Assembly: GCF_023913755.1 (NCBI RefSeq)
Contig: NZ_JAMXBJ010000049.1
Coordinates: forward strand, 124,001-188,000
Direction of reading: 5' to 3'
Length of the DNA: 64,000 nt
Origin: Pseudarthrobacter cellobiosi
Lineage (GTDB): Bacteria; Actinomycetota; Actinomycetes; Actinomycetales; Micrococcaceae
Position 1 is the stretch's first letter; each line of letters starts with the position of its first letter. Made by a program: the position numbers and the translations under genes. Below, piece after piece: positions 1-64,000 of the stretch. Below the pieces are notes generated by a model. The model was not told the origin of the DNA, searched no databases, and saw nothing but the letters and a program-made list of their open reading frames with translations.

Positions 1-1022
1 TCTTCAGGGTTGAAGGTGATCGCGACGTAGAAGTAGGTGAAGAACACGATCATGGCGAAGTACAGCGCCATGTAGATCGGGTGGTCTCCTCGGGTCAGGT
101 TGTTGTTGATCCACTCAACCCACGGCGCGAGCGCCTCGCCCGCTTTGGGCTGGTTGAACTGTGAGATCAGTCCCGGCAGGTAGAGCATGGACGATGCGAA
201 GATCACGGGGATCACGCCTGCCATGTTCACCTTGATGGGGATGTAGGTGCTGGTGCCGCCGACGGTCCGGCGTCCGATCATCCGCTTGGCATACTGCACC
301 GGGACACGGCGCTGGGACTGCTCCACGAAGACCACCAGGGCAACCGTCACCAGGCCGATGACCAGGACCATAAAGAACGTACCCGGGCCCTGTGAGCTCC
401 AGATGGCACCCAAGGACGTGGGGAACGTCGCCGCTATGGAGGTGAAGATGAGCAGCGACATGCCGTTGCCCACACCCTTTTCGGTGACGAGTTCGCCCAT
501 CCACATAATGAGCCCGGTACCGGCGGTCAGCGTGATGATCAGCAGGATGGTGGTGATGATGCTGTCGTCAGGAATGATCGGCAGTGCACAGCCCGGAAGC
601 AACTGGCCTGAACGTGCCAGCGACACCAGCGTCGTTGCGTTCAGCAGGCCCAGGGCAATGGTGAGGTACCGCGTGTACTGGGTGAGTTTGGACTGCCCGG
701 AGGCGCCCTCCTCGTACAGCTCCTGGAACCGGGGAATGACCACCCGGAGCAGCTGCACGATGATGCTGGCCGTGATGTACGGCATGATGCCCAGCGCGAA
801 GATGGACACCTGAAGCAAGGCACCGCCGCTGAACAGGTTGACGAGCTGATAAAGCCCGCCAGCGGTCTGACCGTTCTGCAAGCATTGCTGGACATTCTGG
901 TAGTTCACACCAGGCGAGGGGATGAATGCACCCAAGCGGAAGATTGTGATGATTGCCAGCGTGAACAACAACTTGCGTCGCAGATCAGGCGTGCGAAAGG
1001 CCCGGCCAAATGCGCTAAGCAA
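1..1022 (-). CDS. secY: Preprotein translocase subunit SecY (3' end beyond window)
   Basis: Channel-forming subunit of the SecYEG translocon, which moves unfolded proteins across or into the cytoplasmic membrane. About 340 N-terminal codons are present; the family is about 430-440 residues, so roughly the last quarter lies beyond the left edge. The protein reads LLSAFGRAFRTPDLRRKLLF at the start, with the typical first membrane helix and plug region following. I choose a TTG start at 1022 because AGGAGG lies four bases upstream and no ATG or GTG gives the conserved N-terminus. A strong terminator separates it from rplO, so it probably has its own promoter, unlike the classical spc operon. Confidence 0.93.
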   Translation of the reverse strand, partial: MLSAFGRAFRTPDLRRKLLFTLAIITIFRLGAFIPSPGVNYQNVQQCLQNGQTAGGLYQLVNLFSGGALLQVSIFALGIMPYITASIIVQLLRVVIPRFQELYEEGASGQSKLTQYTRYLTIALGLLNATTLVSLARSGQLLPGCALPIIPDDSIITTILLIITLTAGTGLIMWMGELVTEKGVGNGMSLLIFTSIAATFPTSLGAIWSSQGPGTFFMVLVIGLVTVALVVFVEQSQRRVPVQYAKRMIGRRTVGGTSTYIPIKVNMAGVIPVIFASSMLYLPGLISQFNQPKAGEALAPWVEWINNNLTRGDHPIYMALYFAMIVFFTYFYVAITFNPE

Positions 1023-1165
1023 GCGTCCTCCTGTGTTGTTTATAAGCGTGGTGTGATGGGGACAATAATCCCAACAACCGAGTCTAACGGGTGGATCGGC
1101 CCTGCGAATAATCCGCGAACCCGCGATTGCGGCGCACGGACGGAAATGGTCGGCAGGCGGATGCG

Positions 1166-1213
1166 AAAAAAACTCCCGGTGTGCAGGGCCCTGGGGGCCT
1201 TGCACACCGGGAG
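1166..1213 (-). terminator. Intrinsic terminator after rplO
   Basis: On the minus strand a GC-rich hairpin with 13 uninterrupted outer base pairs (arms at 1201-1213 and 1173-1185) plus further pairing inside is followed directly by seven U (A7 at 1166-1172 on the plus strand). This is a textbook rho-independent terminator for the spc operon and sits 29 bases past the rplO stop, before secY. Confidence 0.9.
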
Positions 1214-1241
1214 TTCACAACGGGCGTTCGCCCACCGTCTA

Positions 1242-1736
1242 CTAGAGAGCGGTGGTGCTTCCGCCTGCTGCTGCAATCTTTTCTGCGGCGCTGGCCGAGA
1301 ATGCGTGGGCGGTGACGTCAACCTTGACGGTGATGTCGCCGGTGCCAAGCACCTTGACGGGCTGGTTCTTGCGAACGGCACCCTTTTCGACCAGGTTCTC
1401 CACGGTGACTGCGCCACCTTCGGGGAACAGCTCGTTGAGCTTGTCCAGGTTTACAACCTGGAACTCAACCCGGAAGGGGTTCTTGAAGCCGCGCAGCTTC
1501 GGCAGGCGCATGTGCAGCGGCAGCTGGCCGCCGGCAAAGCCAGCCTTGATCTGGTAGCGGGCCTTCGTACCCTTGGTACCGCGACCAGCGGTCTTACCCT
1601 TGGAACCTTCACCACGACCAACGCGGGTCTTGGCGGTTTTGGCACCCGGGGCGGGACGCAGGTGGTGAACCTTAAGTGCGTTCTGCTTCTCAGCAGTGGC
1701 GCCCTGAGCCTTTTCGGCGGTGTTCTTCTCTGCCAT
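1242..1736 (-). CDS. rplO: 50S ribosomal protein L15
   Basis: Large-subunit protein that binds 23S rRNA late in 50S assembly. 164 residues, slightly longer than the usual 145-150 because of an N-terminal stretch ([20 protein letters not shown]) before the family core, which begins with [13 protein letters not shown]. The core shows the Gly/Arg/Lys-rich loop [18 protein letters not shown] and the [18 protein letters not shown] motif typical of L15. It is the last gene of the spc transcription unit, immediately after rpmD with no gap, and is followed by a strong terminator. Confidence 0.98.
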
Positions 1737-1943
1737 TTACTTCGCCTCCTCTACCTTTACCAGGTGCGGAACCGTGTTGAGCATTCCAACAGTCACGGCG
1801 TCGGCGGTGCGGACAACGGTGTGTCCGATCCGCTTCAGGCCGAGTGACCGAAGGGTGTCGCGCTGGTTCTGCTTGCCGCCAATGGCGGACTTGATCTGAG
1901 TGATCTCCAACTGCAGGTCGGAGGGAATCAGGTTCTTAGCCAT
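1737..1943 (-). CDS. rpmD: 50S ribosomal protein L30
   Basis: Small 23S rRNA-binding protein of the large subunit. 68 residues, within the normal 58-70. The family signature is visible around [20 protein letters not shown] followed by [13 protein letters not shown]. It abuts rplO directly and lies three bases downstream of rpsE, the standard S5-L30-L15 order, so translation is probably coupled along the operon. Confidence 0.98.
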
Positions 1944-1946
1944 GGC

Positions 1947-2684
1947 TTAGACACCCGCCTTCTGGTTCAGGATTGCCTTCACCATTGCTGGCGGAGCAAC
2001 CTCGTCCAGCGGCAGGCCGCGACGTGCTGCCACTGCTGCCGGCTCTTCGAGCTGCTTCAGCGCAGCAACCGTCGCGTGAACGATGTTGATGGCGTTGGAG
2101 GAACCGAGCGACTTGGAGAGGATGTCGTGGATGCCCACGCACTCCAAGATGGCGCGAACCGGACCACCGGCAATAACACCGGTACCGGCGGAAGCCGGAC
2201 GCAGCATTACGACGCCGGCAGCGGCCTCACCCTGAACGCGGTGCGGGATGGTGTTGCCAATGCGGGGAACGCGGAAGAAGGACTTCTTGGCCTCTTCAAC
2301 GCCCTTCGCGATTGCGGCAGGAACTTCCTTAGCCTTGCCGTAGCCCACGCCGACCATGCCGTTACCGTCACCAACGACGACCAGAGCGGTGAAGCTGAAG
2401 CGACGACCACCCTTGACCACCTTGGAAACGCGGTTGATGGTGACAACGCGTTCAATGAACTGGCTCTTCTCGGCTTCGCGGCCGCCGTCACGGCCACCAC
2501 GGCCACCACGGCCGCCATCGCGACCGCCCTGGCCCTTGTCGCCACGCTCGCCACGACGAGCGCCACCACGGCGGTCATCGGCAGCAGCTGCGGGCGCAGT
2601 GGTCTCAGTGGCCGGAGCAGCTACGGCTTCAGTAGCCTTCTGATCTGCAGACACAGTGTCCTTTTCCTTGTTTGCTTCCGTCAC
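1947..2684 (-). CDS. rpsE: 30S ribosomal protein S5 with RG-rich N-terminal extension
   Basis: Small-subunit protein needed for translational accuracy and mRNA helicase activity at the entry pore. The conserved S5 double-stranded-RNA-binding fold and C-terminal domain start near residue 75 ([20 protein letters not shown]). Before it lies an unusual extension of about 73 residues: an Ala/Glu/Thr-rich part, then a strongly basic RGG-like run (residues about 38-70, many GGR, GDR and GGRDGGR units). Typical bacterial S5 is about 165 residues, this one is 245. It overlaps rplR by four bases (ATGA). The extension resembles those of other high-GC actinobacteria; its function is unknown. Confidence 0.98.
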
Positions 2685-3064
2685 AGTGACAGCCCACCTT
2701 CACGTGCGCCGTCAGCGACAGCAGCAATTCGGCCGTGGTACTTGTTACCACCGCGGTCGAAGACAACTGCTTCGATACCGGCAGCCTTCGCACGCTCGGC
2801 GACGAGCTCGCCAACGCGCTTGGCCTTGGCGGTCTTGTCACCTTCGAATGCACGAAGATCGGCTTCCAGTGTGGAGGCGCTCGCTACGGTCAGGCCCTTG
2901 GTGTCATCGACAACCTGGACGAATACGTGGCGTGCGGAACGGTTGACGACCAGACGAGGACGTACAGCCGTACCGGAGATGCGCTTGCGGATACGAAGCT
3001 GGCGGCGGCTGCGCGAAGCAGACTTGCTCTTGTTCGTACGCTTCTTGTTAATTGAGATGGCCAT
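2681..3064 (-). CDS. rplR: 50S ribosomal protein L18
   Basis: Binds 5S rRNA and helps to join it to 23S rRNA in the central protuberance. 127 residues, normal for actinobacteria. Basic N-terminus ([20 protein letters not shown]) is followed by the L18 core with [20 protein letters not shown] and the C-terminal [20 protein letters not shown] motif. Start codon lies two bases after the rplF stop and the end overlaps rpsE by four bases, consistent with a coupled operon. Confidence 0.98.
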
Positions 3065-3066
3065 GG

Positions 3067-3603
3067 TTACTTACCAGCCTTTCCGACCTTGCGGCGGATG
3101 ACTTCGCCTGCGTAGCGAATGCCCTTGCCCTTGTAGGGGTCCGGCTTCCGCAGCTTGCGAATGTTGGCAGCAACCTCGCCGACCTGCTGCTTGTTGATAC
3201 CTGAAACAGAGAGCTTGGTCGGGGTCTCAACTGCAAAGGTGATGCCGTCCGGTGCGGTGACATTTACCGGGTGGCTGTAGCCGAGAGCGAACTCAAGGTC
3301 AGATCCCTTGGCCTGAACGCGGTAACCAGTACCAACGATTTCAAGCTTCTTCTCGTAGCCCTTGGTAACGCCCTCGATCATGTTGGAGATCAGGGTGCGG
3401 GTCAGGCCGTGGAGTGAACGGGAGGCGCGCTCGTCGTTCGGGCGGGCGACAGTCAGGGTCTCTGCTTCCAGGGAAACCTCGATCGGGCTGGCCACAGTGT
3501 GGTTCAGCTCGCCTTTGGCACCCTTGACGCTGACGACAGAGCCGTCAACCTTGACCTCAACGCCGGCAGGAACGGTGATGGGGAGACGTCCAATACGTGA
3601 CAT
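3067..3603 (-). CDS. rplF: 50S ribosomal protein L6
   Basis: Large-subunit protein near the GTPase-associated centre and sarcin-ricin loop. 178 residues, the usual family length, with two repeated domains. Recognised by [17 protein letters not shown] at the N-terminus and by the C-terminal signature [14 protein letters not shown], which is nearly invariant in L6. It follows rpsH by 18 bases and has a good AAGGAAGAG ribosome binding site upstream of its ATG. Confidence 0.98.
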
Positions 3604-3621
3604 TATTCTCTTCCTTTCCCG

Positions 3622-4020
3622 TTACCAGACGTAGGCGAGGACTTCGCCGCCCACGCCCTTCTTGCCGGCTTGCTTATCAGTCAAGAGGCCGGAAGAGGTG
3701 GACAGGATTGCGACACCCAGGCCACCGAGCACGTGCGGGAGGTTGGTGGACTTTGCGTAAACACGCAGGCCCGGCTTGGAAATACGGCGAACGCCAGCGA
3801 TTGAACGCTCGCGGTTCGGTCCGAACTTAAGGTCCAGGGTCAGCTTCTTGCCAACCTCCGCGTCTTCTTCTTTCCAGGAGGCGATGTAACCTTCAGCCTT
3901 CAGGATGTCGGCAACGCGTGCCTTGAGCTTGCTGTACGGCATGGACACGGAATCGTGGTAAGCCGAGTTTGCATTGCGCAGACGCGTAAGCATGTCTGCG
4001 ACCGGATCAGTCATTGTCAT
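3622..4020 (-). CDS. rpsH: 30S ribosomal protein S8
   Basis: Primary 16S rRNA-binding protein of the central domain; in enterobacteria it is the translational repressor of the spc operon. 132 residues, as expected. Motifs: [14 protein letters not shown] near the N-terminus and the C-terminal [10 protein letters not shown] signature. The gene directly follows rplE with a 78-base gap; the rpsN/rpsZ gene for S14, which sits here in many bacteria, is absent. Confidence 0.98.
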
Positions 4021-4098
4021 TTGGGCTCTTGCCCTTCCTCATAACGGTTTCCTCGCTGCTGCATGAAGCATCAGCGAAGGACCTGTTACGTAGTTAGA

Positions 4099-4680
4099 TT
4101 AGTCTTCGGCCTTGAACGGGAAGCCAAGCGCCTTGAGCAGCGCGCGGCCTTCGTCATTGGTCTTGGCGGTGGTTACAACCGTGATGTCCATACCGCGTAC
4201 GCGGTCGATGGAATCTTGGTCGATTTCGTGGAACATAACCTGCTCGGTCAGACCGAAGGTGTAGTTGCCGTTGCCGTCGAACTGCTTGCCACTGAGGCCG
4301 CGGAAGTCGCGGATACGGGGCAGAGCCAGCGTGACCAGACGATCCAGGAATTCCCACATGCGGTCTCCACGCAGGGTTGCGTGTGCGCCGATGGGCATGC
4401 CTTCGCGCAGCTTGAACTGTGCGATCGACTTGCGGGCCTTGGTTACCTGCGGCTTCTGGCCGGTGATCAGGGTCAGATCGCGGACAGCGCCGTCGATCAG
4501 CTTGGAGTCCTTAGCGGCATCTCCAACACCCATGTTCACAACGACCTTCACCAGGCGGGGAACCTGGTTAACGTTGCTGTACTTGAATTCCTCAACGAGC
4601 GTGCTCTTGATGGAATCGGCGTACTTGGTCTTCAGACGAGGAACGATCTTCGCTGCCGGAGTCTCGAGAGTCTCAGTCAT
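4099..4680 (-). CDS. rplE: 50S ribosomal protein L5
   Basis: 5S rRNA-binding protein that forms part of the central protuberance and contacts P-site tRNA. 193 residues, slightly longer than the 179-187 of many bacteria. Family features are [17 protein letters not shown], the loop [20 protein letters not shown] and the C-terminal FPFKAED. Its ATG overlaps the rplX stop codon by one base (TAATG), indicating translational coupling. Followed by rpsH. Confidence 0.98.
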
Positions 4681-5039
4681 TAGATGTCCTTCCCGGAGCT
4701 CTTGGCCACGCGGACACGCACGTCGCGCTTCACGCCATTGCGCTCCACGGTCTCGGTGCGGAAACCAACGCGGGTGGGCTTCTTGGTGGACGGGTCAACC
4801 AGAGCCACGTTGGAGATGTGGACCGAAGCTTCTACGACCTCGATGCCACCAGTCTTGGTGCCGCGCTGCGACTGACCGGCCTTCGTGTGCTTGGTTACGC
4901 GGTTAATGCCTTCGACCAACACGCGGCTGGTCTCCGGGAATACGCGCAGAACCTTGCCCTGCTTGCCTTTGTCGCCGCCGCGCTCAGCCTTGGCGCCAGT
5001 GATGACCTGAACGAGGTCACCCTTTTTGATCTTAGCCAT
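4680..5039 (-). CDS. rplX: 50S ribosomal protein L24
   Basis: Assembly-initiator protein that binds the 5' domain of 23S rRNA near the exit tunnel. 119 residues. The KOW motif is visible at the N-terminus ([20 protein letters not shown]), followed by [17 protein letters not shown] and [17 protein letters not shown], all typical for actinobacterial L24. Three bases separate it from rplN, and its stop overlaps the rplE start. Confidence 0.98.
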
Positions 5040-5042
5040 GGA

Positions 5043-5411
5043 CTAAAGCACCTCCGGAGCCAGAGAAACGATCTTCATGAACTTCTTGTCACGAAGTTCA
5101 CGACCAACCGGTCCGAAGATACGGGTACCGCGGGGGTCACCGTCAGCCTTCAGGATCACAGCTGCGTTCTCGTCAAACTTGATATAGGAACCATCCGCAC
5201 GGCGGCGTTCCTTCTTGGTACGGACGATGACTGCCTTAACAACATCGCCCTTCTTTACGTTGCCGCCCGGAATTGCATCCTTGACGGTAGCGACGATGAC
5301 GTCGCCAATGCCTGCGTAGCGACGGCCAGATCCACCGAGAACGCGAATGGTAAGGATTTCCTTAGCACCCGTGTTGTCGGCGACCTTGAGTCGCGACTCC
5401 TGCTGAATCAC
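5043..5411 (-). CDS. rplN: 50S ribosomal protein L14, first gene of the spc operon
   Basis: Large-subunit interface protein contacting 16S rRNA helix 14 and the binding site of ribosome silencing factor. 122 residues, exactly the canonical length. It begins [20 protein letters not shown] and contains [20 protein letters not shown], both diagnostic. GGAGTAAAT upstream gives a normal ribosome binding site. It is the first gene after a 760-base intergenic region that holds the terminator of the preceding S10 operon, so a promoter for the spc operon must lie in that gap. Confidence 0.98.
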
Positions 5412-5742
5412 TATTTACTCCTTGCGTCGCGCCGGTTCTCAGACCGAAAATCTTCCTACGGAATGAGCCTTGCGGAACGGTTGATCGGGGTGTCTCTTGA
5501 CCTGCCTGGATTTTGCCAGACCAGGCCTAAACGCCCGTGCCAAAAACATTTGCTTCCCAGGCGGATCCGGACAGGTCCGGAGCACGAGGGGGCACTATGC
5601 CGTGGCACGATTGTTTACGAGGTTGATGACGGCGCACAGAGGGCGCCATACAAACTCAATATCCTAGCACAGTTGGGGGCATCTCCCATATCACACGGCG
5701 GCAGCCACAGCACAACTGCTTCCCTCCAGAGCCGGCAACGCA
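5412..5742 (-). promoter_or_regulatory. Upstream region of the spc operon
   Basis: This 331-base stretch has no credible gene on either strand. It must contain the promoter and 5' leader of rplN onward, because the S10 operon terminates at 6105-6141. A possible -10 hexamer TAGGAT (minus strand, 5661-5666) is present, but I see no convincing -35 partner, so the exact promoter is not assigned. Confidence 0.4.
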
Positions 5743-5818
5743 CGACGGCGTCACGCACGGCACGCTTTCGGCCCACCGGCGGTGCCACTCCCCCGGAAAC
5801 CCGGCCTCCCGCCGTCGG
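5743..5818. repeat. 76-bp direct repeat, copy A
   Basis: A 76-base unit that recurs at 5969-6044 with five mismatches (about 93 percent identity). Each copy begins CGACGGCG and ends with the inverse complement CGCCGTCG, so it has 8-bp inverted termini like a small non-coding mobile or REP-type element. The two copies are in the same orientation and bracket a cluster of palindromes. Confidence 0.85.
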
Positions 5819-5953
5819 ACGCTCTCTCACTTAATGCGCCTTTTCGGCGGACGCTCTCTCACATGATGCAAGTTTTTGAACGACGCTCTCTCACTTTCCT
5901 AAGAAAAGTGAGAGAGCGTCCGGGGATTTCCCGCATTAAGTGAGATATCGTCC
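5817..5953. repeat. Nested palindrome cluster, GACGCTCTCTCACTT family
   Basis: The motif GGACGCTCTCTCACTT and its inverse complement occur five times. The outer arms (5817-5838 and 5932-5953) are 22 bases with two mismatches. The inner arms (5882-5897 and 5905-5920) pair perfectly over 16 bases around a 7-base loop. A further single arm lies at 5849-5870. The result is a hairpin nested inside a hairpin. The same motif and nested layout recur at 41315-41415, so it is a dispersed repeat family. Confidence 0.88.
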
Positions 5954-5968
5954 TGATGCAAACGCGGA

Positions 5969-6044
5969 CGACGGCGTCACGCACGGCACGCTTTCCGCCC
6001 GCTGGCGGTGCAACTCCCCCGGAGACCCGGCCTCCCGCCGTCGG
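5969..6044. repeat. 76-bp direct repeat, copy B
   Basis: Second copy of the 76-base unit described at 5743-5818, same orientation, offset 226 bases, with five substitutions and no gaps. It again has CGACGGCG and CGCCGTCG termini. Confidence 0.85.
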
Positions 6045-6104
6045 CCGTCCCCCAAAAACCTGCTCCGCGTGACACCCCAGCCAGCCCACCCACCGCGAAA
6101 TGCG

Positions 6105-6141
6105 GAAAACCCCCGCTCCCAAAAAGGGAACGGGGGTTTCC
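6105..6141 (-). terminator. Terminator of the S10 operon
   Basis: A 16-bp stem (one mismatch) with a five-base loop lies 32 bases beyond the rpsQ stop. On the minus strand the stem ends in GGGGGTTTTCC, so the U-run is part of the descending arm. It separates the S10 and spc transcription units. Confidence 0.8.
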
Positions 6142-6172
6142 GGTGCAGTACCTGCAAGCAGGCTGCGGGGTG

Positions 6173-6481
6173 TTACTTGGCCTTTTCGAGGATCTCGACC
6201 AGACGCCACCGCTTGGTAGCGGACAGCGGGCGGGTCTCGGCGAGGAGAACGAGGTCGCCGATGCCGGCGCTGTTCTCTTCGTCGTGAGCCTTGATCTTCG
6301 TGTTGCGGCGGATGACTTTGCCGTACAAAGCGTGCTTTACGCGGTCTTCTACCTGGACAACGATGGTCTTTTCCATCTTGTCCGAGACTACGTAGCCACG
6401 CTTCGTCTTACGGTCACCGCGTTCGCCAGCCGTAGCTGCTGCGGAAACAGTTTCCGTCACGTTCTCGTCCTTTTCACTCAC
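6173..6481 (-). CDS. rpsQ: 30S ribosomal protein S17
   Basis: Primary 16S rRNA-binding protein of the 5' domain. 102 residues; the conserved OB-fold core starts about residue 27 ([20 protein letters not shown]) after a Glu/Thr/Ala-rich N-terminal extension of about 20 residues that is common in actinobacteria. The C-terminal part shows [19 protein letters not shown]. Last gene of the S10 operon, overlapping rpmC by four bases, and followed by a terminator. Confidence 0.98.
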
Positions 6482-6807
6482 TTGGCATCCTCCTCGGCCT
6501 CAACCGTTTCAGCCGTTTCGGCCTTCTTGGTTGCAGCCTTCTTGGACTTCTTCTCTTCCTTGGCTTCCACAACCGGTGCGGCAACCTCGGCACGAATGCC
6601 CAGCTCGCGCTCACGGAGAACGGTGTAGATGCGTGCGATGTCCTTCTTTACCGCGCGCAGTCGACCGTGGTTCTCCAGCTGACCGGTGGCGGACTGGAAA
6701 CGCAGGTTGAACAGCTCTTCCTTAGCCTTACGGAGCTCTTCAACGAGGCGCTCGTTGTCGAACGTGTCCAGCTGTGCGGATGCAAGTTCCTTGGATCCTA
6801 CTGACAT
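6478..6807 (-). CDS. rpmC: 50S ribosomal protein L29 with acidic/basic C-terminal tail
   Basis: Protein at the nascent-chain exit site, part of the docking platform for trigger factor and SRP. The L29 core (residues about 8-75) includes [18 protein letters not shown] and [20 protein letters not shown]. The usual length is 65-75 residues, but this protein has 109 because of a low-complexity tail rich in Lys, Glu and Ala ([17 protein letters not shown]). Starts two bases after rplP and overlaps rpsQ by four bases. Confidence 0.97.
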
Positions 6808-6809
6808 TT

Positions 6810-7226
6810 CTATTCACCACCTTCGCGACGCAAAATGCGTGCCTTCAACGGGAGCTTGTGGATTGCCAGGCGCAGGGCCTCGCGAGCTACCGATTCCTCG
6901 ACGCCGGAGATCTCAAAGAGAACCCGGCCCGGCTTGACGTTTGAGACCCACCATTCCGGCGAACCCTTACCGGAACCCATGCGGGTTTCGGCAGGCTTCT
7001 TGGTGATCGGACGGTCCGGGTAAATGTTGATCCAGACCTTACCGCCACGCTTGATGTGGCGGGTCATCGCGATACGGGCAGACTCGATCTGACGGTTGGT
7101 GACGTATGCCGGGCTCAGAGCCTGGATACCCCACTCACCGAAGGAGACCTTGGTGCCGCCCGTAGCAGCGCCGGAACGACCCGGGTGGTGCTGCTTACGG
7201 TGCTTGACTCGACGTGGGATAAGCAT
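6810..7226 (-). CDS. rplP: 50S ribosomal protein L16
   Basis: Large-subunit protein that positions aminoacyl-tRNA at the A site and peptidyl transferase centre. 138 residues, the standard length. Signature sequences: [19 protein letters not shown] at the start, [19 protein letters not shown] in the middle and [15 protein letters not shown] near the end. It immediately follows rpsC without a gap, matching the conserved S3-L16-L29-S17 order. Confidence 0.98.
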
Positions 7227-8069
7227 TTAAGCCTGTCCTCCTTCTACTGCAGCAGGTGCAGCCTCAACTGCCGGAGCCTCGGCAGCCGGAGCTGCCTCTG
7301 CTGCCGGACGGTCGGTACGACGGCGGCGGTCACCACGGTCAGCGCCGCCGGCGCCACCCGGGCGGCCCGGACGGTCGCTGGGACCGCGGCCACGGGACGG
7401 AGCAGCAGCTGCCTGCTGAGCCAGTTCCTTGGCGGTGACGTCACCCTTGTAGATCCAGACCTTCACGCCGATGCGGCCGAAGGTGGTCTTGGCCTCGTAG
7501 AAGCCGTAGTCGATGTTCGCACGGAGGGTGTGCAGGGGCACACGGCCTTCGCGGTAGAACTCCGAGCGGGACATTTCTGCGCCACCCAGTCGACCGGAGC
7601 AGGCGATACGGATGCCCTTGGCACCTGCACGCTGAGCGGACTGCATTGCCTTCTTCATCGCACGGCGGAAAGCCACGCGGGAAGTCAGCTGCTCAGCAAC
7701 ACCCTGGGCAACAAGCTGTGCTTCCATCTCGGGGTTCTTGACCTCGAGGATGTTCAGCTGGACCTGCTTGCCCGTCAGCTTCTCAAGCTCGCCGCGGATG
7801 CGGTCTGCTTCAGCGCCGCGGCGGCCGATAACGATGCCGGGACGTGCCGTGTGGATATCCACGCGGACACGGTCACGGGTGCGCTCGATCTCAACCTTGG
7901 CGATACCGGCGCGCTCCATGCCAACTGACATGAGCTGGCGGATACGGATGTCTTCGCGAACGAAGTCCTTGTACCGCTGTCCGGGCTTGGTGCTGTCAGC
8001 GAACCAGTGCGATACGTGATCGGTGGTGATGCCGAGTCGGAACCCGTGCGGGTTAACTTTCTGTCCCAC
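7227..8069 (-). CDS. rpsC: 30S ribosomal protein S3 with basic/Ala-rich tail
   Basis: Head protein of the small subunit; forms the mRNA entry pore with S4 and S5. It carries an N-terminal domain ([20 protein letters not shown]), a KH domain around residues 40-110 with [18 protein letters not shown], and a C-terminal domain ending near residue 215. The last 65 residues form an extension: an Arg/Gly/Pro-rich part ([20 protein letters not shown]) and then Ala/Glu/Pro repeats. Total 280 residues against 210-235 in many bacteria. It abuts rplV and rplP. Confidence 0.98.
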
Positions 8070-8435
8070 TTAGCGAGCCTCCTCTTTCTCAGGTGTAGCG
8101 ACTACCACAGTGATGTGGCTGGTGCGCTTCTTGATCTGAAATGCACGACCCTGAGCACGCGGCTGGAACCGCTTCATGGTCGGGCCTTCATCAACGAACA
8201 TTTCGCTGATGATGAGGTCGCTTTCGTCAAACGAAACACCGTCGCGGTCCGCGAGGGACCGGGCGTTTGCGATTGCCGACTGTACTACCTTGAATACCGG
8301 CTCCGAAGCTGCCTGGGGGGCAAACTTCAGAATTGCCAGAGCCTCATTCGCTTGCTTACCACGAACAAGGTTGACGACGCGCCGGGCCTTCATAGGCGTT
8401 ACGCGGATGTGACGCGCAATTGCCTTGGCTTCCAT
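8070..8435 (-). CDS. rplV: 50S ribosomal protein L22
   Basis: Large-subunit protein whose beta-hairpin lines the nascent-peptide exit tunnel; macrolide-resistance changes map to that loop in other bacteria. 121 residues, as expected. Motifs: [20 protein letters not shown] at the N-terminus and [20 protein letters not shown] in the hairpin region, with no visible insertion. It adjoins rpsC directly. Confidence 0.98.
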
Positions 8436-8473
8436 TGCTTTCCTTCTCTCGTCTTTGACGTAAGTGCAGGCGC

Positions 8474-8755
8474 CTAGCGGCGCTTGCCCTTACGGTCGTC
8501 CTTGACATGGCCGCGGAATGTCCGCGTGGGAGCGAATTCGCCGAGCTTGTGCCCGACCATCGACTCAGTGACAAACACCGGAATGTGCTTGCGTCCGTCG
8601 TGTACGGCGATCGTGTGCCCAAGCATGTTGGGGATGATCATCGAACGGCGGGACCAGGTCTTGATGACGTTCTTGGTGCCCTTTTCGTTTTCCCTGTCCA
8701 CCTTTACAAAGAGGTGCTGGTCAACGAAAGGACCTTTTTTCAGGCTGCGTGGCAT
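8474..8755 (-). CDS. rpsS: 30S ribosomal protein S19
   Basis: Head protein of the small subunit that contacts A-site tRNA and forms intersubunit bridges with L5. 93 residues, canonical. It begins [19 protein letters not shown] and carries [20 protein letters not shown] and [16 protein letters not shown], nearly invariant in the family. Located between rplB and rplV as in other S10 operons. Confidence 0.98.
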
Positions 8756-8767
8756 GTGTCCAGGCTC

Positions 8768-9607
8768 CTATCGCTTGTTCTTGCCAGTACGACGGCGACG
8801 AACAATAAGCTTGTCGCTCTCTTTGTTGGGACGCCGGGTGCGGCCTTCCCGCTTACCGTTCGGGTTGACGGGGTGACGTCCACCGGACGTCTTACCCTCG
8901 CCACCACCGTGCGGGTGGTCAACCGGGTTCATCGCGACACCACGGACGGTCGGGCGAACGCCCTTCCAGCGCATGCGGCCGGCCTTACCCCAGTTGATGT
9001 TCGACTGCTCGGCGTTGCCGACCTCGCCGACGGTTGCGCGGCAGCGCACGTCAACGTTGCGGATTTCGCCGGAAGGCAGACGCAGCTGGGCGAAGCGGCC
9101 TTCCTTGGCTACAAGCTGGATCGATGCGCCGGCGGAGCGGCCCATCTTGGCGCCGCCACCCGGACGCAGTTCAACTGCGTGGATTACGGTACCAACCGGG
9201 ATGTTGAGCAGCGGCAGGTTGTTACCGGGCTTGATGTCAGCACCGGAACCTGCCTCAACGACGTCACCCTGGGAGAGCTTGTTCGGGGCGATGATGTAAC
9301 GCTTGGTGCCATCAACGTAGTGCAGGAGGGCGATGCGAGCCGTGCGGTTCGGATCGTACTCGATTTCGGCAACGCGGGCGTTGACGCCGTCTTTGTCGTG
9401 GCGACGGAAGTCGATCAGACGGTACTGGCGCTTGTGGCCACCACCCTTGTGACGGGTCGTGATCTTACCGGAGTTGTTACGGCCGCCCTTTTTGGGCAGC
9501 GGACGTACCAACGACTTTTCCGGCGTCGACCGCGTGATTTCGGTGAAGTCCGCTACGCTCGAGCCACGACGGCCCGGGGTAGTCGGCTTGTATTTACGGA
9601 TTCCCAT
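8768..9607 (-). CDS. rplB: 50S ribosomal protein L2
   Basis: One of the most conserved large-subunit proteins, required for subunit association and peptidyl transferase activity. 279 residues, canonical. Visible features: [18 protein letters not shown], the RNA-binding region with [10 protein letters not shown], and the C-terminal loop [20 protein letters not shown] that contains the conserved histidine of the PHGGGEG motif. Followed by rpsS. Confidence 0.99.
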
Positions 9608-9636
9608 AATTTATTTCCTCGTTAAAGTGGTCTCCG

Positions 9637-9942
9637 CTACGAGAGCGGACCGCCGAAGATGTCGATGGTGCCTTCTTTGAGGCTCACAATTGCACGCTTG
9701 GTGTTCTTGCGGGTACCCCATCCGAATTTGGTGCGCTTGCGCTTACCGGCACGGTTGATGGTGTTGATCGATTCGACCTTGACGGAGAAAATCTTCTCCA
9801 CGGCCAGCTTGATCTCGGTCTTGTTCGAGCGGGGGTCCACCAGGAAGGTGTACTTGCCCTCATCGATCAGGCCGTAGCTTTTTTCCGATACGACGGGTGC
9901 AAGCACGACGTCGCGCGGGTCTTTGATGGTGGCTGCACTCAC
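9637..9942 (-). CDS. rplW: 50S ribosomal protein L23
   Basis: Exit-tunnel protein and main docking site for trigger factor and SRP. 101 residues. Typical motifs: [20 protein letters not shown], the long-loop region [20 protein letters not shown], and a short C-terminal tail. It overlaps the 3' end of rplD by four bases (ATGA) and precedes rplB. Confidence 0.98.
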
Positions 9943-10562
9943 TTGGCATCCTCCTCGTTCTTTGCTACTGCCCGGTCAGCAACGAATGCTTCGTAGGCAG
10001 CCTTGGTGAAGACAACGTCGTCAGAGACGAGTACGTCGTAGGTGTTCAGCTGGTCTGCGTACAGAACGTGAACACCGGCGAGGTTGCGCACGGAAAGTGC
10101 TGCAACATCGTTGGCGCGCTCGATGACAACCAGCAGGTTCTTGCGCTCGGAAACTCCGCGCAGCGTTGCCAGTGCGTTCTTGACGGACGGCTTGGTGCCC
10201 TCCACCAGTTCAGCAACAACGTGGATGCGTCCGTTGCGTGCCCGGTCAGAGAGTGCGCCGCGCAGTGCAGCAGCAATCATCTTCTTGGGGGTGCGCTGGC
10301 TGTAGTCACGCGGTGTGGGACCGTGGACTACGCCACCACCGGTCATGTGAGGAGCACGGATTGAACCCTGACGGGCGCGGCCGGTGCCCTTCTGCTTGAA
10401 CGGCTTGCGACCTGCACCGGAAACTTCGGCGCGGGTCTTGGTTTTGTGGGTACCCTGGCGAGCAGCAGCGAGCTGGGCTACGACGACCTGGTGCAGCAGC
10501 GGCACGTTGGTCTGAACGTCGAAGATCTCTGCAGGCAGGTCAACCTTGACAGTGCTAGTCAT
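9939..10562 (-). CDS. rplD: 50S ribosomal protein L4
   Basis: Large-subunit protein whose extended loop reaches into the exit tunnel. In E. coli it is also the autogenous regulator of the S10 operon; that control is not established for actinobacteria. 207 residues. The loop region shows [20 protein letters not shown] followed by [13 protein letters not shown], and the C-terminal domain contains [20 protein letters not shown]. It sits four bases after rplC and overlaps rplW. Confidence 0.98.
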
Positions 10563-10566
10563 TGAA

Positions 10567-11217
10567 CTAGGCTCCCTTCACGGCGGTGCGTACGAGTACG
10601 ACCTGGCCGCGGGCGCCGGGGACGGCACCCTTGATCAGGAGCAGCGACTTCTCGACGTCAACTGCGTGAACCGTGAGGTTCAGCGTGGTGTGACGAACGG
10701 CGCCCATGCGGCCGGCCATTTTCATGCCCTTGAAGACGCGGCTCGGGGTGGATGCGCCACCGATTGAACCGGGCTTACGGTGGTTCTTGTGAGCACCGTG
10801 TGAGGCGGGAGCACCGTGGAAGCCGTGACGCTTCATAACACCGGCGAAGCCCTTACCCTTGGTGGTGCCAATAACGTCGATCTTCTGGCCGGCTTCGAAG
10901 AGCTCAACAGAAAGCTCCTGGCCCAGCTCGTAAGTGTCAGCATCTGCTGTGCGCAGTTCGACGACGTGGCGGCGAGGCGTGACGCCTGCCTTTTCAAAGT
11001 GACCAGCCAGCGGCTTGGTGACCTTGCGGGGATCGATCTGGCCGTAGCCGATCTGAACAGCTACGTAGCCATCAGTGTCTGCGTAGCGCAGCTGGGTGAT
11101 GACGTTCGAATCTGCCTGGACCACAGTGACGGGGATGAGCTTGTTGTTCTCGTCCCAGACCTGGGTCATGCCGAGCTTCGTGCCCAGCAGGCCCTTTACG
11201 TTACGGGTTGCGGTCAT
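10567..11217 (-). CDS. rplC: 50S ribosomal protein L3
   Basis: Early-assembly protein that binds near the 3' end of 23S rRNA and reaches the peptidyl transferase centre. 216 residues. Signature sequences: [20 protein letters not shown] at the N-terminus, and [20 protein letters not shown] with the following [15 protein letters not shown], including the Gln/His-region methylation loop of the family. Second gene of the S10 operon. Confidence 0.98.
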
Positions 11218-11234
11218 AGTCTCTCAGCACCTCC

Positions 11235-11543
11235 CTACAGCTTGATTTCGATGTTCACGTCGGCCGGCAGGTCGAGACGCATAAGCGAGTCAACAGCCTT
11301 CGGCGTGGGATCGATGATGTCGATAAGACGCTTGTGCGTGCGCATTTCAAAGTGCTCGCGGCTGTCCTTGTACTTGTGCGGAGAGCGGATAACACAGTAA
11401 ATGTTCTTCTCCGTCGGCAGCGGCACGGGGCCAACTACCGTTGCGCCTGCGCGCGTGACCGTCTCAACGATCTTCCGTGCTGAAGAGTCAATGACCTCGT
11501 GGTCATATGACTTCAGCCGGATGCGGATTTTTTGTCCCGCCAT
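11235..11543 (-). CDS. rpsJ: 30S ribosomal protein S10 (NusE), first gene of the S10 operon
   Basis: Head protein of the small subunit that also acts as NusE, joining NusB in antitermination and linking RNA polymerase-bound NusG to the ribosome. 102 residues, canonical. It begins [20 protein letters not shown] and contains [20 protein letters not shown] and [16 protein letters not shown]. The gene opens the operon; upstream is an intergenic region shared with the divergent glycosidase gene. Confidence 0.99.
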
Positions 11544-11962
11544 GTCGCCTGACTCTCTTTCAGTTAGTGCTGCTCCCGGTGAGGGCTGCTCTGTTCACTT
11601 TCTTGTTGCATGTGGCTGCCGAAGCATTTGAAGTCTGAACTACCACCCGCCGCGCAAGCTGAATCCGGATGAATCCGGGTTCCTCAACCTGCCGACGTAA
11701 CCGACCCCCGCGGTCGGGCGTGTCGCGCTTAGCACGCATACAAATCCGCAGTTCCATGGGGAGTGGGTTATGTTTGGGCTTCCACTTGGACCCTGACACC
11801 CGGCATTATCCGGATCGGGACACGAAGAAGCGCTTGAACAACTCATCTAGTATGCCGGATATTATGCCCAGAAGCGAATCTGCAGGCTGACACCTCCCCG
11901 TCCGGCCCAGTGCGCATTCGGGCCCTGCACGGCCTGGGGTCATTGCCTTCGGCAACATCCGA
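11544..11962. promoter_or_regulatory. Divergent intergenic region between rpsJ and the GH1 gene
   Basis: A 419-base region without a plausible gene. It must carry the S10 operon promoter (minus) and the glycosidase promoter (plus). On the plus strand TTGAAC at 11834-11839 followed 17 bases later by GGATAT is a weak promoter candidate. The region near 11660-11685 contains a short direct repeat (GAATCCGGATGAATCCGG). I cannot assign the ribosomal promoter from sequence alone. Confidence 0.4.
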
Positions 11963-13429
11963 ATGGATGATGGGGGAATGACCGTCGAAAATGACGTTTC
12001 CGTCCAGAATCTGGCCGACCGACTGCCCAGCTCGTTCACCCTGGGTGTTGCCGCGGCCGCCTTCCAGATCGAAGGCTCCCTCTCCGCTGACGGACGGGGT
12101 CCCTCCGGCTGGGACGCCTTCGCGGAGAAACCCGGCGCCATCATCGATGGACACTCCCCAGCAGTGGCCTGCGACCACTACAACCGCTCGCCCGAAGATG
12201 TGGCTCTCATGCGGAACCTCGGCGTGGATTCCTACCGCTTTTCCATCTCCTGGCCGCGCATCCAGCCGGACGGCCGCGGCGCGTTCAACAAACAGGGCTT
12301 GGACTTCTACGACCGCCTGATCGACCAGCTGCTCGAAGCCGGCATCTCCCCCATGGCCACCCTCTACCACTGGGATACGCCACTGCCCTTGGAACACCGT
12401 GGCGGCTGGATGAACAGGGCCACCGCCGAACGCTTCGCTGAGTACGCAGGCGAGGCCGGCCGGCGTTTTGGTGATCGCGTAGACCAGTGGGTAACCCTCA
12501 ACGAACCAGCCTCGGTAGTCCTCAACGGCTATGCGCTGGGCGTCCATGCCCCCGGACGGGATCTCCTCTTTGACGCCTTTCCTGCTGTCCACAACCAGCT
12601 GCTTGCCCATGGCATGGCCGTCCAGGCGCTGCGCGCAGCAGGGGTCCGCGGCGGAATCGGCGTGACCAACCTCCACTCCCCCGTCCGGCCGGCCACGCGA
12701 AAAATCGCGGACAAATACATCGCGCTGGTTTTCGACCTGATGCTCAACCGGATCTATGCCGATCCGGTCCTCCTGGGCCGATACCCCCGCCCGCCGCTCA
12801 TCACCAAGCCCTGGTTCCGGTCGTTCGGCAGAATCCCCGACGCCGACCTCCGCACCATCCACCAGCCCCTGGACTTCTACGGCGTGAACTATTACTACCC
12901 CACGAAGGTGGCAGCCGGACGGGGTCCGGCAGAAAGCCCCACGGGTCCTGCCGAGGCGATGGTGCGGGTGCCGTTCCATCAGGAGCCGTTCCCCGAATAC
13001 GGCACCACGGGTTTCGGCTGGCCGGTAGCACCGGAGCATCTGGGCATCCTGCTGCGCGAACTAAAGGACCGCTATAAAGGGGACCTGCCCCCGTTGTACA
13101 TCACCGAAAGCGGCGCCAGCTTCCCGGAGCCCGACCATGTCAGCGGCCCCATCCAGGACCTGGACCGGATCAATTACATCGCGGACCACCTGCGGCACGC
13201 GCTGGAGGCGACGGCACCGGGCGGAATTGCCCACGACGTGGACCTCCGCGGCTATTACGTCTGGACCTTGATGGATAACTTTGAATGGGCCGCGGGGTAC
13301 TCCCAGCGCTTCGGCCTGGTGCACGTGGATTTCGACACCCTGGAGCGCACACCCAAGGAATCGTTCTACTGGTACCGGGCGCTCAGTCAGGCCCGGAAAT
13401 CACTGGCCGGCGAAGGCCAGCCCGGCTGA
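11963..13429 (+). CDS. Family 1 glycoside hydrolase (beta-glucosidase type)
   Basis: Retaining beta-glycosidase that probably hydrolyses cellobiose or other beta-glucosides in the cytoplasm; there is no signal peptide. The GH1 (beta/alpha)8 barrel covers nearly the whole 488-residue protein. Visible active-site residues: FQIEGS with Gln-35, YHWDTP with His-136, TLNEP with acid/base Glu-181, the VNYYYPT segment, ITESGA with nucleophile Glu-382, and the DNFEWAAGYSQRFGLVHVD stretch that lines the substrate pocket. The ATG at 11963 lacks a clear ribosome binding site and a second ATG at 11978 (five codons on) is equally possible. It stands alone beside the S10 operon with no sugar transporter or LacI-type regulator nearby, so the exact substrate is open. 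Confidence 0.92.
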   Translation: MDDGGMTVENDVSVQNLADRLPSSFTLGVAAAAFQIEGSLSADGRGPSGWDAFAEKPGAIIDGHSPAVACDHYNRSPEDVALMRNLGVDSYRFSISWPRIQPDGRGAFNKQGLDFYDRLIDQLLEAGISPMATLYHWDTPLPLEHRGGWMNRATAERFAEYAGEAGRRFGDRVDQWVTLNEPASVVLNGYALGVHAPGRDLLFDAFPAVHNQLLAHGMAVQALRAAGVRGGIGVTNLHSPVRPATRKIADKYIALVFDLMLNRIYADPVLLGRYPRPPLITKPWFRSFGRIPDADLRTIHQPLDFYGVNYYYPTKVAAGRGPAESPTGPAEAMVRVPFHQEPFPEYGTTGFGWPVAPEHLGILLRELKDRYKGDLPPLYITESGASFPEPDHVSGPIQDLDRINYIADHLRHALEATAPGGIAHDVDLRGYYVWTLMDNFEWAAGYSQRFGLVHVDFDTLERTPKESFYWYRALSQARKSLAGEGQPG

Positions 13430-13471
13430 ACACCGGCGAACACCCCTGCCGGCTGAGGCCCAGTGGCCTTG

Positions 13472-13597
13472 CTACTTGTCCTTGTTTGCCCGGTTGATTC
13501 GCTTGGCGCGGTCAATCTCGGTGCGGAAATGCTTCTTGGCCCAGAAAACTCCGGCGACCACGGCGACCACGATGATCAGAAAAATCAGCCATTCCAT
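13472..13597 (-). CDS. Small single-pass membrane protein, 41 aa
   Basis: A short gene with a strong ribosome binding site (GAGAGGAG, seven bases from the ATG at 13597). The product starts MEWLIFLIIVVAVVAGVFWA, one hydrophobic helix, followed by a strongly basic tail (KKHFRTEIDRAKRINRANKD). It converges with the glycosidase gene and lies 30 bases downstream of the large membrane protein gene on the same strand, so it could be co-transcribed with it. The codon usage has GC-rich third positions like its neighbours. I do not recognise the family; the topology (N-terminal anchor, positive cytoplasmic tail) is an inference. Confidence 0.7.
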   Translation of the reverse strand: MEWLIFLIIVVAVVAGVFWAKKHFRTEIDRAKRINRANKDK

Positions 13598-13627
13598 GAT
13601 GTACTCCTCTCGCTGTCAGCAACAGTA

Positions 13628-16600
13628 TCAGTGCCGGCGTGACGGTTCCCTGCCGTCGCGGGACTGCGGGTTGGACTCAGGACCCGGGGTCACCTCTGGT
13701 CCCGCCTCCGGCGCCTGACCGGCCGTTCCACGGTTCAGCCGCCAGACGGCAAGGACGATCAGCCCCACAGCGATGAACGCCAACAGCAGGAACGTGTACT
13801 GCCGCATGGCCCACAGAATGCAGGCGGCCACCCCGGCCGCGCCCCACCAGACGAAGAGCCGTTCCCCCAGTCCAAGGCCTGCCACGAGCAGCAGGGCGAG
13901 GAGCACCAGGACCCACAGCTGCTGCCCACCGTTACCGCCGACCACTATGCCCAGGCCGCTCAGCGAGAGCAAAACAGAGGCCGCGCCCACCAGGAACCGG
14001 CCGGCAGCTTGGTTGCCGGTGAAGTAGCGCAAGCCACCGAGGACAGCGGCCAGGACCACGTACCACTGGACAACCCAGAACGGACTGGGAAAGTCGGTCA
14101 ATAGCCGGCCTGTGCGACCTTCAGGTGCGTCCAGTTCGAAGATGGCAGCACGCTGGATGGCTACGGTGAGGAGCAACGCACCCACCTCAAGGGCGATCCG
14201 TCGCGCCCTTGTGGGTGCCTCCCTGTAGGAGACACCGACGGCGGCGGCCAGCACGGCGGCCGCCGTCCAGGACGTTGCATCGTGCCGGATTCCGACGAAG
14301 GCCACCAGGACGAGGCCGAGGAAGGCCACACTGGCAAGCGACCAACGACGCACCGGCTCGGCCTGCAACGGGCCGCTGCGCATGAGCCGCACAGCATAGT
14401 GGGCGGCCGAAGCCACGCCCGCGCCGGTCAGCCATGGCAGGAATCCGCCCCAGACGCCAGGGACATCCTGATACGCCTCCGCTGCCAAGGCGACGGACCC
14501 GCCGAGCGCAGCCACGGCTGCCGGCGGATACGCGACCGGCAGATCCTCGATATGCGACGCGGTAAAGCACACGGCCGACAGGACCAGTACAGCCGCTCCC
14601 GTCACCCCGTCGGCCGCCAACGGCGAGATCAGCAGCCCAACACCGGCAAATGAGCTGGCGGTAACCAGCCAGAGCCAGTTTTCGACGTCCGCGTCGCCAG
14701 TGGTCTGTTGGTGACCATTCTGCTCGTGCCCGTTCTGAGTGAACCCGTTCTGCCGGCCCGCGTTCTGCCGGTGTCGCAGGATGCCGGCAGCGGCAGCAAG
14801 CAGCGCACCACCCAGCAGAGTCACGGCAGTGCCCGTGTGGCTCAGGACCGCGGTCACAAGGAACGTCCCGCCGAACGTGAACAGCGGGCCCAGGGCCAGC
14901 ACGCCGAACAGCGCCGCATACACAGCGAAGTAGCGGGCTCCGTAGGCACTGAAGAGTCTTCTGGCCACCACTGCAGAGACCAGCAGAATCAGTAGTTCCA
15001 GCAACACCACCCAGCGGCCGCCGTCGTCGTCCTGCGCCAGCAGCCCGACGCCACCCGGCCTCGTCACGTACGCCAGCGGCAGCAACGCCTGCCCTGCCAT
15101 GGTGATCCAGACTGCAGCCTGCTGGAAGGGGATGTCAGCCAGCCGTGAGCGCACCACCCAGCGGACGGCATGCTGGGCCGCGAGCACCAGGGCGAAGGTC
15201 ACCGAAACCACAGTGGGCGAGGCGGTGATGTCGTAGCTGAGGACCAGCGCGAGGCCTGCTGTCAGCACGCGGGCCGCCACAAAGTACCAGCCTTTCCTGG
15301 CCCGCTGTTGCTCGGCCACCACCATCAGCGTGGAGTAGACCGCGAAGATACCCAGGATCAGTTCCACCCGAAGTAGATCGCCATCGCTGAGGACCAGCAG
15401 CACAACAAATGCAAACGGGGCCAGCCAGACTGCACGCGCCTCCCGGCGGAGAACGTACCCCGAAGCCGCCGCGCCTAGGGCCACGAGTCCTGCAGCGGAG
15501 GTTCCCTGCCAGTCTGCGGAACCTGACTGCAAAAGGCTGGCAATGCCGCCCAACTGGAGAAGGAGCACTGCGCCCGCGTCAGCAAGAATCCCGCGGGGAG
15601 CACAACGGCGGACGGCAGCCACCAGCGGAAGGGACAGCTGAAGTGCCAGCACAGTCACCAGGACCGTCGCCGGACGGAGCACTTCGTCCGCGATGACCAC
15701 CGGACCGCTGTCCTGCTGCAGCTGGTGAAAGGCTGTCAGGGCAAGCACTGTGGCTGCCGCCCTGGCGAACCACCAGTAGGCCCAGCGGTGTTGGCGCAGG
15801 GGCAGACGCATCGCAGTGATGATCAGATACGCCACCACCAGCAGCAGCGACACGTTTCCGGCGCCTTGTGAAACGGCCTGGAACGCGACCGTCGCCGCCA
15901 CTACGGAGATACCCAGCGGCAAGGCCTCCCAGACCGTTGCAACCCAGTCCCGTTCCGTGGCCGGCCGTGGAACCAACAGGGCGCCGATAGCAAAAGCCGC
16001 AGCAAGCTGGATGAGCAGGCCTACGGCCGTCAGGCCGTGATCCGGCGAGGTCTCAATGAACGACAGCCCGACCAGAACCAGAGCACCCCCGGCACCAAAG
16101 AGCACCAAGGTGGGCTGCGGCGCCAAGGTCCGCACCCCGAAGCGCTGCAAGAACGCAGTAAGGAGCTGCTGGCACACCAGCGCCACCAACAGCGCGAACA
16201 CGGATGCCTCGGCCCGCCCAGGACCGTCATCCAGCACCGCAGCGACGGTTACGGGGACTGCAAATGTAAGGGCCAACCGGGCACCCAGAACCAACCTGCC
16301 ACGGAAATCACCTGCATCAAAGGCCCCGCGGATCGCCCAGAAGCCGGCGGCCAGCAGCAACATGCCGGCGAGCGGCCACGCGCCCATCGAAGGCGAAACT
16401 ATGCCAGCCAAGACCAGTACGGCCACTGGCGCCCATTCGGCCCGGCCAGCCCACCTGGCTGCCAGCACCATGCCCGTGGCCAACGATAAGGCCAGCGGCA
16501 CCCACATCGGCACCGTTGTACCCGCTGCGACTGAACCGTAGCCGTCCATAGTGCGGAAGAAGCCGACAGCGGTCTCCTGAACGCTGAACGCCGTGGTGGC

Positions 16601-17911
16601 AGCGAGTTGCAGAGCAAACATGGCCCGGGCATCAACCTGCCAGCGTTCTCCAGCGGCGTTTGGGCTGTTGCCGGCGGCGGTCGAGTCTGCCTGTTGCTGT
16701 GGGAACCACGCGGTCAGCCTGGCCGACAGAAACGCCAGCCCCACTGTCTGCGTGGCGAACAGTAGGCCGGCGGCGAGCAGGGCGTCGGTCCCGCGGCCGG
16801 TCAGGTGCCAGATCTCGACGGCGGCAGCTACAGTCAGGGCGGCCCGTGCCGCATAGAAGTTGATCAGCCGGAACCGCCCCGGAACAGCGGCCATGAGGGC
16901 AAAATAGACTCCGCACATCCCGATGACCAGCGCGTACTCAGCTTGGTCCAAGTGCAACGGCACGCAGGTCGCGGCGACGGCAACGGCCGGAACCACCAAC
17001 GGGTGCAGGACCATCAGCGGCCTGACGTACACCGGCGGCAGCCAACGCGGCCGGGCAAGGGCAATGCCAGTTAGCAGCACGGCGACGGCTATGAGCGCAG
17101 AGAAATACCAGACGAGCGCGCCACCCAGGATTGAAACGCCGGCGAACGCTGTGGAAGCCACAAACGTGAAGGAAAGGTACACGAGAACCCTGCTCTCCAG
17201 CCGGACCGCCGCCGCAACATAAGCCGCGGTACCGATCAGCGACGTGATCAGCCAGGCAGACGGGCCGTGATGCAATGCGAAGTTGTACAGTGCCAGCCCG
17301 GTCACAGGAACCAGGGCAAGCCCGGTGCCGGTGAACGCCCCGGCAGCAGGCTTCAGCCGCGGGACCCGGGCGTGCAGTACAAATCCCGCGCCATAGAAAA
17401 GAGCCGTGACTGCGCAGACGCCGGCAAAGCGCAACATGGGCGGAAGGCTGGTGCCGATGAAGAGTGCTGCGGCAGCCACCAGCAGCAGGCTGGCCACATA
17501 CAGCGTGATGTTGATGTTCTGCCGGTCCCGCATTTCACGGCGGGCCTGGCGCTCAACCGGTGTCTCCGGAAATGTCTGGAACGAGGCGGCCGGAGACTGC
17601 GGCGGAATCCTCGGTGGCACCGACGCGGTGGGCGACGGCGACGATAACGGCGCCAAAGGCGACGGCGGCACCAGGGAGATCCTGACGTCGGCGGGCACCG
17701 GAGCGGCCGGCGTGGGCACACTGCTGGCTACCGCCGTCGTACGCTGCCCCAGGGGCGGGCCCTCCCCCAGCCGTGAGTCGGCGTCGGCAGAACTTGGCGA
17801 TTGCGTGGCCCCCGGACTTGGCTGGCCGGACGCCTGAAGCTTGGCCACGGCGTCAAGCCACCCCTGAAGGTGACCGGCGCGGTACCCCGCTTCATATGAT
17901 TCGTCCCTCAC
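13628..17911 (-). CDS. Very large polytopic membrane protein, 1427 aa, unknown function
   Basis: I do not recognise a characterised family. The first about 130 residues are hydrophilic: a short helix (YEAGYRAGHLQGWLDAVAKL), then a Pro/Ser/Ala-rich linker and a charged segment (VERQARREMRDRQNINITLY) just before the membrane part. From about residue 140 almost to the end, hydrophobic helices follow one another with very short loops, some thirty or more in total. One longer polar insert, rich in Asn, Gln and His (HRQNAGRQNGFTQNGHEQNG), lies near residue 1060. The C-terminus is polar (GQAPEAGPEVTPGPESNPQS). The architecture resembles large predicted membrane proteins of the DUF2339 type, but I cannot confirm that. 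A 12-bp-arm palindrome lies 34 bases upstream of the start. Confidence 0.85.
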   Translation of the reverse strand: MRDESYEAGYRAGHLQGWLDAVAKLQASGQPSPGATQSPSSADADSRLGEGPPLGQRTTAVASSVPTPAAPVPADVRISLVPPSPLAPLSSPSPTASVPPRIPPQSPAASFQTFPETPVERQARREMRDRQNINITLYVASLLLVAAAALFIGTSLPPMLRFAGVCAVTALFYGAGFVLHARVPRLKPAAGAFTGTGLALVPVTGLALYNFALHHGPSAWLITSLIGTAAYVAAAVRLESRVLVYLSFTFVASTAFAGVSILGGALVWYFSALIAVAVLLTGIALARPRWLPPVYVRPLMVLHPLVVPAVAVAATCVPLHLDQAEYALVIGMCGVYFALMAAVPGRFRLINFYAARAALTVAAAVEIWHLTGRGTDALLAAGLLFATQTVGLAFLSARLTAWFPQQQADSTAAGNSPNAAGERWQVDARAMFALQLAATTAFSVQETAVGFFRTMDGYGSVAAGTTVPMWVPLALSLATGMVLAARWAGRAEWAPVAVLVLAGIVSPSMGAWPLAGMLLLAAGFWAIRGAFDAGDFRGRLVLGARLALTFAVPVTVAAVLDDGPGRAEASVFALLVALVCQQLLTAFLQRFGVRTLAPQPTLVLFGAGGALVLVGLSFIETSPDHGLTAVGLLIQLAAAFAIGALLVPRPATERDWVATVWEALPLGISVVAATVAFQAVSQGAGNVSLLLVVAYLIITAMRLPLRQHRWAYWWFARAAATVLALTAFHQLQQDSGPVVIADEVLRPATVLVTVLALQLSLPLVAAVRRCAPRGILADAGAVLLLQLGGIASLLQSGSADWQGTSAAGLVALGAAASGYVLRREARAVWLAPFAFVVLLVLSDGDLLRVELILGIFAVYSTLMVVAEQQRARKGWYFVAARVLTAGLALVLSYDITASPTVVSVTFALVLAAQHAVRWVVRSRLADIPFQQAAVWITMAGQALLPLAYVTRPGGVGLLAQDDDGGRWVVLLELLILLVSAVVARRLFSAYGARYFAVYAALFGVLALGPLFTFGGTFLVTAVLSHTGTAVTLLGGALLAAAAGILRHRQNAGRQNGFTQNGHEQNGHQQTTGDADVENWLWLVTASSFAGVGLLISPLAADGVTGAAVLVLSAVCFTASHIEDLPVAYPPAAVAALGGSVALAAEAYQDVPGVWGGFLPWLTGAGVASAAHYAVRLMRSGPLQAEPVRRWSLASVAFLGLVLVAFVGIRHDATSWTAAAVLAAAVGVSYREAPTRARRIALEVGALLLTVAIQRAAIFELDAPEGRTGRLLTDFPSPFWVVQWYVVLAAVLGGLRYFTGNQAAGRFLVGAASVLLSLSGLGIVVGGNGGQQLWVLVLLALLLVAGLGLGERLFVWWGAAGVAACILWAMRQYTFLLLAFIAVGLIVLAVWRLNRGTAGQAPEAGPEVTPGPESNPQSRDGREPSRRH

Positions 17912-17944
17912 GGCGATCCCTTTCCAAAGGGCAGGCCTGCCTGC

Positions 17945-17973
17945 ACAATTAATCCATTGATTGGATTAATTGT
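17945..17973. promoter_or_regulatory. Operator-like AT-rich palindrome
   Basis: Perfect inverted repeat with 12-base arms, ACAATTAATCCA at 17945-17956 and its complement at 17962-17973, around a five-base spacer. The arms are strikingly AT-rich for this genome. It lies 34-62 bases upstream of the large membrane protein gene, where a repressor dimer would block a promoter. The shape fits winged-helix (MarR-like) or TetR-like sites; no such regulator is encoded nearby. Confidence 0.6.
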
Positions 17974-17979
17974 AGCAAA

Positions 17980-18013
17980 GAACAGCCCCGCTGCACTAGC
18001 AGCGGGGCTGTTC
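17980..18013 (-). terminator. Terminator of the tuf (str) operon
   Basis: Perfect 15-bp stem, GAACAGCCCCGCTGC and its complement, with a four-base loop, 55 bases beyond the tuf stop. On the minus strand it is followed by a short mixed U-rich tail (TTTGCT). Confidence 0.85.
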
Positions 18014-18067
18014 CAAACTTCGCGTCAGGCCGTCAGACGGCGATCAGCTCCGTAATCAACAAGTAAA

Positions 18068-19258
18068 TTACTTGACGATCTTGGTAACGCGTCCTGAACC
18101 AACGGTGCGGCCGCCTTCGCGGATAGCGAAGCCGAGGCCCTCTTCCATGGCGATGGGCTGGATGAGCGCAACGGTCATCTCAGTGTTGTCGCCAGGCATA
18201 ACCATTTCCGTGCCTTCCGGCAGGGTGATAACGCCGGTTACGTCCGTGGTGCGGAAGTAGAACTGCGGGCGGTAGTTCGAGTAGAACGGGTTGTGACGTC
18301 CGCCTTCGTCCTTGGAGAGGATGTAGACGTTGGCCTCGAAGTCGGTGTGCGGGGTGATGGAACCCGGCTTGACGACAACCTGGCCACGCTCTACGTCATC
18401 GCGCTTCAGACCGCGGAGCAGGAGGCCACAGTTCTCGCCGGCCCATGCTTCGTCGAGCTGCTTGTGGAACATCTCGATACCGGTAACCGTGGTCTTCTGG
18501 ACCGGGCGGATGCCGACGATCTCGACCTCGGAGTTGATGGCGAGAGTTCCGCGCTCGGCGCGGCCCGTTACAACGGTGCCACGGCCGGTGATCGTGAAGA
18601 CATCTTCGATCGGCATCAGGAACGGCTTGTCACGGTCACGTACGGGGTCCGGAACGGACTCGTCAACGGCTGCCATGAGGTCCTCGACGGACTTGACCCA
18701 GATGGGGTCGCCTTCGAGGGCCTTCAGGCCGGAAACGCGAACAACGGGAGCTTCGTCGCCATCGAAGCCCTGAGCCGAAAGCAGCTCACGAACTTCCATT
18801 TCAACGAGGTCCAGCAGCTCTTCGTCGTCAACCATGTCCGACTTGTTCAGCGCAACCAGCAGGTAGGGAACGCCAACCTGGCGGGCAAGCAGAACGTGCT
18901 CGCGGGTCTGAGCCATCGGGCCGTCAGTGGCGGCAACCACGAGGATTGCACCGTCCATCTGTGCGGCACCGGTGATCATGTTCTTGATGTAGTCAGCGTG
19001 ACCCGGAGCGTCTACGTGTGCGTAGTGGCGCTTCTCGGTCTGGTACTCAACGTGGGAAATGTTGATCGTGATGCCACGCTGGCGCTCTTCCGGAGCAGAG
19101 TCAATCGACGCGAAGTCGCGCTGCTCGTTGAGAGTCGGGTACTTGTCGTACAGCACCTTGGAAATGGCGGCAGTCAGCGTCGTCTTACCGTGGTCAACGT
19201 GACCAATGGTGCCGATGTTGACGTGCGGCTTAGTCCGCTCGAACTTTGCCTTTGCCAC
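18068..19258 (-). CDS. tuf: Elongation factor Tu
   Basis: GTPase that delivers aminoacyl-tRNA to the ribosomal A site. 396 residues, the normal length. G-domain motifs are all present: GHVDHGKT (P-loop), the conserved switch I region ending [14 protein letters not shown] (Asp-x-x-Gly) and NKSDMVDD (Asn-Lys-x-Asp). Domains II and III follow, ending in [15 protein letters not shown]. It is the last gene of the str operon. A 247-base gap from fusA contains a promoter candidate, so tuf may also be transcribed separately. Confidence 0.99.
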
Positions 19259-19327
19259 AGGTTCCTCCTAGAACGTTTTCAAATGACTTACCCTTCAACC
19301 GCGCTTATCGCGGCAGAAACTCAGGCA

Positions 19328-19357
19328 AGTCTACTTGGGGGGCTTTGGATTGGTGAA
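19328..19357 (-). promoter_or_regulatory. Candidate tuf promoter
   Basis: On the minus strand TTCACC (19352-19357) and TAGACT (19328-19333) are spaced 18 bases apart. The -10 hexamer matches actinobacterial housekeeping promoters well, the -35 only moderately. It would start a leader of about 60 bases ahead of tuf. Confidence 0.45.
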
Positions 19358-19505
19358 ATTGCAGATTCAGGAACTAATACTAGTCCCTCGAGCCTGTTCG
19401 TGCAGATGGCCGGGGCCCGGCTTGACCGGACCCGGCCACCTGCACCAGGTGAGCTTCCGTCAACCGGAAACGCACCCGAGTTTTTTGCTGCGAAAGTCGG
19501 AAAGA

Positions 19506-21620
19506 CTACTCGCCGCGGTTCTTCTGGATGATCTCGTCGGCAAATGCCTTCGGGACCTCGGCGTAGCTGTGGAACGTCATGGAGTACACAGCGCGGCCCT
19601 GGGTCTTGGAACGCAGGTCACCGATGTAGCCGAACATGCCGGACAGCGGGACGTGCGCACGGATGACCTTGACACCCTGTGCATCTTCCATGGACTGCAT
19701 CTGGCCACGGCGGGAGTTGAGGTCACCGATTACTTCACCCATGTATTCCTCAGGGGTGCGGACCTCTACATCCATCAGCGGTTCGAGCAGGATGGGGTTC
19801 GCCTTGCGTGCGGCTTCCTTGAAAGCCATACGGCCGGCGATCTTGAACGCCATTTCCGAAGAGTCAACATCGTGGTAAGCGCCGTCAATCAGCGTCGCCT
19901 TGATGCCAACAACCGGGTAACCGGCCAGGACGCCGTCATTCAGTGCATCCTGGATACCGGCGTCAACCGACGGGATATATTCGCGCGGAATACGGCCACC
20001 AGTGACCTTGTTCTCGAACTCGTACAGCTCGCCCTCGGAAGTGTCCAGCGGCCCAATGGCAATCTGGATCTTTGCGAACTGACCCGAACCACCGGTCTGC
20101 TTCTTGTGCGTGTAGTCGTGACGCGCAACAACATTCTTGATGGTTTCGCGGTAAGCGACCTGCGGCTTGCCGACGTTGGCCTCGACCTTGAATTCGCGGC
20201 GCATGCGGTCCACCAGGATATCCAGGTGGAGCTCGCCCATGCCGGCGATGATGGTCTGACCGGTGTCCTCGTTGAGGGAGACCTGGAAGGTCGGGTCCTC
20301 AGCGGAGAGCTTCTGGATAGCCAGTGAGAGCTTCTCCTGGTCACCCTTCGTGTTCGGTTCGATGGCAACCGAGATCACGGGCTCCGGGAAGCTCATGGAC
20401 TCGAGGACGATCTGGTTGCTGGAGTCACACAGGGTGTCGCCCGTGGTGGTGTCCTTCAGCCCGATCGCTGCGTAGATGTGGCCGGCGGTAGCGCCCTCAA
20501 CAGGCATTTCCTTGTTGGCGTGCATCTGGAACAGCTTGCCGATGCGCTCCTTCTTGCCCTTGGTGGAGTTGACCACCTGAGCACCCGCTTCGACGTGACC
20601 GGAGTACACGCGGATGAAGGTGAGCTGGCCGAAGAAGGGGTGCGCAGCAATCTTGAACGCCAGAGCCGAGAACGGCTCCTCGGAGGAAGGCGCGCGCGTG
20701 AGTTCCTTCTCTTCGTCGCGAGGATCGTGACCGATCATCGGCGGGACGTCGAGCGGGTTCGGCAGGTAGTCAACCACGGCGTCAAGCATCGGCTGAACGC
20801 CGCGGTTCTTGAACGCGGAGCCACAGAAGACCGGGTAGAGCTCAGAGTTGATCGTCATCTTGCGGATGCCGGCCTTGAGCTCCTCGACGGTGAGTTCTTC
20901 ACCCTCGAGGTACTTCTCCATGAGCTCTTCGGTAGCGTCAGCCACCGTCTCAACGAGGGCAGCCCGGTATTCCTTGGCCTTCTCCAGCAGATCCGCGGGG
21001 ATCTCCTGGACCTCGTACTTGGCACCCATGGTGACGTCACCCTTGGAGTCGCCCGGCCAGACCAGCGCGCGCATTTCCAGGATGTCGACAACGCCGGTGA
21101 AGTCGTTCTCGGCACCGATCGGCAGCTGCATAACAAGCGGCTTGGCACCGAGGCGGCTGATGATCGTGTCTACGGTGTAGTAAAAGTCAGCGCCGAGCTT
21201 GTCCATCTTGTTGACGAAGCAGATACGCGGAACGTTGTACTTGTCAGCCTGGCGCCAAACGGTCTCAGACTGGGGCTCGACACCTTCTTTACCATCGAAC
21301 ACGGCAACGGCGCCGTCGAGGACGCGCAGTGAGCGCTCAACCTCGACGGTGAAGTCAACGTGGCCGGGGGTGTCAATGATGTTGATCTGGTTGTTGTCCC
21401 AGAAGCAGGTCACGGCGGCAGACGTGATGGTGATGCCGCGTTCCTTCTCCTGTTCCATCCAGTCAGTCGTCGAAGCGCCGTCGTGCGTTTCGCCGATCTT
21501 GTGGTTCACACCTGTGTAGAACAGAATGCGCTCGGTGGTGGTGGTCTTGCCAGCATCGATGTGAGCCATGATGCCGATGTTGCGGACCTTACTAAGGTCT
21601 GTAAGCACGTCCTGTGCCAC
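19506..21620 (-). CDS. fusA: Elongation factor G
   Basis: Ribosomal translocase GTPase; also acts in ribosome recycling with RRF. 704 residues, standard length. The G domain starts with [20 protein letters not shown] (P-loop), then [17 protein letters not shown] and the [10 protein letters not shown] motif. Domains II-V follow, with the domain IV tip region [13 protein letters not shown] and the C-terminal [20 protein letters not shown] signature. It lies between rpsG and tuf in the usual str order. No duplicate or truncation is evident. Confidence 0.99.
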
Positions 21621-21650
21621 GGTGTCTCCCTTTCGGATGGACTACGCGTT

Positions 21651-21678
21651 CGCCGCCGGCTCAGTCGAGCCGGCGGCG
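21651..21678. other. Intercistronic hairpin between rpsG and fusA
   Basis: Perfect 12-bp GC-only-rich arms (CGCCGCCGGCTC and its complement) with a four-base loop in the 69-base gap between rpsG and fusA. There is no U-run, so it is more likely an RNA processing, stability or translational element than a terminator. Confidence 0.65.
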
Positions 21679-21689
21679 TCCGGGAAGTA

Positions 21690-22160
21690 TTACCAGCGGT
21701 AGTGTGCGAAGGCCTTGTTGGACTCGGCCATCTTGTGGGTGTCTTCGCGACGCTTCACAGCGGCACCGAGACCGTTGGAGGCATCCAGGATTTCGTTCTG
21801 GAGGCGCTCGGTCATGGTCTTTTCACGGCGGGCCTTGGAGTAGCCAACCAGCCAACGCAGGGCGAGGGCGGTGGAGCGGCCCGGCTTGACCTCAACCGGA
21901 ACCTGGTACGTAGCGCCACCAACGCGGCGTGAGCGGACCTCGAGGGAAGGCTTGACGTTCTCCATGGCCTTCTTGAGGGCTGCTACGGGGTCGCCGCCGG
22001 ACTTGGCGCGGGCGCCTTCGAGGGCACCGTAAACAATGCGCTCTGCGGTGGACTTCTTACCGTCAACCAGCACCTTGTTGATCAGCTGGGTAACCAGCGG
22101 GGAGCCGTAAACGGGATCTAGTACGAGCGGCCGCTTGGGGGCCGGACCCTTGCGAGGCAT
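21690..22160 (-). CDS. rpsG: 30S ribosomal protein S7
   Basis: Assembly-initiating protein of the 30S head and part of the E-site; represses the str operon in E. coli. 156 residues, canonical. It begins [20 protein letters not shown] and carries [19 protein letters not shown]-like sequence (here [20 protein letters not shown]) and the C-terminal [20 protein letters not shown]. Its ATG is one base beyond the rpsL stop codon, so the two are translationally coupled. Confidence 0.99.
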
Positions 22161-22161
22161 A

Positions 22162-22536
22162 TTACTTCTTCTCCATCTTTGCGCCGTAACGGCTGCGTGC
22201 CTGCTTACGGTTCTTCACACCCTGGGTATCGAGGGCGCCACGGACGATCTTGTAGCGAACGCCGGGGAGGTCCTTCACGCGACCGCCGCGAACGAGCACA
22301 ATGGAGTGCTCCTGCAGGTTGTGGCCTACACCGGGGATGTAAGCGGTAACTTCAACGCCACCGTTGAGGCGCACACGTGCAACCTTACGAAGAGCCGAGT
22401 TCGGCTTCTTGGGGGTGGTGGTGTAAACGCGGGTGCAAACACCGCGGCGCATCGGGCTGCCGTTAAGCGCGGGAGCCTTGGTCTTTTTGACCTTAGGCGT
22501 GCGGCCCTTGCGGACCAGCTGGTTAATCGTAGGCAC
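22162..22536 (-). CDS. rpsL: 30S ribosomal protein S12
   Basis: Decoding-centre protein controlling translational accuracy. 124 residues from a GTG start at 22536; longer readings upstream have no family similarity, and GGAG nine bases upstream supports this start. It begins [20 protein letters not shown]. The positions where streptomycin-resistance changes occur are wild type: [15 protein letters not shown] (the first Lys region) and [11 protein letters not shown] with the second region intact. First gene of the str operon, one base before rpsG. Confidence 0.98.
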
Positions 22537-22820
22537 TCTCGTGTTCTCCGTTGGTTTGATCTCTACCTTCACGCTCAGGCGCCAGCCTGAACACAATGGT
22601 TTTGGCGTTGCTCCTTGCAGCTGCGGCCTCTGGAAACTTGCGTAGGCGTGCAAAAGCGTGGCATTCGTTGCGCACCTTACCCGCAACCCGGAAACAAGCT
22701 CCACCCAGCATCATGAGAACAAAACCAAAATGATGCTGCGGCGGCCTTCATCCACTGCCACACAGAACAATTACACAAAGTTTAGCACGGCTGGACCCGG
22801 GCCCTGAATCGGGTGTAGAC
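22537..22820 (-). promoter_or_regulatory. Promoter/leader region of the str operon
   Basis: No gene is visible between the rpoC terminator and rpsL. On the minus strand TAAACT (22779-22784) fits an actinobacterial -10, but no good -35 lies 17 bases upstream. If correct, the rpsL leader would be about 240 bases. It contains an inverted pair (CATCATGAGAACAAAACCAAAATGATG, arms CATCAT/ATGATG at 22709-22735). Confidence 0.4.
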
Positions 22821-22859
22821 GAAAGGCCCCGCCTCCACAGAGTGGAAGCGGGGCCTTTC
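22821..22859 (-). terminator. Terminator after rpoC
   Basis: Hairpin with arms GAAAGGCCCCGC and its complement plus further pairs through TTCCAC/GTGGAG (one mismatch), five-base loop, 12 bases beyond the rpoC stop. The U content after the stem is low (TTTCGTCT), but position and stability fit termination. Confidence 0.8.
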
Positions 22860-22870
22860 AATGCAATCGA

Positions 22871-26770
<3,900 letters not shown>

Positions 26771-26830
26771 ATGGTCCCTGTTCTCTCTTGTTCTCTAAAT
26801 TCTGAAGTCTTGGTTACGGGAAGAGGGAGG

Positions 26831-26870
26831 TGATGTCCGACGGCGGGTGGTCACCCGCCGTCGGACATCA
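26831..26870. other. Perfect 40-bp palindrome between rpoB and rpoC
   Basis: Arms of 19 bases, TGATGTCCGACGGCGGGTG at 26831-26849 and its exact complement at 26852-26870, two-base centre. It begins five bases beyond the rpoB stop codon (26876). No U-run follows on the minus strand (next bases CCTCCCTCTT), so it is not a standard intrinsic terminator. It could limit read-through, protect the rpoB 3' end or be an RNase III-type processing site. Confidence 0.8.
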
Positions 26871-26875
26871 ACCTG

Positions 26876-29800
26876 CTAAACCTCTTCTACGGAACTGGGC
26901 TCTGCACGAGACAGATCGATGCCCAGTTCTTCCGCAGCCGTGAAGACTGCGTCATCAGAGTCACGCATTTCAATTGTGGTTCCGTCCGTGGAGAGTACTT
27001 CCACGTTCAGGCACAGCGACTGCATTTCCTTGATCAAGACCTTGAAGGACTCAGGAACGCCCGGCTCGGGGATGTTCTCGCCCTTGACGATTGCTTCGTA
27101 GACCTTGACACGACCGTGGATATCATCCGACTTGATGGTGAGGAGTTCCTGGAGCGTGTACGCGGCGCCATAAGCTTCGAGCGCCCACACTTCCATCTCA
27201 CCGAAGCGCTGGCCACCGAACTGTGCCTTACCACCCAGCGGCTGCTGCGTGATCATGGAGTACGGGCCAGTGGAACGGGCGTGAATCTTGTCGTCCACCA
27301 GGTGGTGGAGCTTCAGGATGTACATGTAGCCGACCGAGATCGGATCCGGGAACGGCTCGCCGGAGCGGCCGTCGAAGAGGCGGGTCTTGCCTGAGGAGTT
27401 GATCAGGCGGTCGCCGTCGCGGGTGAGGTTGGTGGAGTCGAGCAGGCCCGTGATTTCCTCTTCACGGGCGCCATCGAACACCGGCGTTGCAACAGTGGTC
27501 TGGCCACTCTCGCGCGGCAGGTTCGGCAGCTGCTTCATCCACTCGGGCTCGCCTTCGATCTTCCAACCGGTCTTGGCAACCCAGCCGAGGTGCGTTTCCA
27601 GCACCTGGCCGACGTTCATACGGCCCGGAACACCCAGCGGGTTCAGGACAATATCAACGGGGGTACCGTCGGCAAGGAAGGGCATGTCCTCGATCGGGAG
27701 GATCTTGGAGATAACGCCCTTGTTGCCGTGACGGCCGGCGAGCTTGTCGCCGTCGGTGATCTTGCGCTTGGCGGCCACGTAGACGCGCACCAACTGGTTC
27801 ACGCCCGGGGGCAGCTCGTCGTCGTTGTCGCGGTCGAAGACGCGGACGCCGATGACGGTGCCGGACTCGCCGTGCGGAACCTTCAGGGAGGTGTCGCGCA
27901 CTTCGCGGGACTTCTCACCGAAGATGGCGCGCAGCAGGCGCTCTTCCGGGGTCAGTTCGGTTTCACCCTTCGGGGTGACCTTTCCGACCAGGATGTCGCC
28001 GGCTTCAACCTCGGCACCGATGTGGATGATGCCGCGCTCGTCCAGGCCTGCCAGGACTTCCTCGGACACGTTGGGGATGTCACGGGTGATTTCCTCGGCA
28101 CCAAGCTTGGTGTCGCGGGCATCGATCTCGTGCTCCTCGATGTGGATGGAGGAAAGAACGTCCTCGGCAACAATGCGCTGCGAGAGGATGATGGCGTCCT
28201 CGAAGTTGTGGCCTTCCCATGACATGAATGCCACGAGCAGGTTCTTACCAAGGGCGAGTTCGCCCTGGTCCGTTGCCGGACCGTCGGCGATGATGCCGCC
28301 GACCTCGAGGCGCTGGCCTTCGTTCACCAGGACACGGTTGTTGTAGCAGTTGCCCTGGTTGGAGCGTGCGAACTTGTTGATGCGGTAGTTGGTTTCCGTA
28401 CCGTCGTCGTTGAGCATGATGACGAGCTCAGCGGAGACCTCGGTAACCACACCGGCCTTCTTCGCAATGGTGACATCACCGGCGTCGACGGCTGCGGCGC
28501 GCTCCATGCCGGTACCCACGAACGGGGCCTCGGAACGGACCAGCGGCACGGCCTGGCGCTGCATGTTGGCACCCATGAGTGCGCGGTTAGCATCGTCATG
28601 CTCGAGGAACGGGATCAGGGCCGTAGCCACGGACACCATCTGGCGCGGGGAAACGTCCATGAACTCGACCTCGCCGGCGGGAACGAGCACAGGCTCGCCT
28701 CCACCACCACGGGCGCGGACCAGGACGGTCTCTTCGGCGAACTTCTTGTTCTCATCCAGCGGAGCGTTGGCCTGTGCGATCAGGACCTCTGCCTCGTCGT
28801 CGGCCGTGAGGTACTGGACCTCATCGGAGACAACGCCTTCAGCGACGAGACGGTAAGGAGTCTCGATGAAGCCGAACGGGTTGATGCGGCCGTAGGATGC
28901 CAGCGAACCGATCAGGCCAATGTTCGGGCCTTCAGGGGTTTCGATGGGGCACATACGTCCGTAGTGGGACGGGTGAACGTCTCGAACTTCCATGCCTGCG
29001 CGGTCACGGGACAGACCACCCGGGCCAAGCGCGGACAGACGGCGCTTGTGGGTCAGACCCGACAGCGGGTTGTTCTGGTCCATGAACTGTGACAGCTGGG
29101 AAGTTCCGAAGAACTCCTTGATGGCTGCAACGACAGGGCGGATGTTGATCAGTGTCTGCGGCGTGATGGCCTCGACGTCCTGGGTGGTCATCCGCTCGCG
29201 GACAACGCGCTCCATGCGGGACAGGCCGGTGCGGACCTGGTTCTCGATGAGCTCGCCGACGGCGCGGATACGACGGTTGCCGAAGTGGTCGATGTCATCG
29301 ATCTCAACGCGCAGCTCGTGGTCCTGGCCGTCGCGCTTGCCCGTGAGGGTCTTCTCGCCGGCGTGCAGGGCAACCAGGAACTTGATCATGGCCACGATGT
29401 CTTCAACGTGCAGGACCGAAGCTTCCTTGTCGCCAAGGGAGCGGTCGATGCCAAGCTTGCGGTTGATCTTGTAACGGCCAACCTTGGCCAGATCGTAGCG
29501 CTTGGAGTTGAAGTACAGGTTGTCCAGGAGGGACTGGGCAGCCTCGACTGTGGGCGGCTCGCCCGGTCGCAGCTTCCGGTAGATGTCCAGCAACGCGTCT
29601 TCGCGGGTCTCGGTGGCGTCCTTCTCCAGCGTTGCACGCATGGAGTCGTACTGGCCGAACTCTTCGAGGATCTGGCCTTCGGTCCAGCCGAGGGCCTTCA
29701 GCAGAACGGTGACGGACTGCTTGCGCTTGCGGTCGAGGCGAACGCCGACCTGGTCGCGCTTGTCGATCTCGAGTTCAAACCATGCACCGCGGGACGGGAT

Positions 29801-30385
29801 GATCTTGGCAGTGAAGATGTCCTTGTCACTGGTCTTGTCGGCGGTGCGCTCAAAGTAGGCGCCCGGTGAACGGACCAGCTGGGAGACGACCACACGCTCG
29901 GTGCCGTTGACGACGAAGGTGCCCTTCTCCGTCATGAGGGGGAAGTCGCCCATGAACACGGTCTGCTGCTTGATTTCGCCCGTGTTGTTGTTCATGAACT
30001 CGGCCTTGACGTACAGCGGTGCCGAGTACGTTGCGTCCCGGTCCTTGCACTCGGCCATGGTGTACTTCGGGTCAGCGAACTCCGGATCGGAGAAGCTCAG
30101 GGACATGGTGCCCTGGAAGTCCTCGATCGGGGAGATCTCTTCAAAGATGTCCGACAGTCCGGACGAGGTGGCGACGCTGAGATCGTTTTCTTCGACGGCC
30201 TTCGCTACGCGCGCCTGCCAGCGTTCGTTTCCGACCAGCCAGTCGAAGCTGTCCGTCTGCAGGGCAAGGAGATTCGGAACGTCCAGCGGTTCGTGAATCT
30301 TTGCGAATGAGAGCCGGCGAGTGGCACCATCAGTGCTGTCGGCGGTGTTAGCGGTTTCGTTATTAGAGGTGCTCGAGGCGACCAA
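26876..30385 (-). CDS. rpoB: DNA-directed RNA polymerase subunit beta
   Basis: Subunit of RNA polymerase that forms one jaw and the rifampicin pocket. From the TTG at 30385, 1169 residues, as in relatives; GGAAGGA lies six bases upstream. A GTG at 30400 would add five residues (MEGSL) but has no ribosome binding site. The rifampicin region reads [20 protein letters not shown] then [18 protein letters not shown]: no known resistance substitution is visible. The C-terminal part has [20 protein letters not shown]. Unlike the classical order, rpoB is separated from rplJL by three genes and begins its own transcription unit. Confidence 0.98.
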
Positions 30386-30681
30386 GAGGGATCCTTCCAC
30401 AGACCTTCAGGCGTTTTCAGATCTCCCCCGCTGTGCACCCTGCGGAATGACTCCGCAGTGCTACCATCCGGTTCCGCTATATGACCCGGGCCGGGGCTTT
30501 CCATACAATGACGTTGTTGACGGCACGTTGATGGTCAGCTGCCAGGCAAAGCCCACCGCTATATGAAGGCTGAAGGTAAACAGGGAAGACGCAAATATCT
30601 ACGATACGGCAAAACCAATTACGTGTCTACCCCACAACCGGACTTATTGCAAGCACTGTTTTTTTAATACCGGAAGCGGCA
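30386..30681 (-). promoter_or_regulatory. Upstream region of rpoB
   Basis: About 300 bases between the lipoprotein stop codon and rpoB with no gene on either strand. The rpoBC promoter should lie here because the neighbouring gene is a separate unit. I see AT-rich stretches (for example around 30585-30625) but no promoter pair I would assign. Confidence 0.35.
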
Positions 30682-31152
30682 TCAGAGCCGGAGCGTAACG
30701 TCCTCAGCCGTGCAGGCCTGGGCGTTTGCGAAGACAGCATCACGCACACCATCCTTGGAACCCTGCTCGGGATCACCGCCGCTTTTCGCGGCCGTGGAGT
30801 GGTCAAGCGCGAGGACGCTGAGCGAGGTAAACAGTCCCACCAGGTTCCCCGACACCGTATCCTTGGCGTCCTGCGCGGCAAAGTAGATGTCCTCGTAGGC
30901 GTTGGAATCGTCCTGGATGGCCTTGTAGTCGGCGTAGAGCGAGTTGAACGTCTCGCAGGCTCCCTTAACACCGCCGGCCTGGGGCGCTGCTGAAGGACTG
31001 GAAGAGCGCGACGGCGACGCGGTGGAAGGTGCGGACGTGGACGCAGTCGGGGCTGCTGTGGATGAAGTGCTGTCCGGCGCAGGAGTGGCAACGCTGCAGG
31101 CGGTGAGTCCGGCGAGGCTGGCCATGGCTGCCGCGGCGAGGATTTTCTTCAA
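30682..31152 (-). CDS. Small secreted lipoprotein, unknown function
   Basis: A 156-residue predicted lipoprotein read from a TTG at 31152 (GGGAGC eight bases upstream). The N-terminus LKKILAAAAMASLAGLTACS is a type II signal peptide with lipobox LTAC, cysteine at residue 19. A Ser/Thr/Pro/Ala-rich linker of about 40 residues follows, then a folded part of about 90 residues with two cysteines (GACETFNSLYADYKAIQDDS and FANAQACTAEDVTLRL). A longer upstream reading frame lacks a signal peptide and is unlikely. I do not recognise the domain. The gene is alone on its strand between rpoB and the divergent thiolase gene. Confidence 0.78.
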   Translation of the reverse strand: MKKILAAAAMASLAGLTACSVATPAPDSTSSTAAPTASTSAPSTASPSRSSSPSAAPQAGGVKGACETFNSLYADYKAIQDDSNAYEDIYFAAQDAKDTVSGNLVGLFTSLSVLALDHSTAAKSGGDPEQGSKDGVRDAVFANAQACTAEDVTLRL

Positions 31153-31316
31153 GATGCTGCTCCCTGTTTTGCGTTGCTCTGTTGCTTTCGTCTTCGCCGT
31201 CCACCCTACGCACCACCGCGACCACGCGCACATCCGGCGGATGGGTAGTTCTCCCCTAGTGGCCACGGCCCGCACGAATGGAATCATCGGCGCCCCTGCG
31301 GCGTTTGGATAAATAG

Positions 31317-31330
31317 GTGACATGCCTCAC
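31317..31330. promoter_or_regulatory. CRP/GlxR-type operator candidate
   Basis: GTGACATGCCTCAC has the GTGA-N6-TCAC dyad that CRP-family regulators bind (consensus TGTGA-N6-TCACA in E. coli CRP and corynebacterial GlxR). It lies 44 bases upstream of the thiolase start, suitable for control of a catabolic gene. The outer bases (G before, G after) do not match the full consensus. Confidence 0.5.
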
Positions 31331-31373
31331 GGTAGCCTTGGAAGTACATCGATTCAGAGCGGAAGAGATCACA

Positions 31374-32573
31374 ATGGGCAACTCCAACGACAACACTGAC
31401 GTGGTCATCCTGGCCGGTGCGCGCACCCCGCAGGGCCGGCTCAACGGGCAACTGGCGAGCTTCACCGCCGTCGAACTCGGAGCGCACGCGATCAGATCCG
31501 CGATTGCCGCGAGCGGCGTGGAGGCCGGCCAAGTGGACGCCGTCATCATGGGCCAGGTACTGCAGGCCGGCGCCGGGCAGAACCCCGCACGCCAGAGCGC
31601 TATCGGAGCGGGAATCGGCTGGAACGTTCCCACGGTCACCATCAACAAGGTGTGCCTGTCCGGGCTGACCGCGGTGATCGACGCCGCCAGGATGATCCGC
31701 AGCGGCGACGCCACGGTGGTGGTGGCCGGCGGTCAGGAATCCATGACCCGTGCGCCCCACCTACTGCCGGGTTCCCGCCAGGGCTGGACCTATGGCGCCA
31801 TCCAGGCTCTGGATGTCGCGGCGCACGACGGCCTCACGGATGCGTTCGACGGCCAGTCCATGGGCCTTTCTACCGAAACCAAGAACCTGACCCTGGGCAT
31901 TGACCGGACCTCGCAGGACAACGTGGCCGCCCACTCGCACCAGCGTGCGGCGCTGGCGGCGAAGAACGGCGTCTTCGACGACGAGATCGCACCCATCAGC
32001 GTCAAGCAGCGCAAGGGCGATCCCATCGTTGTCTCCGCCGATGAAGGCGTACGGCCCAACACGTCCATCGAGTCCCTGGCCGGGCTGCGGGCGGCCTTTG
32101 TCAGCGACGGAACCATCACCGCAGGCAATTCTTCTCCCCTGTCCGACGGCGCCTCCGCACTGGTGCTGGCATCGCGCCGTTTCGCGGAGGAGAACGGCCT
32201 GGAATACCTGGCTGTGGTGGGGAAGCCCGGACAGGTTGCGGGTCCGGACAATTCCCTGCATTCGCAGCCTTCCCACGCGATCATGAACGCACTGCAGCGG
32301 GCGGAATGGAGCACCGCGGACCTGGACTTCATCGAAATTAACGAAGCCTTCGGTTCGGTCGCGGTGCAGTCGCTGAAGGACCTGGACTACCCTCTGGAGA
32401 AGTGCAACATCCACGGCGGCGCCATTGCCTTGGGCCACCCGATCGGGGCGTCCGGTGCGCGGTTGGCGCTCCACGCGGCCCATGAACTTAAACGGCGTGG
32501 CCGCGGTAAGGCCGCGGTTTCGCTGTGCGGCGGCGGCGGTCAGGGCGAAGCCTTGCTGCTGTACCGCGACTGA
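31374..32573 (+). CDS. Acetyl-CoA acetyltransferase (thiolase)
   Basis: Condenses or cleaves acyl-CoA with CoA in fatty-acid degradation or acetoacetyl-CoA metabolism; cytoplasmic. 399 residues from the ATG at 31374, with GGAAGAG upstream; this removes 19 codons of a longer reading frame. Catalytic motifs: INKVCLSGLTA with the acyl-accepting Cys, the NEAFGSVA segment, GGAIALGHPIGASGARL with the active-site His, and the C-terminal SLCGGGGQGEALLL with the second Cys. A CRP-type dyad lies just upstream. The next gene (ybaK-like) follows after 16 bases on the same strand. Which acyl chain length it prefers cannot be told from sequence. Confidence 0.94.
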   Translation: MGNSNDNTDVVILAGARTPQGRLNGQLASFTAVELGAHAIRSAIAASGVEAGQVDAVIMGQVLQAGAGQNPARQSAIGAGIGWNVPTVTINKVCLSGLTAVIDAARMIRSGDATVVVAGGQESMTRAPHLLPGSRQGWTYGAIQALDVAAHDGLTDAFDGQSMGLSTETKNLTLGIDRTSQDNVAAHSHQRAALAAKNGVFDDEIAPISVKQRKGDPIVVSADEGVRPNTSIESLAGLRAAFVSDGTITAGNSSPLSDGASALVLASRRFAEENGLEYLAVVGKPGQVAGPDNSLHSQPSHAIMNALQRAEWSTADLDFIEINEAFGSVAVQSLKDLDYPLEKCNIHGGAIALGHPIGASGARLALHAAHELKRRGRGKAAVSLCGGGGQGEALLLYRD

Positions 32574-32589
32574 TGGCGGGCACGAACTG

Positions 32590-33087
32590 ATGGTGGGGCA
32601 GGCCGACAACGGGAGCGCCGCCGTCGGACGTCAGCGCTTCCTCGCTGACGCCGCCGCGCGCGGACTGGACGTGCAACTTGTGGAGCGGCTGGCCGCGCGG
32701 AGCCTCGAGGAGGCGGCCGGGATCCTGGGCATCACGCCAGCGGACATCGTGAAGTCCCTGGTGGTCAAGCACAAGGACGGAACGTTCCTGTTCGCGCTGA
32801 TTCCGGGTGACCGGCAGATCTCCTGGCCAAAACTGCGGACCCTGGTGGGCGTCAACAAACTCTCGTTGCCGCCCGCGGACGTGGCGCTTGGTGCGACCGG
32901 CTACGAACGCGGGACCATCACCCCGCTCGGCAGCACCACCGCCTGGCCGGTATACGCGGACGCCACCATTGCCGGCCGCCGGATCTCCATGGGCGCCGGC
33001 GAACACGGCTACAGCGCATTTGTGGACGCCGATGCGCTCACCGCAGCACTGGGCGCCGTCGTCGCCGATATCTCCGAGCCGAATTAG
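32590..33087 (+). CDS. YbaK/EbsC-type aminoacyl-tRNA deacylase
   Basis: Member of the YbaK/ProX editing family, which hydrolyses mischarged tRNAs such as Cys-tRNA(Pro) in trans. From ATG 32590 the product has 165 residues, the typical family length of about 155-170. Visible features: the N-terminal region ARGLDVQLVERLAARSLEEA, the catalytic-lysine neighbourhood ITPADIVKSLVVKHKDGTFL, and GATGYERGTITPLGSTTAWP, matching the G-[YF]-x2-G-x2-[ST]-P loop of the family. It follows the thiolase gene by 16 bases and converges with rplL across a 60-bp palindrome. The specific tRNA substrate is not decidable here. Confidence 0.88.
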   Translation: MVGQADNGSAAVGRQRFLADAAARGLDVQLVERLAARSLEEAAGILGITPADIVKSLVVKHKDGTFLFALIPGDRQISWPKLRTLVGVNKLSLPPADVALGATGYERGTITPLGSTTAWPVYADATIAGRRISMGAGEHGYSAFVDADALTAALGAVVADISEPN

Positions 33088-33098
33088 GCACCACACGC

Positions 33099-33158
33099 AA
33101 GTAGGTCGCACTAACTGTCGTTATGAGCGCTCATAACGACAGTTAGCGCGACCTACTT
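33099..33158. repeat. 60-bp intergenic palindrome
   Basis: Two 30-base arms meet without a spacer; they are complementary apart from one mismatch (position 33110 against 33147). The arm starts AAGTAGGTCGCACTAACTGT and its inner end is ATGAGC/GCTCAT. It begins 11 bases past the deacylase stop and ends just before the rplL terminator, between convergent genes. Its size and near-perfect symmetry suggest a dispersed repeat or bidirectional terminator. Confidence 0.85.
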
Positions 33159-33170
33159 TGGTTAAATGCA

Positions 33171-33206
33171 GGAAAACCCCGCCCACCGAAGTGGACGGGG
33201 TTTTCC
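33171..33206 (-). terminator. Terminator after rplL
   Basis: Stem GGAAAACCCCGTCCAC pairing with GTGGGCGGGGTTTTCC (one mismatch), loop about four bases, 16 bases beyond the rplL stop. The descending arm ends in a U-run on the minus strand. Confidence 0.85.
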
Positions 33207-33221
33207 GTGAAGCGGCGTGAG

Positions 33222-33599
33222 TTACTTGAGGGTAACGGTTGCGCCGGCAGCCTGGAGCTGCTCGACTGCCTTTTCGGCAGCTTCCTTGGTGACGCCTTCG
33301 AGGACAGCCTTGGGGGCGCTGTCAACAACGTCCTTAGCTTCCTTCAGACCCAGGGAAGTGATTGCGCGAACTTCCTTGATCACTGCGATCTTCTTTTCGC
33401 CAGCTGATTCGAGGATAACGTCGAATTCGGTCTGCTCTTCAGCTTCTTCAGCTGCGCCGCCACCGGCGGGGCCAGCAACAGCAACTGCAGCTGCAGTAAC
33501 TTCGAAGGTCTCTTCGAAGAGCTTGACGAACTCGGAGAGCTCGATGATGGTCAGTTCCTTGAAAGCTTCAATGAGCTCTTCGTTGGTGAGCTTCGCCAT
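33222..33599 (-). CDS. rplL: 50S ribosomal protein L7/L12
   Basis: Stalk protein present as dimers on L10 that recruits translation factors and stimulates their GTPase. 125 residues, typical. N-terminal dimerisation domain ([20 protein letters not shown]), an Ala/Gly/Pro-rich hinge around residues 35-55, and the C-terminal factor-binding domain with [20 protein letters not shown] and [18 protein letters not shown]. It follows rplJ by 80 bases and is the last gene of the unit, ended by a terminator. Confidence 0.99.
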
Positions 33600-33679
33600 G
33601 GTGTGGCGTCCTTCCTATAGGTGGTGCTTGGCGGCCTGGGCCATTGCCTTCACACCGGAGTCTGGTGGGTGAAGAGAAA

Positions 33680-34291
33680 CTAGTTCTCTTCGGCAGCGGG
33701 TGCCTCGGCGGGTGCCTCAACACCAGCTTCTGCAACTGCTTCGGGGGCTTCGTCTGCGGCAGGAGCTTCTTCAGCGGCGGGAGCCCCGGCAGCTGCCGGT
33801 GCACCGTTCGCTTCCTCAAGCTTGAGGCGCAGTGCGTCAATCGTGCGTGCAGCGGCGGCAGCAGGAGCCTTGAGGATGCCTGCAACCTTGGCGAGCTGCA
33901 GCTCGCGGGACTCGAGCGCTGCCAGTGCAGAAACTTCGCTGGCGTTCAGTGCCTTGCCCTCGAAGTAACCGGTCTTGATGACCAGCTGCTTGTTGGCCTT
34001 GGCAAAATCCGTCAGGCTCTTGGCAGCTGCAACTGCGTCACCCTTGATGAACGCGATTGCAGTGGGGCCGGCAAGCTGGCCGTCGAATGCTTCGACACCG
34101 GCTTCCTTGGCTGCAATGGCGGTCAGGGTGTTCTTGACGACCGAGAACTTGGTGTCCTGGCCGAGAGAAACACGCAGCTGCTTGAGCTGTGCAACGGTGA
34201 GCCCACGGTATTCGGTCAGGACAGCGGCGTTCGATTCCTTGAAATCGTTAGCGATCTCAGCTACTGCTGAAACCTTTGTAGGCGTTGCCAT
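33680..34291 (-). CDS. rplJ: 50S ribosomal protein L10 with Ala/Glu/Pro-rich tail
   Basis: Base of the ribosomal stalk, binding 23S rRNA and several L7/L12 dimers, and in many bacteria repressor of its own mRNA. I take the ATG at 34291 (GGAAGGAGGGTT upstream), giving 203 residues; a longer reading frame is leader sequence. It starts MATPTKVSAVAEIANDFKES, contains YRGLTVAQLKQLRVSLGQDT and the C-terminal L12-binding helix (AATIDAL region, here ARTIDALRLKLEEANGAPAA). The last 40 residues are an Ala/Glu/Pro repeat tail (APAAEEAPAADEAPEAVAEA) absent in E. coli. The upstream region looks like an L10 leader with an attenuator. Confidence 0.98.
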   Translation of the reverse strand: MATPTKVSAVAEIANDFKESNAAVLTEYRGLTVAQLKQLRVSLGQDTKFSVVKNTLTAIAAKEAGVEAFDGQLAGPTAIAFIKGDAVAAAKSLTDFAKANKQLVIKTGYFEGKALNASEVSALAALESRELQLAKVAGILKAPAAAAARTIDALRLKLEEANGAPAAAGAPAAEEAPAADEAPEAVAEAGVEAPAEAPAAEEN

Positions 34292-34550
34292 AACCCTCCT
34301 TCCGGGGATAGTGCCGGTATGCGACGGTCCCCGCTCAGATGAGCTAAAACGAAAAAACGCCCCGCGCAGATGCACGGGGCTTGGCTCAACACGGCTTTCG
34401 CTGTGGAGCGTTGCTTCGTTCACCTGCGCCGGCCGCCCTATGTTCAGGGTCCTTCGTCCAGAAATACACTTGGCCTCCCGCACACAACTACAGAGTTGAG
34501 CTGCCTTCAGGAGAGTGGATTTCCAACAACCGACGGTCTTTGGTCCTTCA
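34292..34550 (-). promoter_or_regulatory. L10-leader-like 5' region of rplJ
   Basis: Untranslated stretch ahead of rplJ that contains a hairpin with the minus-strand sequence AAAGACCGTCGGTTGTTGG (34523-34541), a GAACGAAGCAACGCT segment near 34410, and a terminator-like hairpin at 34359-34380. An L10-binding leader (Rfam L10_leader) is known upstream of rplJ in many bacteria; assignment here is by position and by hairpin plus attenuator layout, not by a covariance search. Confidence 0.55.
34346..34380 (-). terminator. Attenuator hairpin in the rplJ leader
   Basis: Stem GCCCCGTGCA/TGCGCGGGGC with a two-base loop (34359-34380) followed on the minus strand by GTTTTTTCGTTTT, a strong U-run. Lying 55-90 bases ahead of rplJ, it would end transcription before the gene unless an alternative leader structure forms, as expected of L10-controlled attenuation. 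It could also simply terminate the upstream GNAT operon. Confidence 0.75.
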
Positions 34551-34587
34551 AGCTTACGGGACGGGCCGCCGGACCACCAAATCGGCC

Positions 34588-35718
34588 TCAGCTCTTACTG
34601 GTACCCAGGTACGGGAGCTCTTTCTGCCAGATGCCGGTCACGCCGGCGGTGGTGAAGCCGAGCTGCTGGTTGACCGTCAGCAGGTACCTGTTCTCGGGCG
34701 CGTTCCAGGTGTAGATCACCCGGGCATCGGGGAACTGTTCAGTGAGCCGCTCCATGTTGGCTACCTTGATCAGCAGTCCCAGCTTGTTCCCGCGGTGCTC
34801 CTGTAGGACCAGGGTGTCGTCCTGGAACACCACATCGGGCCGGTGGGCCAGGACGCTGATGGTGGTCAGGCCCACCAGGGCCCCGGTGGCCAGATGCTCG
34901 ACGGCGGTGACCACCGTCCGCCTCCCCTGCGCGACGGTGACCTCTTCCGCCTCGCGGAGGATGCCGCCGTCGAACACCATGTCCTGCTCAACGGGAGTCT
35001 CAAGGGAAGGGTCGACGTCGGCGCCCGCCTGGTTCTCGAGCACGGCCACGGCTTCCAGCCACTCATCCGGGCAGCGGTCCGTCCAGTGATGGAGCCGGTA
35101 CCGCCCGTTATTGGCTTCATCGGCCTCGAGCTGGAGATCGGCCACGAGTTTGGTGTCCAGCGGCAGTGCACAGGAGCTGAACTGCTCGATGTGCTGAAGT
35201 GTGTAGCCGGTCCGGCGCGCGAATTCGACTTCCCGGCTGTCCAACGGCACAAAGCCCTGGCCTGAACCCGGCACCAGCTGGGCCGTCTCGAACTCGTGCA
35301 GGGACGCGCCGGGATGGTTGGTGTCAACGAGGATCAGCGTGCGGCCCTCGCTGCGTGCCAGGTGTTCAGCCGCGAGGAGCAGCTTGCGGCCAACTCCCTG
35401 GCGCTGGAATTCCGGCAGGATGTCCAGGGTGAACTCCGCCATGTCCAGGTTGTCGGTCAGCGGCAAGGCAATGTCAACCGTACCGATGATCTGCTCCCCG
35501 GCCTTGGCTACCAGGATGACCTGGCGCTCATAGGGATCGGCCAGCTCCAGGAGTTTCTCCAGCGGCGTGTATGCGAGATCGTCGCTGCCCCAGGTCTGCA
35601 TCCGGACTTTGCGGCCCACCTCTATGGCAGCCAGGAAATCCACTGCGTCAGGTGCGTCCAGGGTGTCCGGGATCCACAGCTGCTCTATCCGTACGTCTTC
35701 TGCCATAAGGTGCGTCAT
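34588..35718 (-). CDS. Double-domain GNAT N-acetyltransferase (paralogue 2)
   Basis: About 376 residues with two GNAT folds. The N-terminal fold has the acetyl-CoA loop EFQRQGVGRKLLLAAEHLAR (R/Q-x-x-G-x-G/A type) and TVDIALPLTDN; the C-terminal fold ends with VLQEHRGNKLGLLIKVANME, NAPENRYLLTVNQQLGF and IWQKELPYLG. It is a clear paralogue of the gene immediately upstream, whose stop overlaps this ATG (ATGA at 35715-35718), implying coupled translation. An upstream ATG at 35736 is possible. Substrate unknown. The pair lies between rplKA and rplJL, so acetylation of a ribosome-related substrate is conceivable but speculative. Confidence 0.88.
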   Translation of the reverse strand: MTHLMAEDVRIEQLWIPDTLDAPDAVDFLAAIEVGRKVRMQTWGSDDLAYTPLEKLLELADPYERQVILVAKAGEQIIGTVDIALPLTDNLDMAEFTLDILPEFQRQGVGRKLLLAAEHLARSEGRTLILVDTNHPGASLHEFETAQLVPGSGQGFVPLDSREVEFARRTGYTLQHIEQFSSCALPLDTKLVADLQLEADEANNGRYRLHHWTDRCPDEWLEAVAVLENQAGADVDPSLETPVEQDMVFDGGILREAEEVTVAQGRRTVVTAVEHLATGALVGLTTISVLAHRPDVVFQDDTLVLQEHRGNKLGLLIKVANMERLTEQFPDARVIYTWNAPENRYLLTVNQQLGFTTAGVTGIWQKELPYLGTSKS

Positions 35719-36833
35719 CCCAGCCGTTTCTGCCATTCGCCCTCATAACCAGCAGGTTTGAATCCAAGCAAATTATTTATCGCCAGCATATGCCGGTTTT
35801 CCACGGCGTTCCATGTAAGCACCGACCGCGCCGCGGGCCATCGATGCTGGGCGGCGCGGAGGTTCGTGGCCTTGATCAGCAATCCCAGCCTCTTGCCGCG
35901 GTGCCCGGAAGAGACCAGGGTGTCCTGCTGGGTAATGCTCGCAGGAATGCCCGGCCGCCAGTTCAGGACCGTGTAGGCCACGAGCTTGCCCGTAGGCCTG
36001 AGCAGCGCCGCTGCGACCTGGCACTGCACGCCGCTGCGACTGTTCGCCTGCTCCTCCTGCCGGACCCTGGCAGGGTCCCAGTCCTCGGCTTCCCAGTCCA
36101 GGCCGGCAATAGGGACATCCGTGCTCATGCGGTTCTTGAGGACTGCGTATTCAGCCACGAGTTCGTCAGGACACGTATCAGACCAGCCCACCAGGGCGTA
36201 GCCGGTTGCCCGCGAAGACGTCTCCGTCTCCAGTGCGTCGAGCTGGTTCGCCGGGACCGGCAGCGTGAGCCGGCTGGACCTCTCCACCTGCTCGAGTTCG
36301 TAGCCGGCACCGGCTGCAAAGGCCACGTCAGGGTCATCTGCGGGGAGCCCGCCCGAGCCCGATTTGGCGGGGATCAGCCGGACCGCATTCTCCACCGTCC
36401 CGGCGGGCAGCTCACAGTAGGCATCCAGGGAAGTGCGGCCGCTGTCCGCGGCCACAGCCTCGGCGTGCTCCAGCAGCCGGCGGCCCCAACCCCGCCGCCG
36501 GAAGGCTGCCGACACGTCCACCATGATCCCTGCCGTGGACGTGTTTTCACGCAGGGGCAGGGTTACGGAGCAGGTTCCCACGGTGTGCTGGCCCAGCCGT
36601 GCAATGAAGAGCCGGCGTTCCTCATACTCATTGCCGCGCCAGTATTCCAGGCTCTCCATGGCCGTGGGGCAGCGGTCCAGGTCGCCCCATTTCTCCAGCT
36701 CGTGCTTCTCGCGCAAGGCGTGGCACTCGTGGAAGTCCATCACGCCGCCGGTGCCGCCGGCACTGTGGTCTGTCCCGGCATCGAGCGCTGAAGGAATGGC
36801 GACTGCGGTGATCATCAGCTGCTGACCGGTCAT
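35715..36833 (-). CDS. Double-domain GNAT N-acetyltransferase (paralogue 1)
   Basis: 372 residues, two GNAT domains. The N-terminal domain shows AFRRRGWGRRLLEHAEAVAA (acetyl-CoA loop) after VGTCSVTLPLRENTSTAGIM; the C-terminal domain contains VSSGHRGKRLGLLIKATNLR, NAVENRHMLAINNLLGFKPA and GYEGEWQKRLG, matching the paralogue downstream residue for residue at many positions. Its ATG has no good Shine-Dalgarno sequence; TAAGAT lies five bases before the start, which suggests a leaderless transcript. Substrate unknown. Similar double-GNAT proteins include mycothiol synthase (also present at 58.5 kb), but the key similarity is to each other. Confidence 0.88.
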   Translation of the reverse strand: MTGQQLMITAVAIPSALDAGTDHSAGGTGGVMDFHECHALREKHELEKWGDLDRCPTAMESLEYWRGNEYEERRLFIARLGQHTVGTCSVTLPLRENTSTAGIMVDVSAAFRRRGWGRRLLEHAEAVAADSGRTSLDAYCELPAGTVENAVRLIPAKSGSGGLPADDPDVAFAAGAGYELEQVERSSRLTLPVPANQLDALETETSSRATGYALVGWSDTCPDELVAEYAVLKNRMSTDVPIAGLDWEAEDWDPARVRQEEQANSRSGVQCQVAAALLRPTGKLVAYTVLNWRPGIPASITQQDTLVSSGHRGKRLGLLIKATNLRAAQHRWPAARSVLTWNAVENRHMLAINNLLGFKPAGYEGEWQKRLG

Positions 36834-36838
36834 TCCCC

Positions 36839-36844
36839 ATCTTA
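36839..36844 (-). promoter_or_regulatory. Candidate -10 box of the GNAT pair
   Basis: TAAGAT on the minus strand ends five bases before the ATG at 36833; TCGACC lies 16 bases further upstream as a possible -35. With this spacing transcription would begin at or next to the start codon. Confidence 0.4.
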
Positions 36845-36914
36845 GCCATCCGTACGGTTTGGTCGAGGGCGGGACGGGGGCCGTTTGGCCCAGGGCTATT
36901 GGGGTTAAACCAAA

Positions 36915-36943
36915 GGACCGCCCGGCGCAGTGCCGGACGGTCC
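36915..36943 (-). terminator. Terminator after rplA
   Basis: Hairpin GGACCGTCCGGC pairing with GCCGGGCGGTCC (one mismatch) and a short loop, followed on the minus strand by TTTGGTTTAA. It lies 42 bases beyond the rplA stop and separates rplKA from the GNAT genes. Confidence 0.78.
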
Positions 36944-36984
36944 CAAGATGTGCCGGGATAACCCGGCCGAAGTGCTGTTGAGGA

Positions 36985-37692
36985 CTAGACCTCGGTCAGA
37001 ACCTTCGTGACGTTGGGGTCGACGGCGATGCCGGGACCGAACGTGGTGGCCACGGTGGCCTTCTGGATGTAGCGGCCCTTGGAAGCGGACGGCTTCAAAC
37101 GAAGCACCTCTTCCAGTGCTGCTGCGTAGTTCTCGGCCAGCTTGATGGCGTCGAAGGAGACCTTGCCGATGATGAAGTGCAGGTTCGAGTGCTTGTCGAC
37201 GCGGAAGTCGATCTTGCCACCCTTGATGTCGTTGACAGCCTTGGCCACGTCTGCGGTCACGGTGCCGGTCTTCGGGTTCGGCATCAGGTTACGGGGACCC
37301 AGGACCTTACCAAGACGGCCAACCTTGCCCATGAGGTCAGGGGTGGCAACGGCGGCATCGAAGTCGGTCCAGCCGGCTGCGATCTTTTCGATCAGGTCAT
37401 CGGAACCAACGAAGTCGGCGCCGGCAGCGATTGCTGCCTCAGCCTTGTCGCCCGTTGCGAAGACCAGGACGCGGGAGACCTTACCGGTGCCGTGGGGCAG
37501 GATAACGGTGCCGCGGACCATCTGGTCAGCCTTGCGAGGGTCAACGCCCAGGCGGAAGGCAACCTCAACGGTGGCGTCGAACTTGGACGGGTTGGTGTCC
37601 TTGGCGAGCGTTACTGCCTCGAACGGCGCGTAGAAGTTCTCCGCGTCGATCTTGGCGGCTGCTGCCTCATATGCTTTGCTGCGCTTTGCCAT
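36985..37692 (-). CDS. rplA: 50S ribosomal protein L1
   Basis: L1-stalk protein that helps release deacylated tRNA from the E site; represses the L11 operon in E. coli. 235 residues from ATG 37692, preceded by AAGGAG. It begins [20 protein letters not shown] and contains the signature [20 protein letters not shown] and [21 protein letters not shown] longer reading frame extends 29 codons upstream but has no family match. It follows rplK and ends in a terminator. Confidence 0.98.
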
Positions 37693-37834
37693 GCTGCTTA
37701 TTTCTCCTTGTGCAGTTGTGGTCTGCGGACCGCGCTGGGCCCTGCCACAGCCGAGGATCCTGCAAGGATCCTGCGGCATTACGGTTTGTGCCGGTTGTCC
37801 GGCAGTGGTGCCGGTTTCCCGACGGTGAAGGCTA

Positions 37835-38266
37835 TTAGCCTTCTACGGTGATACCCATGGAGCGGGCGGTACCGGCGATGATCTTCGCTGCGCCTTCGAG
37901 GCTGGTGGCGTTGAGATCTTCCATCTTGGTGGTGGCGATCTCGTTGACCTGGGCCTGAGTCAGCTTGGCAACCTTGACGGTGTGCGGGGTGGGTGAACCC
38001 TTGGCAACGCCTGCAGCCTTCTTGATGAGCTCTGCAGCCGGCGGGGTCTTGGTGATGAACGTGAAGGAACGGTCTTCGTAGACCGTGATTTCCACGGGGA
38101 TAACGTTTCCGCGCTGGGCTTCTGTGGCAGCGTTGTACGCCTTGCAGAATTCCATGATGTTGACACCGTGCTGGCCAAGCGCAGGACCGATCGGCGGGGC
38201 CGGGTTAGCGGCGCCTGCCTGGATCTGCAGCTTGATGAGGCCGGTGACCTTCTTCTTGGGAGCCAA
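37835..38266 (-). CDS. rplK: 50S ribosomal protein L11
   Basis: Base of the GTPase-associated centre with L10; target region of thiostrepton and needed for the stringent response through RelA. 143 residues, canonical. Conserved features: [20 protein letters not shown] with [20 protein letters not shown] (proline-rich thiostrepton helix), and the C-terminal rRNA-binding domain with [33 protein letters not shown] precedes the ATG. It lies between nusG and rplA. Confidence 0.99.
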
Positions 38267-38396
38267 TGTAAGGTCCTTCTCTCAATATCTTCCTGGGACA
38301 CAGGAGCGTGCCTCAGGTTGTTGGCCGCCGTGGCGAGGCGACCGGCCGTTCCGGGGCTGCTAAGCGGGCAGTCCGGAACGAATTCTGTGCGGGTAA

Positions 38397-39263
38397 CTAG
38401 ATCTTGCTGACCTGGTTGAATGCCAGCGTGACCGGGGTTTCGCGTTCGAAGATCGACACGAGCACCACGAGGGTCTGGGATTCCACCTTGATCTCGGAGA
38501 TCGTGGCGGGGAGGGTCTCGAACGGACCTTCCTTGACGATGACCGACTCGCCGACCTCGAAGTCGACGTCGATCTGGGCGGCAGCGTGCTTGACGGGCTT
38601 GCCCTTTTCGGCCTGCTCTTCTTCGAAGACCGGCGCGAGCATGGAGAAGACTTCGTCGAGGCGCAGCGGCACCGGGTTGTGGGCGTTGCCCACGAAGCCG
38701 GTAACACCGGGAGTGTGGCGGACGGCGCCCCAGGAGGCATCCGTCAGGTCCATGCGGACCAGGACGTAGCCGGGGATCCGGACGCGGTTGATGACCTTTC
38801 GCTGAGCGTTCTTGATCTCAACGACCTCTTCCATGGGCACCTGGATTTCGAAGATGTAGTCTTCCATGTCCAGGGTCTGGATGCGGGTCTCAAGGTTGGC
38901 CTTGACGCGGTTTTCGTAGCCGGCGTAGGAGTGGATGACGTACCAGTCACCCTCCTGGCGGCGCAGCTTGGCTTTGAATTCGTCGGCGGGGTCAACCTCG
39001 GCCTTGGCGGCCGCGGCTGCCAAGGCGTCTGCATCAGCGTCGTCGCCCGCTGAGTCGCCCTCAGCAGGTTCGCCTTCTACGGCGTCACCCTCTGAATCGG
39101 CATCCTCTGAATCGTCTGAATCGTCGGCGGGGTCAACCTCGGCGGAATCGGGCGCAGCGGACTCAACCTCGGACTCTTCACCGGCTTCAGCCGTGGGGGC
39201 CGCCGTGTTGTCCGTGGACTCTTCCAGCTCAGTCTCGGTTACCTCGAGCTCCTGCTCAGACAC
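38397..39263 (-). CDS. nusG: Transcription factor NusG with long acidic N-terminal extension
   Basis: RNA polymerase-bound elongation factor; its NGN domain contacts the polymerase and the KOW domain contacts Rho or ribosomal protein S10. I choose the GTG at 39263 because AGGAG lies five bases upstream; an ATG at 39293 has no ribosome binding site. Of 288 residues, about the first 100 are Asp/Glu/Ser/Ala-rich with a repeated element ([13 protein letters not shown] and EVDPADEF). The NGN domain then starts at [20 protein letters not shown] and the KOW domain has [21 protein letters not shown]. coli NusG has 181 residues. Such acidic extensions are seen in other actinobacteria; their role is not established. 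Confidence 0.96.
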
Positions 39264-39380
39264 TTGGTCTCCTGCTTCCTCATTGCCTAACATGCCTATT
39301 TAAATGGCTCAATTCCGCACACCGCGTGGATTCTTCCGGTTTACCCGGACAAGGCCACACGGCCTGCGGACGATTTTGCC

Positions 39381-39665
39381 TTAGCGGTCCCCGGGAGCGA
39401 TCCCGCCGAAGACCCAGCTGACCGCGGTTCCAAAACCGATGTCCAGCACGCTGACGATGACCATCATGATGGCCACGAACACCAGCACCACGAGCGTGTA
39501 ATTGATCAGTTCCTTGCGGGTTGGTGCAACAACCTTCTTCAGTTCGCCGATGACCTGGCGCATGAAGAGTGCAATACGAGCGAAGAAGTTTGCCTTGGCG
39601 TCCTTCTTAGCTGGGCGGCCCTTGGAGCTGCTGGCAGCTGTTTCGGTCACCTGGTCCTCGCTCAT
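39381..39665 (-). CDS. secE: Preprotein translocase subunit SecE
   Basis: Clamp subunit of the SecYEG channel. 94 residues with one membrane helix near the C-terminus (YTLVVLVFVAIMMVIVSVLD) preceded by the conserved amphipathic segment FMRQVIGELKKVVAPTRKEL. This is the single-helix form normal for actinobacteria. It lies between the tRNA-Trp gene and nusG, the conserved order, and the sec partner secY is at the other end of this window. Confidence 0.97.
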   Translation of the reverse strand: MSEDQVTETAASSSKGRPAKKDAKANFFARIALFMRQVIGELKKVVAPTRKELINYTLVVLVFVAIMMVIVSVLDIGFGTAVSWVFGGIAPGDR

Positions 39666-39746
39666 CTTTGCAATGTTGGATTACCCGGTCCTGATCAGAA
39701 CCATGGTTGCTGCGCTTGCTCCGGTATTCCGCCGGAACAGCTTGCG

Positions 39747-39819
39747 CAGGGCAGACAGGACTCGAACCTGCAACCTGCGGTTTTGGAGACCGCTGCGCTA
39801 CCAATTGCGCCACTACCCT
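39747..39819 (-). tRNA. tRNA-Trp (CCA anticodon)
   Basis: 73-base cloverleaf on the minus strand. Acceptor arm AGGGTAG pairs with CTGCCCT (one G-U pair), discriminator G. The D arm contains AATTGGTAGCGC, the anticodon stem-loop GCGGT-CTCCAAA-ACCGC gives CCA, and the T arm contains GGTTCGAGTCC. The 3' CCA is not encoded. The position directly ahead of secE-nusG is the usual one in actinobacteria. Confidence 0.97.
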
Positions 39820-39835
39820 ATGGATCGAAAACAGC

Positions 39836-39841
39836 ACCATA
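39836..39841 (-). promoter_or_regulatory. Candidate -10 of tRNA-Trp/secE
   Basis: TATGGT preceded by TGT (extended -10) on the minus strand, 16 bases ahead of the tRNA 5' end. The -35 region (near AGTGAA) is poor. The remaining bases up to the aminotransferase gene at 40095 hold nothing I can assign. Confidence 0.4.
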
Positions 39842-40094
39842 ACAAACTTCCGCAGTTTTCACTGGGGCGCACGTCATCATCCGTGTTTTCAACACCGGAG
39901 AACCAGTCTACGCAACAACTTCGTCTACGTCGAACCGGCCTCATTCCGGACCGTCCAATCCGCCCTGGTGGCTGAGTTGACCTGCAGTCACATCCACGCC
40001 GGCAGCCCGAACGATCCGCTGAACAGCATAGAGTAGATCACGTCGAATTCCACCATTCAGCCCTCCCGGCTGCAAGCGAAGAACGGACCCCGCC

Positions 40095-41312
40095 ATGTCT
40101 GCCGCCCGCGTTTCCAAGCGCATTTCCGCAATTGCCGAATCCGCAACCCTGGCTGTTGATGCCAAGGCCAAGGCGCTGAAGGCAGCTGGCCGGCCGGTTA
40201 TTGGCTTCGGGGCAGGGGAACCGGACTTCCCCACCCCGGACTACATCGTCAAGGCATCCATCGAGGCCGCCAGCCAGCCCAAGTACCACCGCTACTCCCC
40301 CGCCGCCGGCCTGCCGGAGCTCAAAAAGGCCATCGCTCAGAAGACTCTCCGCGACTCCGGCTATGCCGTGGATCCGTCCCAGGTCCTGGTGACGAACGGC
40401 GGCAAGCAGGCCGTGTACAACACCTTCGCCACGCTGGTGGATCCGGGCGACGAAGTGATTGTTCCCACGCCGTTCTGGACCACCTACCCGGAGGCCATCA
40501 GGCTCGCCGGCGGTGTCCCCGTTGAGGTGTTCGCCGGACCTGAGCAGGACTACCTGGTCACGGTTGAGCAGCTTGAGGCCGCTGTGACGGACAAGAGCAA
40601 GATCCTGCTGTTTGTCTCGCCGTCCAACCCCACCGGCGCCGTGTACAGCCCGGAGCAGGTGGCCGAGATCGGCAAGTGGGCCGCCGCCAAGGGGCTCTGG
40701 GTGGTCACCGACGAGATCTACGAGCACCTGACGTACGACGGCGTCCCGTTCACCTCCATCGCCACGGCAGCCCCTGAACTGGGCGACAAAGTGGTCATAC
40801 TTAACGGTGTCGCCAAGACATATGCGATGACCGGCTGGCGTGTGGGCTGGATGATCGGCCCGGCCGACGTCATCAAGGCGGCCACCAACCTGCAGTCACA
40901 CGCCACCTCCAACGTTTCGAACATCATGCAGATTGCAGCCCTCGCCGCCGTCTCCGGACCGTTGACCGCCGTCGACGAGATGAAGGTGGCGTTTGACCGC
41001 CGCCGCAAGGCGATCGTTGCCGGCCTGAACGCGATCGACGGTGTTGAATGCCCGACGCCGAAGGGTGCGTTCTACGTCTACGCGGACGTCCGTGCGCTGC
41101 TGGGGAAGGAATTCCCGACGGCGGCAGGCACCGCAACGCCGTCGACCTCCGCCGAACTGGCGGCGTTGATCCTGGATGAGGTTGAGGTGGCAGTGGTGCC
41201 GGGTGAGGCGTTCGGCCCCTCAGGCTACCTGCGGCTCTCCTACGCCCTGGGCGACGAGGACCTGGCCACCGGCGTCGCCCGCCTCCAGGGCTTCCTGGGC
41301 CAGGCCAAGTAG
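40095..41312 (+). CDS. Class I/II aminotransferase (aspartate aminotransferase type)
   Basis: Pyridoxal-phosphate enzyme that moves an amino group between an amino acid (probably aspartate) and a keto acid. 405 residues, fold type I. Visible: [13 protein letters not shown] at residues 40-52 (substrate loop), [11 protein letters not shown] (phosphate-binding), [10 protein letters not shown] with the cofactor Asn, VTDEIYEHL with the Asp that holds the pyridine nitrogen, [16 protein letters not shown] with Schiff-base Lys-241, and the C-terminal YLRLSYA arginine. It matches the aspartate/prephenate aminotransferase group of actinobacteria. It stands alone, convergent with the response regulator gene across a repeat. 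Confidence 0.93.
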
Positions 41313-41314
41313 GC

Positions 41315-41415
41315 ACGCTCTCTCACTTCCTGCAAGAAAAAACCAAACGCTCTATCACTTTCTTTAGGAGAGTGATAGAGCGTTCCGGTTTAAGCCACAG
41401 GAAGTGAGAGAGCGT
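41315..41415. repeat. Nested palindrome, GACGCTCTCTCACTT family (second site)
   Basis: Perfect 18-base outer arms (ACGCTCTCTCACTTCCTG at 41315-41332 and its complement at 41398-41415) enclose an inner hairpin (AACGCTCTATCACTTTC near 41346-41362 pairing with 41368-41384). The same motif and hairpin-in-hairpin design occur at 5817-5953. It fills the gap between the convergent aminotransferase and response regulator genes exactly. Confidence 0.88.
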
Positions 41416-41416
41416 C

Positions 41417-42100
41417 TTACAGGAGGCGGCGTTCTGCGGCCCATTTGGTCAGCTCGTGCCGGCTGGAGAGCTGGAGCTTTCGCAGTACCGCTGATACGTG
41501 GGTTTCCACGGTTTTGATGCTGATGAACAGCTCCTTCGCCACCTCCTTGTAGCTGTAGCCGCGGGCGATCAGCCGCATCACTTCGAGCTCGCGGGCGGAA
41601 AGCCTGTCCAGTTCGTCGTCAGCAATGTCCGCCGGGGCGGTGCCGAACGCATCCAGCACGAAGCCGGCCAGCCGGGGCGAGAACACGGCGTCGCCGCCGG
41701 CCACGCGGAACACGGCGTCGGTGATCTCGGCCCCGGAGATGGTCTTGGTGACATACCCGCGGGCGCCGGCGCGGATGACCGACACCACGTCCTCGGCGGC
41801 GTCGGAGACGCTCAGGGCCAGGAACTTGGTGGTGCCCAGGAGCGCCGCGGAACCCGCAATGACCTCCCGGCCGCCACCGCCGAGGCCGCCCGGCAAATGC
41901 ACGTCCAGGAGCACCACTTCCGGACGCGCCTGCGCGATCACGGCTATGGCCTGCTCAACCGTGGCCGCTTCACCTACGACCTGGATGCTCTCATCCAGGT
42001 CGGCCTTGAGTCCCGAGCGGAAGATGGCGTGATCGTCCACGATCACCACCCGGACCGACTGCGCGGGGCGGATGGGCCCGGTCCCCTGTAGGTTGTTCAT
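41417..42100 (-). CDS. LuxR/NarL-type response regulator
   Basis: 227 residues. Receiver domain with acidic pair Asp-22/Asp-23 (VIVDDHAIFRSG) and phosphoacceptor Asp-66 (VVLLDVHLPGG), then TKFLALSVSDAAE and the Lys of VTKTISG. The loop after Asp-66 is unusually glycine-rich (PGGLGGGGREVI). The C-terminal LuxR helix-turn-helix shows LSARELEVMRLIARGYSYKE and ISIKTVETHVSAVLRKLQLS. Its ATG overlaps the kinase stop codon by four bases (ATGA), so the PspC-fused kinase is its cognate partner. Probably activates or represses the neighbouring envelope genes. Confidence 0.95.
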   Translation of the reverse strand: MNNLQGTGPIRPAQSVRVVIVDDHAIFRSGLKADLDESIQVVGEAATVEQAIAVIAQARPEVVLLDVHLPGGLGGGGREVIAGSAALLGTTKFLALSVSDAAEDVVSVIRAGARGYVTKTISGAEITDAVFRVAGGDAVFSPRLAGFVLDAFGTAPADIADDELDRLSARELEVMRLIARGYSYKEVAKELFISIKTVETHVSAVLRKLQLSSRHELTKWAAERRLL

Positions 42101-43518
42101 GATTTCCCTTCCGCGTTGTCCGTTTGGAGCGCCGGCATTCCCAGCCGTACCTCGGTGCCGTCCGACGTGCTGGTGATGGAAGCGGTCCCGCCGTGGCGTT
42201 TCATGCGTCCGATGATCGACTCGCGGACGCCGAGCCGGTCTTCGGGAACATCCTGCAGGTCGAAGCCCGGCCCCCTGTCCTTGATGAAGATTTCTGTATG
42301 CCCGTCGGAAACTTCCAGGTAGACGGAGACGGTTCCGCCGCCGTGCCGGGAGGCATTAAGCATCGCCTCACGGCTGGCCTGGACCAGCGCCTCGTGGGAT
42401 TCGGTCATGGCCGTATCCCCGACGCTCACCACCTCCACGGCGTTGCCGAGGGCGTCTTCCACCTCGGCACCCACGGCCTTGATACGGTCCGAAAGCTGGC
42501 CCGCCTCCTTACCCGGGTCCTGGAACAGCCAGCTCCTGAGTTCGCGTTCCTGGGCCCGGGCGAGCCGGACGACGTCGTGCTCGTTTCCCGCCCGCCGCTG
42601 GATCAGGGCGAGGGTCTGGAGGACGGAGTCGTGCAGGTGGGCCGCGATCTCGGCGCGCTCCGTTTCACGGATCCGGCCCGCACGCTCCGTTTCCAGGTCC
42701 CGCCAGAATTTGAGTGCCCACGGAAGCAGCACCAGGACCACGCCGCCCAGCACGGCCACCGATGCCAGCAGTGCCAGCCAGGTCTGTTCCCACGATCCGG
42801 AGCCGGACACCATCACCAGCACGCCGGCAACCACCAGCGCCAACCCGGCGGCCAGGCGCGCCCAGCCGCCTGCCTGATCGGCTTTGGTCTTGTCCACGAG
42901 GCCCGCGCGGCGGGTTTCGTCGAGCTGCATCCAGGCGATGGCTGCACCGCCCAGCACGGCAGCGGCGGGGATGAGGGTCTCCAGTGGCACGTCCACGCCC
43001 AGGAGCTGGGCAATCATGATGCCCGCCACCAGGAGGAGGCCGGCGCCCAGCAGCATTTCCTTGCCGTAGCGCATTCTGCGGACCCGGAACCACGGCGGCC
43101 GCACGGCGGCCCCGTAGCTCGACCCGTAGCCTGCACCGGGCCCGCTGCGGGAAACACCCTCCGGGGCGAAAGCATCGGCGTCGGGATTTCCCCACCAGGG
43201 AGCGGCCGCGGGCGAGCCCTGGTACGGCGACGGCGAGGGCGGCCCAGCGCTGAATGCCGGGTCAAGGCTGACGGCCGGGGCAATGGGCGACGCCGGACGC
43301 CTGGCATTGCGCCGGGCACTTTCGTCGGCGGTGGGGACCATGATCCACAGCCACGCATAGAAGGCCAACCCGGCGCCACCGGCGAGGGTCGCGAGCGCCA
43401 TGCCGATCCGCACGCTTTTCACCGGCCAGCCCAGATGCGCCGCGAGGCCGGCACATACGCCCGCGATGACGCGGTCGCTGCTGCGGACAAGCGGTGGACG
43501 GGTGAGGGCGGTGGTCAT
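42097..43518 (-). CDS. PspC-domain histidine kinase
   Basis: 473-residue membrane sensor. An N-terminal PspC domain (residues 10-62: RSSDRVIAGVCAGLAAHLGW and a membrane helix) acts as likely input module. A Pro/Gly/Ser-rich linker follows to about residue 140. Four or so membrane helices lie between residues 155 and 268. The cytoplasmic HisKA_3 domain has AEIAAHLHDSVLQTLALIQR with phosphoacceptor His-296. The ATPase domain shows REAMLNASRHGG (N box) and KDRGPGFDL (G box). It overlaps the regulator gene by four bases and is divergent from another PspC gene 124 bases away. The architecture resembles actinobacterial PspC-kinases tied to envelope stress. Confidence 0.93.
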   Translation of the reverse strand: MTTALTRPPLVRSSDRVIAGVCAGLAAHLGWPVKSVRIGMALATLAGGAGLAFYAWLWIMVPTADESARRNARRPASPIAPAVSLDPAFSAGPPSPSPYQGSPAAAPWWGNPDADAFAPEGVSRSGPGAGYGSSYGAAVRPPWFRVRRMRYGKEMLLGAGLLLVAGIMIAQLLGVDVPLETLIPAAAVLGGAAIAWMQLDETRRAGLVDKTKADQAGGWARLAAGLALVVAGVLVMVSGSGSWEQTWLALLASVAVLGGVVLVLLPWALKFWRDLETERAGRIRETERAEIAAHLHDSVLQTLALIQRRAGNEHDVVRLARAQERELRSWLFQDPGKEAGQLSDRIKAVGAEVEDALGNAVEVVSVGDTAMTESHEALVQASREAMLNASRHGGGTVSVYLEVSDGHTEIFIKDRGPGFDLQDVPEDRLGVRESIIGRMKRHGGTASITSTSDGTEVRLGMPALQTDNAEGKS

Positions 43519-43642
43519 GTGTCAATCCAAGCACGGATCAGGGTTCCCCGGACCCGATTCCGGACTGAACCGGGGGTGACTCAGGGGCGAGTCAGGGTGT
43601 TCCCCAGTAGAGCTGCGCCGCCCCGGACGGCAGGATCGAAGT

Positions 43643-45166
43643 ATGAACTCGCAGACCCCCACCCCCGATGACGGCCAGCCCACGGAACCGCTCCCCCCAC
43701 GCGACCCGGACCAGCCAACCGAACCACTCCTGCCACCCCCAGCTGCTTCGCAGGACACACCCCCGGCCGCCGGTCCCGATGCCGGCCCGTATGCCGGGCC
43801 GTCCGCAGGCCCGTACTCCAGCGCCAAAGCGCCGGGGCAGTCCGGTGACTTCTTCACCTGGGTCCGGAGCCACGGCATCCAGCGCGGACGCGACCGGTGG
43901 ATCGGCGGTGTCTCCAGCGGCATCGCGCACCGGATGGGCATCGATCCGCTGATTGTCCGCGGCATCTTCATTGTCCTCACCCTCTTCGCCGGAATCGGCG
44001 TCCTGCTCTACGGCCTGGCCTGGGCGTTCCTTCCCGAACCCGACGGGCGCATCCACGTCCAGGAAGCCGGCGCCGGCCGCTGGTCCAGCGGCATGACAGG
44101 CGCCCTGATCACCACCGTGGTGGGGCTCACCGGGCTGGGCGGCGGATTCTGGGGCTGGAGCCGCAACGGCTTCGGCGGATTCCTCTGGACCGTCTTCTGG
44201 GTGGGCGGCGCCATCTACTTCATTTACTACCTGACCCAACGCAACAAGGCCCGAAATGGAGCTCCCATGACCGCCGCACCGCAGCCGGCCGGCGCAAACT
44301 CCGGTTACCCGGCCGCCCCCACCGCCCCCTATGCCTCGCCGTTTGCGGCCACGGATTCCGCCTCTACCCGCACGTCGAGCACGTCCGGCGCGACCGGCAG
44401 CGCGCCTTACCTTCCGGTCCCGCCGTCGAGCGTCAACCCGCCTTACGGTGGGGGCAGCTACGGCGGGGGCGGCAGCGACGGCGGTGCCTACGGCGGCTAC
44501 CAGCCTCCACAGGGCCCGGCACGCGCACCCAAGGTCCGCCCCTCCGGCCCCGGCGCCCCGGCAGTAGCCATTACAGCCGGAACAGCGCTCCTGGTGGGTG
44601 GCGGGCTCAAAGCCCTGCACGCCGGCAACGTGATCAACCTCGGCGACGCCGCCAACGCGATCGTCTGGGCCAGCGGTGCAGCCATCCTGGGCCTGGGTAT
44701 CCTGGTCGCGGGCCTGCGCGGCAGGACGTCCGGAATCCTCGGATTCTTCGCCGTTGTTGCCCTGGTGATTGGCGGCATCTTCAACGTTGTGGGCAACGGC
44801 GACAGGGTCCGCTTCACCCAGGTCGACTGGGCACCGACGAGCCAGCAGCAGGCGGCCGATGGCTTCAGCGTCACCGGCGGCAGGGGAACCGTTGACCTCA
44901 CCCAATTGGGCGCGCAAGCCCCGCTGGACTCAGAAGTCGTAGTTCCCCTGGACATCACGGCGAGCAACGTCACCGTGATCCTCCCCAGCAACATTCCCGT
45001 GGACGTGAGGGCAGACATGACGCTGGGGAACCTCAACGAAGGCACCAACCACCGGGGCGGCATTACCTCCCAGGAAACCAGCTACAACACCGACAAGCCA
45101 GGCGGCCACCTGATCATCCGGATCGACGGCACCCTCAGCAACGTCACCATCCAGGAAGGAAACTGA
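43643..45166 (+). CDS. PspC-domain membrane protein with LiaF-like C-terminal domain
   Basis: 507 residues. Residues 1-70 are Pro/Thr-rich (TPTPDDGQPTEPLPPRDPDQ). The PspC domain spans about 77-135 (RGRDRWIGGVSSGIAHRMGI). A further helix pair and a low-complexity Gly/Tyr/Ser linker (YGGGSYGGGGSDGGAYGGYQ) follow, then about four helices (residues 305-385). The last about 110 residues form a hydrophilic domain with short beta repeats (LDITASNVTVILPSNIPVDV), like the 'toast-rack' end of LiaF proteins. LiaF is an inhibitor in the LiaFSR envelope-stress system; the divergent kinase and regulator would be its partners. Start ATG 43643 has AGGA seven bases upstream. Confidence 0.9.
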   Translation: MNSQTPTPDDGQPTEPLPPRDPDQPTEPLLPPPAASQDTPPAAGPDAGPYAGPSAGPYSSAKAPGQSGDFFTWVRSHGIQRGRDRWIGGVSSGIAHRMGIDPLIVRGIFIVLTLFAGIGVLLYGLAWAFLPEPDGRIHVQEAGAGRWSSGMTGALITTVVGLTGLGGGFWGWSRNGFGGFLWTVFWVGGAIYFIYYLTQRNKARNGAPMTAAPQPAGANSGYPAAPTAPYASPFAATDSASTRTSSTSGATGSAPYLPVPPSSVNPPYGGGSYGGGGSDGGAYGGYQPPQGPARAPKVRPSGPGAPAVAITAGTALLVGGGLKALHAGNVINLGDAANAIVWASGAAILGLGILVAGLRGRTSGILGFFAVVALVIGGIFNVVGNGDRVRFTQVDWAPTSQQQAADGFSVTGGRGTVDLTQLGAQAPLDSEVVVPLDITASNVTVILPSNIPVDVRADMTLGNLNEGTNHRGGITSQETSYNTDKPGGHLIIRIDGTLSNVTIQEGN

Positions 45167-45167
45167 C

Positions 45168-45452
45168 ATGAGCAGCTTCGATCCGGCACCGGATTCGTCT
45201 ACCCCGCAAACCCCGACGACGGTGCACACCGACGCGGCCGGACCCTCACCCACACGGGTGGGCACGATAGTCTGGGGCCTGATCGTGATGGCGCTGGCCG
45301 CCCTGATCATCATCGCCCAGTTGGGCGTGGTAACCCTGAACGGCACCTACGTACTGATCGGCCTTATGATCGGCGCCGGCGCCGCGCTGGTGATCGGCGG
45401 GCTGCTTTCGGCCCGAAAGCGTGACAATGAACCCACAACAGGGAAGTCTTGA
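45168..45452 (+). CDS. Small two-helix membrane protein, 94 aa
   Basis: Starts one base after the preceding stop codon, with AGGAAGGAA upstream, so it is coupled to the PspC/LiaF-like gene. A polar Pro/Thr-rich N-terminus (about 30 residues) is followed by two hydrophobic helices (VWGLIVMALAALIIIAQLGV and YVLIGLMIGAGAALVIGGLL) and a charged end (SARKRDNEPTTGKS). I recognise no functional family; two-helix proteins of this kind are regular companions of PspC genes in actinobacteria. Confidence 0.88.
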   Translation: MSSFDPAPDSSTPQTPTTVHTDAAGPSPTRVGTIVWGLIVMALAALIIIAQLGVVTLNGTYVLIGLMIGAGAALVIGGLLSARKRDNEPTTGKS

Positions 45453-45455
45453 ACC

Positions 45456-45707
45456 ATGGACAAGTTCTTCAGCATCGTCAGGGGCTTCGGCCTGAAACGT
45501 GGACCCCAACGCTGGCTGGGAGGTGTGTGCGGCGGCATTGCAGCAAAGCTCAACGTGGATGTGGCATTCGTCCGGATCGCTTTCCTGGTCTTCTGCCTCC
45601 TCCCCGGCCCCGCCGTCGTCCTCTACATCGCAGCGTGGCTGGTCCTTCCTGACCAGCAGAACTCCATCCCGCTGCAGAAATTCCTGGACCGCCGCTCCAT
45701 CAGCTGA
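45456..45707 (+). CDS. Stand-alone PspC-domain protein, 83 aa
   Basis: Nearly the whole protein is one PspC domain: GPQRWLGGVCGGIAAKLNVD then a membrane helix (IAFLVFCLLPGPAVVLYIAA) and WLVLPDQQNSIPLQKFLDRR. In enterobacteria PspC senses secretin-type membrane damage and releases PspF control; here it sits three bases after the two-helix protein gene in the same operon, so the locus encodes three PspC domains in separate settings (kinase, LiaF-like, single). A terminator follows. Confidence 0.93.
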   Translation: MDKFFSIVRGFGLKRGPQRWLGGVCGGIAAKLNVDVAFVRIAFLVFCLLPGPAVVLYIAAWLVLPDQQNSIPLQKFLDRRSIS

Positions 45708-45724
45708 CCTCAGGTCAGAACCGC

Positions 45725-45770
45725 AAGGCCACCGCTCCCCGGAGAATTCCTTCCAGGAGCGGGGGCCTTT
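45725..45770 (+). terminator. Terminator after the PspC operon
   Basis: Arms AAGGCCACCGCTCC (45725-45738) and GGAGCGGGGGCCTTT (45756-45770) form an interrupted GC-rich stem with a loop of about 17 bases and a U-containing end (CTTTCTGCTGTCCTT). It is 18 bases beyond the stop codon. Confidence 0.7.
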
Positions 45771-45779
45771 CTGCTGTCC

Positions 45780-45801
45780 TTGTCCACCGGCCGGTGGACA
45801 A
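45780..45801. promoter_or_regulatory. Perfect 22-bp palindrome upstream of the ABC exporter genes
   Basis: TTGTCCACCGG and its exact complement meet with no spacer. It is 56 bases upstream of the ATPase start codon and just after the terminator. Position and symmetry suggest an operator, possibly for one of the two response regulators in the locus. Confidence 0.65.
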
Positions 45802-45857
45802 CAGATTCAACCGGCCGGGCCTGTCGACCGGCACCCCGGGACTGCAACGCTGGAAGC

Positions 45858-46820
45858 ATGAACACTTCCCTCATCCCCGGGCAGCGGCAATCCCCTGATG
45901 CCATCACCGTGCGCGGCCTCAACAAAACGTACGGCCTGCCCAAAGGCGGGACCCTCACGGCCGTGGACCAGCTGGACCTCACCATCCATGCCGGCGAAAC
46001 CTACGCCCTCCTGGGTCCCAACGGCGCCGGCAAGTCCACCGCCATCGAGATCCTGGAAGGCCACCGGAAACCTGACAGCGGCGAGGTCATGGTTCTGGGA
46101 ACGCGCCCCTGGAAGGCGGCACCGTCCTTCCGCGCCCGGATCGGCATCGTCCTCCAGGAGTCCACCGACTCCGGGGAACTCAGGGTTTCAGAGGCCCTGC
46201 GGTCACTGGCTGCCTGTTTCCCGGCGCCCCGACCGGTGGACGAGGTCATGGAAGCCGTGGGGCTCGGGGGCAAGGGCGGCGTCCGTATCTCAACCCTTTC
46301 GGGCGGCCAGCGGCGAAGGCTGGACGTGGCGCTGGGGATCATCGGCAACCCGGAAGTCCTGTTCCTGGACGAACCCACCACAGGATTCGATCCGGAGGCC
46401 CGTCGGCAGTTCTGGGACCTCATCCGCCGGCTGAGCAGCGGCGGCACCACCATTGTCCTCACCACGCACTACCTGGACGAGGCCGAGCAGCTGGCGGACC
46501 GGATCGGCGTCATCAACCACGGGCGGCTGATCGCCGAAGGCAGCCCGCAGGACATCGGCGGTCCGGGCCTCCGCATGCCTCGCGTCCGGTGGCGGGATGC
46601 TTCCGGCCTTCGCGAAGTGGTGACCGAGCAGCCAGCTTCCCTGGTCGCGTCGCTGTCCGACGGCGGCGCAATAGAGCCGGCGGAGCTCGCCGTCGTACGT
46701 CCCAGCCTCGAGGACATCTACCTCCAGCTCATCGGTGCCGCGGACGGCGCCGAACCCTCTGCCGAACCATCCGCCGCACGATCTACGGACGCATCGTCCG
46801 TTTCAGGAGCCCTCCGATGA
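45858..46820 (+). CDS. ABC transporter ATP-binding protein (drug/export type)
   Basis: 320 residues from ATG 45858; GGAAG lies just upstream and the longer reading frame starts inside the palindrome region. Complete nucleotide-binding domain: Walker A GPNGAGKS, Q loop IGIVLQEST, signature LSGGQRRRLDVALGI, Walker B EVLFLDEPTTGFDP and switch His in VLTTHYLDEAEQL. The C-terminal extension is typical of DrrA/NatA-like exporters. It overlaps the permease gene by four bases (ATGA). With the permease it would form an exporter of drugs, lipids or peptides; the substrate is unknown. Confidence 0.94.
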   Translation: MNTSLIPGQRQSPDAITVRGLNKTYGLPKGGTLTAVDQLDLTIHAGETYALLGPNGAGKSTAIEILEGHRKPDSGEVMVLGTRPWKAAPSFRARIGIVLQESTDSGELRVSEALRSLAACFPAPRPVDEVMEAVGLGGKGGVRISTLSGGQRRRLDVALGIIGNPEVLFLDEPTTGFDPEARRQFWDLIRRLSSGGTTIVLTTHYLDEAEQLADRIGVINHGRLIAEGSPQDIGGPGLRMPRVRWRDASGLREVVTEQPASLVASLSDGGAIEPAELAVVRPSLEDIYLQLIGAADGAEPSAEPSAARSTDASSVSGALR

Positions 46821-47683
46821 GCACGGCAGTCCCCGCATCCGTCTCCCCCGCCACCGGCCGCCCGACCTGGCGCCCATCAGTCCTGCGCCTGGGACTTGGC
46901 CGGGTCCTGCTGGAGATCAAACTATTTAACCGTGACGTGCTATCTCTGGTCCTGGTCCTCTTCTTCCCGATCCTGATGATGTCCCTGTTCGGGACTGTTT
47001 TCGGTGATGAGCCGGTCTTCGGGGCCGGCCCGGACGGGCAGGGCGGCATCACCCCGGCGCACTACTACCTGCCCGGCATGCTTGCGCTGAGCACCATCCT
47101 CAGCGGGTTCCAGAACCTCAGCAGCTACGTGGCCACTGAGCGTTTCAACGGCACGGTGAAGCGGCTGGCCGGAACGCCATTGCCTGCGGCGTCGTACTTC
47201 ATCGGGAAAACCGGCCAGACGCTCTACCTGATCGTGGCCCAGGCTGTTCTCCTGCTGCTCGCGGCAGCCGTCCTGTTCGACGTCCCGTTGCCACGGGATG
47301 CCGGGCAGTGGGGCCTGGTGGCGCTGCTGATGATCCTGGCCACGGCTGCCTGGGCCACCGTGGCCATCGCGTTCACTGCCTTGCCCAAGTCGGCACAAAG
47401 CGCGTCCACGCTGGCGGTCCTGCCGGTACTGCTCCTGTCCTTCACGTCGGGCGTGTATTTCCCGTTCTCGCAGCTTCCGGACTGGCTGCAGTCCGTGGCC
47501 AATTTCTTCCCGCTGCGCTGGACGGCGAGCGCCTTCAGGTCTGTTTTCCTGCCTGCCGGCTTTGAAGCCGTTGAGCCCGGCGGCACCTACAACCTGCCGC
47601 TGACGTTCCTGGTCCTGGGCATCTGGGTGGCCGCGGGTGCCGTGCTTGCCCGGTTGGCGTTCAAGTGGCCGCCGCAGAAGTAG
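46817..47683 (+). CDS. ABC-2 type transporter permease
   Basis: 288 residues, ATG within the stop codon of the ATPase gene. About six membrane helices typical of ABC-2 permeases: FNRDVLSLVLVLFFPILMMS, a cytoplasmic loop with FQNLSSYVATERFNGTVKRL and AGTPLPAASYFIGKTGQTLY (the conserved E-R-E-x-G-T/L-L region in variant form), then four helices and the C-terminal WPPQK. Together with the upstream ATPase it makes a two-gene exporter of the DrrAB kind, followed by a kinase/regulator pair that likely controls it. Confidence 0.93.
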   Translation: MSTAVPASVSPATGRPTWRPSVLRLGLGRVLLEIKLFNRDVLSLVLVLFFPILMMSLFGTVFGDEPVFGAGPDGQGGITPAHYYLPGMLALSTILSGFQNLSSYVATERFNGTVKRLAGTPLPAASYFIGKTGQTLYLIVAQAVLLLLAAAVLFDVPLPRDAGQWGLVALLMILATAAWATVAIAFTALPKSAQSASTLAVLPVLLLSFTSGVYFPFSQLPDWLQSVANFFPLRWTASAFRSVFLPAGFEAVEPGGTYNLPLTFLVLGIWVAAGAVLARLAFKWPPQK

Positions 47684-47712
47684 CCGGCTCCAGGCCTCAC
47701 CAATCGTTGATC

Positions 47713-47741
47713 TTGGTGGCTCGGCGGCACGCGGATAGGGT
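47713..47741 (+). promoter_or_regulatory. Promoter candidate of the kinase/regulator pair
   Basis: TTGGTG and TAGGGT are 17 bases apart, and the -10 ends six bases before the ATG at 47748. No Shine-Dalgarno sequence is present, so the kinase mRNA may be leaderless. Confidence 0.5.
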
Positions 47742-47747
47742 GCAGCC

Positions 47748-49034
47748 ATGAGCTATATGAGCGGACGGACCGAGCGGCTGCTGCCGGCACGGTCCGTATG
47801 GACCACCTCCATGGTCTGGTGGCATGCCGGCTTCTACGCCGCGCTGGCCAGCGTGTCCTATTTCGCCCTGTTCGGCGACGAGCGCTATTCCGGGACGCCC
47901 CTGGTCATTGGTGCGCTGGTGCTCCTCGGGGCCGCGTACCCGTTCCTGACCCGGACCAGGGATCTCCGGACACTGCGGCCCACTATCTACGTGGCACTGC
48001 TGGTGGCGGTGGTGGTGTTCCTGTCCTTTGTGTACGACGGCGCCGGGGTCCTGCTGTTTGTGGCCTTCCCGCAGGTCTGGATGTTCACGTCCTCGCAGCG
48101 CCAGGGCGTGGCAGCCACCGCCGTACTCTGCGTCGGAGTGGCCGTTGGCCAGATCAGCCGCTGGGGACTTGCCGGCACGGAGGTCTACGGCATCACGGCC
48201 CAGTTGGTGACCTCGTTTGTGGCCAGCTGCATGATCGGACTCTGGATCTCGAAAGTCATTGAGCAAAGCGAACAGCGTGCCGAGCTGCTGGCCGAGCTCG
48301 AGGCCACGCGCTACGAACTGAACAACGCCGAGCAGGCACGCGGTGCATTGGCTGAGCGTGAGCGGATGGCACGGGAAATCCACGACACGCTGGCCCAGGG
48401 GTTCACGTCCATCGCCATGCTCTCCGAAGCGGCGCAGGCCCAGCTCAGGGCGCAACCGGAAGCCCCGGCAGGCCTGGTGCGCAGCCTCACCGCAATCTCG
48501 CGGACCGCCCGGGAGAACCTGGCCGAAGCCCGTGCCCTGGTGGCCTCAGGCGTCCCGTCGGATGTCCAGGGCGGAGACCTCCTGGCGGCATTGAAGCGGT
48601 TGCCGGACACCCTGCACCTGGACAGCATCCGGCTGACCGTGGAGCTGCCCGACAACCTGCCCCCGCTGCCGTCCACGCAGCAGGTGGCACTGCTCCGGAC
48701 CGCCCAGGAGGCACTCAACAACGTCCGCAGGCATTCCGGAGCCACGGCCGCGGAGGTACTGATGGATATCCCTGCCGGCGGCCCGCCGTTGCTCCGGCTG
48801 ACCGTCACGGACAACGGGCAGGGCTTTGACGTCTCGGCGGATCACCAGGGGTTCGGCCTGAAGTCGATGGCTGCCCGGCTGGACGAAATCGGTGGCCGGC
48901 TGCAGGTCACTTCCGCGCCGGGCGCCACCCGGCTGGTGGCGGTGGTCCCCACCGAGGCCCTCGGGCCCGGCGGCACGGACGCCGAGCCAGGGACCCGCGG
49001 TACGGACGCACCCCTGCCCGGAGCCGTGACATGA
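47748..49034 (+). CDS. Sensor histidine kinase (NarL-type partner)
   Basis: 428 residues. Five or six membrane helices occupy residues 20-170 with very short loops, as in DesK-like sensors that read the membrane itself. A coiled segment (QRAELLAELEATRYELNNAE) leads to the HisKA_3 domain with REIHDTLAQGFTSIAMLSEA, phosphoacceptor His-212. The ATPase domain has RTAQEALNNVRRHSGA (N box) and TVTDNGQGFDV (G1). It overlaps its response regulator gene by four bases and follows the ABC exporter genes by 64 bases; it probably regulates that exporter. Confidence 0.95.
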   Translation: MSYMSGRTERLLPARSVWTTSMVWWHAGFYAALASVSYFALFGDERYSGTPLVIGALVLLGAAYPFLTRTRDLRTLRPTIYVALLVAVVVFLSFVYDGAGVLLFVAFPQVWMFTSSQRQGVAATAVLCVGVAVGQISRWGLAGTEVYGITAQLVTSFVASCMIGLWISKVIEQSEQRAELLAELEATRYELNNAEQARGALAERERMAREIHDTLAQGFTSIAMLSEAAQAQLRAQPEAPAGLVRSLTAISRTARENLAEARALVASGVPSDVQGGDLLAALKRLPDTLHLDSIRLTVELPDNLPPLPSTQQVALLRTAQEALNNVRRHSGATAAEVLMDIPAGGPPLLRLTVTDNGQGFDVSADHQGFGLKSMAARLDEIGGRLQVTSAPGATRLVAVVPTEALGPGGTDAEPGTRGTDAPLPGAVT

Positions 49035-49663
49035 GCCTCCCGGAAACTGTGACAGTTGTCCTCGCCGATGACCACCCCGTGGTCCGGGGCGGCCTCGCGG
49101 CGCTCCTGGCTACCGCGGACGGCATCAAAGTGGTGGCCGCCGCGGCCAACGGCCAGGAGGCTGTGGACGCCGTAAGCCGGCTGCGCCCCGCCGTCGTACT
49201 GATGGACCTGCGGATGCCCGTCCTTGACGGCGCCGACGCCACCGCGCAGATCCGGGACCGGTTTCCCGACACCAAGGTGCTGGTGCTGACCACGTACGAC
49301 GACGACTCAGACATCATGCGCGCAGTGGAGTCCGGGGCGGTGGGCTATCTCCTGAAGGACACGGCCGGGGACCGCATCATCGAGGCCGTGCGCGCTGCCG
49401 CGCGCGGTGAGACGGTTCTCGCCCTGCCGGTGGCGGCACGCCTGGTCTCGCGGATGCGCGCGCCTGAACTGCCCCGGCTGACCGCCCGGGAGGTGGAGGT
49501 CCTTCGCTGCGTGGCGCAGGGCTTGAGCAATCCCGAGGTGGCCACGGCGCTCCACATTGCCGAAGCGACGGTCAAGACCCACCTGCTGCGGGTCTTCAAC
49601 AAACCGGATGTGGACGACAGGACCCGTGCCGTGGTCCTTGCCATGGAACGGGGCCTTTTGTAA
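49031..49663 (+). CDS. LuxR/NarL-type response regulator
   Basis: 210 residues. Receiver domain: LADDHPVVRGG with the acidic pair, phosphoacceptor Asp-59 in VVLMDLRMPVLDG, TTYDDDSDIM and the Lys in YLLKDTAG. LuxR-type DNA-binding domain: PRLTAREVEVLRCVAQGLSN and EATVKTHLLRVFNKPDVDDR. The last motif usually reads NKL-x-V-x-D in relatives, so Pro in place of Leu is mildly unusual. ATGA overlap with the kinase gene shows they are a pair. The 22-bp palindrome at 45780 is a candidate target. Confidence 0.95.
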   Translation: MSLPETVTVVLADDHPVVRGGLAALLATADGIKVVAAAANGQEAVDAVSRLRPAVVLMDLRMPVLDGADATAQIRDRFPDTKVLVLTTYDDDSDIMRAVESGAVGYLLKDTAGDRIIEAVRAAARGETVLALPVAARLVSRMRAPELPRLTAREVEVLRCVAQGLSNPEVATALHIAEATVKTHLLRVFNKPDVDDRTRAVVLAMERGLL

Positions 49664-49693
49664 CCGGTTTGTGTCGTAACGCACACCGCCGAC

Positions 49694-49699
49694 TACAAT
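49694..49699 (+). promoter_or_regulatory. Candidate -10 box of pfkA
   Basis: TACAAT lies 61 bases upstream of the pfkA start; GTGTCG 17 bases further upstream is a weak -35. This matches actinobacterial sigma-A promoters in the -10 only. Confidence 0.4.
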
Positions 49700-49760
49700 C
49701 TAGTTGAGCTCAGCGTGGCGCTCTGCCTGTAAACCTTCACACCAGGATTTGAGCCGAGAC

Positions 49761-50786
49761 ATGAAAATTGGAATTCTTACCAGCGGTGGCGACTGCCCCG
49801 GACTGAACGCTGTCATCCGCGGAGCCGTCCTCAAGGGCATCGCCATCCACGGCCACGAATTCGTGGGCTTCCTGGACGGCTGGCGGGGCGTCGTCGAAGG
49901 CGACATCATCGACATCCCCCGCAGCATGGTCCGCGGCATCGCCAAGCAGGGTGGCACCATCCTGGGCACCTCCCGCACCAACCCCTTTGAAAACGGCGGC
50001 GGGCCGGAGGTCATCAAGGCCCACATGGACCGCCTCGGCATCGACGCCATCATCGCTATAGGCGGCGAAGGGACCCTCGCGGCCGCGAAACGCCTTACCG
50101 ACGTCGGTCTCAAGATCGTGGGTGTCCCCAAGACCGTGGACAACGATCTTGACGCCACCGACTACACCTTCGGTTTTGATACGGCCGTCCAGATCGCCAC
50201 CGAGGCCATCGACCGGCTCCGGACCACGGGCGAGTCCCACCACCGCTGCATGATCGCCGAGGTCATGGGCCGCCATGTGGGCTGGATTGCCCTGCACGCC
50301 GGCATGGCCGCCGGCGCCCACGCCATCCTGATCCCCGAGCAGAAGGTCAGCATCGAGCAGATCACCGAATGGGTCCAGGAAGCCCACGACCGTGGCCGCG
50401 CCCCGCTGATTGTTGTGGCCGAGGGCTTTGTTCCGGACCACATGGAATCCCCGCACTCCGAGCGCGGCCTGGACACGTTCGGCCGGCCCCGGCTGGGCGG
50501 CATCGCCGACCGGCTCGCCCCCGAGATCGAAGCCCGCACCGGCATCGAGACCCGCGCCACCATACTGGGGCACATCCAGCGCGGCGGCGTCCCGTCCGCG
50601 TTCGACCGTGTGCTCGCCACCCGCCTGGGCATGGCGGCCATCGACTCCGTGGTGGAGGGTTACTGGGGCACCATGGTGGCGCTCAAGGGCACCGACATTG
50701 AACACGTGAGCTTCGACAAGGCCCTGGGCCAGCTGAAGACCGTACCGCAGAACCGCTACGACGAGGCTGCTGTCCTGTTCGGCTAA
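49761..50786 (+). CDS. pfkA: 6-phosphofructokinase (actinobacterial group III)
   Basis: Phosphorylates fructose 6-phosphate in upper glycolysis. 341 residues from ATG 49761, where the conserved MKIGILTSGGDCPGLNAVIR begins. Other motifs: IGGEGTLAAAKRLTD, VPKTVDNDLDATDYTFGFD (catalytic Asp in the DND-type loop) and the substrate-binding VMGRHVGW. The phosphoryl-donor positions are Gly-104 and Lys-124: in this family Gly/Gly marks ATP and Asp/Lys marks pyrophosphate enzymes, and actinomycete members combine Gly with Lys. Streptomyces enzymes with this pair use ATP, an Amycolatopsis one uses pyrophosphate, so donor use is not certain here. A 58-bp palindrome follows the stop codon. Confidence 0.96.
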   Translation: MKIGILTSGGDCPGLNAVIRGAVLKGIAIHGHEFVGFLDGWRGVVEGDIIDIPRSMVRGIAKQGGTILGTSRTNPFENGGGPEVIKAHMDRLGIDAIIAIGGEGTLAAAKRLTDVGLKIVGVPKTVDNDLDATDYTFGFDTAVQIATEAIDRLRTTGESHHRCMIAEVMGRHVGWIALHAGMAAGAHAILIPEQKVSIEQITEWVQEAHDRGRAPLIVVAEGFVPDHMESPHSERGLDTFGRPRLGGIADRLAPEIEARTGIETRATILGHIQRGGVPSAFDRVLATRLGMAAIDSVVEGYWGTMVALKGTDIEHVSFDKALGQLKTVPQNRYDEAAVLFG

Positions 50787-50795
50787 GCCCCGATC

Positions 50796-50853
50796 AGCGC
50801 GAACGGACACTTGAGGCCCCTCCGCGGTGGGGCCTCAAGTGTCCGTTCGCGCT
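50796..50853. repeat. 58-bp intergenic palindrome downstream of pfkA
   Basis: Perfect 25-base arms (50796-50820 and 50829-50853) with an eight-base loop; the arm begins AGCGCGAACGGACACTTGAG. It starts nine bases after the pfkA stop codon. It lacks a U-run. Different sequence from the other palindromes but the same design and setting. Confidence 0.88.
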
Positions 50854-50866
50854 TCCCTGTGCTGGG

Positions 50867-50872
50867 TAGGCT
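50867..50872 (+). promoter_or_regulatory. Candidate -10 of the GNAT gene
   Basis: TAGGCT ends six bases before the ATG at 50879, with no Shine-Dalgarno sequence; leaderless transcription is likely. The -35 region falls within the palindrome arm. Confidence 0.4.
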
Positions 50873-50878
50873 GGGGAT

Positions 50879-51595
50879 ATGACTCTTGACCCCGGTTCCG
50901 CCGCCATCATCCAGCTCGCTTGGGCCCGGCATCTGGGGCTCGACGACGGCGCTTTCGCTGCGTCGCTGACTTCCGGCGAGCGGATGGTCCGGGCTGACGA
51001 CGCTGCAGAGACTGTGGAGTTCGTCAGGCTGTTCGGCAGCTCGGCACTGGTGGGGCCGCAATGGGTCATTGACGCCGCCGCTGGAATTCCGGACGAGGAG
51101 ATGGCCCAGCATGTGACCCTCCTGACCCTTACGCGGTCCCACGGAGGCCACGGCCTGGGCTCGGCGGCGTTGTTCTTCGCCGACGACCTGCCCCTGCGCC
51201 AGCCTTCCGAAGAGCTGACCGTGTCCCACGGAAACCCGGAGGCGATCGAGCTCGAAGGCCTGTGCCCGCCGGACGACGTCAACGAAGTGCACCTGTCAGA
51301 ACTCGAAAACCGCTACACGATCCTCCACGAGGTGGACGGGCTGCGTGTTCCGGTGGCCTGCGGCGCCTACGGGGAGTGGGAAGGACTTCTCGCGCAGATG
51401 GGAGTCCTGGTGGACCCCGAGTGGCGGCGCCGCGGGCTGGGATCCGTGGCCGCATCCATCGCCGCCCACGAGGCCCTCGCTGCGGGCCTCACCATCCAGT
51501 GGCGCGCCGAGGTCAGCAACACCGGCGCGGTGGCCCTGGCACGGCAGTTGGGCCTGTCCGCGGGCGGCATCCAGACCAGCGTGCACCTGGGCTGA
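50879..51595 (+). CDS. GNAT family N-acetyltransferase
   Basis: 238 residues. The N-terminal 130 residues are not recognisable. The GNAT fold is in the C-terminal part, with GLLAQMGVLVDPEWRRRGLG then SVAASIAAHEALAAG (acetyl-CoA loop and helix) and AEVSNTGAVALARQLGLSAG, the usual Asn-x-x-Ala-x-x-L-x-x-x-x-G-F segment in variant form. The N-terminal half contains LFGSSALVGPQWVIDAAAGI, perhaps a degenerate first GNAT domain. Substrate unknown. It stands alone between pfkA and the convergent MFS gene. Confidence 0.82.
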   Translation: MTLDPGSAAIIQLAWARHLGLDDGAFAASLTSGERMVRADDAAETVEFVRLFGSSALVGPQWVIDAAAGIPDEEMAQHVTLLTLTRSHGGHGLGSAALFFADDLPLRQPSEELTVSHGNPEAIELEGLCPPDDVNEVHLSELENRYTILHEVDGLRVPVACGAYGEWEGLLAQMGVLVDPEWRRRGLGSVAASIAAHEALAAGLTIQWRAEVSNTGAVALARQLGLSAGGIQTSVHLG

Positions 51596-51601
51596 CGCCG
51601 C

Positions 51602-53104
51602 CTAGGACGCCCGGGTGGCATCCACTACGGCCGGAGCCGCCGGCTGACCGCTCCAACCCGCCACGGCCTTGGGCTTGGAGAAGAACAGTGCCACGGCAGC
51701 GCCCACCAGGATCACACCGGCAGGAAGCAGGATGGACTGTCCCATCGCCGTCGAGAATCCCTCATGGAGCGCCTCAGGCAACAGTCCGGAGAATTCCATT
51801 CCGCCCGCCCCGGGACCTTGCGCGGGAAGTTCCGCGGCCAGGCGCGCCTGGATGAGCACGGCGATGGCCGCGCTGCCCAGTACCGCGCCGATCTGGCGGG
51901 TGGTGTTGTAGACCCCGGAACCTGCCCCGGCCTGACGCGGCGGCAGATTGCGCGTGGCCGTGGAGCTCAGGGGCGCCCAGATGCCGGCATTCGCGAACCC
52001 CAGGACAGCACTGGGCAGGAGGAAGAGCAGGATGGGAGTATCCGGGTGCATCAGGGCAGAGTTCCAGAACAGCGCCACGGCCATCAGGACCAGCCCGCCG
52101 GCAGTGATGTACTTCGGATCGACCCGGTCGATGATTTTGCCCACCACGGGCGCCAGGCCACCGGAGATGAGGGCCATGGGAACCATCATGAGCGCCGATT
52201 CGGTGGGCGTCATGCCCCGCACCAGCTGGTAGTAGAAAATGAGCGGCAGCGCGAAGGCGGTCACGGTGAAGCCAACGGTGGTGATCCCGATGTTTGCCAA
52301 GGAGAAATTACGGTCCCGGAACAGGCCCAGCGGCAGGAGCGGCTCGCCCTTGTTGAAGCGTTGCCAGAGAATGAACGCCCCAAGCACCACCAAGCCCGTG
52401 ATGATGAGACCCCAGACGCTGACGGGGCCCACGATGGTCCCCCAGTTGTACGTCTCGCCCTCCTGGATCCCGAACACCAGGAGGAACAGCCCGACGGCGC
52501 TGAGCAGCACGCCCGGGATGTCGAACTTATGGGGGTGCGTGCTGAGGGTGGGGACGAACCGCCAGGCGAGGATAAATCCAACGATGCCGACCGGCACGTT
52601 GATGAAGAAGATCCATTCCCAGCCGAGGCTGTCCACGAGCAGGCCGCCCAGGATTGGTCCCACCAGCGTTGCCAGGCCCGCGGTGGCGCCCCACAGGCCC
52701 ATGGCGGCGCCCCTGCGGTCCGGCGGGAAGATCCTGGTGATCACCGCCATGGTCTGCGGCGTCATGATGGCGGCGCCCAGACCCTGGAAGATCCGTGCGG
52801 TGATCAGCGTCTGGACGTCACCGGCCAGCCCACACCAGAGGGAGGCGAGCGTAAAGACCACGAGGCCGGAGAGGTAGAGCTTCTTGGGTCCGAAGCGGTC
52901 GCCGAGCCGGCCAGTGATCAGCAGCGGCACGGCGTAGGCCAACAGGTAGGCGCTGGTCACCCAGATCACGGCGTTGATGTCCGTTCCCAGTCCCTCCATG
53001 ATGCTGGGGTTGGCCACCGAAACGATGGTGGTGTCGATCAGGATCATAAAGAACCCGATGACCAGGGACCAGAGTGCCGGCCAAGGCCGCGCTACATTTT
53101 CCAA
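51602..53104 (-). CDS. MFS multidrug exporter, DHA2 family (14 helices)
   Basis: 500 residues, proton-driven exporter. DHA2/EmrB features: FMILIDTTIVSVANPSIMEG with the Asp in helix 1, WVTSAYLLAYAVPLLITGRL, GRLGDRFGPKKLYLSGLVVF (motif A), FQGLGAAIMTPQTMAVITRI and RGAAMGLWGATAGLATLVGP (motif C: G-x-x-x-G-P-x-x-G-G continues as ILGGLL). About 14 helices fit. It lies three bases downstream of the ankyrin gene on the same strand. Likely exports drugs or metabolites; no adjacent TetR/MarR regulator is seen. Confidence 0.95.
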   Translation of the reverse strand: MENVARPWPALWSLVIGFFMILIDTTIVSVANPSIMEGLGTDINAVIWVTSAYLLAYAVPLLITGRLGDRFGPKKLYLSGLVVFTLASLWCGLAGDVQTLITARIFQGLGAAIMTPQTMAVITRIFPPDRRGAAMGLWGATAGLATLVGPILGGLLVDSLGWEWIFFINVPVGIVGFILAWRFVPTLSTHPHKFDIPGVLLSAVGLFLLVFGIQEGETYNWGTIVGPVSVWGLIITGLVVLGAFILWQRFNKGEPLLPLGLFRDRNFSLANIGITTVGFTVTAFALPLIFYYQLVRGMTPTESALMMVPMALISGGLAPVVGKIIDRVDPKYITAGGLVLMAVALFWNSALMHPDTPILLFLLPSAVLGFANAGIWAPLSSTATRNLPPRQAGAGSGVYNTTRQIGAVLGSAAIAVLIQARLAAELPAQGPGAGGMEFSGLLPEALHEGFSTAMGQSILLPAGVILVGAAVALFFSKPKAVAGWSGQPAAPAVVDATRAS

Positions 53105-53107
53105 GCC

Positions 53108-53548
53108 TCAGTTTCCCAGCAGGTCGAGGATGTCGGTGCGGGCGAACATCTGCGCGGCCGCCCGGGCGGAGGGGCTGCCGGCGTCGGGATCTGCACCGGC
53201 GTCCAGCAACACGCGGGACACGTCCGTATAGCCCTTGAATGCTGCACCGGCCAAGGGGGTCTGGCCGCGGTCGTTGGCCGTATTGGCCTCTCCGCCGTGC
53301 TCCAGGATCAGCTGTACCGTCTCCGCGTGGCCGTGGTAGGCGGCCAGCATCAGCAGGGAATCGCCCGCGGTGTTGGTCATGGTGGCGGGCGCCCCGGCGT
53401 CCAGATAGCTGCGCAGCAGACCGGTGTCCCCCTCCCGGGCAGCCTGGAAGAGCCGGTGGGCCAGTGCCACCGCTTCGTCGTTGGGCGTTGAGGTGTCGGT
53501 TTTGGCGTCGCCGGGCGAATCGGCGCCGAGTGCGGTGTTCTCGGTCAT
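53108..53548 (-). CDS. Ankyrin repeat protein, 146 aa
   Basis: Cytoplasmic protein with about four ankyrin repeats. Recognisable units: LFQAAREGDTGLLRSYLDAG, TNTAGDSLLMLAAYHGHAET and VQLILEHGGEANTANDRGQT, then PLAGAAFKGYTDVSRVLLDA. No membrane helix or signal peptide. Its start overlaps the upstream ygfZ-like stop codon by one base (TGATG), and the MFS gene starts three bases after it. Similar small ankyrin proteins are common in actinobacteria; function is not known. Confidence 0.92.
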   Translation of the reverse strand: MTENTALGADSPGDAKTDTSTPNDEAVALAHRLFQAAREGDTGLLRSYLDAGAPATMTNTAGDSLLMLAAYHGHAETVQLILEHGGEANTANDRGQTPLAGAAFKGYTDVSRVLLDAGADPDAGSPSARAAAQMFARTDILDLLGN

Positions 53549-54630
53549 CAGCGGGTCCCCCTCAGGAATCCAGTCTGGCGGCCCACTACCTGGCCGGCGT
53601 CGGGAGCAACAATTACTTCCTGGGCAGCGATGTACGGCTCCTCGCCGTCCAGCACGGTCAGCATTTCATCCGGTGCGACGGACCGCTTGATGACGGCCAA
53701 CGCCACCGGGCCCATTTCATAGTGCTGGGCAACGGACGTCACTGTCCCGACCTTCCGCTCGCCGAGCATGACCTGGCTGCCGGGCGCGGGCATGGTGTGC
53801 TGCGACCCGTCCAGCTGCAGGAACACCAGGCGCCGCGGCGGATGGCCCAGGTTGTGGACGCGGGCGATGGTCTCCTGACCTTTGTAGCAGCCCTTCGACA
53901 GGTGCACGGCGGTGCGGAGGAGGTCCAGTTCGTGCGGAATGGTTTTGTCGTCGGTTTCGGCGCCCAGCCTGGGGCGCCACGCAGCGATGCGGAGGGCTTC
54001 GGCCGCCATAACACCGGCGAGCGGGCGGTCTGCCAAGGTTTCCTCGAGTTCAGCGGCCGGCACCAGGTACTCGATCCAGGGCCGCTCCAGCCCCGGGTGA
54101 CCTTCTTCCGCAACCACGGCATAGGAGTAACCGCCGGCGCCGACGTGCGGCCAGGGATCCCGCCAGGCCAGCAGTCCGGACCATTCCTTCACAGCCTTTG
54201 TGGACCCGAGCACGGCCCAGTCGGCGGAGACGTCGGTGACCTCGACGCGCAGCATGAACTTCATTTTGTTCAGCCACTCAGCCAACGGTGCCGCCTCGGC
54301 GGCCTCAACAATCAGCCAGGTGGTCCCGCCGTCGTCCACTACGCGGGCGTCAAACTCGATCCGGCCCTGGACACTCAACAACAGCAACTCGCTGGCCTCC
54401 CCCGGCTGCAGGCCGGTGACCTGTTGGGAAGACAGGGTGTTCAGCCAGCTCAGCCTGTCCGGACCGCTGACGGTCACAACGCCGCGGTGGGAAAGGTCGA
54501 CGACGGCGGTACCGGCTGCGAGGGCGCGCTGCTCGCGCAGCGGCTCACCGTAGTGGGATGCGACGCCGGCGTCCGCGCCGGTGGCCTCGACGGCGCCAGG
54601 GCGCAACAGTAGGGGGCTGGGAGTAGTCAT
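53548..54630 (-). CDS. ygfZ: YgfZ/GcvT-like folate-binding protein
   Basis: 360 residues, homologous to the T-protein fold but acting in iron-sulfur cluster maintenance (E. coli YgfZ, yeast Iba57). The diagnostic KGCYKGQETIARVHNLG motif, with the functional Cys in K-G-C-Y-x-G-Q-E, is near residue 245. The N-terminal half contains RGVVTVSGPDRLSWLNTLSS, as in aminomethyltransferases. First gene of a three-gene run (ygfZ-like, ankyrin, MFS) with one-base and three-base junctions. Upstream is the 27-bp tandem repeat. Confidence 0.93.
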   Translation of the reverse strand: MTTPSPLLLRPGAVEATGADAGVASHYGEPLREQRALAAGTAVVDLSHRGVVTVSGPDRLSWLNTLSSQQVTGLQPGEASELLLLSVQGRIEFDARVVDDGGTTWLIVEAAEAAPLAEWLNKMKFMLRVEVTDVSADWAVLGSTKAVKEWSGLLAWRDPWPHVGAGGYSYAVVAEEGHPGLERPWIEYLVPAAELEETLADRPLAGVMAAEALRIAAWRPRLGAETDDKTIPHELDLLRTAVHLSKGCYKGQETIARVHNLGHPPRRLVFLQLDGSQHTMPAPGSQVMLGERKVGTVTSVAQHYEMGPVALAVIKRSVAPDEMLTVLDGEEPYIAAQEVIVAPDAGQVVGRQTGFLRGTR

Positions 54631-54764
54631 ACTGGGGGAACGTCCTTAGGTCGGTGGGTATTCCGGTCTCCGCACGGTGATCGAGCCTTGGGGCCACGAC
54701 CGCTGGGTTCCCTGGCCGTGGAACCGCTCTGGCGAGGGCCCCGGCCCGAGCTTGCGAGGGCAGG

Positions 54765-54845
54765 GAGCCGGTGCGGCCTTGCGAGGTTAGGGAGCCGGTG
54801 CGGCCTTGCGAGGTTAGGGAGCCGGTGCGGCCTTGCGAGGTTAGG
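54765..54845. repeat. 27-bp tandem repeat, three perfect copies
   Basis: Three identical 27-base units (54765-54791, 54792-54818, 54819-54845), each reading GAGCCGGTGCGGCCTTGCGA then GGTTAGG. A degenerate fourth unit (CTTGCGAGGGCAGG) precedes them. The stop codon of the flavin reductase gene lies in the third copy. The unit is nine codons long and yields an open frame on the minus strand without any support for translation. Confidence 0.92.
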
Positions 54846-55578
54846 GGGCGGTTGGAGGGCGGTATTCCGGGTTTTCGAAATCGAAGCGTGTTCCGGCTTT
54901 CCATTCTTCAGGAAGATTGCCGTACGCGGGAATCCCGCCGGCGTCCTTGAGCATCCGGGCGAAATGCAGCAGGTTCCAGGTCATAAACGTAGTGTTGCGG
55001 TTGGTGAAATCGGATTCGGGGCCGCCGGAGCCTTCGTCCAGGTAGCTCGGGCCGGGACCCACCGGGCCGATCCAGCCGGCGTCGGCCTGCGGCGGGATGG
55101 TGAAGCCGACGTGCTGCAGGCTGTACAGCACGTTCATGGAACAGTGCTTGATGCCGTCCTCGTTGCCGGTGATCAGGCAGCCACCGACTTTGGGGTAGAA
55201 CACCCACTGGCCCTTGTGGTTCAGTTCCCCCGAATGGGCGTAGAGCCGTTCGATCAGCTTCTTGGTCTGGGAGGAGTTGTCACCCAGCCAGATCGGCCCG
55301 GCCACCACCACAATGTCGGCCTCTTCAACAGCAGGGTACAGTTCCGGCCACTCATCGGAGGGCCAGCCGTGCTCGGTCATGTCGGGGTAAACACCGCTGG
55401 CGATGTCGTGATCGACAGTCCTGATCACACGGGTGCTGACGCCCTGCTTCTCCATGATGAGGCGGCTGACGTTGATCAGGCCCTCGGTGTTGCTGATCTC
55501 CGGCGACCGTTTAAGGGTGCCGTTGAAGAACACAGCCTTCAGGTCGCTGTAATCAGTGGAGTCCTGCGGTGCAGCCAT
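54841..55578 (-). CDS. NAD(P)H-dependent flavin reductase-like (flavodoxin fold) protein
   Basis: 245 residues from ATG 55578, preceded by GAGGAGCATC; a longer reading frame upstream lacks support. The flavodoxin-like fold is seen in LKAVFFNGTLKRSPEISNTE (FMN phosphate loop) and VEEADIVVVAGPIWLGDNSS, where flavin-binding residues are expected. KVGGCLITGNEDGIKHCSMN follows. Close to NADPH-dependent FMN reductase family proteins; the reaction is not proven. It ends inside a tandem repeat. Next gene upstream is the nitrobindin-like gene, 73 bases away. Confidence 0.87.
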   Translation of the reverse strand: MAAPQDSTDYSDLKAVFFNGTLKRSPEISNTEGLINVSRLIMEKQGVSTRVIRTVDHDIASGVYPDMTEHGWPSDEWPELYPAVEEADIVVVAGPIWLGDNSSQTKKLIERLYAHSGELNHKGQWVFYPKVGGCLITGNEDGIKHCSMNVLYSLQHVGFTIPPQADAGWIGPVGPGPSYLDEGSGGPESDFTNRNTTFMTWNLLHFARMLKDAGGIPAYGNLPEEWKAGTRFDFENPEYRPPTAP

Positions 55579-55651
55579 GATGCTCCTCGATTCACTCGTG
55601 GGTGAAGCCCAGGATGCCAAGTCTACTGAGAGTCGGTGACGCGGCAGGGCG

Positions 55652-56266
55652 TCAGGAAACCTTTTTCAGGAACGCCGAGGCGTGCGCTTCGAGACCCTTG
55701 CCGGGCTGCGATGTTCCGCCTGTAGCCACGTCCCAGCGCCAGAGCAGGTTGCCGTCCACCAGACCGAAGATCCGGGTGGCCGCGCTGTAGTCCTTGGAAT
55801 GGCTGCCGCGCATCACCATGTCGGTGGTGAGCTGGATCTGCGGGCCCTTGATCTGCCCGTAGTAGAGCTCAGAGATCCCGCCGGGATGTGAGATGGACAC
55901 CGAGATATCGAAGCCGCCGTCTTTATTGCGCAACGCTTCGACTTCGTCGGCGCTCTTGAGGGCGGGAACAATATCGGCCGGAATCAGGCCCGGTCCGCCG
56001 TCGGCATCAAGCTGTTTGCGCTCCAGAGCCCAAAAACCGGTCTCAACTGTCAGCGGCCGCAGGCGCGTGCCGTCGTCGTCAGTTAACCAGCTCTCCGCGC
56101 GGTACTGAAGGTATGGCAGCCCGTTGTGGGTGAAGGACACACGCTGGAGAAAGTGCTCCGAGTCCTCGTCCCCACTTCCGAGCCGGCCGCTGCCTTCCCA
56201 CTCACCAATGAGCCAGGAAAGCGGAACAAGTTCGGGTGTCAGGTCTGTAGGAATTTCTATCGGCAC
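55652..56266 (-). CDS. Nitrobindin-like heme-binding beta-barrel protein
   Basis: 204 residues, matching the FABP-like/DUF1794 (THAP4 C-domain, nitrobindin) family. The entrance motif G-x-W-x-G-x-G is present as IGEWEGSGRLG, followed by QRVSFTHNGLPYLQYRAESW. The C-terminal EAHASAFLKKV contains His-195, which fits the heme-ligand position in nitrobindins. Mycobacterial and plant relatives bind ferric heme and react with NO or peroxynitrite. No signal peptide. Its neighbour is a flavin reductase-like gene, which could matter for heme redox state, but that is inference. Confidence 0.85.
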   Translation of the reverse strand: MPIEIPTDLTPELVPLSWLIGEWEGSGRLGSGDEDSEHFLQRVSFTHNGLPYLQYRAESWLTDDDGTRLRPLTVETGFWALERKQLDADGGPGLIPADIVPALKSADEVEALRNKDGGFDISVSISHPGGISELYYGQIKGPQIQLTTDMVMRGSHSKDYSAATRIFGLVDGNLLWRWDVATGGTSQPGKGLEAHASAFLKKVS

Positions 56267-56305
56267 GACAATTACCTCAGGAAAATGCTAGCTCGTCGAA
56301 CGGGT

Positions 56306-56419
56306 TTACTTCTGGCCTTTGAAGAGGCGGTAAACCACAAAGCCGGCGAACCAGGCCATGGACAGGCTGGCGATGCCGAGCAGGACGAGGAAGAAGATTT
56401 CAAATGCAAGTACGGACAT
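56306..56419 (-). CDS. Small single-pass membrane protein, 37 aa
   Basis: Short gene with the ATG at 56419. The product begins MSVLAFEIFFLVLLGIASLS and continues MAWFAGFVVYRLFKGQK: one hydrophobic helix and a short basic end. It lies 17 bases downstream of the 274-residue membrane protein gene on the same strand and 39 bases upstream of the nitrobindin-like gene. The short size and lack of a strong ribosome binding site leave some doubt, but position and clean membrane-anchor composition favour a real gene. Family not recognised. Confidence 0.6.
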   Translation of the reverse strand: MSVLAFEIFFLVLLGIASLSMAWFAGFVVYRLFKGQK

Positions 56420-56436
56420 GATGCCATCCTAACCGG

Positions 56437-57261
56437 TTAGTAGATGAGTAGTTTGTCTATGAAGTAAGCCAGGGAACCCACGGCCGAAACCGGTGCAAGC
56501 CCCATGCTAACCGCAGCCAGAAGATTCAGCGGACCGCCGCGGAGTGTTACGAGGCGGCGGAAGCTGACCAGCACGGCGCCCACCACAACACCGAAGATCG
56601 CCGCCGGCAGGACAGCAATGTCGGAGAAGACCAGGCCAGCGAGCGGCCCGGCAAGTCCTGCCATCACGAGGCCGAAGGGCGCCACGATGCTGTCCGGCCA
56701 GCGGATCAGGCCGGCCAACAGTGCCACAGCAGCGCTGATGGCTGCCACCAGGAGCATCTCGCGGACGCCGTTGAAGCGCGCGCCGGCGATCCAACCTGCT
56801 CCCAGGCATGAGAGGAGAACACCGGCGCAGCATCCCAGGGTGGATTCAAGCCGTTGGGCCTGGCCGGTGCCTCGGATGAGCTGCACCACAAACACGGCCA
56901 TCATGCCCAGCGCCATGAACGCAGGCGTCCAGTCCAGGAAACCCGGGGCAGGGACGAAGCCGGCAGCGAGCGCCGAACCGACGCCGGGCAGCGCAATGAC
57001 GGCAGCCAGGGTCTTCTTCGCCGGGATGCGGAGGAAATGCGGCCAGCCGATGCCGACCGCCACGGCAATCACCGCGGCGACGCCGATAAGTGCCTCGCGT
57101 GAGATGTAGACGCCGGCGATGATCGCCACGAGACCCGCCACGCCAACAACACCGATGACCCAGGAACCCAGTGACTTTGCCGGGGCCTGCACCTCGGCGG
57201 TCATCGGGGACCCGGCCGGCCGGTTCGCGGCGGCTTCGACTCTGCACTCAATTCGTGGCAT
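56437..57261 (-). CDS. Polytopic membrane protein, 274 aa, unknown function
   Basis: About eight or nine hydrophobic helices from residue 33 to the C-terminus (for example [60 protein letters not shown]). A basic loop [12 protein letters not shown] follows helix 2. I do not recognise the family. The start may be the ATG at 57261 or the ATG at 57204 ([12 protein letters not shown]); neither has a clear ribosome binding site. It is divergent from glnR across about 290 bases. A 37-residue membrane protein gene follows 17 bases downstream. Confidence 0.82.
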
Positions 57262-57406
57262 CCCATTCTGGCTGTGGACCCGGCGGCTTTGCCTTCGGTG
57301 TCAGGGCGTTCTGCCCCACGGCTCAATCCTGCCTTATATGACCCGGATATGTCGCAAAACGAAGGTTTGCCGGGGCGAAATCCATGCCGTCGCGCGGGCC
57401 GGTGGG

Positions 57407-57412
57407 TATACT
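57407..57412 (+). promoter_or_regulatory. Candidate -10 box upstream of glnR
   Basis: TATACT, close to the sigma-A consensus, lies 140 bases upstream of the glnR start; the region 17 bases upstream is GC-rich without a good -35. The rest of the 290-base gap shows no gene; a reading frame joined to glnR there has no family match. Confidence 0.4.
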
Positions 57413-57552
57413 CAAAGTTCAGCTACGCTTCCTGCCACGGATGCCGGCCGGATAGATCCTTACTCGGCCAAGTCCGCTGCAGTCAGATAGTACCGGCCGG
57501 TGAAAACCCGGTTCAGTCGCCCAAAGATGCGCGGACGCCCCTTGGAGGAACA

Positions 57553-58251
57553 ATGTCGCACATCCTGCTATTGACGAACAGCACCGGTTCTTCGGTAGAC
57601 ATTCTGCCTGCCCTGGAATTGCTGAACCACCGCGTGCACATCCTCGCCGCGGAACCCACAGCCCTGCTGGAGACCGATCCCTGCGATATTGTGCTTCTCG
57701 ACGCCCGCAAGGACCTGGTGGGCGCCCGCTCCCTCACCCAGCTGCTCAAGGCCACTGGTCTGAGCGCACCCTTGGTCCTGATCCTCACCGAGGGCGGTAT
57801 GGCCGCTGTTTCTTCGGCCTGGGCCGTGGATGACATCGTGCTCGATTCAGCCGGTCCCGCCGAAGTGGAAGCCCGCATCAGGCTTTCCGTGGCGCGGGCA
57901 GTGCCGGACAAGGATGACGCCCCCACGGAGATCCGCGCGGCAGGCGTGGTCATCGATGAAGCGAGCTACACTGCCCGCGTGAACGGCGCCCCGCTGAACC
58001 TGACGTTCAAGGAATTCGAACTCCTCAAATACCTGGCCCAGCACCCCGGCCGCGTCTTCACCCGCCAGCAACTGCTCACCGAGGTGTGGGGCTATGACTA
58101 CTACGGCGGCACGCGCACCGTGGATGTCCACGTCCGGCGGCTGCGGGCCAAGCTCGGCGCGGACCACGAAAACCTGATCAGCACGGTCCGGAACGTCGGC
58201 TACCGCCTGACCCTGGTGCGGCAGCAGGAAGACGAACTGACCGAAGCCTGA
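57553..58251 (+). CDS. glnR: GlnR-type orphan response regulator of nitrogen metabolism
   Basis: 232 residues from ATG 57553, with GGAGGAACA upstream. An OmpR-like protein matching actinobacterial GlnR: receiver with [20 protein letters not shown] and ADIVLLD-type strand ([20 protein letters not shown]), then the winged-helix domain [20 protein letters not shown] and [20 protein letters not shown]. The acidic pair needed for phosphorylation is replaced (TNS), yet Asp-50 and Arg-52 are present; in studied GlnR proteins these hold a phosphorylation-independent dimer. In relatives it controls glutamine synthetase, ammonium and other nitrogen genes. No cognate kinase is adjacent. A very strong terminator follows. 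Confidence 0.92.
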
Positions 58252-58257
58252 CACCGC

Positions 58258-58306
58258 TAAGACAGCAACAGCCCCGGACCACTGGTCCGGGGCTGTTGCT
58301 GTCTTA
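58258..58306 (+). terminator. Terminator after glnR
   Basis: Perfect long palindrome: arms TAAGACAGCAACAGCCCCGG plus ACCA pair completely with the opposite side around a one-base centre, starting seven bases after the glnR stop. The end reads GTTGCTGTCTTAG. It may act in both directions. Confidence 0.82.
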
Positions 58307-58463
58307 GTGAAGCTGGATTTGTGGAGGACATACGGGTCGAACGTATCGAGGCCACCCCACTGGTGGATCCCCCTCGTCCCCACCGTTACCGGCGGGTGAG
58401 ATATCGACTATACGTGCCTGCCCCAGGTGCCATCAAATCGGAGCGCCTTCCGGCCGGGGCGTA

Positions 58464-58469
58464 TAGCCT
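58464..58469 (+). promoter_or_regulatory. Candidate -10 of mshD
   Basis: TAGCCT (repeated at 58469-58474) ends six bases before the mshD ATG, and no Shine-Dalgarno sequence is visible, so the transcript may begin at the start codon. Confidence 0.4.
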
Positions 58470-58475
58470 AGCCTC

Positions 58476-59447
58476 ATGAGTCCTGCGCACCCGGAAAAAT
58501 GGCCCGTCCTTATCGTCCACAGCAGTGTAGAAGAACAGCTGCTGAAGGACTGCGTGGCGCTCCTCGCAGCTGCCGAGGAGTCTGACGGCAACCCCTCGCT
58601 TTCCGAGCAAACGGTGGTGACGCTCCGCGCCGGGGACTCTGCAGAGCATTCCCTCCTGACCCTGGCGCTCTACGCGCCGGACGAGGACTCCGATCCCTCC
58701 TCCGGCCAGGACCTGGCCGGGTTTGCCGTTGTTGTGGAGGATCCGGACGGCAGCGGAGTGCTGGAAATTGCCGTCCACCCCAGCTACCGCAACCAGGGCG
58801 TGGCGGACCGGCTTGTCGGCGCACTCCAGTCGGGGCGAGGCCTGGATGGGCTGAAGGCCTGGTCCCACGGCAACCACGAGGCAGCCGCGGACCTCGCCGC
58901 CCGCTACGGCTACGGTCCAGTGCGCGAACTCTGGAAGATGAGGCTGACCACCGCCACGGCAGAACTGCCCGACGTCGGCCTACCGGATGGCGTCACGCTC
59001 CGCCCCTTTGCGCCGGGCAAGGACGAGGACCGCTGGCTGGCTGCGAACCGCGCCGCGTTTGCCCACCACCCCGAGCAGGGCTCGATGTCCCGCGCGGACC
59101 TGGATGCCCGGATGGCCGAGGACTGGTTTGACCCTGCCGGTTTCCTGTTGGCCGTGGACGCCGAGGACCGGTTACTGGGCTTCCACTGGACCAAGGTGCA
59201 TCCGCGCCGCGGCGCCCACCCGGCGATTGGCGAGGTCTACGCGGTGGGCGTCACACCGGCCGCGCAGGGTATGGGCCTGGGTAAAGCCCTCACTGTGGCT
59301 GGCATCAGGCATCTGCAAGGCCTGGGGCTTCACGCCGTCATGCTCTATACGGATGCCGACAACACCGCTGCCGTTTCCCTCTACCGGGGCCTGGGCTTCA
59401 CACGCTGGGATATGGACGTGATGTACGGACCGCTGGCCTCCGTTTAG
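58476..59447 (+). CDS. mshD: Mycothiol synthase (acetyltransferase MshD)
   Basis: Last step of mycothiol formation: acetylates the cysteine amino group of Cys-GlcN-Ins with acetyl-CoA. 323 residues, two GNAT domains, usual for MshD. The N-terminal domain has GVLEIAVHPSYRNQGVADRL; the C-terminal, catalytic one has IGEVYAVGVTPAAQGMGLGK then ALTVAGIRHLQGLGLHAV and LYTDADNTAAVSLYRGLGF, with Asp/Asn positions and the W of TRWDMDVMY. Also SMSRADLDARMAEDWFDPAG. Mycothiol is the main actinobacterial thiol, which fits the host assignment. No operon partner is seen; glnR is upstream. Confidence 0.94.
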   Translation: MSPAHPEKWPVLIVHSSVEEQLLKDCVALLAAAEESDGNPSLSEQTVVTLRAGDSAEHSLLTLALYAPDEDSDPSSGQDLAGFAVVVEDPDGSGVLEIAVHPSYRNQGVADRLVGALQSGRGLDGLKAWSHGNHEAAADLAARYGYGPVRELWKMRLTTATAELPDVGLPDGVTLRPFAPGKDEDRWLAANRAAFAHHPEQGSMSRADLDARMAEDWFDPAGFLLAVDAEDRLLGFHWTKVHPRRGAHPAIGEVYAVGVTPAAQGMGLGKALTVAGIRHLQGLGLHAVMLYTDADNTAAVSLYRGLGFTRWDMDVMYGPLASV

Positions 59448-59595
59448 TGGCACCCGGGTGAGTTAGCCCACTCGTGTGGCTAGCGGCTTCGGGTGGCCCG
59501 AAATCTAGGGCTTGTGGACGCTGATTGATTGTAAGGTTGGTAAAGAACCGCGCCGGCCGAGTGCCAGCATCAAGCGCCAGGTAAGAGGAGAGACC

Positions 59596-61845
59596 ATGAA
59601 ACCGGAACCCGCCGGAACAGTCACGTCCGAGGGCGCGTCAGTGCCGGTGCGCGCGCGCTTCGGCTCATCCGAAGTCCCTGCCTCGCGTGCAACGCAGGAC
59701 CGGATCGACATCCCCGAGTTTGCGCCCAACCTTGTGCCCGAAGGGGACATCCGGCCGGACCGTTTCCTGGACCGCGAGCTCAGCTGGCTGGCTTTCAACT
59801 CCCGCGTCCTGGAACTCGCCGAAGATCCCACGCTCCACCTCCTGGAACGCGTGGCTTTCCTGTCCATCTTCGCGTCCAACCTGGACGAGTTCTTCATGGT
59901 CCGGGTGGCAGGCCTGAAGCGGCGCATCGCCACCAACCTCGCCGTGCCCTCCCCTGCCGGCCTCAGCCCTGTTGAGGTGCTGGAGAAGATCGGCGACGAA
60001 GCCCACCGCCTCCAGCAGCGCCATGCCCAGGTCTACGCAGAGCAGATCCGCCCCGCCCTGGCCTATGAGCACATCCACCTGATGCATTGGGATGAACTGG
60101 ACGACGCCGCCAAGCAGCAGCTCAGTGCCATGTTCGCCGAAAAGGTCTTCCCGATCCTGACGCCGCTGGCCGTGGACCCGGCCCACCCGTTCCCGTACAT
60201 TTCGGGGCTCTCCCTGAACCTGGCAGTGGTGGTGCGCAACCCCGTCAGTGACAAGGAACTTTTCGCCCGCCTCAAGGTTCCGGACCAGCTTCCCCGCCTG
60301 ATCTCCATCGATGGTCCGCGGGCCGGGGCCGTGGCCGGACGCGTGGCGCGCTTCATCGCGCTTGAGGAAGTCATCGCCGTCCACCTGGACAAGCTCTTCG
60401 CCGGCATGGAAGTCCTGGAACACCACATCTTCCGCGTCACCCGGAACGAGGACCTCGAAGTGGAAGAGGACGACGCCGAGAACCTCCTGCAGGCGCTGGA
60501 GAAGGAACTGCTGCGCCGCCGGTTCGGCCCGCCCGTCCGCCTCGAGGTCACCCACGACATCAACCCGAACATCCGGGCCCTGCTCATCCGTGAGCTCGGA
60601 GTGGACGAGTCCGAGGTGTACTCGCTTCCGGCTCCGTTGGACCTCCGCGGACTGTCCGTCATTGCCGGAATTGACCGTGCCGACCTTCATTACCCCAAGC
60701 ACATGCCGCACACGTCCCGGTTCCTGAACGAGTCCGAGACGTCCAAGGCCGCCAACGTTTTCTCGGCCATGCGCCGCCGCGACATCCTGCTCCACCACCC
60801 GTACGACTCGTTCTCCACCTCGGTTCAGGCGTTCCTGGAACAGGCGGCCGCGGACCCCAAGGTCCAGGCCATCAAGCAGACCCTGTACCGGACGTCGGGC
60901 GACTCCCCCATCGTTGACGCCCTGATCGATGCCGCCGAGGCCGGCAAACAGGTGCTGGCCCTCGTGGAGATCAAGGCCCGGTTCGACGAGCAGGCCAACA
61001 TCTCCTGGGCCCGCAAGCTGGAACAGGCGGGCGTCCACGTGGTCTACGGCATCGTGGGCCTGAAAACCCACTGCAAGCTGTCGCTGGTGGTCCGCCAGGA
61101 AGTGGACGGGCTGCGCCGCTACTGCCACATCGGCACCGGCAACTACCACCCCCGCACGGCCCGCTACTACGAGGACCTTGGCCTGCTGACCGCCAACGAC
61201 CAGGTGGGCGAGGACCTTTCCAAACTGTTCAACCAGCTCTCCGGCTATGCGCCGAAGTCCACGTTCAAGCGGCTCCTGGTTGCTCCCCGCTCCGTCCGCT
61301 CCGGGCTGATCGACCGCATCGAGACCGAGATCCGCAACGCCCGGGCCGGACTGGCCGCCAGGGTGCAGATCAAGGTCAACTCCATGGTGGATGAAGCCAT
61401 CATCGACTCCCTTTACCGCGCGTCCCAGGCCGGCGTGATGGTGGACGTCATTGTGCGCGGCATCTGCTCGCTGCGTCCCGGCGTTCCGGGCCTCAGCGAC
61501 AACATCACCGTGCGCTCCGTGCTGGGCCGATTCCTGGAACACTCCCGGGTGTTCGCCTTTGCCAACGGCGGCGATCCTGTGGTTTACATCGGCTCGGCGG
61601 ACATGATGCACCGGAACCTGGACCGCAGGGTCGAGGCCCTGGTCCAGTTGTCCAATCCCGACGACATCAGCTACGTCCTTAACCTGCTGCGCCGCTACAT
61701 GGATCCGGAGACAGCCAGCTGGCATCTGGATAACGCGGGCATGTGGAACCGGCACCACATTGCCGACGACGGCAGCCACCTCGACGACATCCAGTCCTGG
61801 CTGCTGGCGTCGCGCACACGCCAGCGCAGCCTGAGCCGGCGGTAG
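59596..61845 (+). CDS. ppk: Polyphosphate kinase 1
   Basis: Reversibly makes polyphosphate from ATP. 749 residues from ATG 59596 (AAGAGGAGAGACC upstream); a GTG-started longer frame to 59512 is unsupported. Domain order: N-terminal helical domain ([20 protein letters not shown] and [18 protein letters not shown]), head domain, then two phospholipase D-like C-terminal domains. The phospho-His is in [15 protein letters not shown] and the second His in [20 protein letters not shown]; also [20 protein letters not shown]. The next gene starts 10 bases after its stop and probably forms an operon with it, as in other actinobacteria. Confidence 0.96.
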
Positions 61846-61855
61846 GGCTACGGCG

Positions 61856-62824
61856 TTGGCGAGCGACATCCTCGTAGCAGACCAAGCAGACCATCCCGGC
61901 GAGGCAGTCGCCGTCGTCGCCGCCGGGGCGCTGCCCTGGCGTATCAACTCCGAAGGTCTCGAAGTCCTGCTGATCCATCGTCCGCGATATGACGACTGGT
62001 CCTGGCCCAAGGGCAAGATCGACGCCGGCGAGACCCTTCCCGAATGCGCGGCCCGTGAGGTGCAGGAGGAGATCGGACTTGATGCGCCCCTGGGCATTCC
62101 GCTGCCACCCATCCACTACCGGGTGGCGACCGGACTGAAAGTGGTCCACTATTGGGCGGTCCACGTCAACGGCGCCCGCCTCGTTCCCGACGGCAAGGAG
62201 GTGGACCGCGTGGTGTGGTGCGCCCCTGAAACGGCCGCGGGGCTGCTGTCCAATCCGACCGACGTCGTTCCCTTGGAGTATCTGCGGGCAGCCCATGGCC
62301 GGGGTGACCTCAACACGTGGCCGCTGATTGTGGTGCGGCATGCAAAGGCCAAGCCCCGCTCGTCCTGGTCCAAAGCCGAGGGTGAACGGCCCCTGGCCGC
62401 GACGGGAATCAGGCAGGCGCAGGCCGTGGGCCGGCTACTGCAGGTCTGGAAGCCACCGCGCGTGGTGACGAGTCCCTGGCAGCGCTGCGTTTCAACCGTG
62501 TCGCCATACCTGAGGGCAACAGGGGCCAAGGTCAAACTGGTGGAAGCGCTGACGGAACACCGGCACGCCAGGACCCCCAAAAAAACCGCTGCCGCCATTG
62601 AGTCGCTCCTGGAGAAGGCACGGCCCGTCGCCGTCTGCACGCACCGTCCCGCACTGCCCACCATCCTGGGCCAGCTGGGCAAGCACATGCCGGGCCGCGT
62701 GCGCGCGCTCCTGCCGGCCTCGGACCCTTACCTGTCGCCCGGCGAACTGGTGGTGTGCCACGTGGCCATCGACAATAGGCGCCGCATCGTGGCAGTGGAG
62801 CAGTTCAAGCCCTTCGACGACTAG
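61856..62824 (+). CDS. Nudix hydrolase fused to histidine phosphatase (MutT1-like)
   Basis: 322 residues, two domains. Nudix domain (about residues 18-150) with the full box GKIDAGETLPECAAREVQEE followed by IGL. Histidine phosphatase domain (about 160-315) with the catalytic VVRHAKAKPRSSW (R-H-x-x-x) and a second His in VCTHRPALPTILGQL. This layout is that of mycobacterial MutT1, which hydrolyses 8-oxo-GTP and diadenosine polyphosphates. TTG start at 61856, ten bases after ppk, with GGTAGGG upstream. The link with ppk suggests a role in polyphosphate/nucleotide-polyphosphate turnover; the exact substrate is inference. Confidence 0.9.
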   Translation: MASDILVADQADHPGEAVAVVAAGALPWRINSEGLEVLLIHRPRYDDWSWPKGKIDAGETLPECAAREVQEEIGLDAPLGIPLPPIHYRVATGLKVVHYWAVHVNGARLVPDGKEVDRVVWCAPETAAGLLSNPTDVVPLEYLRAAHGRGDLNTWPLIVVRHAKAKPRSSWSKAEGERPLAATGIRQAQAVGRLLQVWKPPRVVTSPWQRCVSTVSPYLRATGAKVKLVEALTEHRHARTPKKTAAAIESLLEKARPVAVCTHRPALPTILGQLGKHMPGRVRALLPASDPYLSPGELVVCHVAIDNRRRIVAVEQFKPFDD

Positions 62825-62922
62825 GTTTTCGGCACGCCCGGCCGCGACGCCACAGCCTGTCGACCCCGAGATGTTTGTATCAAATACTTAGTACATTGAT
62901 GCGCAAAATCTGGGGGGATGAT

Positions 62923-64000
62923 GTGCCAGGCGTCGACGGTCTCGAAATAGCGGTGCACAGTGTGCCGCCCATGTTCCTGTTGTGGCCCATCCTGTTGGCC
63001 GCCGGACTGTACCTGCTGCTGCGGTGGGTGATCAGGGCCCCGGGCGGCGGGACCACCGCCGTGACGGTTACCCAGCATGCGCTGTGGATCGGCGTGATCG
63101 GCGTGATCGGGTGGTTGGCTAGCTCCCTGCAGGCCGCGGGGACTGCGGGCATCCTTCCGGTGCGCACCACATCGCCCATCCTGGCCACGCCAACAAGCAT
63201 CCTGGCCGCCCTGGCGTGGCCGGTCCTGGGCTGCCTCGCGGTCCATGCCGTGGGGCAGCTGAGCTATCCCGGACCCCGGCTCCCCCGCCGGCTGGCCTCG
63301 CTGGAGATCCGCCGCATCCGGGACTTCCTGCCCCGTCCCCTGGCCTGGACTGTCGCCGCGATCTTTGTGGGTTCGGCACTGCAGATCGGGTTTGTGGCTG
63401 GCCTTCCCGCCTGCGACGCCATCCCGTATGGCACTTTCCAGGAAGACCCCGGCAGTTTCAGGCGCACCGGTGGGGACGGCCGGATCCAGGGTTACGTTTT
63501 GGCCGCCTGCCTGGGCGCTGCCTGGCTCACCCTGGCGTTGGGAACCGCGCTGGTGCTCAAACTCATCAGCCACCGGAGGCAGCTCGAGGCCCTGGTTGCA
63601 CCGGAGAACGACCTGCTGCGGACCATCGCCATGAACAGGCTCTTGAGGACGGTCGCAACCATCGCCGCCGGGCTTGCCGCGGTGGCGGGCAATTTTGCTG
63701 CCCGGCCCGATCCGGCCGCCAATGTAACCAGCTGGACAAACCCGGCCGGGCTGGTGGTGCTGGTGGTGTTGTTGGCGATGTGGGGGTGGGCGCCGCCCAA
63801 ACTGCCCAGCGTCCAGGTCAGCGGCAACGGCAGCAGGCAGGCGTTCACACAAACTTCGGCCGCCGCACATCCGGCGACCCGTCTCGTAGTGTCCCTTGGG
63901 GCAGCCATGGGGTTCACGCCGGTAGCAGCCGCCGTACTGGGATTGTTCGTGCCCAGTCTCTATTTCCCCGGCGCCGGAGTTCCGGGGCTGCCGGTGCTAT
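62923..64000 (+). CDS. Polytopic membrane protein, partial (C-terminus beyond window)
   Basis: A reading frame open to the right edge, at least 359 codons. The GTG at 62923 has GGGGGG five bases upstream and is my preferred start; an ATG at 62899 in the same frame lacks a ribosome binding site. Hydrophobic helices are visible: MFLLWPILLAAGLYLLLRWV near the start, then several more (LWIGVIGVIGWLASSLQAAG, PTSILAALAWPVLGCLAVHA, PLAWTVAAIFVGSALQIGFV). I do not recognise the family. It follows the Nudix-phosphatase gene by 98 bases on the same strand. The minus-strand frame opposite is a shadow. Confidence 0.78.
   Translation, partial: MPGVDGLEIAVHSVPPMFLLWPILLAAGLYLLLRWVIRAPGGGTTAVTVTQHALWIGVIGVIGWLASSLQAAGTAGILPVRTTSPILATPTSILAALAWPVLGCLAVHAVGQLSYPGPRLPRRLASLEIRRIRDFLPRPLAWTVAAIFVGSALQIGFVAGLPACDAIPYGTFQEDPGSFRRTGGDGRIQGYVLAACLGAAWLTLALGTALVLKLISHRRQLEALVAPENDLLRTIAMNRLLRTVATIAAGLAAVAGNFAARPDPAANVTSWTNPAGLVVLVVLLAMWGWAPPKLPSVQVSGNGSRQAFTQTSAAAHPATRLVVSLGAAMGFTPVAAAVLGLFVPSLYFPGAGVPGLPVL

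Follow-up and report, generated by a model that had tools for sequence, protein, structure and literature searches.

A locus in Pseudarthrobacter cellobiosi (Micrococcaceae; assembly GCF_023913755.1, contig NZ_JAMXBJ010000049.1, positions 124,001 to 188,000 of the forward strand) groups three PspC proteins, an ABC exporter and two kinase/regulator pairs. This raises the question of whether these genes act as one envelope-stress circuit, as an earlier note had proposed, and of which DNA elements their regulators could recognise. The window refers to the whole 64,000-nt stretch analysed, and all coordinates are counted within it.

Gene content of the locus

The nine adjacent genes described in the earlier note (41417-49663) were verified from ORF coordinates and Pfam, and they probably form two circuits rather than one. 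The core circuit comprises RR1, HK1, DIV, TM2 and PC3 (41417-45707), and the second circuit comprises the exporter, HK2 and RR2 (45858-49663). In each kinase/regulator pair, the two ORFs overlap (42097-42100 for RR1/HK1 and 49031-49034 for HK2/RR2). The features are as follows.

41417-42100, minus strand: RR1, response regulator of LuxR/NarL type paired with the PspC-kinase (Pfam Response_reg and GerE)
42097-43518, minus strand: HK1, kinase with PspC, about four TM helices and a HisKA_3-like/HATPase part (Pfam, alignment, hydropathy)
43581-43597, plus strand: predicted RR1 operator TCAGGGGCGAGTCAGGG (TCAGGG-N5-TCAGGG) in the common HK1/DIV promoter, in DIV sense (locus comparison)
43608-43613, plus strand: -10-like TAGAGC, 3' of the predicted operator (conserved block, by eye)
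43643-45166, plus strand: DIV, PspC, TM helices and C-terminal Toastrack; LiaF/EsrI-like candidate inhibitor (Pfam, AlphaFold2)
45168-45452, plus strand: TM2, small membrane protein (hydropathy)
45456-45707, plus strand: PC3, stand-alone PspC protein (Pfam)
45722-45775, plus strand: hairpin, possible terminator, in the PC3/exporter gap (RNAfold, terminator scan)
45780-45801, no strand assigned: perfect palindrome TTGTCCACCGGCCGGTGGACAA, predicted to serve the exporter module as RR2 operator (promoter comparison)
45858-46820, plus strand: exporter ATPase, ABC-2 type, DrrA relative (Pfam ABC_tran/NCBIfam)
46817-47683, plus strand: exporter permease, ABC2_membrane (Pfam)
47748-49034, plus strand: HK2, HisKA_3 sensor kinase with a multi-TM input region (Pfam, hydropathy)
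49031-49663, plus strand: RR2, LuxR-type response regulator of HK2 (Pfam Response_reg and GerE)

No PspA was found by Pfam among these nine genes; a classical Psp system (PspF-PspABC) has PspA beside PspC.

Conservation and domains of the core

The order RR1, HK1 and divergent DIV is kept in 75 of the 77 fetched family loci, and the two loci without DIV both stop at contig edges. RR1, the adjacent REC-HTH regulator of an EsrISR-type system, adjoins HK1 in all 77, TM2 was detected in 63 and PC3 in 62. On these counts, the core arrangement is not due to chance, and the proposal of an envelope-stress-type signalling locus with a gene order conserved across Micrococcaceae is supported.

The claimed link between PspC domains and the kinase was also borne out across 120 family genomes, 79 of which have an HK1 match. 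At least two PspC domains are present in 78 of these 79 genomes (three in 58 genomes, four in 11, two in 8, six in 1 and one in 1), whereas none of the 41 genomes without HK1 has more than one (one in 23, none in 18). In the class, HK1 matches were found in 129 of 197 genomes, most of them covering only the TM and kinase part.

With regard to HK1, PspC (66 bits, E 2e-18) and HATPase_c (31 bits) are both above the Pfam cut-offs. The HisKA_3 part of the earlier description is less clear, as this match is weak (15.8 bits for a cut-off of 24); all 25 aligned orthologues nevertheless share the H-box HLHDSVLQ unchanged. With these domains and this H-box, HK1 exhibits the PspC-kinase fusion of EsrISR-type systems. 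Hydrophobic segments are located at residues 155-265 (by hydropathy) and may correspond to the additional TM block, LiaI-LiaF-TM, that EsrISR-type systems have between PspC and kinase. Among PDB sequences, the sole match at E 1e-5 is VraS (4gt8, E 1.1e-6). The DNA-reading helix of RR1 is nearly invariant in 146 sequences chosen by motif search.

PspC is readily recognised by Pfam in PC3 (E 1e-19) and in DIV (E 9e-18). The LiaF-like_C match of DIV is weak, its 18.5 bits being below the Pfam cut-off of 29, and DIV does not show the LiaF domain expected of a Firmicute LiaFSR system at this threshold. Nevertheless, its C-terminus is toast-rack-like, as had been suggested, since the AlphaFold2 model (mean pLDDT 68) has as its best PDB match 4QRK (Foldseek E 1e-4), which is one of two Toastrack example structures in the parts consulted of Ravi et al. 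2024 (PMC11237479). Residues 386-506 align with 4QRK over 108 positions (VIA Z 9.7, rmsd 2.6; helical matches of this comparison were left out). A divergent PspC gene sharing a promoter region with the kinase and, in some cases, encoding a Toastrack domain is what an EsrISR-type system exhibits. DIV is a candidate inhibitor, a role carried over by analogy from EsrI and LiaF.

The exporter, HK2 and RR2

The exporter had been described as DrrAB-type. Its ATPase is indeed a DrrA relative, but it scores 219.9 bits against TIGR01188 (drrA), under the curated cut-off of 312.45, so the label is loose and the DrrA subfamily cannot be assigned. HK2 exhibits HisKA_3 and HATPase_c in Pfam, and "DesK-like", a term for multi-TM HisKA_3 kinases that control a desaturase, is likewise a loose label.

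Carriers of the module, identified by HK2 (E 1e-45), are rare (15 of 395 family genomes), and the permease, HK2 and RR2 were found in none of the 77 fetched family core loci. An insertion unique to this genome was rejected, as further family carriers were found and 14 of the 15 have the module at this locus. In one carrier (L395) the module is unlinked to the core locus, in another (L397) it is present without HK1, and in a sister species (L396) HK2 is partly deleted. The slot between PC3 and pfkA holds other genes in some genomes, such as a carotenoid-type desaturase (by eye).

The rarity of the module, together with these other occupants of the slot, could be taken to mean that it was recently inserted by horizontal transfer into a tolerant site and is functionally unrelated to the core. 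We consider this unlikely. The identical site is occupied in two genera with matching divergence (identity of HK2 and of HK1, r 0.97 over 55 pairs), and the partial deletion in the sister species points to ongoing loss. The location at the core locus in 14 of 15 carriers and the divergence in step with the core suggest instead that the linkage is ancestral, with repeated loss.

Seven of 15 promoters, that of the unlinked module among them, have an exact copy of the inverted repeat TGTCCACC-N4-GGTGGACA 5' of the exporter ATPase gene, and none of the 101 PC3-pfkA gaps of non-carriers has it at up to 2 mismatches. The preceding hairpin has a predicted energy of -30.5 kcal/mol (RNAfold). The terminator scan matches at 45749-45765, but its support is weak, as the region gave 9 matches for 4.5 expected.

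A conserved repeat in the HK1/DIV promoter

The intergenic set comprised 130 of 158 sequences (157 loci and the window), loci without a recognised PspC start or with too little upstream DNA being left out, and 119 once duplicates were removed. Among these 119 distinct loci, TCAGGG-N5-TCAGGG is exact in 90, always in DIV sense and never in HK1 sense, compared with a mean of 0.26 for permuted hexamers. With at most one mismatch, it is present in 102, and the remaining 17 show at least two mismatches. The half-sites occur as two to three tandem copies with an 11-bp period, and a pair is additionally found at spacing 6 in 11 loci and at spacing 15 in 9. A block conserved 3' of the repeat, CCCc.aTaG, contains the -10-like TAGAGC. 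Both regions proposed earlier for regulator binding, 43519-43642 and 45780-45801, contain operator-like elements, whose assignment to a regulator is predicted.

Other families of the class have the repeat too. Of 20 class genomes chosen to span families, 7 lacked a recognised PspC start; in the other 13, the repeat occurs with at most one mismatch in 9 and exactly in 5. Two of the 13 (L410 and L412) also exhibit a one-mismatch repeat in HK1 sense.

The new elements here are TCAGGG-N5-TCAGGG as putative RR1 operator and its predicted regulon. The repeat was not found as an operator in the accessible parts of the literature searched; an EsrR motif may be given in Kleine et al. 2017, the main paper on EsrISR of Corynebacterium glutamicum.

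Predicted targets of the repeat

The genome of P. cellobiosi contains 6 exact matches to the repeat at 5 places, compared with 0 for the reversed pattern. When one mismatch is allowed, 33 sites match, of which 6 are exact and 27 differ at one position, while the reversed control gives 22, so one-mismatch sites are mostly due to chance; the one upstream of yccF was used because it is syntenic. Three exact sites were not counted as targets, as recurrence was not seen: one in a prophage-like ORF (by eye), one before a CoA-binding protein (CoA_binding_2) and one between ctaB- and tkt-like ORFs (by eye).

In 31 genus genomes, 155 matches were found, against 13 for the reversed pattern. Thirty selected genus loci are distributed over HK1/DIV (7), a lantibiotic-protection-like ABC exporter (7), yccF (4) and elsewhere (12). 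The repeat upstream of yccF was confirmed in 17 genus genomes. Triple TCAGGG arrays occur in 30 of 149 family genomes (reversed pattern, 0 of 149), and 25 of the 30 fetched arrays are at HK1/DIV (13) or at the lantibiotic-protection-like exporter (12).

Of the 68 genomes with HK1, 19 have a repeat with at most one mismatch at the promoter of this lantibiotic-protection-like exporter, as does 1 of the 22 without HK1 (Fisher p 0.02, with related genomes treated as independent). In one genome without HK1 (G098), the DNA upstream of this exporter shows two mismatches to the repeat (by eye). As the near-exact repeat is missing from 49 of the 68 promoters in genomes with HK1, this exporter would be a lineage-specific target. 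The repeat is opposite in orientation to the gene there, unlike at DIV and yccF.

Could the repeat belong to the core promoter, for example as an ECF sigma -35 region, or be the site of a global regulator, such as another envelope regulator, rather than the RR1 operator? By eye, it shares positions with the -35 region expected for DIV, and the exact sites at unrelated places in the own genome would fit such an element. However, the repeat tracks HK1 at the lantibiotic-protection-like exporter, is found in the probable autoregulatory region of further families in the class and occurs in tandem copies of 11-bp period. It is also missing upstream of the linked exporter, where the best match has at least 4 mismatches in all 15 promoters examined. 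Either alternative thus appears improbable.

Least probable of all is the earlier proposal that a single circuit unites the nine genes, both kinases and the exporter included, and that the three PspC proteins are one sensory complex in it: the position of the module at the core locus, its divergence in step with the core and the co-occurrence of PspC domains with HK1 speak for it, but most core-bearing genomes have no module, which can also be unlinked or occur without HK1, and the operator-like elements differ, the exporter having its own inverted repeat and no TCAGGG repeat.

Proposed mechanism

The analysis shows which genes are present, how they are ordered and which co-occur, as well as the Toastrack fold, the conserved DNA elements and the genes at which these elements recur. 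On this basis we think it likely that the core is a PspA-free Lia/Esr-type system in which RR1 acts via TCAGGG repeats, and that the exporter, HK2 and RR2 are a second circuit. The signal, the sign of regulation and the pairing of each protein with its DNA are what we infer. HK1 and DIV would sense membrane disturbance through their PspC and TM segments. In unstressed cells, DIV would keep HK1 inactive via its Toastrack domain, as EsrI does for EsrSR. Stress would lift this inhibition, HK1 would phosphorylate RR1, and RR1 dimers could then occupy the TCAGGG half-sites, which are arranged in tandem at a distance of one helix turn. In this way RR1 would increase expression of DIV-TM2-PC3, the operon of its own brake, and in this genus also that of the lantibiotic-protection-like ABC-2 exporter and of YccF, a small membrane protein. 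The second circuit, ancestrally linked and often lost, would be controlled by RR2 via its own inverted repeat.

On a wider scale, we lean slightly towards the view that throughout the class the repeat serves as operator of an ancient actinobacterial three-component system of PspC type for envelope stress, whose core regulon in Arthrobacter relatives is the brake, the lantibiotic-protection-like exporter and YccF, and that the ancestral locus also carried a second, parallel circuit of exporter and two-component pair, which was lost repeatedly. A DNA element of such conservation and exact spacing allows the regulon to be traced directly in many genomes. It ties the PspC system to an antibiotic-protection-like exporter, and YccF gains a candidate role in envelope stress. 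In the accessible parts of the literature searched, EsrISR was the only studied actinobacterial PspC-kinase case.

Comparison with known systems

The exporter module resembles ABC-2 exporters that have a NarL-type two-component system next to them, a known kind (DrrAB-like, BcrA-like), in its ATPase, permease, HisKA_3 kinase and LuxR-type regulator. It differs from them in lying beside a PspC system and in its ATPase being under the drrA cut-off.

With LiaFSR/VraTSR of Firmicutes, the core shares a LiaF-like Toastrack protein, a NarL-type kinase, whose profile matches VraS, and a LuxR-type regulator. In contrast to these systems, PspC here joins or replaces the TM part of LiaF, the arrangement is divergent and the LiaF_C cut-off is missed. 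The LiaFSR/VraTSR operator is not known to resemble the TCAGGG repeat.

The earlier note regarded the circuit as not described for this lineage. This does not stand for the core, as its arrangement is described for Actinobacteria, as a PspA-free Lia-like system, in the parts compared of Ravi et al. 2024 (mSystems, PMC11237479); PC3, TM2, the exporter-HK2-RR2 module, the operator and the regulon do not appear in those parts. PspC-fused kinases are likewise described in the consulted sections of PMC9239133, where over half of the actinobacterial PspC proteins of more than 300 residues are histidine kinases. By description, in the available parts of PMC6975037, PMC9960051 and PMC9239133, the core also resembles EsrISR of Corynebacterium glutamicum, with its PspC-type kinase, regulator and membrane inhibitor EsrI. 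EsrISR is inducible by lipid-II antibiotics, namely bacitracin and vancomycin, and the inhibitor gene esrI is itself a member of the EsrISR regulon (PMC6975037). Its targets (esrI, cg1325, rsmP and nlpC) differ from those predicted here, the brake gene excepted. The core is a known kind of system, and the predicted operator and regulon are new.

Domain composition and conservation of the core

The content of the nine adjacent genes described in an earlier note was borne out by open reading frames and Pfam/NCBIfam domains. These genes are flanked by two genes, named by eye, which serve as synteny anchors:

40095-41312, aminotransferase-like gene
41417-45707, core: RR1 (regulator), HK1 (PspC-fused kinase), DIV (divergent PspC-Toastrack protein), TM2 (small membrane protein) and PC3 (stand-alone PspC protein)
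43581-43597, direct repeat TCAGGG-N5-TCAGGG, predicted RR1 operator
45780-45801, inverted repeat, predicted RR2 operator
45858-49663, second module: exporter ATPase and permease, kinase HK2 and regulator RR2
from ~49764, phosphofructokinase-like gene

HK1 comprises a PspC domain, about four more hydrophobic segments and a kinase part (Pfam, hydropathy). The H-box of the latter, HLHDSVLQ, is invariant in the 25 sequences aligned, and VraS is the sole PDB sequence match of the HK1 profile at E 1e-5. DIV was modelled with AlphaFold2 from a 35-row alignment (mean pLDDT of 68); a beta domain is confidently predicted at ~392-507, and its structural match is 4QRK, which Ravi et al. (PMC11237479) name as a Toastrack example. 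The DNA-reading helix of RR1 is almost unvaried across 146 sequences, chosen by a motif search that itself favours conserved ones.

HK1 is ~80% identical in named relatives of the genera Pseudarthrobacter and Arthrobacter, whose family we take to be the Micrococcaceae. It was matched in 79 of 120 family genomes (E 1e-20 or better), and 77 of these loci were fetched, the own genome and one contig-edge case being excluded. All 77 contain RR1 and HK1, and 75 contain DIV, the remaining two being cut by a contig end. TM2 (63 loci) and PC3 (62) were counted by single-sequence searches, which undercount small genes. The flanking aminotransferase and phosphofructokinase were present in 74 and 73 loci, respectively. 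The same searches found the exporter permease, HK2 and RR2 in none of the 77 loci, and weak matches to the exporter ATPase in nine, all located elsewhere. Among 80 named loci, partly overlapping with this set, 78 exhibit the order RR1-HK1-divergent DIV, including loci of Kineosporia, Nocardioides, Kribbella and one Streptomyces record, and the other two are short contigs; PC3 profile matches were limited to Arthrobacter-type genera. Class-wide, HK1 was matched in 129 of 197 genomes (E 1e-30), most matches spanning only the transmembrane and kinase part. In one locus (L089), the DIV part is apparently duplicated in tandem and HK1 is broken into two ORFs.

The 120 family genomes contain three (58 genomes), four (11), two (8), six (1) or one (1) PspC domains when HK1 is present, and one (23) or none (18) when it is absent. 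The own genome (4.3 Mb) has four, three of them inside the nine-gene locus. The fourth, in a stand-alone protein of ~85 aa outside it (G000:C27:34246-34410, L004), adjoins an ORF that by eye resembles a flavin dehydrogenase.

Two nested inverted repeats were seen by eye between the aminotransferase and RR1 genes (window 41314-41416; outer pair CTCTCTCACTTCCTG/CAGGAAGTGAGAGAG, inner pair shorter), which are perhaps a shared terminator.

The direct repeat and its predicted regulon

Between HK1 and DIV, an alignment of 16 close relatives reveals CTCAGGG...TTCAGGGT as a conserved stretch, with CCCC and TAGAG after it. Of 119 distinct loci, 90 have the exact direct repeat in the DIV sense and none has it in the HK1 sense; 102 loci are within one mismatch and 17 beyond. 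Among other TCAGGG-pair spacings (0 to 16 tested), 16 (17 loci) and 15 (nine) are consistent with triple arrays, and 6 (11), 14 (two) and 3 (one) were also observed. As a control, 119 permuted hexamers gave a mean of 0.26 loci, the highest, CAGGGT (21) and GTCAGG (5), being shifted readings of the repeat itself. A PspC start was recognised in 13 of 20 further class genomes, where the repeat was exact in five, with one mismatch in four, two in two and more in two; L410 and L412 additionally carry a one-mismatch repeat in the HK1 sense.

The own genome has six exact matches at five places and none to the reversed pattern. They include the core promoter and a triple repeat upstream of a separate ABC-2 exporter (G000:C45) adjoining a PAP2/DAGK gene; the three other sites were discounted as targets. 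Matches were found in all 31 genus genomes, with at least 155 listed versus at least 13 for the reversed pattern. Thirty tool-picked loci lay at HK1/DIV (7), the exporter (7), yccF (4) and elsewhere (12), and 20 further places chosen by hand at yccF (13), HK1/DIV (1), the exporter (1) and elsewhere (5). The repeat at yccF was confirmed in 17 genomes, plus the own genome at one mismatch. Of 149 family genomes, 30 contain the triple repeat and none contains its reversed control; the 30 places fetched were HK1/DIV (13), the exporter (12) and others (5). Repeats at the exporter are oriented opposite to the gene.

The best NCBIfam relative of this exporter's ATPase is the lantibiotic-protection ATPase family, at 206.8 bits, below the cut-off of 309.75. 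Among orthologous promoters of this exporter, 19 of the 68 from HK1-carrying genomes have the repeat within one mismatch, versus 1 of 22 where HK1 is absent (mono-shuffled background, 0.2%); the Fisher p of 0.02 is only indicative, as the genomes are related. In genus g28, the exporter promoter of the single HK1 species has one mismatch and those of four HK1-less sisters two to four (one by eye).

Some exporter promoters without the full repeat (e.g. G013, G053) retain a TCATCCCTGAGG box, palindromic in G013 (GTCATCCCTGAGGATGAC), which is possibly the site of another regulator. Two genus genomes (L219, L238) share the repeat at one further syntenic place, a possible fourth target. At L214, L220 and L240, one repeat with identical spacer occurs several times in G009 or in both G603 and G607, perhaps inside a repeated element.

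The second module

HK2 was matched in 15 of 395 family genomes (E 1e-45). The module lies between PC3 and the phosphofructokinase in 13 (window, L386-L394, L396, L117, L137), although the L392 contig begins at the exporter, so that only the phosphofructokinase side is visible. RR2 was undetected in L387, and HK2 is partially deleted in L396. Of the two remaining carriers, L397 lacks HK1 and has the module next to PC3, and L395 has it at an unlinked place. In Cryobacterium melibiosiphilum, presumably outside the family, it sits between an aminotransferase and RR1.

HK2 identities correlate with those of HK1 (0.97; 55 pairs, 11 carriers) and of the flanking genes (0.93 and 0.88), the pairs being non-independent. 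Such correlations are as would be expected for joint descent of module and core with frequent loss. A purely functional link is counted against by three module-less genomes (L039, L045, L084), whose PC3-phosphofructokinase slot carries ORFs that by eye resemble carotenoid-type desaturases.

Seven of 15 module promoters (14 family, one Cryobacterium) match the inverted repeat TGTCCACC-N4-GGTGGACA exactly, and the unlinked copy is one of these seven. Both arms are changed together in L390 (TGTCCTGC/GCAGGACA), and the remaining promoters differ at 3-6 positions. In non-carriers, 101 PC3-phosphofructokinase gaps contained no copy with up to two mismatches. The inverted repeat is likely an operator, but this is not certain, as its RNA could also fold as a hairpin.

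Comparison with known systems

Neither the operator, nor a regulon of exporter and YccF, nor a linked second circuit turned up in the literature passages searched, which for EsrISR were those of papers citing the primary study. As far as the available text of these sources goes, the core matches both the PspA-free Lia-like system of Actinobacteria (Ravi et al. 2024, PMC11237479) and the EsrISR system (PMC9239133, PMC6975037, PMC9960051), and we therefore assign it to a known kind of system. By analogy with EsrISR and LiaFSR, DIV is a candidate inhibitor and lipid II a candidate signal for the core.
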